A DNA stretch of 32,572 bases. Source: a virus. The stretch's first letter is position 1; every line of letters starts with the position of its first letter. The notes under the pieces are model-generated. The model searched no databases. It saw nothing but the letters and a program-made list of their open reading frames with translations, and was not told where the DNA came from. Made by a program: the position numbers and the translations under genes. Positions 1 through 32,572 of the stretch are shown one piece after another. The DNA lies in IMG/VR virus record IMGVR_UViG_3300042914_001571, positions 1 to 32,572 of that record; one strand, written 5' to 3'.

Positions 1-1
1 C

Positions 2-382
2 TTCGCGGAGATTGATGGCAACGGTATTGTGCAGCGCGTTATCGTTGTTGATAACAAAGACTGTTCTGATGCCAATGGCGTAGAGAAAGAATATATCGGC
101 GCGGCCTTTTGTGAGCGGCTGTTCGGCGGTGCATGGAAGCAGACCAGCTACAACGGCAACTTCCGCAAGCACTACGCTGGTATCGGCTACAAGTACGACG
201 CTGGCCTTGATGCATTCATCCCGCCTCAGCCTTATGCGAGCTGGACATTGGACGCTGATGCCAACTGGCAGCCGCCTGTTGCGATGCCGACCGACGGCGG
301 CATGTATAGCTGGAACGAATCGACGCAAGCGTGGAATGTTATCGCCATGACTTCGGAACAGATCGGCGGCTTATCGCCATAG
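2..382 (+). CDS. Phage tail-region protein, 5' partial
   Basis: The reading frame is open from base 2 and ends at the TAG before base 383, so the start lies left of the window; 126 codons are visible. It begins FAEIDGNGIVQRVIVV, continues with an AFCERLFGG segment and a Gly/Tyr-rich stretch, and ends with a Trp- and Pro-rich region. This pattern is known from small phage proteins encoded near fibre genes in marine and freshwater podoviruses and myoviruses; their function is not established, although a virion or fibre-associated role is usually assumed. A GTG at 29 is in frame, but homologous-looking sequence continues upstream of it, so it is not the start. The gene probably follows the fibre genes at the right edge of the window, if the genome map is circular or permuted. 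Confidence 0.75.
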   Translation, partial: FAEIDGNGIVQRVIVVDNKDCSDANGVEKEYIGAAFCERLFGGAWKQTSYNGNFRKHYAGIGYKYDAGLDAFIPPQPYASWTLDADANWQPPVAMPTDGGMYSWNESTQAWNVIAMTSEQIGGLSP

Positions 383-389
383 TACAAAT

Positions 390-408
390 ACCAATAGATT
401 CTATTGGT
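390..408. repeat. Hyphenated palindrome before the lysis cassette
   Basis: ACCAATAG, three bases, CTATTGGT: eight-base arms in the 44-base gap between the tail-region gene and the first lysis-cassette gene. It could be a hairpin in the leader of the next gene or an operator. It has no run of T after it, so it is not a convincing terminator. Confidence 0.4.
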
Positions 409-426
409 TATAAATTGGAGTGAAAA

Positions 427-708
427 ATGGAAAGCGGTTTCTGGACAACCCTGGGGGCGGCTGTTGCAGGCATTGGTGCTGGTGCTTATGGGATGTACCG
501 CAAGGTACTGGCAGACCTGCGTCACGACAAGGTTGCGACGCTGCACGACGAGGCCATTGAGCATCTGATTACGAACTTGCGTGAGGAGGTCGAGCGCCTG
601 TCGCAGCGCCTGGCTGCGGTCGAGGAGCAGAACCGCAAGTGCGAGGAGCGCAACGACCAGCTGCACCAAGAGATCATGGAACTGAAGCAGAAGCTGCATG
701 TGACCTGA
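427..708 (+). CDS. Small membrane-anchored coiled-coil protein, lysis-cassette start
   Basis: A 93-residue protein with an N-terminal hydrophobic Ala/Gly-rich segment (about residues 7-24), followed by a long charged region with heptad-like spacing of Leu and Val (about 45-90), so one membrane anchor plus a coiled coil. A GGAG Shine-Dalgarno sits 7 bases upstream of the ATG. It heads a string of small membrane genes leading to the endolysin. A role in lysis, as a holin-like or lysis-accessory protein, is inferred from position and topology only. The exact family is not recognised. Confidence 0.7.
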   Translation: MESGFWTTLGAAVAGIGAGAYGMYRKVLADLRHDKVATLHDEAIEHLITNLREEVERLSQRLAAVEEQNRKCEERNDQLHQEIMELKQKLHVT

Positions 709-709
709 T

Positions 710-1432
710 GTGATCGATCCCATAACGATTGCCGCGGCATATAAGACAGCGACATCGTGCATTGAACTCGCAAAAAAAGGGATCGCCCTTTACAAAGAAA
801 TCAAGCAGACGGGCGGCGAGGTCGGCGGGATTCTGAAGGATCTGAAGGAACAGTTCCATAAGATCACCAACCCAACACCGGAGCAGAAGAAGCAGTACAA
901 CGAGGAAGTCAAGCGGGTGCAGGAGGTAGCCAAAGCCGCGCCTGCTGATGTGCTGAACAGCGTCTGGGACAACCTGGGTCAGTTCGTTGACCAGTACGAC
1001 ATCATGGTCAAGGCGTACATCGCCAGCGAGGTGAACGCCAAGGAGGTCTACCGAGGCGAGATGTCGCTGGCTAGGCGTGCGCTTGAGCGGCTGAAGGTCA
1101 GACACCAGCTGGACTCTATGCTGGCTGAGGTGCGCGAACAGATGGTCTACAACGCGCCGCCAGAGCTGGGCGACCTGTGGACTCGGTTTGAAAAGATGTG
1201 GCAGCAGATCGTACAGGAGCAGAACGCGGCACTGGCTGAGGAAATGAGAAAGGCGCAGGTAGCGAGATGGCAACGGGAAAGGACACTCGCGGATCTCCGA
1301 GCAAAGGCGGTATGGATTGGAGCAGTGGTGTTCGTCCTGGCGTGGTTCAGCGGCCTCCTGATCCTGCTCCGAATGAGCAGCACATACCGTGGACTCTACT
1401 CGTCACCGTGGTGGTCATGTGTCTTGTGCTAG
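710..1432 (+). CDS. Coiled-coil protein with C-terminal membrane segment
   Basis: A 240-residue protein from a GTG start two bases after the previous stop, without a clear ribosome site, so translational coupling is likely. Residues 15-190 are charged and mostly helical-looking, rich in Glu, Lys and Gln. Residues 200-220 form one strongly hydrophobic segment (VWIGAVVFVLAWFSGLLILL), followed by a short Ser/Trp/Cys tail. The last 55 codons are overlapped in another frame by the next gene, which also encodes a membrane segment. The topology is that of a cytoplasmic helical domain tethered to the membrane. Function is unknown; a lysis or membrane-associated role is inferred from neighbours. Confidence 0.7.
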   Translation: MIDPITIAAAYKTATSCIELAKKGIALYKEIKQTGGEVGGILKDLKEQFHKITNPTPEQKKQYNEEVKRVQEVAKAAPADVLNSVWDNLGQFVDQYDIMVKAYIASEVNAKEVYRGEMSLARRALERLKVRHQLDSMLAEVREQMVYNAPPELGDLWTRFEKMWQQIVQEQNAALAEEMRKAQVARWQRERTLADLRAKAVWIGAVVFVLAWFSGLLILLRMSSTYRGLYSSPWWSCVLC

Positions 1433-1596
1433 TCATCGCGCTGCCTGTCATGGGCATTATGTACATGGACATGAACAACGCCACCAATGCTGCGCTGAAT
1501 GAGATCCGCAAGATGAAGGAACTGCGGTTGAAGATTTTGAAGGAGCGACTGGATGCTGACCGAACAACAACTCAAGGAGATGATCCCGCGCAATAA
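1267..1596 (+). CDS. Small single-span membrane protein, overlapping gene
   Basis: A 109-residue protein with a Pro/Gly-rich N-terminal tail (1-41), one long hydrophobic segment (about 42-66, PWTLLVTVVVMCLVLVIALP) and a charged Lys/Arg-rich C-terminus. It overlaps the end of the upstream gene by 166 bases and the start of the endolysin gene by 44 bases, each in a different frame. An AGG is present 10 bases before the ATG. Single-span proteins next to endolysins can be holins or antiholins, but nothing in the sequence proves this. That the overlapped frame encodes a clean membrane helix supports it being real. Confidence 0.65.
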   Translation: MATGKDTRGSPSKGGMDWSSGVRPGVVQRPPDPAPNEQHIPWTLLVTVVVMCLVLVIALPVMGIMYMDMNNATNAALNEIRKMKELRLKILKERLDADRTTTQGDDPAQ

Positions 1597-2176
1597 GTAT
1601 GTGTCCTACTGGCACAAGGCGCTGGAACAACTGCTGCCCGACTACGACATCAACACGCCTAAGCGCATTGCGGCCTTTGTCGCCCAGTGCGCCCATGAGT
1701 CTGCTGAGTTCACAGTCATCCAAGAAAACCTGAACTACAAGGCCAGCGCCCTGCGTCGGCTGTTCCCCAAATATTTTCCCACCGATGAGCTCGCAGAACA
1801 GTACGCATCAAAACCAAACAAGCAGCAGGCCATTGCAAACCGTATCTACGCTAATCGCATGGGCAATGGTGACGAGTCTAGCGGTCATGGTTTCGCGTTT
1901 CGTGGCCGAGGTCTTATCCAGCTGACCGGCAAAACAAATGTAACTAACTTTGCTGACAGCATCAGTATCACACCAGAAGAAGCTATCGAATACCTGGAGA
2001 CATTCGAGGGCGCAGCGCAGTCGGCCTGCTGGTTTTGGGAAACCAACAAGCTGAATCAGTGGGCTGATGCAGGCGACATCCTGACGCTGACCAAGCGCAT
2101 CAACGGCGGCACGATTGGATTGAACGATCGCATCAAGCATTACAACCATGCGCTGCATGTCATGGGAGGCCACTGA
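1553..2176 (+). CDS. Endolysin, glycoside hydrolase family 19 (chitinase/lysozyme-like)
   Basis: A 207-residue protein expected to cut the glycan strands of peptidoglycan at the end of infection. The family is shown by AHESAEF (residues 47-53, with the catalytic Glu49 after His), ENLNYKA shortly after it (second acidic position Glu58), and the RGRGLIQLTGKTN block at about 117-129 that is typical of GH19 phage lysins. Length matches single-domain family members of about 200 residues. There is no signal peptide or anchor, so release needs a holin. AAGGAG lies 7 bases before the ATG. The gene sits inside the lysis cassette, followed by holin-like and spanin genes. Confidence 0.93.
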   Translation: MLTEQQLKEMIPRNKYVSYWHKALEQLLPDYDINTPKRIAAFVAQCAHESAEFTVIQENLNYKASALRRLFPKYFPTDELAEQYASKPNKQQAIANRIYANRMGNGDESSGHGFAFRGRGLIQLTGKTNVTNFADSISITPEEAIEYLETFEGAAQSACWFWETNKLNQWADAGDILTLTKRINGGTIGLNDRIKHYNHALHVMGGH

Positions 2177-2358
2177 TGCGCTACTTCATCCTTCTGCTGG
2201 CCCTGCTGGGTTGCGAGGATCGCTTTCGCTATCCCTGCATGGACAAGGCCAACTGGGCAAAGCGTGAATGCCAGCGACCTGACTGTGCCATCACCGGCAC
2301 TTGCCCCGACCAACTGCTCAAACAGGAGGACATGAAAGATGAAAAACCTAGCCCCTGA
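2176..2358 (+). CDS. Small cysteine-rich lipoprotein or exported protein
   Basis: A 60-residue protein whose ATG shares a base with the endolysin stop (TGATG). It starts MRYFILLLALLGC, a short hydrophobic signal with a lipobox-like LLGC, so Cys13 may be lipidated. The mature part has four more Cys and is polar. It overlaps the next gene by 20 bases. No family recognised; a small outer-membrane or periplasmic lysis accessory is one possibility. The lipobox is imperfect, so simple export or an ordinary short membrane peptide cannot be excluded. Confidence 0.6.
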   Translation: MRYFILLLALLGCEDRFRYPCMDKANWAKRECQRPDCAITGTCPDQLLKQEDMKDEKPSP

Positions 2359-2773
2359 GCAGATGGACTCGCTGCTCAAGCTGATCATCGGCACGACGTT
2401 CTGCTTTGTCGTGCTAACGATGACCTGCCTGTCTATGTACAGCGTGGTGTTTGTGACTCAGCCGATGGTCGGGATGGCACCGGCTGACAAGCAGTTCTTT
2501 CTGCTGCTGTCGGACATGAGCAAATACATCCTCGGCGCACTCGGCACGCTGCTGGCCATCAAGGGCAAGGACGGCGTGGCCAAGCTGATCGACCCGCCGC
2601 CAGGTGTGTCGAAGGCCAGCGACTGGAATGACACGCCGCCTGCCGCACCGAAAAGTGTTGCGCCGATACAACGGACTGAGCCGACCATTGACCCGATGTC
2701 GGCACCGCCTGTGGCGACTGGCTTCGGCGGTAAGCCAGCCCCTCCCCCTGCCCCTCAACCGGAGATCCACTGA
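2339..2773 (+). CDS. Holin-like protein, two membrane segments
   Basis: A 144-residue protein with a strong hydrophobic segment at about residues 12-40 and a weaker one at about 60-75 (YILGALGTLLAI), then a Pro/Ala-rich, probably disordered C-terminal tail from about residue 86. AGGAGGA at 2324-2330 gives a strong ribosome site 8 bases before the ATG. This layout (N-terminal helix, short loop, second helix, proline-rich tail), downstream of an endolysin, resembles holins annotated in aquatic podoviruses. It is the best holin candidate of the cassette, but the call rests on topology and position. Confidence 0.65.
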   Translation: MKNLAPEQMDSLLKLIIGTTFCFVVLTMTCLSMYSVVFVTQPMVGMAPADKQFFLLLSDMSKYILGALGTLLAIKGKDGVAKLIDPPPGVSKASDWNDTPPAAPKSVAPIQRTEPTIDPMSAPPVATGFGGKPAPPPAPQPEIH

Positions 2774-2934
2774 TGAAGAAACTGATTGCCCTGCTGTGCC
2801 TGCTGCCTGCCCTTGCCTTCGCTGGCGGCGAAAAGAAAGAAGTCTGCAAGGAAGATCCCAAGACCAAGAAGCAGGTCTGCAAGGTCATCACCGTGCATAA
2901 GAAACTGGAAGGCACCAAGGTGCCACCGAAATGA
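2773..2934 (+). CDS. Small exported protein (53 residues)
   Basis: ATG at 2773 shares a base with the stop of the holin-like gene, and its TGA overlaps the next start (ATGA). The protein opens with a classic signal peptide (MKKLIALLCLLPALAFA, cleavage expected after AFA), leaving about 36 residues that are Lys-rich and contain two Cys (…KEVCKEDP…KQVCKV…), which could form a disulfide. This looks like a small periplasmic protein in a lysis cassette. Function unknown. Confidence 0.6.
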   Translation: MKKLIALLCLLPALAFAGGEKKEVCKEDPKTKKQVCKVITVHKKLEGTKVPPK

Positions 2935-3398
2935 GCCCTCTACACATGGCCGCTGGCTGCGTACTGGTGGCTGCCATTGCTGGCAGTGCCGGGTACTGGC
3001 GCGGCCATAACGCTGGCGAGGCCAAGGTGCAGGCAGCATGGGATCGTGAGCGTGCGCAGCTGGCAGAGGAGCACGCCAAAGCGATGGCCGCTGCGCGTGA
3101 GAAAGAGCAGGCGCTGCAGGCCAATGCAGACCAGCTGAGACAGGAGATGAGCAATGAACTTAAAGCTATCAATCAGCGTTCTGCCAGTGCTATTGACAGC
3201 CTGCGCAAGCGCGCCGACCGCCCCCCCGAGGGCAGTGCCTTGCCCGGTGCCACCGGCCCTGGACAAGGTGGATGTACCCCAAGAGAGCTTTACCGACAGG
3301 ACGCTGAAGTGGCTGTCAGGCTCGCCAGAGAAGCCGACGAACTCACAGCCGCCCTCAAACAATGTTACGCCCAATACGAAACCCTAAGATCAAAGTGA
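2931..3398 (+). CDS. Rz: Inner-membrane spanin subunit (Rz-like)
   Basis: A 155-residue protein with an N-terminal membrane anchor (about residues 5-22) and a long Ala/Glu/Lys-rich periplasmic coiled coil (about 28-95), ending in a Cys-containing helical tail. This is the architecture of an i-spanin, which with its outer-membrane partner fuses inner and outer membranes in the last step of lysis of Gram-negative hosts. The identification is strengthened by a proline-rich lipoprotein gene wholly nested in the +1 frame (3154-3387), as in lambda. It ends just before the terminator at 3427. Confidence 0.88.
   Translation: MSPLHMAAGCVLVAAIAGSAGYWRGHNAGEAKVQAAWDRERAQLAEEHAKAMAAAREKEQALQANADQLRQEMSNELKAINQRSASAIDSLRKRADRPPEGSALPGATGPGQGGCTPRELYRQDAEVAVRLAREADELTAALKQCYAQYETLRSK
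3154..3387 (+). CDS. Rz1: Outer-membrane spanin lipoprotein (Rz1-like), nested in Rz
   Basis: A 77-residue protein embedded completely inside the Rz-like gene in the +1 frame. It has a signal peptide ending in the lipobox LLTAC (lipidated Cys17 expected) and a short proline-rich mature part, both typical of o-spanins. GGAG 7 bases upstream of the ATG serves as ribosome site. It is expected to sit in the outer membrane and bind the Rz coiled coil across the periplasm. Confidence 0.88.
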   Translation: MNLKLSISVLPVLLTACASAPTAPPRAVPCPVPPALDKVDVPQESFTDRTLKWLSGSPEKPTNSQPPSNNVTPNTKP

Positions 3399-3426
3399 TC
3401 CTTCAGCCGTGATCGGCGCGACTTTG

Positions 3427-3451
3427 CCCCGGCTTAGGCCGGGGTTTTTTT
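3427..3451 (+). terminator. Rho-independent terminator after the lysis cassette
   Basis: CCCCGGC, loop TTAG, GCCGGGG, then seven T. The seven-pair GC stem with U-tract ends plus-strand transcription from the lysis genes. It overlaps the last codons and the stop (3434-3436) of the converging recT-like gene. There is no A-run on the other side, so it is not obviously bidirectional. Confidence 0.85.
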
Positions 3452-4462
3452 CTCCGCTTCCTTTTCCTCCTCGGTCAGCTGCGCACCCAACGCCCTGATG
3501 CGTCGCCCGTACATCGAGATCAGTGCCGTCTTTTTGGTGAGTTCAACCCGCTGCAGGTTCTCCTCGTTCAGCTGGCGCAACTCCTTCAGGATGGTCATGC
3601 GCTCGCGCACCGGGCGCTTGCCTGCCCTGGCGGTCTTGTCAAACAGATCCTCCAGCGCAGCTGCCCAGTCATCCAAGCTGGCGAACACTGCGTGCGGCTC
3701 GGCCTTGCCAGGCACCATGATCGGCACGCCGTCTATCACATTGAGTTCTGCAGCAGGTTCTGCAGATTCTGCAGAATCGTTCTGCAAATCGGATTCGTCC
3801 AGGTCTGGCACATACTCGTCTACGGTCACTGCCTCGACCGGCTCAGGCTCCGGCAGGCTGGGCGGCGCGATCACATCCAGCGGGTTGGCTGGCATGGGCG
3901 TGACATCCTTGATCGGCCTGGGTTTGGCCTCGTCTGGATAGTCCTGCGCTTCCTCCGCGGTAATCAGCCCTTTGAGCACATCAGGAAAGGCATCGCGCAG
4001 GGCAAAGCCGCGAGCCCGCATCTGCAACATTCTTTTTGGGTACGCCTGCCAAGGGCCAGCCTTACCCCACAGCCCTGCCCGCCTTGCATCTTCAACACTG
4101 AAACGGACGATCACCGGGTTGCGCCCTTTGCGCCTGGCGATGCAGACGGCGACCGGGTTCGGTGTGCCTTCGCCCTCAATGCTTTCGTCAACGCCTTCGC
4201 AGACCGGGCTGGCCTGCACCAGCGCCATCGCTGCGTCACCGTACACGCTGGGCTTGCCGTTGATGACGGAGATATTCTGCAGCGCCTGCATGGGCTGCAA
4301 ACCAATTTCATATCCCCATTGAACTGCGACCATGATGTCCTCCGGCTTGCCCTGGTACTGCTTCGGCACCATCGCAGACTTCGACAGCATCTGGCTGAAC
4401 TCCATTGCCTCGCCCAGCGTGGCTGGTGCAAATCCCTGCCGGTTAGTTGTAGTCAGCTGCAT
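3434..4462 (-). CDS. RecT-family single-strand annealing protein
   Basis: A 342-residue protein. Residues 1-170 match the RecT-family core: an N-terminal segment ending …AMVPKQYQG, then GLQPMQALQNISVINGKPSVYGD (residues about 53-75), and later WGKAGPWQAYPKRMLQMRARGFALRDAFPDVLKG. Residues 185-260 are acidic and Pro-rich, a likely disordered linker, followed by a helical C-terminal part. RecT proteins bind ssDNA left by a 5'-3' exonuclease and anneal homologous strands; the YqaJ-type exonuclease two genes upstream is the expected partner. The start at 4462 is chosen because AGGAGG lies just upstream; a longer frame to 4498 has no such site. It overlaps the preceding gene by 20 bases. Confidence 0.9.
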   Translation of the reverse strand: MQLTTTNRQGFAPATLGEAMEFSQMLSKSAMVPKQYQGKPEDIMVAVQWGYEIGLQPMQALQNISVINGKPSVYGDAAMALVQASPVCEGVDESIEGEGTPNPVAVCIARRKGRNPVIVRFSVEDARRAGLWGKAGPWQAYPKRMLQMRARGFALRDAFPDVLKGLITAEEAQDYPDEAKPRPIKDVTPMPANPLDVIAPPSLPEPEPVEAVTVDEYVPDLDESDLQNDSAESAEPAAELNVIDGVPIMVPGKAEPHAVFASLDDWAAALEDLFDKTARAGKRPVRERMTILKELRQLNEENLQRVELTKKTALISMYGRRIRALGAQLTEEEKEAEKKTPA

Positions 4463-4628
4463 CGGCTTCCTCCTGGGCGTATTGCTTGAGTGTTTCAAAA
4501 ACGACTGCCATCAGTGCTTCAATCATTTCGCAGGCTTCGTCGTTCGACAGTTTTGGAATGTTTCCCATCAGCGCATTGACGGCGCGTGCGTGGGCAAGCT
4601 CGAGTGGGCGTAGGTCAAGTGTGTTCAT
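4443..4628 (-). CDS. Small helical protein between exonuclease and recT
   Basis: A 61-residue acidic, probably all-helical protein without membrane segment. Its ATG overlaps the exonuclease stop (ATGA), AAGGAA lies 5 bases upstream, and its end overlaps the recT start, so the three genes are translationally linked. No family recognised. It may be a modulator of the exonuclease-annealase pair, but this is inferred from position only. Confidence 0.7.
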   Translation of the reverse strand: MNTLDLRPLELAHARAVNALMGNIPKLSNDEACEMIEALMAVVFETLKQYAQEEADAADYN

Positions 4629-5578
4629 GCGATTTCCTTAACGGCAAGAGTAGATTGGCGAATGGTGTATGCGGCCTTTGCAGGCACTGTCTTTGCGGGC
4701 TGCGCTTGGTAATTACGCATCGGCCAGCGGATCTCAAACCGGCCTGCAATGCCTTTGCTGGCGGTGCCAAGCAATGCTTTCAGATCCTTTTCTGCATCCG
4801 CGCAATCCTTTGCGGCCTTGGTAATTGTGGCTTTTGCTGTTGCAATTTTTTCGGCCAGTAATTCAGCCTCAGTGTCGAGCTGCACGACCTTATCTTCAGC
4901 TGCTGGCCATAACCGATCAGCGTCCTCGCTTGTTGCTGGCGGGTAGTAATCAATCGTGCTGTCAGCGCGAAACCGCTCCAGCTTGTCTTGGAACTCCAGC
5001 ACCGCAGCCTTGATCGTTGCCAGCGTCTGGGCGTGCGGTTCAAACAGGAAGATGCGCAGCGCCGTGCCTTGGTACAGCACGCAGACTGCTCCCCACTTGG
5101 CAGACATGATGTCCATTTGTGCTTGCAGCTGGACGGGGCCGCGGTACAAAGCAGGTATTTCCTCAGGCGACACAGCTGTCAGCTTGGCTTCCAGCACGCC
5201 ATGACCTGCAAGCTCAATCTGCTCGGCACCAATGACGTAGATGCCTGCATCCTCGTCAGTGCGGATGATCTGCCCGCGACCATCAGCGTAACCATCAAGG
5301 CTGCAGCACAGCGGCAGGGTCGGGTGGTAGAAAGCCGCATTGAACTCGGTGGCCAGCTCGGACAGCTGCAGGCGCTCGGCGGCTTCATTAAGAATCAGCG
5401 CCTCAAGGCGGTCGCCCCAGCGCATAGATTCATTGGACTTATCCTCGCGCTCGTTGCCTTTAATGGCGTTGATGCTGTATACGAGCTCGTCGTTCGGGGT
5501 GGCGTACCGAGACAGGCCTAGCAGGGCAGGCAATCGGGACGCAGACATGATGTCATCGGGGGTTTTCTTACCAGCCAT
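4625..5578 (-). CDS. YqaJ-type phage exonuclease (lambda Exo-like fold)
   Basis: A 317-residue nuclease of the PD-(D/E)XK superfamily expected to resect double-stranded ends 5'-3' to give ssDNA for the RecT protein. Visible motifs, counted from MAGKKTP: SRLPALLGLSRY (14-25), WGDRLEALI with Glu59, SLDGYAD with Asp95, VLEAKL with Glu130 and Lys132 (the active-site E-x-K), and VQLQAQMDIM with the conserved Gln-rich helix (149-158). The start at 5578 has GGAGG upstream and shares a base with the stop of the preceding gene (TAATG). A coiled-coil-like stretch at about 245-290 is followed by a basic C-terminus. Confidence 0.9.
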   Translation of the reverse strand: MAGKKTPDDIMSASRLPALLGLSRYATPNDELVYSINAIKGNEREDKSNESMRWGDRLEALILNEAAERLQLSELATEFNAAFYHPTLPLCCSLDGYADGRGQIIRTDEDAGIYVIGAEQIELAGHGVLEAKLTAVSPEEIPALYRGPVQLQAQMDIMSAKWGAVCVLYQGTALRIFLFEPHAQTLATIKAAVLEFQDKLERFRADSTIDYYPPATSEDADRLWPAAEDKVVQLDTEAELLAEKIATAKATITKAAKDCADAEKDLKALLGTASKGIAGRFEIRWPMRNYQAQPAKTVPAKAAYTIRQSTLAVKEIA

Positions 5579-5877
5579 TAGTTTTCCTCCGTGAGTTTGT
5601 AGACGCGCACAACGCGGGCGTGAGCCGCCTTGTGGGTGGCCTCGGTGTAACCAACCGGGGTAAATTTTTTTGATTTGAAAACAGCCCCAAGGACACTGGG
5701 GTGCATTTCTGAGGGCAAGCGCAGCTGTGCTCTTATGTCGTTGATGCACACCGTGCCTTGTTGGCGGGCGATCTCAACGGCTAGTGCTCGGCAGCGACAC
5801 AGGAACTCTGTGTCTCTGTGCTCAAAAAGCGTCAGCTGGGCATCGCGCAGGGCGCGACCCAAAGTGGCGGCTTCCAT
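5578..5877 (-). CDS. Small winged-helix-like phage protein
   Basis: A 99-residue protein with an N-terminal helix pair and a C-terminal part (…VCINDIRAQLRLP…VLGAVFKSKKFTPVGY…VRVYKL) that resembles the compact winged-helix fold seen in small phage early proteins. A G-rich ribosome site precedes the ATG. It is directly upstream of, and overlapping with, the exonuclease gene. DNA binding is plausible but not proven; the specific role is unknown. Confidence 0.75.
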   Translation of the reverse strand: MEAATLGRALRDAQLTLFEHRDTEFLCRCRALAVEIARQQGTVCINDIRAQLRLPSEMHPSVLGAVFKSKKFTPVGYTEATHKAAHARVVRVYKLTEEN

Positions 5878-5889
5878 GAAAACCCCCCG

Positions 5890-6129
5890 TCAGGTAAGGA
5901 TTGCCAGGGCAACCACGGCCAAAAGACCGATGGAGCTGACGATCAGAACAGGGGTGTCTGGGTCATTGTGCAGCGCAAGAATCTTGTGTTTGCGCTTCCA
6001 ATAACCGGAATACAAATTATGCGAAATACCCGCTATGTAGTTGTTGCGGTTTGAATAACCGCAATACACATATGCGCGGGAAAGACCGCATGTTTGCTTA
6101 TGTTTATCCAAGCTTTTCTCCTTTTCCAT
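5890..6129 (-). CDS. Repeat-containing small protein with C-terminal membrane anchor
   Basis: A frame of up to 79 residues. The middle part consists of about four imperfect 9-10-residue repeats built on Gly-(Tyr/Leu/Ile/Tyr)-(Ser/Trp) with Arg/Lys/His and Tyr (for example CGYSNRNNY, AGISHNLYS, SGYWKRK). The end is a hydrophobic segment (PVLIVSSIGLLAVVALAIL). The ATG at 6129 has no ribosome site; a TTG at 6111 lies 6 bases after AAAAGGAG and may be the true start. Gene status is less sure than for its neighbours because the repeats also look like a DNA-level array. No family recognised. Confidence 0.45.
   Translation of the reverse strand: MEKEKSLDKHKQTCGLSRAYVYCGYSNRNNYIAGISHNLYSGYWKRKHKILALHNDPDTPVLIVSSIGLLAVVALAILT
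5991..6092. repeat. Four-copy degenerate ~27-base repeat
   Basis: AATAACCGGAATACA (6000-6014) recurs as AATAACCGCAATACA (6054-6068), with weaker copies starting near 6025 (AATACCCGCTATGTA) and 6081 (AAAGACCGCATG); each follows a TGCG. Spacing is about 25-29 bases. The copy at 6044-6064 is also a perfect inverted repeat, TTGCGGTT-5-AACCGCAA. All lie inside the small repeat-protein frame. Confidence 0.55.
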
Positions 6130-6146
6130 GTGGTTGAACGGCGTTA

Positions 6147-6175
6147 TAAAAATTCAAACGGGTATTTCCGTTTGA
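6147..6175 (-). terminator. Terminator-like hairpin (or operator) after the SOS-box gene
   Basis: Read on the minus strand: TCAAACGG, six bases, CCGTTTGA, then ATTTTTATAA. The eight-pair stem followed by a short T-run, 5 bases after the stop of the 110-residue gene, suggests a weak terminator. The arms share TTCAAACG/C with palindromes at 6044-6064 and 7488-7503, so it may instead be a protein-binding site. Confidence 0.45.
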
Positions 6176-6179
6176 GCTA

Positions 6180-6512
6180 CTACCTGTAGGGGTTGTTGGT
6201 GAGCTTTTTGTATTCTGCTTTGCCGACCTTTTTCTCGTTGCGCTGGTGCAGCTGGCGCTTGGCGGCCTCCATTGCGTACCTGGCCTCAAGCACCCGCCAG
6301 ATGTCGGTGCGGTCATCTTCCCAGGCAATCTGCGTTAGGTCTTTAGAGAGCTCGCCGAAGATCTTGGCTGCCCATTTAATGTCATCAATGACCAAAATTG
6401 GCACATCCAAACGGCAGTTCAAACCACGGCCAACCCGGTTGAAATACTTGGCGACGGTTTTTCGATCCAGATCTTTCATGCCGTCCAGCGGCTTAACAGG
6501 TTGGTAAGTCAT
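6180..6512 (-). CDS. Unknown 110-residue early protein behind an SOS-type box
   Basis: A soluble, basic protein without membrane segment or recognised motif. The C-terminal half is helical and charged (Glu/Arg/Lys-rich, ending KKLTNNPYR). AAGGA lies 8 bases before the ATG. The 46-base gap upstream contains a near-consensus LexA-type box at 6537-6556 and AT-rich sequence that could hold a promoter, so the gene probably has its own damage-regulated promoter. A hairpin after its stop could make it a single-gene unit. Function unknown. Confidence 0.7.
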   Translation of the reverse strand: MTYQPVKPLDGMKDLDRKTVAKYFNRVGRGLNCRLDVPILVIDDIKWAAKIFGELSKDLTQIAWEDDRTDIWRVLEARYAMEAAKRQLHQRNEKKVGKAEYKKLTNNPYR

Positions 6513-6536
6513 TGATTAATATCCTTATAATAAAAA

Positions 6537-6556
6537 TACTGTTTTTATGCACAGTA
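6537..6556. promoter_or_regulatory. LexA-type SOS box
   Basis: TACTGT-N8-ACAGTA, matching all twelve outer positions of the enterobacterial LexA consensus TACTGT-N8-ACAGTA; the symmetry extends one base further on each side (A6536 with T6557). It lies 24 bases upstream of the 110-residue gene on the minus strand. Binding by host LexA is inferred, not shown. Confidence 0.75.
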
Positions 6557-6558
6557 TA

Positions 6559-6780
6559 TCACTCAGCAATATCTCGATCAGCAAACTGCTCGATCAGCCT
6601 GTTTTTTTCGGCTGCAACGCGTTGCTGGCGGCGCTTGGCTGCTTTCCTAAGCAGAACTACAGCAACAAATGGGCCGGTTAAGTACACGCCAAATGCCCAC
6701 TCAAGGCCAATCAAATAAGCCAGGCCGAAATAGCTGGCAAAGAAAGCCAGCACCAGCAACGCTGGTATGAATTTGTCCAT
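6559..6780 (-). CDS. Small two-span membrane protein
   Basis: A 73-residue protein with two hydrophobic segments (about residues 5-23 and 27-45) and a basic, helical C-terminal tail (KAAKRRQQR…) expected in the cytoplasm. Its ATG shares a base with the stop of the recombinase gene (TAATG), with AAGGA 9 bases upstream, so it is co-translated with the recombinase. No family recognised. An early membrane function such as superinfection exclusion would be compatible, but there is no direct evidence. Confidence 0.7.
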   Translation of the reverse strand: MDKFIPALLVLAFFASYFGLAYLIGLEWAFGVYLTGPFVAVVLLRKAAKRRQQRVAAEKNRLIEQFADRDIAE

Positions 6781-7460
6781 TACTTGATCCTTTTCAGCAG
6801 GTTGCTGACCTGGCTGGCACGCCAGTCAGTGTTGCCGCGGGGGGTTTCAACACCGCGAGCGGTCAGTGCTGCGGCGATCTCGCGCAGGGCGCCAGAACCG
6901 GTCTTGCGGATGATGTCTCGCACGACGGGGCCGACGCGCTCTGCATAAGCGTCAGCGTTGGCTTTCAGAACCTTCACGCCCTCGGCGCTGCCGATCTCAG
7001 GCGATGGGCTGCCAAGTTTTTTGCCCTGGCGCTTTAAGGCCTGCAGCGCAGCGCTGGTGCGCTCGCTGATGCGGCGTGCTTCATCTTCGGCAAACACCGC
7101 CACCATTTGCAAATAGACGCGATTAGCGTGCGGTGTGTCAGCGCAGACAAAGCGCACATTGCCGTTCAATAAAGTGCTGATGAACTGAACGTCACGCGCC
7201 AGGCGGTCAAGCTTGGCGACAACCAGCGTGGCTTTCTGTTTACGGGCGAGCTCGAGCGCTGCCTTGAGCATTGGACGGTTCTTGAGGCGCTTGCGGGTGC
7301 CGGACTCAATCTCGGTGAATTCACCAATGACAGACCAGCGGCCTCCATTGAGGTAATTGCGAACCAGCTCTTGCTGTGCTTCAAGGCCAAGGCCGGAGCG
7401 GCCCTGCTTGTCTGTTGATACGCGGTAGTAGGCGACAAATTTGCCAGTGTGCGGTGCCAT
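6780..7460 (-). CDS. Small serine recombinase (resolvase/invertase family)
   Basis: A 226-residue site-specific recombinase. The N-terminal catalytic domain shows YYRVSTDKQ with nucleophile Ser15, the GLGLEAQ helix and VAKLDRLARD (81-90) with the catalytic Arg positions. Residues 95-140 carry the (V/L)CAD…N and ISER-type E-helix region, and the C-terminus (REIAAALTARGVETPRG…VSNLLKR) is a short helix-turn-helix DNA-binding domain. The length fits resolvases and invertases, not large serine integrases. The start at 7460 has AGGAG 7 bases upstream. It is the first gene of the leftward block. Its substrate site is not identified: it could invert, resolve multimers or integrate. Confidence 0.92.
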   Translation of the reverse strand: MAPHTGKFVAYYRVSTDKQGRSGLGLEAQQELVRNYLNGGRWSVIGEFTEIESGTRKRLKNRPMLKAALELARKQKATLVVAKLDRLARDVQFISTLLNGNVRFVCADTPHANRVYLQMVAVFAEDEARRISERTSAALQALKRQGKKLGSPSPEIGSAEGVKVLKANADAYAERVGPVVRDIIRKTGSGALREIAAALTARGVETPRGNTDWRASQVSNLLKRIK

Positions 7461-7487
7461 GTTTCGACTCCTGTTTCTCGGTGGTCG

Positions 7488-7503
7488 CGGTTTGAAGTAA
7501 CCG
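7488..7503. promoter_or_regulatory. Operator-like palindrome at the leftward start site
   Basis: CGGTT, TGAAGT, AACCG. It begins 9 bases downstream of the leftward -10 box, so it would cover the transcription start. Almost the same sequence (CGGTT-TGAAT-AACCG) occurs at 6047-6061. A binding site for the ribbon-helix-helix protein encoded at 7642 is a reasonable guess. Confidence 0.5.
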
Positions 7504-7512
7504 TTCCCGCAA

Positions 7513-7539
7513 TGTATATCGCGGTGAAACACCTGTCAA
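7513..7539 (-). promoter_or_regulatory. Leftward sigma-70-type promoter
   Basis: On the minus strand, a perfect -35 TTGACA (7539-7534) and -10 TATACA (7518-7513), separated by 15 bases (short of the optimal 17). It lies 53 bases upstream of the recombinase start and should drive the leftward early block. Confidence 0.6.
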
Positions 7540-7583
7540 GCATCCAAACGTATCTTTTGCGCACATTGCAGTTATGGCAAGCA

Positions 7584-7610
7584 TTGGCATCGTTTGAATT
7601 TTGGTATACC
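7584..7610 (+). promoter_or_regulatory. Rightward promoter with extended -10
   Basis: TTGGCA (7584-7589), 15 bases, then TATACC (7605-7610) preceded by TGG, an extended -10. A CGTTTGAA half-site (7591-7598), like the arms of nearby palindromes, lies in the spacer. It would start transcription about 25 bases before the regulator gene at 7642. Confidence 0.45.
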
Positions 7611-7641
7611 GTCGCGCAATACTACCTTTTGGAGATTGGAC

Positions 7642-7827
7642 ATGCGTTCGGAATTCAAGCACTTCATGATGCGACTGCGCCCTGAAACACGCGCCCTGCT
7701 CGACCAGGCTGCGCGGGATCAGCGCCGCTCGAGGGCATCCATCGTTGACGAGCTCGTCCACCAGGCACTTAGGGAGCGTTACAGCACCACCGAAAGCCGC
7801 CTGGACAAGCTGCTGAGGTCTGCGTGA
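7642..7827 (+). CDS. Ribbon-helix-helix (Arc/CopG-like) transcription regulator
   Basis: A 61-residue protein with the plan of an Arc/MetJ-type repressor: a short strand (FMMRLRPE, residues 8-15), helix A (TRALLDQAARDQRRS) and helix B (RASIVDELVHQALRERY). Such proteins bind DNA as dimers through the paired strands at short inverted repeats. GGAG lies 7 bases before the ATG. It is the first gene rightward from the divergent control region, so autoregulation and control of the leftward promoter are likely; the palindrome at 7488-7503 is the best candidate operator. A longer upstream frame has no ribosome site. Confidence 0.8.
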   Translation: MRSEFKHFMMRLRPETRALLDQAARDQRRSRASIVDELVHQALRERYSTTESRLDKLLRSA

Positions 7828-8144
7828 ACGGCAGGGGCAAGCGCAACAAGGGGGCCGTGGGAGAGCGCGAGCTCGCCGCCCTGCTCTCTGAGCACTTGGG
7901 TTTTGTGGTCAAGCGCAACCTGGGACAAGCGCGGGACGGGGCAGACGATCTGACGGTCGCCCAGTTCCGCATTGAAGTGAAGCGTCAGGAACGATTACAG
8001 GTGGACAAATGGAGCGAACAGGTCGAGGGCTGCGCGTCACCCGGCGAAGTGCCGGTGCTGATGTACAGGCGCAATGGGCAGCCCTGGCGCGTGTGCCTGC
8101 GCCTCGAGCATTTCATTCCAATGATGCGCGACCAGCTCAAATGA
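7824..8144 (+). CDS. PD-(D/E)XK-type endonuclease, Holliday-resolvase-like
   Basis: A 106-residue protein with the conserved pattern of small archaeal/phage resolvase-type nucleases: GAVGERELAALL (Glu14/Glu16), RDGADD with Asp38-Asp42, and IEVKRQE with Glu51 and Lys53, followed by a helix and strand (PVLMYRRNGQPWRV). A structure-selective nuclease acting on replication or recombination intermediates is likely. The GTG start overlaps the regulator stop (GTGA). The homing or VRR-type alternatives share the same core, so the exact substrate is not certain. Confidence 0.8.
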   Translation: MNGRGKRNKGAVGERELAALLSEHLGFVVKRNLGQARDGADDLTVAQFRIEVKRQERLQVDKWSEQVEGCASPGEVPVLMYRRNGQPWRVCLRLEHFIPMMRDQLK

Positions 8145-8485
8145 ACTGGGATCTCGTCGTCAGGCAGCTGGCAGGCGAGAAAGTGAAGCTCGCTGCCACC
8201 GAAGGCAGGCAGGTCATCCGCGTCGGCCTTGGCCACTACAACAAGGGACAGCAGGAGAAGTCTGAGGTGCGCGAGGCCATCGTGGAGATCCTGACGGACT
8301 TCGGTGCCATGACCACGGTGCAGCTGCACGAGGAGTTGGTCATGCAAGGCCATGCGGTGGGCTACGAGGCGATGTACGGGGTGCTGAAGAAGATGACCAG
8401 GCGAAACCTGCTGAAGATGGAGCGGCAGGCGCGAGCAGATAACAGCGGAAAGGGGATCAACCTGTGGCGAATCGTGGACAAATGA
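8141..8485 (+). CDS. Winged-helix-like small protein
   Basis: A 114-residue protein from an ATG overlapping the previous stop (ATGA). The central part (SEVREAIVEILTDFGAMTTVQLHEELVMQGHAV… GVLKKMTRRNLLKM) has the helix-helix-helix-wing pattern of winged-helix DNA-binding domains, with YEAMYGVLKKMTRRNLL as recognition helix region. A longer in-frame start at 8009 would overlap the nuclease gene and has no support. Probably an early DNA-binding or regulatory protein; no specific family assigned. Confidence 0.75.
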   Translation: MNWDLVVRQLAGEKVKLAATEGRQVIRVGLGHYNKGQQEKSEVREAIVEILTDFGAMTTVQLHEELVMQGHAVGYEAMYGVLKKMTRRNLLKMERQARADNSGKGINLWRIVDK

Positions 8486-8679
8486 AGCTGCGGTCATGGG
8501 TACACAGCACCATCTTGACATCGGCATTGTCGGCCAAGTGGTGCAGCAGCTGCCAGCAGAGCAGATACCGGAAAGACGGTAAATACATCAAGTCATCAGA
8601 TGGTTTGCGCCAGCGTTGGATGTGCAGCTGGTGCGTGGAAAGGAGAAGCAATGCAACCAAAGTTGAAGTTAGCACCTGA
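8482..8679 (+). CDS. Small zinc-ribbon protein (copy 1)
   Basis: A 65-residue protein with two CxxC knuckles, WCSSCQQ (Cys21, Cys24) and MCSWCVERR (Cys48, Cys51), the spacing of a four-cysteine zinc ribbon. ATG overlaps the previous stop (ATGA); a GTG 18 bases earlier is an alternative. A shorter relative with the same C-terminal CxxCVER motif is encoded at 9540-9683. These are probably nucleic-acid- or protein-binding adaptors; the target is unknown. Confidence 0.75.
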   Translation: MKLRSWVHSTILTSALSAKWCSSCQQSRYRKDGKYIKSSDGLRQRWMCSWCVERRSNATKVEVST

Positions 8680-8845
8680 GCAAGTGAAGAAGCCCAAGGA
8701 AAAGGACACCACGCCATCAGTGTGGAACCCGAACTGGAAGTACAAGCCTGGCGGCACCGCAATGGATCTGGCTGAGAAGTTCAAGCGCATCCGCAAGCAG
8801 ATGATCGAGGACGAGCAGGCCAAAAAGATGCGGAGGGTCAAATGA
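8651..8845 (+). CDS. Unknown 64-residue basic protein
   Basis: AGGAG lies 5 bases before the ATG at 8651; the gene overlaps its upstream neighbour by 29 bases. Lys-rich, with a Pro/Trp-rich middle (SVWNPNWKYKPGG) and a charged C-terminal helix (MDLAEKFKRIRKQMIEDEQAKKMRR). No family recognised. It sits in a chain of overlapping early genes. Confidence 0.65.
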   Translation: MQPKLKLAPEQVKKPKEKDTTPSVWNPNWKYKPGGTAMDLAEKFKRIRKQMIEDEQAKKMRRVK

Positions 8846-9060
8846 TCGACAGCCCCCTCGCCTTTCCAAACGGTGCCTATGGCCACCCAGGCATGACCCT
8901 GCGCGATTACTTTGCCGCAGCTGCCCTGCAAGGCATCGTGGCCAAGTACGGCATGCAAGTGCCTGACTTTGACTATCCAGATGAGCCCGATTGCGACGCT
9001 GAGATGGCACGCTGGGCGTATTCGATTGCAGCCGAGATGCTGATAGCGAGGGGCGAATGA
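8842..9060 (+). CDS. Conserved small phage protein, MTLRDYFAAAALQG type
   Basis: A 72-residue protein with the pattern GMTLRDYFAAAALQGI followed by ARWAYSIAAEMLIARGE, a combination common in small proteins of unknown function in many proteobacterial phages and prophages. It is acidic and has no membrane segment. ATG overlaps the previous stop and its own stop overlaps the next start (ATGA on both sides). Function not established. Confidence 0.8.
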   Translation: MIDSPLAFPNGAYGHPGMTLRDYFAAAALQGIVAKYGMQVPDFDYPDEPDCDAEMARWAYSIAAEMLIARGE

Positions 9061-9173
9061 CCAAGGTGCGCAAGTTCTGGCGCTGCTTCTGGCTGTGGAA
9101 GTGCAGCGGCCTCGGTGTCATGGCAGCCATGCGTGCTGCCCGCAGGTATCACAGGCGCTACCTTGGTCTGTGA
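9057..9173 (+). CDS. 38-residue basic Trp/Arg-rich peptide
   Basis: ATG overlaps the previous stop (ATGA). The product is strongly basic and rich in Trp and Arg (VRKFWRCFWLWKC… AARRYHRRYLGL). It fits the gapless chain of early genes and would otherwise leave a hole, which supports it being translated. No function can be assigned. Confidence 0.5.
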   Translation: MTKVRKFWRCFWLWKCSGLGVMAAMRAARRYHRRYLGL

Positions 9174-9420
9174 GTATTGTCCAATCTGCAACCGCAGCCA
9201 TTGGAAGCCGCAGACGGTGGATCTCAATGGCGTGCAGGTTTGCACGCACAGCGAGGCATGGCGGCATGAGTGCGAGGTCAGGTGGGCTCTGCGCCTGCCA
9301 GACAAAGCCAGGAAGCCCCGTATCAGCAAGCTGGATTACCTGAACGGGATCGAAAAAGAGCGCGGCACAGAAGCCCGTACAAAGCTGCGCAACGAGATGG
9401 TGAGGAGGTACAAAAAATGA
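9163..9420 (+). CDS. Small phage protein with CxxC motif
   Basis: About 85 residues from a TTG at 9163 (start uncertain; a GTG at 9115 is in frame but runs through the previous gene). The N-terminus has CEYCPIC, then CTH and HEC, possible metal ligands. The C-terminal part (ECEVRWALRLPDKARKPRISKLDYLNGIEKERG) resembles a small phage family with an RxECEARxVLxLP…YLxxVExxRG pattern. Function unknown. The next small gene has its ribosome site starting at the base after this stop. Confidence 0.65.
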   Translation: MVCEYCPICNRSHWKPQTVDLNGVQVCTHSEAWRHECEVRWALRLPDKARKPRISKLDYLNGIEKERGTEARTKLRNEMVRRYKK

Positions 9421-9432
9421 AAGGAGTCACCA

Positions 9433-9543
9433 ATGGGCAACTACATCATGATCGCGGGAGTGGTAGCGATGCTGTGCGGGATTCTGGTGATGATGGCGGG
9501 CTTTGCAGCGTTCCTGGCGCTGGTCATAGACATCTGGGAGTGA
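9433..9543 (+). CDS. 36-residue single-span membrane peptide
   Basis: ATG at 9433 with AAGGAG (9421-9426) 6 bases upstream, and a TGA overlapping the next gene's GTG (GTGA). The sequence is almost entirely hydrophobic (about residues 4-33) with an acidic end (IDIWE), so a single membrane helix. Good ribosome site and tight packing argue that it is expressed. Function unknown. Confidence 0.6.
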   Translation: MGNYIMIAGVVAMLCGILVMMAGFAAFLALVIDIWE

Positions 9544-9683
9544 GGTTTTGCACCAGCTGTCAGGCCGACAGGGACATAGCAGGCGGCGAGTATCGGCGGC
9601 TCAGGAGCACGGCCAGGTGGGTTTGTCAGTGCTGCGTTGAGCGCAAGACGGTGAGCATTTACAAGTCGCGGGGGACAGCATGA
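9540..9683 (+). CDS. Small zinc-ribbon protein (copy 2)
   Basis: A 47-residue protein from a GTG overlapping the previous stop. FCTSCQAD (Cys4, Cys7) and VCQCCVERK (Cys29, Cys32) form two CxxC knuckles. The layout and the RW(V/M)C..CVER signature match the protein at 8482-8679, suggesting the two are diverged duplicates. Its stop overlaps the next ATG. Role unknown. Confidence 0.65.
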   Translation: MRFCTSCQADRDIAGGEYRRLRSTARWVCQCCVERKTVSIYKSRGTA

Positions 9684-10021
9684 TTACATTGACCAGAGAG
9701 GAAGCGCAGGAGGTTCTGGAAGCCTTTGAAGGCGTATTTGAGGGCGATGACAAGGGCGCGGAGTTTTGGACGGTATACGGCGGCACCTTCGAGGCTGTTT
9801 ATTGCATGAACGCAATGCGCCTGCTTCGCGCCAAGCTGGCCGCATGGACACCTGACGACACGGCGTACAGGCCGGGAGGATTGCCGCAGCCTGAACGCCA
9901 GTGGCAGGGACTGACAGAGCAGGAGCACGCCAATATTGCTGTTGAGGCTGGTTGCGCGTCAGCTGACTGGGTGTTTTATGGCGCGGCAGTAGAACGGGCG
10001 CTGAAGGAAAAAAACAGGTGA
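9680..10021 (+). CDS. Unknown acidic early protein
   Basis: A 113-residue protein. The N-terminal half is helical and acidic; the C-terminal half (WQGLTEQEHANIAVEAGC… FYGAAVERALKEKN) resembles a short module found at the end of many small phage early proteins. ATG overlaps the previous stop and its own TGA overlaps the initiator GTG. Position directly before the initiator gene suggests a replication-linked role, but this is inference. Confidence 0.75.
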   Translation: MITLTREEAQEVLEAFEGVFEGDDKGAEFWTVYGGTFEAVYCMNAMRLLRAKLAAWTPDDTAYRPGGLPQPERQWQGLTEQEHANIAVEAGCASADWVFYGAAVERALKEKNR

Positions 10022-10941
10022 GCGCCCTACCCTCAAACGTCGTGGACTTTAAGCTACCCAAAAAGCCCAAGGTCAGGGAGAAAGAGGAGCAGCCGTTTCA
10101 GAAAAAGTACGCGGTGATCCCTGCTCGAGCAATCCACGACCCTGCCATCACGCACGGGATGCTCAAGGTTTTGCTGGCTCTGTGCAGTTACACCAACCGG
10201 GCTGGCATCACCTGGGTCAGCCAGAAGCGGCTCGCTCAGGATTTCAAGGTCAGTCGGCAGTCGATCACCAGGCAGCTGACAAAGCTCAGAGACTTGGGGT
10301 ACGTCACCATTGCCAGCAAGGGATTCAGGGGCGAGCGGTCAAACACCTTGCAGGTCATTTTCGACCCCAGCGTCACAGCCGAGGATGCCGTGGCCATCAC
10401 CAGCAGCATTGAGGATACAAGGTCGCCAACCATGAAACAGAACGATGCCAAGCTGGCAGCAGACGGACTGCCAGACCTGAGCCCAGAACAGATCCGCGCC
10501 AACAAGATCAGACTGGCTGAAATGTTGTCAGGACTGAACATGAACGGGAACATCAAGCACTCTCAACCAAGACCAATAGGGGAAATCATGGGCAACAAAA
10601 AGACAGTCCATAGGCAACACCAAGAGGTAGCCAATGAACAGCCTCCCATAGGCAACCAAAAAGGCTCTCATAGGCAACCTCATAGGCAACGTCAAGAGGT
10701 TGCCCAGAAGATCGAAGTAGAAGGTAATAGAAGGTTATTTATAAAAATAATTGAAAGAGAATTAAAAGTAACTTTAAACAATGAACTGACAATGAAATTA
10801 ATTGACAGTGGTATAACTGACAATGAGTTATGCGCAACCTGTCAGACGCTGCTGTCAAAACAGCAAGCGGAGGGTCTGGGCATCCCGCAGGGCGAGGAGC
10901 TGCTGCTGGCACTGCTGACCATATCTGCAGACCAGCTGTGA
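10018..10941 (+). CDS. Replication initiator-like protein with winged-helix domain
   Basis: A 307-residue protein whose N-terminal half is a helix-turn-helix/winged-helix domain of the phage replication-initiator type (about residues 30-117: MLKVLLALCSYTNRAG… VSQKRLAQDFKVSRQSITRQLTKLRDLGYV). The middle (about 185-240) is Gln/His/Arg-rich and looks disordered; the DNA coding for it contains five iteron-like repeats. The C-terminal 65 residues are coded by AT-rich DNA. This resembles lambda O, where the origin lies in the initiator gene. No helicase or loader gene is visible in this window, so host DnaB recruitment is inferred. The GTG start overlaps the previous stop (GTGA). Confidence 0.8.
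   Translation: MSALPSNVVDFKLPKKPKVREKEEQPFQKKYAVIPARAIHDPAITHGMLKVLLALCSYTNRAGITWVSQKRLAQDFKVSRQSITRQLTKLRDLGYVTIASKGFRGERSNTLQVIFDPSVTAEDAVAITSSIEDTRSPTMKQNDAKLAADGLPDLSPEQIRANKIRLAEMLSGLNMNGNIKHSQPRPIGEIMGNKKTVHRQHQEVANEQPPIGNQKGSHRQPHRQRQEVAQKIEVEGNRRLFIKIIERELKVTLNNELTMKLIDSGITDNELCATCQTLLSKQQAEGLGIPQGEELLLALLTISADQL
10587..10830 (+). other. Putative replication origin: iterons and AT-rich stretch inside the initiator gene
   Basis: CATAGGCAAC occurs at 10609, 10647, 10669 and 10681, with CATGGGCAAC at 10587 and an inverted GGTTGCC at 10698. Spacings are 22, 38, 22 and 12 bases. The copies fall in two reading frames (read as IGN/MGN or HRQ), so the conservation is at DNA level. A strongly AT-rich segment follows (about 10719-10830), containing a 12-base direct repeat AACTGACAATGA (10784 and 10815). 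This is the layout of an iteron origin with a DNA-unwinding element. Confidence 0.75.
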
Positions 10942-11292
10942 AATGGCGATGCCGTTTCCGCGGGTTCTAAGGTACCTACAAGGCGAGATCATGGGTCGGG
11001 TAATAGGCAGACATGGGTGGACAGGAAAAACGGCTTACAGAGCGTTTAAAGCGGTCTGTCCAAAAACCATACGTCCGTCGGGTATCTGGACAGGCAGGGG
11101 GGTCAAGGGGTGTCTGGTCGGAGCTCGGCCTGGCGCGGGCTGGTTGGACAAACGGTCGCGGTGGCTGGCGGCTGGCAGTCAGTTGCCGAAAGGGCACCTT
11201 TCCCCCCTCCCCCTCGCCTGTGCGTTGCGGGGGCCACACCAAAATTTTTCTGACTATTTGCCCCGATGGGGTTTTTGACTGGAGGTAGCAAG
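10942..11292 (+). other. 351-base gap without a confident gene
   Basis: Two overlapping frames exist here (starting 10943 and 11013), but neither has a good ribosome site or a recognisable protein, and both end in low-complexity Pro/Ser/Arg sequence. The stretch contains four copies of TGGACA (11018, 11055 inverted, 11087, 11145), a pyrimidine-rich tract near 11200-11220, and a weak terminator-like hairpin at 11261-11276. It may be a regulatory or origin-associated region, or encode a small RNA. Confidence 0.5.
11261..11276 (+). terminator. Weak terminator-like hairpin
   Basis: CCCC, GAT, GGGG followed by TTTTT. The stem is only four pairs with a tight loop, so termination would be partial at best. 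It lies 17 bases before the SSB-like gene. Confidence 0.35.
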
Positions 11293-11559
11293 ATGGCATT
11301 TGAGCATCGGCCTGGGCAGGGCAGTTTGTTTGCAAACAAGAAAAAGCGTGAGGGCAAGAAAGATCCTGACCTGGATGGTCGGATCATGTTGCCTGATGGT
11401 CAGCTGCATTGGTTCAAAGCGTGGCGTAAGGAGGATGCGACTGGTCAGGCTTTCTACAGCTGCCAGATTGGTGATGCCTGCTCGATTCAGGTGTCTGCGC
11501 ATAACCAGGCCAAGGCCAATGGGTACCAGCCGCAGAATGACTCTGACATTCCCTTCTGA
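11293..11559 (+). CDS. SSB-like single-stranded DNA-binding protein
   Basis: An 88-residue protein that begins MAFEHRPGQGSLFANKKKREGKKDPD, a beginning shared by small OB-fold-like phage/plasmid proteins, continues with strands suited to an OB fold (GRIMLPDGQLHWFKAWRKED), and ends in DSDIPF. That acidic tip is the hallmark C-terminus by which SSB proteins recruit partner enzymes. GGAGG lies 8 bases before the ATG. It probably coats ssDNA made during replication and recombination. The DNA-binding activity is inferred from the tail and size. Confidence 0.7.
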   Translation: MAFEHRPGQGSLFANKKKREGKKDPDLDGRIMLPDGQLHWFKAWRKEDATGQAFYSCQIGDACSIQVSAHNQAKANGYQPQNDSDIPF

Positions 11560-11981
11560 TGGCACGCCCTAAGCAAACCAATGTGATCCCGCCTCTGACT
11601 AACTGGGGCGGGGTCAGGAGTGTGCAGAGAAGGCTGGAGCGCTCTGCCACGATCCTTGAGAACCGTGAGGCGGTGGCTTATGCGTTGCTGTGCATGGCCA
11701 ATACGAAGATCACGGACATCATGACCTGGGACGAGTACGGCAATGTGAAGGTTAAACCTGCCAGCCAAATCCCTGAACATGCGCTGCAGGCGATCAAGAA
11801 CATCCGGGTCAAGACGGACAAGGATGGCAACTCTACGCTTGAGGTCGAGCTGTACGACAAGGTGGGTGTGCTGCGTCTGCTTGCCAAGGCTTCTGGGTTG
11901 CTGGACAACCCGGACGATGGTTCTGACAAACCGTCTGTGATTGATGTGAACGTGGTGGCACCACCAAGGGGAGAGCAATGA
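11559..11981 (+). CDS. terS: Terminase small subunit
   Basis: A 140-residue protein expected to recognise the phage genome and bring it to the large terminase subunit. The N-terminal region is helical and basic (VRSVQRRLERSATILENREAVAYALLCM), and the C-terminal part (AIKNIRVKTDKDGN…VELYDKVGVLRLLAKASGLLD) resembles small terminase proteins of podoviruses. The ATG shares a base with the SSB-like stop. Position one gene upstream of terL supports the call. It is short, and the usual N-terminal helix-turn-helix is not obvious. Confidence 0.75.
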   Translation: MARPKQTNVIPPLTNWGGVRSVQRRLERSATILENREAVAYALLCMANTKITDIMTWDEYGNVKVKPASQIPEHALQAIKNIRVKTDKDGNSTLEVELYDKVGVLRLLAKASGLLDNPDDGSDKPSVIDVNVVAPPRGEQ

Positions 11982-12226
11982 CAAAAGATGACATTATCCG
12001 CATGGCGCGCAAAGCCGGTCTAATCAACGATTGCGACGGCGTTTATTTTCGCGACCAAGACTCGTTTGAACGCTTCGCCGCCCTAGTCGCAGCAGCAGAG
12101 CGCGAGGAATGCGCGAAATGTGTTGAAACACGGGCAAGGCATTGGGATCAGCGTGAAGTTCCGTTGCACGGATTTGCGCGTGAACTTGATGTTGCTGCCG
12201 AAGCTATCCGCGCAAGATCACAATGA
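11978..12226 (+). CDS. Conserved small phage protein (MTKDDIIRMARKAG type)
   Basis: An 82-residue protein starting MTKDDIIRMARKAGL, followed by FERFAALVAAAEREECAKCVE and ending in AAEAIRARSQ. This is a very widespread small phage/prophage protein of unknown function, usually found among early or accessory genes. Here it sits between the terminase subunits. ATG overlaps the terS stop (ATGA). Confidence 0.8.
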   Translation: MTKDDIIRMARKAGLINDCDGVYFRDQDSFERFAALVAAAEREECAKCVETRARHWDQREVPLHGFARELDVAAEAIRARSQ

Positions 12227-12241
12227 GTCTCTGGAGGAAAC

Positions 12242-13795
12242 GTGGCAAGAACGAAAGAACAATCGGACAAAGCGATCTCAAGCTCCGGCCTGAACCTGGA
12301 CTTCTCCCAGAGCCCGGTGATCTACGACTTCATCCAGAGCAATGCGTTCGTCCAAGGCATCATGGGGCCGGTCGGGTCGGGCAAGTCATACGGCTGCGCC
12401 AGCAAGATCTTCCTGAAGGCCATCAAGCAGAAGCCTTCCCCCATCGACAACGTGAGGTATACCCGCTTTGCAGTGGTCAGGAACAGCTACCCGATGCTGA
12501 AAACCACCACGATCAAAACCTGGCTGGATCTGTTCCCAGAGTCCACGTTCGGCCCGATGCTGTGGACTCCACCGATCACACACCACATCCGACTGCCAGC
12601 AAGGGGTGATGCTGCTGGTATCGACTGCGAGGTCATCTTTCTGGCGTTAGACCAGCCCAAGGACGTTAGAAAGCTGCTCTCACTGGAATTGACCGGTGCA
12701 TGGGTCAATGAAGCCCGCGAGCTCCCCAAGGCTGTCATCGACGGCCTGACACACCGCGTTGGTCGATACCCGACCAAGCGTGACGGTGGTGCTACCTGGC
12801 ACGGCATCTGGATGGACACCAACCCGATGGACGATGACCACTGGTGGCACAACATGGCCGAGAAAGAGAAGATGACCGGCGCATACGCTTGGAAGTTCTG
12901 GAAGCAACCAGGCGGTGTGATCGATGTCGTGCCGGAGGAGTTGCCCGACAACCCCGAGGCCAATGACCATGTGTTCGCTGCAGGCAAGTGGTGGAAGGTC
13001 AACCCGCGTGCAGAGAACATCAACAACCTGCCGCCCGGTTACTACCAGCAGATGCTGCTTGGCAAGAACCTGGACTGGATCAAGTGCTATGCAGGCGGGC
13101 AGTACACCTATGTGCAGGAAGGTCGCCCGGTCTGGCCTGAGTACGAGGACGGCACGATGTCTGGCGACACCGAGGTTGATCCGACGGTGCCGATTCAGGT
13201 CGGGCTGGACTTTGGTTTAACCCCTGCTGCCACCATTGGCCAGCGCCTGCCGAACGGTCGCTGGGTCATCCACGACGAGATCGTAACCTTCGACATGGGT
13301 CTGGAGCGGTTTGGCCACCAGCTGCTGGGTGAACTCAATGCTGCCTATCCGAACCACCAGGTACTGGTCTGGGGCGACCCGGCAGGTATGGCTCGAGATG
13401 CGATCTATGAGGTCACGGCGTTCGACTTTCTCAAGACCCTTGGCCTGCGTGCGCAGCCGACCGCCAGCAACGACTTCAAGGTGCGCCGGGAAGCCGCTGC
13501 AGCGCCCATGCAGAGGCTGATCCAAGGCAAACCGGGGCTGATCGTCAACCGCAAGTGCAAGCTGCTCAGGAAAGCCCTGGGCGGTGGATACCACTTCAAG
13601 CGGGTGGCCATCGGGGCTGGGCAGGAACGGTTCAGAGATGCGCCCAACAAGAACGAGCACTCCCATATCGGTGACTCGTTTGGCTACCTGATGCTGGGTG
13701 GCGGGGAGTACAACCGCATGACCAGGCAGCACCAGCTGGGCGGCAGACCACCGGCACAGGTACAGGCCGGGACTGACTTCGACATCTTTGCCTGA
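12242..13795 (+). CDS. terL: Terminase large subunit
   Basis: A 517-residue DNA-packaging motor and nuclease. The N-terminal ATPase shows Walker A GPVGSGKS (42-49) and a Walker-B-like TGAWVNEARELP with the catalytic Glu (about 157-168). The C-terminal RNase H-like nuclease shows QVGLDFGLTPA (about 318-328) and VLVWGDPAGMARD (about 374-386), giving the metal-binding Asp residues. The protein docks on the portal, pumps DNA into the prohead and cuts the concatemer. GTG start at 12242 with GGAGGA upstream. Packaging mode (headful, cos or direct repeats) cannot be read from the sequence. Confidence 0.95.
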   Translation: MARTKEQSDKAISSSGLNLDFSQSPVIYDFIQSNAFVQGIMGPVGSGKSYGCASKIFLKAIKQKPSPIDNVRYTRFAVVRNSYPMLKTTTIKTWLDLFPESTFGPMLWTPPITHHIRLPARGDAAGIDCEVIFLALDQPKDVRKLLSLELTGAWVNEARELPKAVIDGLTHRVGRYPTKRDGGATWHGIWMDTNPMDDDHWWHNMAEKEKMTGAYAWKFWKQPGGVIDVVPEELPDNPEANDHVFAAGKWWKVNPRAENINNLPPGYYQQMLLGKNLDWIKCYAGGQYTYVQEGRPVWPEYEDGTMSGDTEVDPTVPIQVGLDFGLTPAATIGQRLPNGRWVIHDEIVTFDMGLERFGHQLLGELNAAYPNHQVLVWGDPAGMARDAIYEVTAFDFLKTLGLRAQPTASNDFKVRREAAAAPMQRLIQGKPGLIVNRKCKLLRKALGGGYHFKRVAIGAGQERFRDAPNKNEHSHIGDSFGYLMLGGGEYNRMTRQHQLGGRPPAQVQAGTDFDIFA

Positions 13796-13806
13796 TATAT
13801 CGCGGC

Positions 13807-13823
13807 GCAATCACATTGATTGC
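13807..13823. promoter_or_regulatory. Palindrome in the terL-cupin gap
   Basis: GCAATCA, CAT, TGATTGC: perfect seven-base arms in the 59-base gap before the cupin-like gene. A TTGATT within it and a TAGAAT at 13842 resemble promoter boxes, but their spacing of 20 bases is too wide to claim a promoter. Confidence 0.35.
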
Positions 13824-13854
13824 CCAGTGTCCAACTTTCAATAGAATCCTTTGC

Positions 13855-14322
13855 ATGAGCGACTTGATAAGCGCGGATGACGCAAAGCAGCTGATCTCAG
13901 GCTTTGCCACAAAGTCTGTGCGCGATCAGGTCATGAACATTCAGGCGTGGATGGTAGAGCAGCCGCAGGTCGATGTGCCGATTGAACACTGGTTTGCGCA
14001 TGGCTTGTATGTGCGGCAGATGAGGATGCCAGCAGGTCAGGCGTTTGTGGGGAAGATCCACAAGTCTGAGCACATCGTCATCATCGCGCAGGGCTGCATC
14101 ACGCTGCTAACCGATGAAGGCGTGGTAAAGCTGCAGGCTCCAGCGACGTTTGTGTCCAAGCCTGGTGCCAAGCGCGTGGGCTTTGTGCATGAGGACTTGG
14201 TGATGCTGAACGTGCATCACTCGTTTGAGACTGACATGGAAAAGCTGGAACAGGAGCTGATCGCTCCTGACTTTGCAGAGCTTGATTCCTATTTGGAACT
14301 GTTGAAATTGAAGGAGAAATAA
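13855..14322 (+). CDS. Cupin-like phage protein
   Basis: About 155 residues from ATG 13855; a start at 13816 is also open, and neither has a clear ribosome site. The middle has the strand-rich pattern of a cupin (LYVRQMRMPAGQAFVGKIHKSEHIVIIAQG… KLQAPATFVSKPGAKRVGFVHED). Similar proteins occur in podoviruses between terminase and portal genes. Whether it is enzymatic or structural is unknown; the metal-binding histidine set of enzymatic cupins is only partly present (His in KIHKSEH and VHED). Confidence 0.7.
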   Translation: MSDLISADDAKQLISGFATKSVRDQVMNIQAWMVEQPQVDVPIEHWFAHGLYVRQMRMPAGQAFVGKIHKSEHIVIIAQGCITLLTDEGVVKLQAPATFVSKPGAKRVGFVHEDLVMLNVHHSFETDMEKLEQELIAPDFAELDSYLELLKLKEK

Positions 14323-14769
14323 ATGGTCTGGATCGCAACGGCAATTATTGCTTCGACCGCTTACAACGCCTATGAGGGGCGCAAAGCTCGCAAGGAAGCA
14401 CAACGCCAACAAGATCGAGCACTGCAGCAGCAGAAGGCTGACGCTGAAGCCATGCGCACTGAGGTAGCCCGTCAGACCGCTGAATACCAGAAGCAGAGCA
14501 CATCGCTGCAACAGCAGTCGGATCTGGCGCGACAGCAGTTCGACGCGCAGCAGCTGCAGTACAAAGAGAACAAGCTGGCAATGGAAAACAAAGCCAGAGA
14601 AGTGCAGGCAGCGGCAGACGAGGAACGTCGCAAGGCTGCACAGCAAGAAGCATCTGCGCTGCGTGCCCGCACCCGCGGTGGTCGCAGGTCGCTGCTGTCA
14701 CAGGAGCGCATGACACCTGAGCTCGGCGTTGAGGCCACAACCCTCGGCTCCGGCATGAGGATGCAGTAA
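14323..14769 (+). CDS. Coiled-coil protein with N-terminal hydrophobic segment
   Basis: A 148-residue protein with a short hydrophobic start (MVWIATAIIASTAYNAYEG) and a very Gln/Ala-rich helical region (about 20-110), then a basic Arg/Gly-rich stretch and a Met-rich end. AAGGAG precedes the ATG, which follows directly on the cupin stop. Comparable proteins lie before the portal in related podoviruses and may be minor virion or ejection components; this is inferred from position and composition. Confidence 0.7.
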   Translation: MVWIATAIIASTAYNAYEGRKARKEAQRQQDRALQQQKADAEAMRTEVARQTAEYQKQSTSLQQQSDLARQQFDAQQLQYKENKLAMENKAREVQAAADEERRKAAQQEASALRARTRGGRRSLLSQERMTPELGVEATTLGSGMRMQ

Positions 14770-15419
14770 TGGCGACCGCATATCAGAAGCGGATGATGCT
14801 GCGCAAGCAGTCTGACCTGACTCGCATTGCAGAACAGTACAAGAAAAACATTGAGGCGATGACTGGCCAATATCAGTCAGAGTTCGCCGCTTACCAAAAG
14901 CAGCGCGATGAACTCATGGCTCCGTATGAGGCTGCGGTCAAGCAATACAGAGAAGTGCAGATGCCTCAGTACGAATCTGCGGCAGCTGCATATAGGCAAC
15001 GTCTTGAGAATTTTAATAACTCATTATCCGACTACGAAGCAAACCCAGAACAAAGACAAGCTGTCTTTCAAATAGTTGGTGGATCTCCAGCCGCATGGCA
15101 GGTAAAAAATTTGAGCACCGGCAAAGTTGGACAAATGCCATCAAGCGCAATAGATGATTTGAGATCTCAAGGATATGAGCAGGATGGGAGCACCTTTTAT
15201 AAAGTAACAACAAGAGCGGTTCCAAAGTTTAATGAAAAAGCTCCTGTGGCCCCAGCTGCTCCAACGGCTCCGCAACTTCCTGAATTCGATCAAGAAAAGT
15301 TTGAGCAACAAAGAGCGCAGCTGCAAACAAGCTATCAGCGCGAAGTCGGCGAGCGCAAAGGTGCGCGACTGGCAGCTGTATCGCGCAGAACATCAAGACC
15401 TTTATTGAAAGATGCATGA
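14769..15419 (+). CDS. Unknown virion-region protein with coiled coil
   Basis: A 216-residue protein; ATG shares a base with the previous stop (TAATG). Residues 1-85 are helical and Gln/Tyr/Glu-rich, a middle part (about 90-155) is a small polar globular-looking segment, and the C-terminal part is again Gln/Lys/Arg-rich after a Pro/Ala linker. The DNA from about 15000 to 15240 is visibly richer in A and T than the flanks, which suggests a swapped-in middle segment. No family recognised; paired with the preceding coiled-coil gene. Confidence 0.7.
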   Translation: MATAYQKRMMLRKQSDLTRIAEQYKKNIEAMTGQYQSEFAAYQKQRDELMAPYEAAVKQYREVQMPQYESAAAAYRQRLENFNNSLSDYEANPEQRQAVFQIVGGSPAAWQVKNLSTGKVGQMPSSAIDDLRSQGYEQDGSTFYKVTTRAVPKFNEKAPVAPAAPTAPQLPEFDQEKFEQQRAQLQTSYQREVGERKGARLAAVSRRTSRPLLKDA

Positions 15420-15577
15420 TGGACAAGGTTCGCAAAGTGATGGGCGAATACAAAGAGGGCAAGCTGAAGTCGAGCTCTGGTCAAAAGGTGACGAGCCGCG
15501 ACCAGGCGATTGCCATTGCCTTGTCTGAGCAGGAGCGTGCCAAGCGCAAGCGTGGATTGATGAAGGAACAGTCATGA
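15416..15577 (+). CDS. Small basic protein, DUF6496-like
   Basis: A 53-residue protein from an ATG overlapping the previous stop. The pattern KVMGEYKEGKLKSSSGQKVT followed by SRDQAIAIALSEQE matches a short domain (I believe DUF6496) common in bacteria and phages, usually read as V-M-x-E-[FY]-K-x-G-x-L followed by R-x-Q-A-I-A-I-x-L-S. The end is Lys/Arg-rich. Function unknown. Confidence 0.75.
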   Translation: MMDKVRKVMGEYKEGKLKSSSGQKVTSRDQAIAIALSEQERAKRKRGLMKEQS

Positions 15578-15732
15578 AAGAAGTCTGGGACAAGCCAAGA
15601 CCCAAGGATTTGGGCAAGCCTGAGAAGCTATCAAGCGCAGAGAAACGCAATGCCATGCGTCGTGCGCAGAAGGCTGGCAGACCCTATCCCAACCTGATCG
15701 ACAATATGGCCGCGGCAAGGGGCAACAAATGA
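15574..15732 (+). CDS. Small basic protein with AGRPYPNLIDNM motif
   Basis: A 52-residue protein, ATGA-overlapped on both sides. The C-terminal half (RNAMRRAQKAGRPYPNLIDNMAAARG) is a conserved element in small phage and prophage proteins near the head genes. Basic and soluble. Function unknown. Confidence 0.7.
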   Translation: MKEVWDKPRPKDLGKPEKLSSAEKRNAMRRAQKAGRPYPNLIDNMAAARGNK

Positions 15733-15905
15733 AAATCGAAATCAGCATCGAAAAGAACGGCAAAGACAAAGACGAGGAAATGGAACCAGAAATGATGGAC
15801 GAGCAGAAAATCGCCATCGGCAAGAAGCTGCAGAAGAACATCGCTTTGACGCGCATGGAGCGCAAGCTGCTTTCTGGTTATCTACTGAAGGATGAGGAAG
15901 ATTAA
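15729..15905 (+). CDS. Small acidic/basic helical protein
   Basis: A 58-residue protein whose ATG overlaps the previous stop and whose TAA lies one base before the portal ATG. The first half is acidic (GKDKDEEMEPEMMDEQ), the second half basic and helical (GKKLQKNIALTRMERKLLSGY). No family recognised. It completes a gapless run of three short genes before the portal. Confidence 0.6.
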   Translation: MKIEISIEKNGKDKDEEMEPEMMDEQKIAIGKKLQKNIALTRMERKLLSGYLLKDEED

Positions 15906-15906
15906 G

Positions 15907-17511
15907 ATGGAATACAAGACACCGCTGGGCGGCAAGCGTCTGAAGGTCGAGGAGATCATCAAGCGCCAGGCTGCAGCGCAAACCAAGAAGGACGAGTTTC
16001 AGCAGCTGTACCAGGATGCCTATGAGTTCGCCCTGCCCCAGCGCCAGCTGTATGGTGTCTGGGAAGGTGGCGCGACTGGCAGCAAGAAGATGCAGCGGGT
16101 GTTTGATTCGACTGCCATCAACTCGACCCAGCGGTTTGCCAACCGTCTGCAATCCGTGGTGTTCCCTCCGCAGCGCAAGTGGTCGCGGCTTGAGGCTGGC
16201 CCGACCATCCCGTTTGAAAAGAAAACCATGCTGCAGCAGATCTTGGACTCCTACGGGGACAAGATGTTTGATGTGCTGAAGCAGTCCAACTTCGACATTG
16301 CCATCGGTGAGTTCCTGCTGGATCTGGCTGTCGGCACTGCCTGCATGATGGTGCAGCCGGGTGACGATGTGTCGCCCATCAACTTTGTGCCGGTGCCGCT
16401 GTTCCTGGTCAGCTACGAGGAAGGCGCGAACGGTCAGGTCGATAACGTCTACCGCCGCATGAGGATCAAGGGCGAGAGCATTGAGCGCCAGTGGCCTGAT
16501 GCCAAGATGTCGCCCAACTTAAAGCGCAAGGTTGCAGACAAGCCTGCTGATGACATCGAGTTCCTTGAGGCCACCATCTATGACGCTGGTCGCGGCGACT
16601 ACTGTTACCACGTTATCTGGAAGGAAGGCAAAGAGGAGATCGTCTACCGCCGCCGCAAATCGTCGCCCTGGGTGATCTCGCGGTACATGAAGGTCGCAGG
16701 CGAAATCTACGGTCGCGGCCCGCTGATGACCGCCCTGCCCGACATCAAGACGCTGAACAAAACCATTGAACTCCTGCTGAAGAACGCCAGCATCGCGGTT
16801 GCCGGTGTCTACACCGCGGCAGACGATGGTGTGCTGAACCCGAACACCGTCAAGATCATCCCTGGCGCGATCATCCCGGTTGCCCGCAACGGTGGCCCGC
16901 AAGGCCCAGCTCTGCAAGCCCTGCCCCGCTCCGGTGACTTTAATGTGTCGCAGCTAGTCATCAACGACCTGCGCAGCAATATCAAGCGCATCCTGCTGGA
17001 CGAATCGCTGCCGCCAGAGAACATGTCGGCACGGTCGGCAACCGAGATTGTCGAACGCATGAAGGAGCTCTCGCAAAACCTTGGTTCTGCCTTTGGTCGC
17101 CTAATTAACGAAACCATGATTCCGCTAGTGGCCAAGATCCTTGAGGTCATGGACGAGCGTGGCCTGATCCAGCTGCCCCTGCGCGTCAACGGCCTTGAGG
17201 TCAAGGTGGTGCCGGTTGCACCTTTGGCGATGGCGCAGAACATGGAGGAAGTCAACGCGATCATCCAGTACCAGCAGCTGATGCAGTCCGGCGCTTTTGG
17301 CTCAGATGGCCAGCTGGCACTCAAGAACGAGGTCGCGGTCGATTATGTGGGCGACAAGCTGGGTGTCCCGGCAATGGTGCGCAATACCGCCGAGGAACGC
17401 GCTGTCATCAAGGAAGAAGCCCAGCAGCAGCAGGCAATGGCTGCGATGGCGCAAGCTCAAGTGATGCAACAGCAGCAAGCTGCCCTACCCGCACCTGAAG
17501 GAGCAATGTGA
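15907..17511 (+). CDS. Portal (head-to-tail connecting) protein
   Basis: A 534-residue protein of the podovirus head-tail connector family (T7 gp8-like). It forms the ring at the prohead vertex through which DNA enters and leaves and on which the tail is built. Recognisable features are the N-terminal EFQQLYQDAYEFALPQRQLYG, FDSTAINSTQRFANRLQSVVFPPQRKW (about 70-96), and the later region ending in a Gln-rich tail (about 505-534) typical of the portal barrel end. Length is normal. The ATG at 15907 has GAGG upstream; a start 15 bases earlier is in frame but with a poorly spaced site. Confidence 0.93.
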   Translation: MEYKTPLGGKRLKVEEIIKRQAAAQTKKDEFQQLYQDAYEFALPQRQLYGVWEGGATGSKKMQRVFDSTAINSTQRFANRLQSVVFPPQRKWSRLEAGPTIPFEKKTMLQQILDSYGDKMFDVLKQSNFDIAIGEFLLDLAVGTACMMVQPGDDVSPINFVPVPLFLVSYEEGANGQVDNVYRRMRIKGESIERQWPDAKMSPNLKRKVADKPADDIEFLEATIYDAGRGDYCYHVIWKEGKEEIVYRRRKSSPWVISRYMKVAGEIYGRGPLMTALPDIKTLNKTIELLLKNASIAVAGVYTAADDGVLNPNTVKIIPGAIIPVARNGGPQGPALQALPRSGDFNVSQLVINDLRSNIKRILLDESLPPENMSARSATEIVERMKELSQNLGSAFGRLINETMIPLVAKILEVMDERGLIQLPLRVNGLEVKVVPVAPLAMAQNMEEVNAIIQYQQLMQSGAFGSDGQLALKNEVAVDYVGDKLGVPAMVRNTAEERAVIKEEAQQQQAMAAMAQAQVMQQQQAALPAPEGAM

Positions 17512-17837
17512 TGGATTTCGGAAACAGACCAGACGGCACAAAGAAAGGCGCAGGATATTTTGGTGTCATCAAGCGCCCAGACGGCAACGTAATGAGCGAG
17601 GTCAGTATTGGTGTCAGCCTGGAGGGAAAAGAAACTTTGCTGCCGCTGATCGTGCCAACGCTAAACAAGCAGGAGATGGACTACTTGATGCGAAACGATC
17701 CAAAGTCCAAAACCTTCATGAGCAAGTTGCCGTCAACAATTATCGACAAAGCAGTCGATCACGCGGTCATGCGGATGAAGGAAGGCAAGTCGCCGTTTGC
17801 AGATCCGAACGAACCTGTTGCGAAGTTGCCGCGATGA
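17511..17837 (+). CDS. Conserved phage protein, NRPDGTKKG type
   Basis: A 108-residue protein starting MDFGNRPDGTKKGAGYFG and continuing with VIKRPDGNVMSEVSIGV, LPLIVPTLNKQE and KAVDHAVMRMKEGKSPFA. This layout is common to small proteins encoded among structural or internal virion genes of podoviruses. The ATG at 17511 shares a base with the portal stop; GGAG is 8 bases upstream. Virion location is likely, function unknown. Confidence 0.75.
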   Translation: MDFGNRPDGTKKGAGYFGVIKRPDGNVMSEVSIGVSLEGKETLLPLIVPTLNKQEMDYLMRNDPKSKTFMSKLPSTIIDKAVDHAVMRMKEGKSPFADPNEPVAKLPR

Positions 17838-18097
17838 GCTGGGAAGAACTAGAGCAACTTGAGGAGTCGCCGGACATCCGTGCTGCTACCCAGCAGCGCG
17901 ATGACCTGGCAAAGCTCTGCCTGCGCGTACTCGGCACCGAGGATGGTCTGGCGCTGCTGAAGTGGCTGCAGGACATGTATGTGGACGTACCTGTCGCCGT
18001 GCCGGGTACGGACTCCTCGCACGCTTACTTTGCCGAGGGGCAGAGAAACGTCGTGCGGGATTTAATGGCGCGGATCAACCAAGCAAGGAACCTATGA
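17834..18097 (+). CDS. Bbp19-like small head-region protein
   Basis: An 87-residue protein with LLKWLQDMYVDVPVAVPGTDSSHAYFAEGQRNVVRDLMARI, the pattern of the small family named after Bordetella phage BPP-1 Bbp19 (leucine-rich helix, aromatic residues, then a YFxEGxRxV segment). In other podoviruses it also lies between portal and scaffold. ATG and stop overlap both neighbours (ATGA). Function unknown. Confidence 0.8.
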   Translation: MSWEELEQLEESPDIRAATQQRDDLAKLCLRVLGTEDGLALLKWLQDMYVDVPVAVPGTDSSHAYFAEGQRNVVRDLMARINQARNL

Positions 18098-18885
18098 CTA
18101 CAGACACCGCCGTCGAGCCCAGTGCTGGCACTGGCCTACTCGACAACGTGAACCTGCAAGACGATACCAACACCGAAAGCAAGGATGCGGTCGCCATCGA
18201 CCACAAGAATCCTGACAACCCGGCAGCACCGGCATCCGATACCGGCGCACCCAAAACCAAACCGGAATATCTGCCTGACAACTTCTGGGATGCCGACAAG
18301 GGCGAGGCCAATCTTGAGGCCATGTCCAAAAGCTGGGCAGACCTGCGCAAGCAGATTAGCCAGGGCAAGCACAAGGCACCGACAGACGGCAACTACGATG
18401 TGAGCTCGTTTGGCGACAACGCTGCCGACAACCCAATGGCGCAGACGCTGGTCGGCTGGGCAAAGGAAGCCGGGATCTCGCAAGCGCAGTTCGATGATCT
18501 GTCCCGCCAGCTGCAGGAAAAGGCCAAGGAACTGGTCGGTGGCGAGACTGTGGACGCTGCCGCAGAGATGCAGAAACTCGGCCCAAACGGCGGCGCACTT
18601 GTCAACGGCATGGCCGACTGGGCTCGCGGTCTGATCGCCAAAGGAACCTGGGGGCAGGAGGACTGGGACGAGTTCAAGATCATGGCTGGCACGGCTCGCG
18701 GCATCACGATGCTTGCCAAGCTGCGCGAAACCTACGAGGGCAGGATGCCCATTGAAACTGCTCCGCTGGAAGGCGCTCCGACCAAGGAGGAGCTCTATCA
18801 GATGGTGGGCGATCCCAAATACAAGACCGACGCGGCGTACCGCCAGAAAGTGGAAAAGCTGTTCGCCCAGGTGGTCAAGGACTGA
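18094..18885 (+). CDS. Scaffolding (capsid assembly) protein
   Basis: A 263-residue acidic protein lying just upstream of the major capsid gene. Residues 1-60 are acidic and disordered-looking (Asp/Thr/Pro-rich), followed by LPDNFWDADKGEANLEAMSKSW…LRKQI, typical of phage scaffolds, and helical segments. The C-terminus ends in a helix with basic residues (YRQKVEKLFAQVVKD), suited to bind the capsid protein. It is expected to guide prohead assembly and then leave. The ATG overlaps the previous stop. Confidence 0.85.
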   Translation: MTTDTAVEPSAGTGLLDNVNLQDDTNTESKDAVAIDHKNPDNPAAPASDTGAPKTKPEYLPDNFWDADKGEANLEAMSKSWADLRKQISQGKHKAPTDGNYDVSSFGDNAADNPMAQTLVGWAKEAGISQAQFDDLSRQLQEKAKELVGGETVDAAAEMQKLGPNGGALVNGMADWARGLIAKGTWGQEDWDEFKIMAGTARGITMLAKLRETYEGRMPIETAPLEGAPTKEELYQMVGDPKYKTDAAYRQKVEKLFAQVVKD

Positions 18886-18919
18886 TCTCTCGCACGCGGC
18901 CTGCCATTGCCGCGTCTTT

Positions 18920-18951
18920 GCCCCGCCACCTCCCCCGGCGGGGCTTTTTTT
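18920..18951 (+). terminator. Rho-independent terminator between scaffold and capsid genes
   Basis: GCCCCGCC, nine-base loop, GGCGGGGC, then seven T. A strong eight-pair GC stem with U-tract. It separates the capsid gene from the upstream packaging operon, so the capsid needs its own promoter or read-through. Confidence 0.88.
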
Positions 18952-18973
18952 GTTCATTTGCCAATCGGACTGG

Positions 18974-19001
18974 TTGCAAATAGTTCACGCGACAATACAA
19001 T
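18974..19001 (+). promoter_or_regulatory. Promoter for the capsid/tail operon
   Basis: TTGCAA (18974-18979), 16 bases, TACAAT (18996-19001): a good sigma-70 match placed just after the terminator and about 140 bases before the capsid ATG. It probably drives the major capsid gene and the tail genes behind it. Confidence 0.65.
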
Positions 19002-19140
19002 CAGCCGCAAGGCATACCGGGCGACCGGCCCTGACCTGTGGCGAGACACCACCGACTGGCCTCCGTAAGTGGCAAGCAAGGCCCGGACATCCGGCTCACC
19101 GACGCGCAAAACCCTGACTACTTAACCGAACGAGGTCAAC
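19002..19140 (+). other. Capsid mRNA leader
   Basis: About 130 bases of untranslated leader between the predicted start site and the capsid ATG. It has several GC-rich self-complementary pieces (for example CCGGACATCCGG at about 19083-19094) and a GAGG ribosome site just before the ATG. No convincing open frame. It may stabilise the very abundant capsid mRNA. Confidence 0.45.
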
Positions 19141-19995
19141 ATGGCTATCTCTCTGAGCAATGCCTTTGTGACGCTGTTCGATGCTGAAGTCAAACAGGCT
19201 TACCAGGGCAAGGCAATGCTGGTGGGCGCTGTGCGTCAGCGTCGTGGTGTCGAAGGCTCCCAAGTAAAATTCCCGAAAGTCGGTCGCGGCGTGGCAACTG
19301 CCCGCGTAACGCAAACCGATGTCACCCCGATGAACGTCGGCTTCTCGACCGTGACCTGCACGCTGTCGGACTGGAACGCCGCCGAATATTCGGACATCTT
19401 CTCGCAGGCAAAGGTCAACTTTGACGAGCGCTCTGAGCTCGCCCAAGTGGTCGGCGCTGCGATTGGCCGTCGCCAGGATCAGCTGATTCTGGACGCTCTG
19501 TCTGCTGCTTCCGGCACCGGCACCGTGGCGAACTCTATTGGTGGTGCAAACACCAACATGAACGTCGCCAAGCTGCGCGAAGCTGCGAAGATCCTGAACA
19601 CCAAGAACGTGCCTGCTGATGGCCGTCACATCATCATCCACGCCAACTCGTTGGCTGCGATGCTTGAGCAGACTTCCGTCACCAGCTCGGACTTCAACAC
19701 CGTTAAGGCGCTGGTTCAAGGCGAGATCAACTCGTTCCTGGGCTTCACGTTCCATGTGCTGGGCGACCGCTCCGAAGGTGGCCTGCCAATCGACGGCTCG
19801 TCCGACCGTACCCTGTACGCATTCCACAAGGATGCTATCGGCTACGCAGAAGGCATTGCGCCCAAGACTGAGATCAACTACATCCCCGAAAAGACCAGCT
19901 GGCTGGTCAATGCGCTGTTCTCGGCGGGTTCGGTTGCCATCGATGCCGAGGGTATCGTCAAGATCACTGCCCGCGACACCGCGGCTGCAGCTTAA
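19141..19995 (+). CDS. Major capsid protein
   Basis: A 284-residue protein of the HK97-fold phage capsid family. The features are an N-terminal helical region (FVTLFDAEVKQAYQGKAMLVGAVRQRR), a strand-rich E-loop-like part with VKFPKVGRGVATAR, a central spine helix region (LREAAKILNTKNVPADGRHIIIHANSLAAML), and a C-terminal strand region with YIPEKTSWLVNALFSAGSVAID. Length is compact but normal for podovirus capsids. It has its own promoter and long leader, matching the high expression expected. Confidence 0.92.
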   Translation: MAISLSNAFVTLFDAEVKQAYQGKAMLVGAVRQRRGVEGSQVKFPKVGRGVATARVTQTDVTPMNVGFSTVTCTLSDWNAAEYSDIFSQAKVNFDERSELAQVVGAAIGRRQDQLILDALSAASGTGTVANSIGGANTNMNVAKLREAAKILNTKNVPADGRHIIIHANSLAAMLEQTSVTSSDFNTVKALVQGEINSFLGFTFHVLGDRSEGGLPIDGSSDRTLYAFHKDAIGYAEGIAPKTEINYIPEKTSWLVNALFSAGSVAIDAEGIVKITARDTAAAA

Positions 19996-20011
19996 TAGGG
20001 AGGGCTGAATC

Positions 20012-20290
20012 ATGGCTTTTGATGCAGCTGGCTTTACCGCCTACTCCGCGTCCAAGCGCGGCAATGCCCCGTCGATGTATGGCTACAAAACCGCAGATGC
20101 AATCGCGGATGTCAACACTTCGGGCTACTTCAACTCGCTGGCAAGCACCCTCGAGGTGGGCGACGTAATCCATTGCGTGACTTCGACCGGCTCGACCGCC
20201 GTCGTCACCTTGGTCTACGTTGTGTCCAACGCTTCGGGCGTGGTTGATGTGACTGACGGCACCACTCTGTCGGCTACCGACGGCGATTAA
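20012..20290 (+). CDS. Small head protein, probable decoration protein
   Basis: A 92-residue, strand-rich, Ser/Thr/Val/Gly-rich protein (ADAIADVNTSGYFNSLASTLEVGDVIHCV… SGVVDVTDGTTLS) immediately after the capsid gene. Its A(D)xIAxVN…GYFN…LxVGDxI…VVDVTD pattern recurs in small proteins next to capsid genes in many podoviruses and is presumed to decorate the capsid. GGAGG lies 9 bases before the ATG. Confidence 0.75.
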   Translation: MAFDAAGFTAYSASKRGNAPSMYGYKTADAIADVNTSGYFNSLASTLEVGDVIHCVTSTGSTAVVTLVYVVSNASGVVDVTDGTTLSATDGD

Positions 20291-20312
20291 ACCGCAGTCA
20301 ACCGTAGTACCG

Positions 20313-20343
20313 GGGGCTGGACTCTGAAATACGGGCCAGCCCC
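20313..20343 (+). other. Stable hairpin downstream of the head genes
   Basis: GGGGCTGG, 15-base loop, CCAGCCCC. The eight-pair GC stem is followed by TTCTC instead of a T-run, so it is probably a partial terminator, an mRNA-stabilising stem or a processing site that sets capsid expression above tail expression. Confidence 0.5.
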
Positions 20344-20364
20344 TTCTCACATTAAGAGGTTGCA

Positions 20365-20979
20365 ATGGCAGCAGGCGACACTGGCGTTTCGATCTGTGCA
20401 GATGCCCTGATCCTATTGGGCGCAGAGCCCATTTCGTCTTTCAATGACGGCACCGACGAGTCCAATGCCTGCGACCGTCTGTACCCTGACACGCGGGATT
20501 CCACCTTGGTGATGTACCCGTGGTCGTTCAACACCAAAAAGATTCAGCTTGCCCGCCTGCTGACTGCGCCGACATCGGTCTGGCGCTATGCGTACCAGCT
20601 GCCGGGTGATCGCCTCGCAGGCCCGCGTGCCGTGTATGACAGCGCCAGCCCCGGCGCTCCGGTGCAGAAAGACTGGGAGATCCAAGGCGACCAGCTGCTG
20701 ACAAATCTTGAATACGTTTTTATCGATTACCAGTACAGCATCGGCGAGTTCGCCTGGCCGCAGTATTTCGTCCAGCTGATGAAGTACATGATGGCCTGGC
20801 ATCTGGCAGAGCCGATCACTGAGCAGCAGGACAAGTCACTGCGCTGGGAGCGCAAGGCTGTGGGCGACCCGTCTGAGAACGGTCGCGGCGGCTATCTGCG
20901 CACGGCAATGCAGATCGACGCGCAGGGTCAGCCAACCCGCGCCATTGAGGACTTTACGCTTCTGGCAGTGAGGAACTGA
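20365..20979 (+). CDS. Tail tubular protein A-like adaptor (T7 gp11 type)
   Basis: A 204-residue protein with the N-terminal pattern VSICADALILLGAEPISSF…ACDRLYPDTRDSTLVMYPWSFNTKKIQLARL and a middle part with YAYQLPGDRL. This is the gp11-type adaptor that forms a ring under the portal and joins it to the nozzle. AGAGG lies upstream of the ATG. The stop shares one base with the next start. Confidence 0.9.
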   Translation: MAAGDTGVSICADALILLGAEPISSFNDGTDESNACDRLYPDTRDSTLVMYPWSFNTKKIQLARLLTAPTSVWRYAYQLPGDRLAGPRAVYDSASPGAPVQKDWEIQGDQLLTNLEYVFIDYQYSIGEFAWPQYFVQLMKYMMAWHLAEPITEQQDKSLRWERKAVGDPSENGRGGYLRTAMQIDAQGQPTRAIEDFTLLAVRN

Positions 20980-22970
20980 TGCCGCGCTTTGTTGACTTCA
21001 CAACGAACTTCAGCACCGGGGAGCTTGACCCGCTGCTGCGAGCTCGCGTGGATCTGCAGGCGTACAGCAACGCGCTATCCAAGGCAACCAACGTGCTGAT
21101 CCAGCCGCAAGGCGGTCTGCGCCGTCGGCCAGGTCTAAAGCACATCCTTGAACTGCCGAACACCAGCACCGCGTCTGCAGGCAACGGCGTGCGCCTGGTG
21201 CCGTTCCAGTTCTCAGTCGATGACTCGTACATGCTTTGCTTCACGCACAACCGCATGTATGTAATCAAGAACGGAGCGGTTGTCAGCAACATCAACAGCA
21301 CCGGCAATAACTACCTGACAACCAGCATCGGCAGCAGCATTGTCGATGACATGTGCTGGACACAGAGTGCCGACACGCTGATTATCGTTCACCCGGATAT
21401 GCAACCGGTCAAGCTGGTACGCGGCGCGTCTGACTCAAGCTGGACGGCGACAAGCATCACGTTCGACAGCATTCCAAAGTATGCCTTTACGTTGACTATT
21501 ACCACGCCAACATCGGGGCATTTAACGCCCAGCGCGGTGTCTGGCAACGTCGAGCTGACATCGCAGAGCGCGGCATTTACTGCCGCCAGCGTCAATCAGT
21601 ACATCAATGCCAGCCCGCAGGGGCGCGCCAGGATTGTCGAGTACATCAGCACGACCAAGGTCAAGGCCATTACCGAATACCCATTCTTTGACACCAGCAA
21701 CATCGCCCAGGGCAACTGGGAGATCGAGTCTGGCTATGAGGATGTGTGGAGCTCTGGCAAGGGCTGGCCGCGCAGCGTGACCTTCCATGAAGGCAGGCTG
21801 TACTTTGGCGGCAGCAAGTCCCGCCCATCGACCATCTGGGGCAGCAAGATCGGCCTGTTCTTTGACTTTGTGCCGTCTGAGTCGCTGGACGATGATGCGG
21901 TCGAGGCGACGCTGGACACCAACGAGCTCAACGTCATTACCGACATTGTGAGCTCGCGTGACTTCCAGGTGTTTACCACTGGCGGTGAGTTCTATGTGCC
22001 GCAGCAGGGAACTGATCCAGTCACCCCCCTGACCTTCACGTTCAAGAACGTCAGCCGCAATGGCATCAAGCCTGGCACGCGGGTGCAGCTTGTCGAATCT
22101 GGCTCGGTCTACATCCAGCGTCAGGGCAAGTCGCTCAACGAGTTTGTCTTTACGGACACGCAGCAGACGTACATCACGCAGCGGATCTCGCTGCTGTCTG
22201 GTCATCTACTGAAAGGCCCGCAGCGCATCGCCCTGCGCCGCGCCTCAAGCACGGACGAGTCTGACCTGTTGCTGATGACCAACACCAACGACGGCAGCAT
22301 GGCGGTCTTTTCGATCATGCGCAGCCAGCAGATCACCGCTCCGTCGGAGTTCACCACGGACGGCGAGTTCATCGATGTCGGCGTGGATGTGACGGCGATC
22401 TACGCTGTGACCAAGCGCGTGTTCAACAGCACAACCCGGTATTTCATTGAGCAGTTCAAAGACGATCTGTATACCGACTGCGCGTTTACTGGCGGCTCTG
22501 CTGGCGGTGTGGGCTCCGGCCTGCCGCACATTGGCAAGTCGCTCAACGTCATCACGGACGGCGTGCCGCAGTCCAACGAGACTGTCAGCGCGGGCGGCGC
22601 GGTGACGTTCGACCGTGAGAGCACGACCAGCTATGAGGTCGGACTGCCGATTACGGTGTACGTCAAGACGATGCCTGTCGAGATCAAGCTGCAAACCGGT
22701 AGCCGGGTGTCATTCAAAAAGCGGATTGTGGAGATCAGCGCGGTGCTCAAAGACACGCAGCACATGCTGATGAACGCCCAGCCGGTAATTACGCGGGCGC
22801 TGGACAACCCGTTGCTTGACTTGGCTGTGCCGACGTTCACCGGCATCAAGCGGGTCAACGGCGTGCTGGGCTACCGCAACGAGCAGGCCATTGAGGTGAC
22901 GCAGAATCTGCCGCTGAAGATGAACCTGCTGGGATTGGATTACCGCGTGGCTGTTTATTCGGGAACGTAA
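20979..22970 (+). CDS. Tail tubular protein B-like nozzle protein (T7 gp12 type)
   Basis: A 663-residue, strand-rich protein starting FVDFTTNFSTGELDPLLRARVDLQAYSNALSKATN, then IQPQGGLRRRPGL, which is typical of podovirus tail nozzle proteins. Later it has WGSKIGLFFDFV, SRDFQVFTTGGEFYVPQQ and SVYIQRQGKSLNEF. As the gp12-like nozzle it forms the tip through which DNA exits and contacts the cell surface. Position after the gp11-like gene fits. It is about as long as other non-T7 members of this family. Confidence 0.88.
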   Translation: MPRFVDFTTNFSTGELDPLLRARVDLQAYSNALSKATNVLIQPQGGLRRRPGLKHILELPNTSTASAGNGVRLVPFQFSVDDSYMLCFTHNRMYVIKNGAVVSNINSTGNNYLTTSIGSSIVDDMCWTQSADTLIIVHPDMQPVKLVRGASDSSWTATSITFDSIPKYAFTLTITTPTSGHLTPSAVSGNVELTSQSAAFTAASVNQYINASPQGRARIVEYISTTKVKAITEYPFFDTSNIAQGNWEIESGYEDVWSSGKGWPRSVTFHEGRLYFGGSKSRPSTIWGSKIGLFFDFVPSESLDDDAVEATLDTNELNVITDIVSSRDFQVFTTGGEFYVPQQGTDPVTPLTFTFKNVSRNGIKPGTRVQLVESGSVYIQRQGKSLNEFVFTDTQQTYITQRISLLSGHLLKGPQRIALRRASSTDESDLLLMTNTNDGSMAVFSIMRSQQITAPSEFTTDGEFIDVGVDVTAIYAVTKRVFNSTTRYFIEQFKDDLYTDCAFTGGSAGGVGSGLPHIGKSLNVITDGVPQSNETVSAGGAVTFDRESTTSYEVGLPITVYVKTMPVEIKLQTGSRVSFKKRIVEISAVLKDTQHMLMNAQPVITRALDNPLLDLAVPTFTGIKRVNGVLGYRNEQAIEVTQNLPLKMNLLGLDYRVAVYSGT

Positions 22971-22973
22971 AAC

Positions 22974-23624
22974 ATGGCAGACAATTACTTAGCCGCAGCC
23001 AGTTTCCTGAACGCCTACGCTACCGGCCAGGCGCAGAAGGCTGCAGCAATCAATCAGGAAACGGGCTTTCTGCTGCAGGCCGCTGACTCTGTGGCGCTGG
23101 CTGACGTTCGCGCTCAGTTCTCTGAGCAATACGCCAACATCCAGGCTGGTCGGATGTTGAAGCGTGCGGAGATTGAAGCTCGCAACTATGAGATCGCAGG
23201 CAACACCCTACTGTCGAACATGCGCAAGACCAATGCCGCTATCCGTGCTCGAGCAGCTGCATCTGGTGTGGTGGTTGGCGAAGGATCGTTTCAGGCGGTG
23301 CAGCAACAGAACGTGCAGCAAACGATGTTTGACGTAGGCATCGCAGACCTGAATGCGCTGACTGCGCGGGTGCTTGGCTTTGAAGATGCGACGGCGATGA
23401 TCCAATCGACTGAGCTGCAGAACACGCTGGATCGGTTCGCTGCCAAGCGCCAGGCTGGTCAGTATTCGCAGGCTGCATCTGCTGCTCGTCGGCAGGGTGG
23501 TCTGCTTGAGACTGCTGCGCTGGTGCAGGGTGGCATCGACGCTTACAAGGCGTATCGAACCGACATGCCTACCGGCAAAGCGCCGCCACCCGGCAGCAAG
23601 ACAACCAATAGATTCGTTCCATAG
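22974..23624 (+). CDS. Internal virion protein (T7 gp14-like)
   Basis: A 216-residue Ala/Gln-rich helical protein (AAASFLNAYATGQAQKAAAINQETGFLLQAADS… RAAASGVVVGEGSFQAVQQQN). Composition, size and place between the nozzle and larger internal proteins match gp14-type ejection proteins, which leave the head first and form the pore for DNA entry in the outer membrane. The C-terminal tail is Pro/Thr-rich. Sequence similarity to T7 itself is not obvious, so the call is based on layout. Confidence 0.7.
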   Translation: MADNYLAAASFLNAYATGQAQKAAAINQETGFLLQAADSVALADVRAQFSEQYANIQAGRMLKRAEIEARNYEIAGNTLLSNMRKTNAAIRARAAASGVVVGEGSFQAVQQQNVQQTMFDVGIADLNALTARVLGFEDATAMIQSTELQNTLDRFAAKRQAGQYSQAASAARRQGGLLETAALVQGGIDAYKAYRTDMPTGKAPPPGSKTTNRFVP

Positions 23625-23632
23625 GCGAAAAC

Positions 23633-25354
23633 ATGGAGATCAGACTCGACTCAGGAAACATCCAGCTGCGCCAGGTCAACGCTGCCCCGATGCAGCAGAT
23701 TGGGGTGCGTAACGTGGATTACGTTGGCCCGCGTGCAGAAGCGCAGGCCAACCAGACGCTGGCTCAGGTCATCGACCGCATGGGTCAGTTTGCCAACACC
23801 GTGATCCGCGACATCCGCATCGATCAGGCGATGAAGTACGCGGCTCAAAACCCGATCACTCCTGAGCAAATTGAGGCAGCAAAGAACGGCGATACGTCGC
23901 AAGTAATTCCGCAAGGCAACTTCAGCTACTTCGACCAGGCTGTACGCAAAGCTCGCAGCTTTGAGTTTTCCAATGCCTTTGAGATGGAAGGCAGGCAGGA
24001 ACTCGCGCAAATGCTGGCGCAGATTGAAGCGGGTCAGCCAATTACTGCTGAACAGATTAGCGCAAAAATTACGGCAATTACTGACGGTCATGCTGCTGTG
24101 CTGGCAAAGATCGACGGCGACGCAACGCTAAAGTATCGCGCCAGCATGGCGACCTATGGCAACTCGGTGCTTAATGAAGCGCTGCGCCAAGAAGTAAAAA
24201 AGAATAAAGAGCAAAAGATAATTAAGTTGCGCGAAGATTTTGATGCCCAGCGCAAAACTTATGAGTACCTTGTTATCAATAGTCCTGAAGATGCGGAAAT
24301 GGTTGCAAGCATGTTCAAAAAGAACATTCTTGACCAAGCTGCACTTTTAGGCCCTGCGGTGTTTCAAGAATATTCAACAAACATTGACAAAGAAATCCGC
24401 GAGTCAAAGATCAATGCTGTCACAAAGGTGATTCTTGAAGATGACAATCTGATGGCTAACCCGCAGATCTACAAGATGGTGCAGAAAGGCAACGTCGGTA
24501 TGCATGGCGCTGTGGTCGGCTCGCTGGATCAAGATGCCATCGCTAAGATCAACGCCAATATCTTTACTGCACAGAACCAACGCAAGGCAATGGAGACTGA
24601 GGCGCGTGCGGATCGCAAGCGGCAGGATATGGTGGAGATGACCAACCTGCTGACCCGCGCCCTGCCCTTGCCGGAAAACAGCAAAGAGCGCAAACAGCTA
24701 GCTGGTCAGATTGCTGAGATCGCCAACCGCAACCCAGATGCTGTGCCGATTGGCGTGTTGAAAGACTTGCTTGAGCCGCCAAAAACTGGGGACGGATCTG
24801 GCAATCAACAAATTGAGTTCAACCTGCGCACGATGATCAAAAGAAATCAGATAACGTCAGAAGAACAAATTTGGTCATACGTTGGCCCTGGTCGCTTGAG
24901 CGGCAAACAGGCAAACGAGCTGCTTCAATATTTGCAGCGCTCCGATAAAGGTGATTCTGACAAGCTAGATCAGGGATACAACCGACGCGCAGGCATTCCG
25001 GTCGAGAAGAACGGCATGGCCATCATCGACCCGAAGGGCGCTGAGTTCAAGCGCAAGCAGGAGCTCAAGGCGCAAGGCGCTGAGATCACTGCACGGTATC
25101 TGCGCGAAGGCAAGCCAGAACCGACCGCCCAGCAGATTCTGGACGAGATTGACGAGTCTATTTCCAAGCAGATGAAAAGCACTGCCGTTGAGGCTGCGCG
25201 TAAGTCGCTGGACGTTTATCGCAAGAAGGCTGGCTTGCCAGAAGGCACCACGATCAACCGCAGCAACCTGTCGGCGCTGGAGCAAAAAGGCAAGCTGAAC
25301 GCCAACGAGTTGACGCAGGCCAAGCGTCTGCTGGATCAGATTGAGGGGCGCTGA
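23633..25354 (+). CDS. Internal virion protein (T7 gp15-like)
   Basis: A 573-residue, mostly helical, charged protein that begins IRLDSGNIQLRQVNAAPMQQIGVRNVDY and is rich in Gln, Glu, Lys and Ala. It occupies the gp15 position between the gp14-like gene and two very large genes. Such proteins are packed as a core in the head and are ejected into the periplasm. Part of the gene (about 24180-24440) has lower GC than its flanks. Function is inferred from position, size and helical nature. Confidence 0.7.
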   Translation: MEIRLDSGNIQLRQVNAAPMQQIGVRNVDYVGPRAEAQANQTLAQVIDRMGQFANTVIRDIRIDQAMKYAAQNPITPEQIEAAKNGDTSQVIPQGNFSYFDQAVRKARSFEFSNAFEMEGRQELAQMLAQIEAGQPITAEQISAKITAITDGHAAVLAKIDGDATLKYRASMATYGNSVLNEALRQEVKKNKEQKIIKLREDFDAQRKTYEYLVINSPEDAEMVASMFKKNILDQAALLGPAVFQEYSTNIDKEIRESKINAVTKVILEDDNLMANPQIYKMVQKGNVGMHGAVVGSLDQDAIAKINANIFTAQNQRKAMETEARADRKRQDMVEMTNLLTRALPLPENSKERKQLAGQIAEIANRNPDAVPIGVLKDLLEPPKTGDGSGNQQIEFNLRTMIKRNQITSEEQIWSYVGPGRLSGKQANELLQYLQRSDKGDSDKLDQGYNRRAGIPVEKNGMAIIDPKGAEFKRKQELKAQGAEITARYLREGKPEPTAQQILDEIDESISKQMKSTAVEAARKSLDVYRKKAGLPEGTTINRSNLSALEQKGKLNANELTQAKRLLDQIEGR

Positions 25355-25355
25355 A

Positions 25356-27743
25356 ATGGCATACAGTCAAATTGAACAGAACTACCTGAACCTGCTGGCA
25401 GACTCCATGCTGCCACCGCCTGAGCCCGCCGCAGAGCCGTCGCTGGATGGTATGCAGCTGGCTGCTGGCCCGACGCAGACACGCACTGATGCGCCGCAGG
25501 GATATGGCTCCATTCGCGCCATTGAGCCGACGCGGGTCGAGAAGGCGCTGCAGGCTGCAGGTATGACGCTTGAGCAGGCCGGTCGCTTTCTGGATGGCTT
25601 GGGTCAGGTCGATGTGCCGTTGCTCGGCCCGATCAGCCTAGCCGACATTATGCCGTTTGTCGGTAGCGCCAAGCCTGGCACGCGCAGCGTGATGGGTGAG
25701 CCCGATTGGCAAGGCACGCCGAAGGTATTGCAGGCTCCTGCTGCAGGTCAGCCAATTGTGACCGGCAAGGGTCAAGCAATGCGGCTGTCCGAGGATGCCA
25801 AGCTGGCTGCAATGGATGTGGCATTTAATGCCAAGCCGGTGGCAGCTGGACTTAAAAGTGCAGGCAAGGCACTGGCACCGACCGCCGCGAACATGATGGA
25901 AAGCGGCCTGCGCAAAAGCGGCATGATCATGGATGTCGTACCTGGAGGCGCAGGAAAAGCAGGTTCGTCAAATATATCAAGCGGGCTTGTATTCCCACAA
26001 ACAGAAATTGATACAAGACTAAGATTAAAGTTGCAGCGAAATGCGGCCATGCAACAAGGCAAGGCATTACCCGGATCTCCCAAAAATGATCGTGTAGTAA
26101 TTCCAGCGCCAGAGGGTAGCAACCTTCCAGATTTTGCTATTGGAAAAATTACCGTCGATGATTGGAAAAATCGCGTCGAGTCTTTGCTTACACCAGAGCA
26201 GATTGATGAGTACTCACGTTGGTATTCAGAGATCAAAGATACGTTTATGAAGTACACAGATGGCGATGAGCAAAAGGCTGATCGCTACATGAACGCGTGG
26301 TTAGTAGCAAATCAAAATACAAGCGTTGACTCTGCAATGGCAAATGCTTTGCGTCAAGCAGAGCAATTTGCACGCGGCATCCCTGAGTCTGAAATGCAAG
26401 GTGGAGGTTTACCAACAGCAACAGAGGCCGCAAGACGAGCTTTGCAAAACGAACCAATTACAAGTGGCGTTGGAGCAAAGATTGCAGATTTTGTTGATAG
26501 CGCAGCAAACAAAGAGACAAGGTCTTTTTACGGTAATGATTCTCAAGCTGGCCAGCCGTTTGTTGTAGATATTCATACCGCTCGCGACACCGGTTTAGTT
26601 GATCCAATTCTTTTGAATCACCTTGAGAGACTTGGTTATAAAGTAGACAAAGATGCTGTTAAGGTCGATTTCCAAGCTGGCCCCACTGATACTCAATACG
26701 AAAATCGAGCAGACTTTGGGCGCATGTTGACCCAGAAGTTAAACGACATAGGATGGCAAGGCCGTAACGACTGGAAGCCCTATGAGATTCAGGCTATTGG
26801 TTGGATGGCCATGACTAGATTGACTGCAGACGCTGCCGACAACACAGTTACCGCGCTGGAGCGTAACTTCCGAAGAATCTCTATGGAGGTTGCCCCTGGC
26901 GAAGGATCTCCTTGGGCTCAAAAGTTTGGCGATAGATTTGCAGCTCTTCCAGTTGAGCGCCAGTATCAGGTCACACAAACCGTCACAGATCGCGCTGTTG
27001 ATATGGCGAGGTCAATTACCGGTGTTGATCTTCGCGGTCTTGTGCATGGCACTGGCGGCTGGGAAAATTTCCAGAACCCAGCTGCGGTGGCGCAAACCTT
27101 GGCAACCAGGGAGGGCGCTGAGTACACCGCAAACGTACTTGGCTACCTACTGCAACAGACAGAAGTCTGGGTCAATTCCGTTAAAGGTATGACGAAGAAC
27201 CCCAAAGCTATTGCCGTTGATATTTTGGAAGACGGATCGCAGAACATGGCGAATAACGATGGCTTGCGTCAAGTGTGGGATGCAGTTACTGCTGCCGACC
27301 CAACTGGAATGATTAAAGGCTACCAACCAATTCGCACTGTTGATGGAAGAGTTGGCATTCGGATAATCGTTGATCAAGGTGGTGCCAAGCGGATGACTGA
27401 TATACAATCGGCGATAGAAGGCCCAATAGGCCAAGCGCTTAATTCGTTGCCGTTTAATACTAAAGCGCGAGGCTACGAAGCTGATCTGGTGAAAGCCAGA
27501 AACGATTGGAAGGAGAGCCCAAATGGGGAACTTTACTTGGGAAGGTTGGCAGACCTCGGCAGAGGACGCGCCCCAACCAACCTCAATTCTCTACGGCAAG
27601 AACTTGAAAACCTCTTCGAGCAAGAGCTCGCAGGAGGAGCAGCCGCATCCGCAAGTAGAGGAAAAGCAGGCGGCGCAAGTACCGGGGCAAAGCCCAGCAA
27701 AGTAACCGGGGCCAGTCGAGCTCCTGCGAAAGGAGCTCAGTGA
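25356..27743 (+). CDS. Large internal virion/ejection protein with swapped middle part
   Basis: A 795-residue protein from ATG 25356, with GAGG upstream. The N-terminal 30 residues include PSLDGMQLA, also present as PSMDGVQLA in the next gene. Residues 205-600 form a globular-looking region (YSRWYSEIKDTFMKY…, FYGNDSQAG…VVDIHTARDTGLVDP…, KPYEIQAIGWMAMTRL) that resembles phage virion domains with a conserved FY…(V)D.H..R segment; I do not name a family for it. The C-terminal tail is Ala/Gly/Lys-rich and disordered-looking. The stretch from about 25960 to 27560 is clearly AT-richer than both flanks, which suggests a recent exchange. Confidence 0.7.
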   Translation: MAYSQIEQNYLNLLADSMLPPPEPAAEPSLDGMQLAAGPTQTRTDAPQGYGSIRAIEPTRVEKALQAAGMTLEQAGRFLDGLGQVDVPLLGPISLADIMPFVGSAKPGTRSVMGEPDWQGTPKVLQAPAAGQPIVTGKGQAMRLSEDAKLAAMDVAFNAKPVAAGLKSAGKALAPTAANMMESGLRKSGMIMDVVPGGAGKAGSSNISSGLVFPQTEIDTRLRLKLQRNAAMQQGKALPGSPKNDRVVIPAPEGSNLPDFAIGKITVDDWKNRVESLLTPEQIDEYSRWYSEIKDTFMKYTDGDEQKADRYMNAWLVANQNTSVDSAMANALRQAEQFARGIPESEMQGGGLPTATEAARRALQNEPITSGVGAKIADFVDSAANKETRSFYGNDSQAGQPFVVDIHTARDTGLVDPILLNHLERLGYKVDKDAVKVDFQAGPTDTQYENRADFGRMLTQKLNDIGWQGRNDWKPYEIQAIGWMAMTRLTADAADNTVTALERNFRRISMEVAPGEGSPWAQKFGDRFAALPVERQYQVTQTVTDRAVDMARSITGVDLRGLVHGTGGWENFQNPAAVAQTLATREGAEYTANVLGYLLQQTEVWVNSVKGMTKNPKAIAVDILEDGSQNMANNDGLRQVWDAVTAADPTGMIKGYQPIRTVDGRVGIRIIVDQGGAKRMTDIQSAIEGPIGQALNSLPFNTKARGYEADLVKARNDWKESPNGELYLGRLADLGRGRAPTNLNSLRQELENLFEQELAGGAAASASRGKAGGASTGAKPSKVTGASRAPAKGAQ

Positions 27744-30610
27744 TGGCCTCACTCGATCAACGCATCGATCAAATCCTTCCCGCCGCTCCTGCGCCGGTCT
27801 TAGAGTCCGACGCGCCGCTAGAGCCGATGCCTGCCGAGCAGCAGCCTGAGCTTGGCCTGACCACGACTGACACCACTGAACCCGGCACGCCGAGCATGGA
27901 CGGCGTGCAGCTCGCTGGCCTGTTCGACAAAGGTGTCGGCGCGGTCGTGCGTGGTGCGCTGAAGAAAGAAGGCAGGCAGGCAGGCCGTCAGTTTGTGCCG
28001 GAGGCTGGCCGCGTCGCGCCAGATGTTCTGCCACCAACCGGAAAGATCGGCAGCACAGTTATCGTGCCTGAAGGCAGTCAGACAATGACTGACCAGGTGC
28101 AGCAGGCTGTCAGCCGCCGCCAGAAGTTCAGCCCGCTGACCGGCAAGCCGCCCGAGGAAGCATTCAACCTGGCCAACTTTGCCGACCGCGATGCTGCTGG
28201 CGTGGTGGCCGGTGTGTCCGACGCGCTGGGTATCAAGACCAAGCGGGTGACGTTTGACCAGATCAAGGCCAAGGCAACTGACCAAGGTATTGACGAGCAG
28301 TTCCTGACGCGCCTGATCGGCACCGACGGCAAGATGATGGCCAACGCTGTCGACACCTACAAGGCACTGGAGGTTCTGGAAACCAGCTCAAAGGAGCTCG
28401 ACCGGCTGTTCAAGCTGGTGGACGCAGGCCAGGCTACCGACGCGCAGAAGCTGCAGCTGCGCCAGCAGATCGCCCTGCACGGCCTGATCCAAAAGGGTGT
28501 CAAAGGCATCCAGACCGAGACTGCTCGCGCTCTGGCTGTGTTCCGCATCCCGCGTGACGGCAATGCCGATGTGATCCGCAAGGTGCTGGACGAGTACGGC
28601 GGCGAGAACTCGCTGACCGACATGGCGCGTTCGTACCTGTCGCTGGAGTCACGCGCCGCCAAGAACCAGCTGGTCGAGAAGTCCATGATGTCTGGCATCA
28701 AGGATGTCTGGATGACGACATGGATCAACGGCCTGCTGTCGTCCCCTGTGTCGCACGCCAAAAACGTGATTTCAGGTCTTGCCTTTGGCGTGTACCAAAT
28801 GCCGGAGCGGTTTATCGCATCGCTGTATTCCAACGTGCTGCCCAAAGGCGTGCGCAGCTGGCGCTCGCTGGTGCCTGGATCTGCAGAGGAGAAGATCGCT
28901 TATGACGAGGCGCTGACTTATATCTCGTCTACGTTCCGCGGTATGGGCGAAGGTTTCCAGCTGGCTCGCAAGACATGGCAAGAAAAAATGCCGCAGCTGG
29001 ATCTGGCCAGCAAGGTCGAGCTCCAGCGTATGCCGCAGGAGTCGATGGGTGAAACGCTGCAGCGCACGTTCAACGCAGATCCTGATAGCTTCTTTGCCAA
29101 GGGTCTGGATTTCTACGGTAAGGCAATCTCATTGCCTGGTCGTGCCCTGATGACCGAGGACGAGTTTTTCAAAGGCACGTTCTACCGTATGCACATGAAC
29201 ACGCTGATTGAGCGCCGGGCAAAAACGGTTTATCGGGAGGCGCTGGACGGCGGTGCAGACGAAGCGACCGCGCTGGCCAAGGCAGAGCTTGAGGCGCAAA
29301 GCCTGTTTAAGAACCCGCCAGCGGATCTGGACGAGGCGGCGATGGAGTTTGCCAAACGCGGCACGTTCACCGCTGACCTGCCCCCTGCCCTTGAGCAGCT
29401 GCAGCGAGTGTTCAACTGGGGGCCGCTGAAGGTCGTGGTGCCTTTCTTCAAGACCCCGGCCAACATCGGGCTGGAGGTTGTCGAGCGCACGCCGTTTGCC
29501 CCGCTCTCGTCCCGCTTCCGCGACGACATGGCAAAGGGTGGCATCCACCGGGACATGGCGCTGGCGAAGGTGTCGATGGGCTCTGCGATCCTTGGGTACC
29601 TAGCGCATGAGGCTGCAAGCGGATCAATCACCGGCAGCGGCCCGACCCGCAAGGAGCACCGCGAGGCGCTAATGCGCGATGGTTGGCAACCGTACAGCCT
29701 GAAGATTGGCGACACTTACTACAGCTACCAAGGCATGGAACCTGTCTCGGCGCTGATGGCCATTGCAGCTGACTATGCTGAGTACGGCATGTACCAGCCT
29801 GACCAGGGCAAGGTCGAGGAAGTATTCATGGGTGCGCTGTTCGGCATGTATGAGTACCTGAAGGAGCAGCCCTATCTGCAGGGTATTGGCGAAATCGCCA
29901 AGGCGCTTGGGCTGTCACGCGCCGGTCAAACGCCGGATGCCGTCAAAGCTGTCAACGATCTGACCAAGCAGTTCAGCGGCTTCGTTATTGGCGGCTCGCC
30001 CATTGGCGCGTACGGCTCCCTGGTCGGAGCAATTGAGCGCATGTACGACCCGACCGCCAAAGGCACTCGCGCCAGCCCTGACCTGCCGATGGGCGTGCGC
30101 GGTTTTGTCGAGGGCTTCAACAAATACCGCAGCCGCATCCCTGCGTACAACGATGACCTGCCAGACGAGCTCAACCTATGGGGCGACCCGAAGCAGCAGA
30201 TTCCCAGCAAGAATCCCTGGGTGCGGTTCTCCAGCTGGGTCAATCCGACCCGCGTCAGCCCGCAGCAGTTCAGCGAAGTGGACGATGCGCTTGCCCGGCT
30301 GGGTGGCCCCGTCGGTATGCCCGACAAAAAGCTGAACGGCGTTGAATTGTCAGACCCGCAATACAACCGGCTGCTGACGATCTACGGCAAAGAGACTGAT
30401 GCCAAGCAGGCAATTCTGGATACCGTCAGAGCGCCAGGCTTCGACATGTTGAATCTGGATGACCAGCAAAAGACGGTGCAGCGGGTGCATTCGGCCTACA
30501 TGGAAGCAGCCAAGAAGCAGCTGATGTCTGAAGATCCTGAGCTGCAGGCCAAGCTGGCTGAGCTTGAGGAGCTTCGGAAAGCAAACGGACTCTATTACAA
30601 GGCGCGATGA
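27743..30610 (+). CDS. Large internal virion/ejection protein (T7 gp16-like role)
   Basis: A 955-residue protein, the largest in the window. After a Pro/Glu-rich N-terminus with PSMDGVQLA (about 49-57), a long helical part has DVWMTTWINGLLSSPVSHAKNVISG (about 320-344), ALMTEDEFFKGTFYRMHMN (about 468-486) and VVVPFFKTPANIGLEVVERTPFAP (about 569-592). This set of motifs is known from very large phage virion proteins that enter the cell with the DNA. Position after the gp15-like gene agrees. A transglycosylase domain such as that of T7 gp16 is not seen. ATG shares a base with the previous stop; AAAGGAG is 8 bases upstream. Confidence 0.75.
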   Translation: MASLDQRIDQILPAAPAPVLESDAPLEPMPAEQQPELGLTTTDTTEPGTPSMDGVQLAGLFDKGVGAVVRGALKKEGRQAGRQFVPEAGRVAPDVLPPTGKIGSTVIVPEGSQTMTDQVQQAVSRRQKFSPLTGKPPEEAFNLANFADRDAAGVVAGVSDALGIKTKRVTFDQIKAKATDQGIDEQFLTRLIGTDGKMMANAVDTYKALEVLETSSKELDRLFKLVDAGQATDAQKLQLRQQIALHGLIQKGVKGIQTETARALAVFRIPRDGNADVIRKVLDEYGGENSLTDMARSYLSLESRAAKNQLVEKSMMSGIKDVWMTTWINGLLSSPVSHAKNVISGLAFGVYQMPERFIASLYSNVLPKGVRSWRSLVPGSAEEKIAYDEALTYISSTFRGMGEGFQLARKTWQEKMPQLDLASKVELQRMPQESMGETLQRTFNADPDSFFAKGLDFYGKAISLPGRALMTEDEFFKGTFYRMHMNTLIERRAKTVYREALDGGADEATALAKAELEAQSLFKNPPADLDEAAMEFAKRGTFTADLPPALEQLQRVFNWGPLKVVVPFFKTPANIGLEVVERTPFAPLSSRFRDDMAKGGIHRDMALAKVSMGSAILGYLAHEAASGSITGSGPTRKEHREALMRDGWQPYSLKIGDTYYSYQGMEPVSALMAIAADYAEYGMYQPDQGKVEEVFMGALFGMYEYLKEQPYLQGIGEIAKALGLSRAGQTPDAVKAVNDLTKQFSGFVIGGSPIGAYGSLVGAIERMYDPTAKGTRASPDLPMGVRGFVEGFNKYRSRIPAYNDDLPDELNLWGDPKQQIPSKNPWVRFSSWVNPTRVSPQQFSEVDDALARLGGPVGMPDKKLNGVELSDPQYNRLLTIYGKETDAKQAILDTVRAPGFDMLNLDDQQKTVQRVHSAYMEAAKKQLMSEDPELQAKLAELEELRKANGLYYKAR

Positions 30611-30643
30611 CTTTGTACAATTTTCATAAGAAGGGGTTGAACT

Positions 30644-32194
30644 ATGGGCGTGCCAATTAACAACGTGACCCGCAGGGTGGTCTTTGCCGCAAGCGGCACA
30701 GGCCCGTACGCGTTCACCTTTGAGATCCTGGCGGCGACCGACATTGCCGTTTATCGGGACGATACCCTGTTGACGCTGACCACCGATTACACGGTGACGA
30801 TCAACAGCAACGGCACCGGCTCTGTCACCCTGACTGCGAGCCCGACGGGTGCGACGCAGATCGCTGTCGTTGGCAACAGGACGATCCAGCGCACGACAGA
30901 CTTTGTGACTGGCGGTGACTTCTTTGCCAACACGCTGAACGACGAGCTCGACCAGCAGACGATCTTCGCGCAGCAGAATGCCGAAGGTCTAGCACGCGCA
31001 CTGCAGGCACCGCAGACCGACCCGACCACGATCAACATGACGCTGCCCAGAAAGGCAGATCGTGCTGGCAAGTACCTGGCATTCGATGAGGACGGCAACC
31101 CAGAGCCTGGCCCAACGTCTACCAACGTCGATGATGTTGCGGCCATTGCAGATGAGATCCAAACGGTTGCTGCCATCGACAGCCAAGTAACTACTGTCGC
31201 AGGTCAGTCTGCGCAGATCGCAACACTGGCACCAATCTCGTCAAGCATTACTACAGTTGCCAGCATATCTGCTAGTGTGGTTGCTGTTGGCGCATTAAGT
31301 TCTGCGCAGCTTACAGCCATTGCTGGCTCCACGGACGAGATGGCAATTCTTGCTCCGTTGTCTGACGAGATGGTTTCTCTGGCTGCTATCGATACAGAGA
31401 TCACTCAGGTTGCTGCGCTAAGTACAGCACAGCTTGCGGCAGTTGCAGGACAAACTGCAAATATTGCAGCCCTTGGCCCTATCAGCGCAGACATTACTAC
31501 TGTTGCTGCAAACATAGTTGATGTCCAGAATGCTGAAGAGAATGCAGATGCTGCGGCTGCCTCAGCTATCCTTGCAAATGATTGGGCAACCAAGACATCT
31601 GGCGCGGTGGCCGGTGGCGAATACTCTGCCAAGTACCATGCCCAAGCAGCAAGTTCAAGCGCTTCTTCTGCCAGCACAAGCGCAACAAACGCATCTAATA
31701 GTGCCACGGCTGCGGCTAACTCTGCCACATCTGCTGCTGCAAGCTACGACAGCTTCGACGATAGATACCTTGGCGCTAAGTCGTCAGCCCCGTCTGTAGA
31801 CAATGACGGCAATGCTCTGCTGACTGGCGCTATCTACTGGAATACGACCGGAAACCAGCTTTATGTCTGGACTGGTTCTGCTTGGGATGCTGCTGCATTT
31901 ACCACATCTGGTGGCGTAGCAAAGACTAGCGATACAGGCTCGGCAATCATACCGTCTGGCACGGATGCTCAAAGGGACGGCGCTCCTGCTGCCGGATACT
32001 TTAGATTTAACACGGATTCAGATTCATTTGAGGGTTACGACGGAACCGCATGGGGCGCTATTGGTGGCGGTGGTGGCGCTACAACGCTCACTGTTACAAA
32101 CCGATCAGGCAGCGGCGTAAGTGTTCCGCTGACAAATGGCTTCCTTGCCGTTACCAATCGCTCTGGCTCAACCATCAATGTACCTGTTTCTTAA
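30644..32194 (+). CDS. Tail fibre protein with T7-gp17-like N-terminus
   Basis: A 516-residue protein. Residues 1-125 match the T7-type fibre attachment domain (NNVTRRVVFAASG…AFTFEILAATDIAVYRDD… IQRTTDFVTGGDFFANTLNDELDQ). Residues 155-305 are a regular series of I/V-A repeats (TVAxIxxxIxxVAxI), fitting a trimeric coiled or beta-helical shaft, and residues 330-370 an Ala/Ser-rich linker. The C-terminal part contains WNTTGNQLYVWTGSAWDAA-type and FEGYDGTAWG-type repeats and ends in two copies of TNRSGS-x-(V/I)-x-VP. It binds the tail and bears the receptor-contact part or an adaptor for the next gene. Confidence 0.85.
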   Translation: MGVPINNVTRRVVFAASGTGPYAFTFEILAATDIAVYRDDTLLTLTTDYTVTINSNGTGSVTLTASPTGATQIAVVGNRTIQRTTDFVTGGDFFANTLNDELDQQTIFAQQNAEGLARALQAPQTDPTTINMTLPRKADRAGKYLAFDEDGNPEPGPTSTNVDDVAAIADEIQTVAAIDSQVTTVAGQSAQIATLAPISSSITTVASISASVVAVGALSSAQLTAIAGSTDEMAILAPLSDEMVSLAAIDTEITQVAALSTAQLAAVAGQTANIAALGPISADITTVAANIVDVQNAEENADAAAASAILANDWATKTSGAVAGGEYSAKYHAQAASSSASSASTSATNASNSATAAANSATSAAASYDSFDDRYLGAKSSAPSVDNDGNALLTGAIYWNTTGNQLYVWTGSAWDAAAFTTSGGVAKTSDTGSAIIPSGTDAQRDGAPAAGYFRFNTDSDSFEGYDGTAWGAIGGGGGATTLTVTNRSGSGVSVPLTNGFLAVTNRSGSTINVPVS

Positions 32195-32204
32195 AGGATA
32201 GATC

Positions 32205-32572
32205 ATGACTGCAAGATACCCCCTTGTCCTAAACGGGACTACGATTCAAGAACTGCAATCAGGTGACACGCTGACCGGCACTGGTGCTGGCGATGTATCA
32301 GGACCGGCCAGTTCGGTTGACTCCGAGATTGTCCTGTTTGATTCCACTACCGGCAAGCTTGTTAAGAGAGCAACGCTTAGCGGTCTAGTAAAAGCCACTT
32401 CTGGCGTAGCTAGTGCAGCGACTGCTGGCACTGACTATGTGGCACCGGGTGGTGCTTTGGGTACTCCGTCTAGCGGAACCCTAACAAACTGTACGGCAGA
32501 TGGGACTAATTCTGTTGGTTATCGTAATGTTCCTCAGTCTGGATCGGATAAAACTACTTCTTATTCTCTAGC
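32205..32572 (+). CDS. Fibre-associated protein, 3' partial
   Basis: ATG 32205 with AAAGGA upstream; the frame is still open at the window end (122 codons seen). It starts MTARYPLVLNGTTIQELQSGDTL and continues with Gly/Thr/Ser-rich repeats, VAPGGALGTPSSGTLTNCTADGT, and a beginning (…GYRNVPQSGSDKTTSYSL) of a widely conserved phage fibre/structural domain. It is probably the distal fibre or a collar component that cooperates with the preceding fibre. The rest lies right of the window. Confidence 0.8.
   Translation, partial: MTARYPLVLNGTTIQELQSGDTLTGTGAGDVSGPASSVDSEIVLFDSTTGKLVKRATLSGLVKATSGVASAATAGTDYVAPGGALGTPSSGTLTNCTADGTNSVGYRNVPQSGSDKTTSYSL

Follow-up and report, generated by a model that had tools for sequence, protein, structure and literature searches.

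In bacteriophage lambda the origin of replication consists of iterons and an AT-rich tract located in the middle of the O gene (PMC7466680), and two O molecules bind each of the four iterons, which are inverted repeats of 18 bp (PMC6022878). Among plasmids with RepA_N initiators, pSK41 has its ori inside rep and the winged helix binds the repeats, while the chimeric pPR9 differs from pSK41 in N-terminal domain and origin as one block, the domain being pfam13730 (PMC5703833). Closely related geminiviruses have different iterons, and the parts of Rep that interact with these appear to change along with them (PMC12548392). The DNA analysed here, in the following called the window, is the complete 32,572-bp viral record IMGVR_UViG_3300042914_001571. 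Judged from sequence comparison, its repeats, the surrounding initiator gene and an AT-rich stretch very probably constitute a phage replication origin inside its own initiator gene, on a plan of the lambda O type. This plan had been proposed in an earlier note on the window, and it is supported by the matches of the gene product to initiator and O-like families and by a dip in GC content in 50 related loci.

As in lambda O and the lambdoid phages, the putative origin lies in the middle of the initiator gene, the inverted repeats are interrupted, the AT-rich stretch follows directly behind, and the number of sites varies among relatives, adding residues to the protein (PMC7466680, PMC6022878). 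Unlike in lambda, paired and single half-sites are mixed, one more half-site is located beyond the AT-rich stretch, and the gene after the initiator is no recognised helicase loader. The protein itself differs from lambda O in having O-like matches among the PHROG families only and none to the Pfam phage replication protein O family (E up to 0.1). With pPR9 the initiator shares the Pfam type, pfam13730; unlike the RepA_N initiators, which belong to plasmids and not to a phage, it had no Pfam match to the RepA_N domain (E up to 0.1), and its fold matches were weak. The comparison with geminivirus Rep is limited by the fact that this is an unrelated, rolling-circle initiator with iterons upstream of the gene, not internal. 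The intragenic plan of the origin is already known and is found here in a new family. A rule linking one residue to one base in a phage initiator with internal sites was not found in the literature searched, mostly outside subscription journals; the rule and the paired swaps described below are probably, though not certainly, new.

Iteron array of the window

The positions of all features are presented in Table 1. The word CATRGGCAAC occurs five times in the window, at the places given in the earlier note, all inside 104 bases and with no copy elsewhere. None of 100 dinucleotide shuffles contained five copies (mean expected 0.15), and in 20,000 synonymous recodings of the gene with the codon usage of the phage three or more copies were never obtained, the maximum being two; thus, the array is not explained by the codons that this protein needs. 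The inverted GGTTGCC reported behind the repeats is present, and a weaker inverted copy, GGTAGCC at 10626-10632, had gone unmentioned. Together with half-sites on the plus strand these copies form two interrupted palindromes, GGCAAC-N8-GTAGCC (imperfect) and GGCAAC-N8-GTTGCC, and the remaining half-sites are single. The description as a simple array of direct repeats had to be given up: the unit is a half-site, some copies of which pair into interrupted palindromes, so that the array looks like a mix of paired and single half-sites.

Table 1 Features of the initiator gene and its putative origin in the window
Feature	Position	Strand	Remarks
Initiator gene	10018..10941	+	307 aa, GTG start; winged helix, disordered linker (predicted), helical C-terminal domain
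Recognition helix, residues 80-93	10255..10296	+	AlphaFold2 model; codon 10255-10257 = Arg80, proposed base-reading residue
Half-site 1	10587..10596	+	CATGGGCAAC
Half-site 2	10609..10618	+	CATAGGCAAC; left arm, imperfect palindrome 1
Inverted half-site	10626..10636	-	GGTAGCCAATG (reverse CATTGGCTACC); right arm, palindrome 1
Half-site 3	10647..10656	+	CATAGGCAAC
Half-site 4	10669..10678	+	CATAGGCAAC
Half-site 5	10681..10690	+	CATAGGCAAC; left arm of palindrome 2 (GGCAAC-N8-GTTGCC); 12-nt unit
Inverted half-site GGTTGCC	10698..10704	-	right arm, palindrome 2
AT-rich stretch, presumed unwinding element	10738..10797	.	18% GC (composition)
Distal half-site, beyond AT-rich stretch	10832..10839	+	GCGCAACC; position and residue-80 rule shared with relatives

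The copies at 10587 and 10647 translate as MGN/IGN and those at 10609, 10669 and 10681 as HRQ, an assignment that was correct as claimed and from which selection on the DNA had been deduced. The copies are spaced by 22, 38, 22 and 12 nt, presenting a 60-nt module (10587-10632 and 10647-10704) plus an extra 12-nt unit. The pairs 10587+10609 and 10647+10669 look like a 60-nt duplication that preserved the frame, and the 12-nt unit of the 10681 copy, missing from the close relatives L005 and L006, is also frame-preserving. Since both steps keep the frame, the window alone offers one case of a word used in two frames, not five, and the deduction rests there on a single 22-nt spacing. It is sustained by the relatives, in which half-sites with the correct word occur in every one of the three frames, whether residue 80 is Arg, Gln or Lys, with both strands used.

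The AT-rich stretch is located directly behind the repeats, as the earlier note had stated, and the dip recurs in the 50 related loci: the mean GC content decreased from about 0.50 to 0.35 at 20-80 nt behind the last palindrome and then rose to 0.57-0.60. The GC skew of the window had no inflection at 10.6 kb and is uninformative on the origin, because most genes run rightward.

Relatives and the base before the core

In seven scans of viral contigs, at least about 170 loci proved to carry a relative of the initiator gene, one scan contributing 80 kept loci of 189 confirmed relatives, and the loci were grouped into 57 clusters of distinct linkers. A DNA search of a phage collection gave no match. 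The sole match of a protein search in phage records was gp55 of Methylophilales phage MEP301, weak and over 40% of the protein, and the array is absent from MEP301, so that the search gave no cultured phage with this array. No relative was confirmed in genome contigs, i.e., possible prophages, and in plasmids the matches were limited to distant helix-turn-helix proteins from Azospirillum and Skermanella (27-33% identity among the matches listed).

In most relatives the array is found at the same place with a clade-specific word: GGCAACC, GCAACC, ACAACC, TCAACC, GGACAC/GGAAAC or GGTAACC. The outcome that the earlier note had named as speaking against its reading, a protein kept while the DNA repeats are lost, is contradicted by this pattern, since most relatives keep the array and the word changes with the recognition helix. 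Palindromic pairs are much clearer in the relatives than in the window: CAAC-N6..8-GTTG had 92 occurrences over 34.5 kb of array DNA versus 11 in the remaining 370 kb of the same loci. Palindromes were counted by fixed-core scans; a relaxed scan with variable core was too noisy. Weak or degenerate arrays were found in L053, L166 and L061, the last a distant AT-rich outlier. The core spacing k in CAACC-Nk-GGTTG was mostly 6, but members of the SQQAVAKQF clade have a k of 4 and those of the L118 group a k of 5; the dimer geometry may differ by clade.

Palindromes were picked by their core only (CAACC-N2..10-GGTTG), blind to the protein, and the preceding base was tabulated against residue 80. 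The arms had a G with Arg80 in 27 of 28 cases, an A with Gln80 in 110 of 110 and a T with Lys80 in 12 of 16, the other four being A; these counts include several arms per locus and several clusters per clade, which are not independent of one another. A looser core yielded 36 of 38, 123 of 126 and 14 of 18, respectively, the Lys class being the least clean of the three. The pattern was absent from CAAC words in the 5' portion of these genes. Among the 307 alignment columns residue 80 was the best predictor of the majority base (43 of 43 clusters), with a normalised mutual information of 0.89 versus 0.29 for S108, the best column outside the array; the columns next in rank, G212, A229, R223 and Q226, are the translated array themselves. 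The distal half-site follows the rule with G at 10 of 10 Arg80 loci, A at 17 of 17 Gln80 loci (three hits inside the array itself) and T at 2 of 2 Lys80 loci; its base is a middle codon position, so the protein changes with the word. This match of one residue to one base points to the winged helix as reader of the array. Further pairings are each limited to a single lineage or a few: GGTAACC is found with Pro81 (L062-L064) and GGACAC/GGAAAC with Asn85 (the group of L009, L010, L012, L136, L138 and L143), so the core may be read by residues 81 and 85. L053, with Glu80, had an A in its single palindrome.

The words and residue 80 may have been inherited together in clades without any direct contact. 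Several alignment columns are clade-specific, and on a tree from which the recognition helix had been left out, residue 80 changed about 4-7 times, depending on the rows counted. With so few independent switches the phylogenetic statistics are weak; at most three independent pairs were available on the tree, too few for significance, and as this test is underpowered, support for the residue-base link comes from the column ranking, the mosaics and the loci fetched later. All three argue against mere co-inheritance. Residue 80 was far ahead of every column outside the array, and it opens the recognition helix. Arginine to guanine and glutamine to adenine are common contact preferences. An A was predicted for the relatives of L113, a Gln80 locus whose sequence ends before the array, and was present in 10 of 10 arms of the later-fetched L181 and L182 (Gln80), where L182 is without the recognition helix and overlaps L113 at 100% over 53 residues.

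The mosaics are pairs of loci in which helix and array change together on a shared background. L009 (Arg80, GGAAAC/GGACAC) and L118 (Gln80, ACAACC) have a DNA identity of 98% in the N-terminus, 66% in the winged helix and 94% over the 300 nt that separate it from the array; the array itself is 47% identical and the C-terminus 91%. For the same five segments in order, the values were 99, 55, 71, 57 and 89% between L069 (Arg) and L153 (Lys), and 84, 60, 79, 55 and 79% between L008 (Arg) and L181 (Gln). A divergence of helix and array around better-kept DNA fits a paired exchange or a paired change, and inheritance in clades without contact is considered unlikely. The locus is probably a self-contained specificity cassette in which residue 80 reads one iteron base, and in which exchange or change affects winged helix and array jointly around a conserved block; this would give several replication specificities, without cross-reaction expected between coexisting phages. 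If the rule is true, a change in the replication specificity of a phage, with protein and sites altered jointly, would be addressable by one substitution, and origin words would be predictable from the initiator sequence in uncultured phages. The rule also hints at the coexisting phages whose origins could be shared or subject to mutual interference.

Initiation, regulation and the translated array

The initiator matched HTH_36 (PF13730) at 9.2e-11, with 41.8 bits versus a curated cut-off of 25, and several PHROG families of replication initiation and O-like proteins (best 1.8e-10; O-like 4.5e-8 to 8e-5). A profile search of solved structures yielded generic transcription-regulator helices only. 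The fold search revealed similarity to MarR-type repressors; 5kbj, a 'Rep-DNA complex', and 4pt7, an 'initiator', both of RepA_N proteins, were among the matches, none of which had an E below 0.001. The AlphaFold2 model had a mean pLDDT of 68.5, and with a pTM of 0.38 its domain arrangement is not reliable. Segment 174-229 was below pLDDT 50 and covers the translated array (about 190-229), which is thus predicted to be disordered.

For replication, the winged helix would bind GGCAAC half-sites until the array is occupied, and where these are inverted pairs it would presumably do so as a dimer. Once the array is filled, the adjoining AT-rich stretch would open, and the distal half-site beyond it may help to place the opening. 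The helical C-terminal domain would then presumably recruit the host helicase; host recruitment is presumed because no helicase or polymerase, nor a primase, was recognised among the 30 phage proteins searched. In this scheme we infer that the protein binds, that the stretch opens, that a helicase is recruited and that the locus is active as an origin, the helicase step from the gene set alone.

A protein of this kind could instead act on transcription. DNA binding by HTH_36 domains is general, MarR-type repressors have a similar fold, and the residue-base rule speaks for reading of the array, not for initiation; the array could be an operator by which the protein controls its own gene, with replication starting elsewhere. 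This is very unlikely in view of the PHROG matches, which are replication initiation proteins, and of the large helical C-terminal domain carried by most family members. In addition, the array lies about 570 nt inside the gene and is followed by the AT-rich stretch and a further half-site, which is the layout of ori-lambda (PMC7466680).

An origin within the initiator gene requires that one stretch of DNA is both protein code and binding site. In about 170 relatives this conflict appears to be resolved by a disordered linker able to accept any residues that the sites encode and, within one clade, by a gene that ends before the array. In L059 the initiator gene (5001-5468) encodes 158 aa; its stop codon TAG is itself part of CATAGGCAACC, and the array CATAGGCAACCACATAGGCAACCAGCAGGTTGCC continues behind the stop. 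Frame 1 of L059 is open across the array, and the C-terminal domain of the family is continued in none of its frames. In L062-L064, three contigs of one architecture, the gene stops before the array, and five half-sites of the GGTAACC type follow. All four are short initiators without the C-terminal domain. The array is kept where the frame no longer covers the sites, which supports the claim of the earlier note that the origin gave rise to the Gln/His/Arg-rich protein segment as a by-product; together with the predicted disorder, the segment has to be seen most likely as a by-product of the DNA sites. That a tandemly duplicated HRQ/IGN peptide was kept for the protein, as the frame-preserving 60-nt and 12-nt duplications of the window might suggest, is extremely improbable, given the word in all three frames and on both strands in the relatives, the failure of synonymous recodings to yield three copies, the predicted disorder of the linker and, in contradiction to it, the persistence of the array in untranslated DNA.

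Neighbouring genes

The neighbourhood of the initiator gene encodes a single-strand-binding-like protein, the small and large subunits of the terminase, RecE/RecT, an endolysin, and head, connector, tail and internal virion proteins. Between the initiator gene and the gene of the single-strand-binding-like protein, the ORF 10943-11278 had no profile match above the cut-off. A motif in this region of the window (10943-11290), GGTAATAGGCAGACATGGGT, recurs in 33 of 182 loci, and an inverted repeat is located at 11056-11093; as the terminase genes follow, a packaging or regulatory site is possible there. A serine recombinase is encoded on the minus strand at 6780-7532 (Resolvase, 7.2e-27), thus the phage may be temperate. 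Also on the minus strand, a RecT-like annealing protein and a RecE-like exonuclease form a pair (3434-5749) that could promote the mosaic exchanges of the family. A short gene similar to tail fibres or adhesins (13816-14322; PHROG, 1.4e-45) is located directly behind the large terminase gene, apart from the other tail genes.
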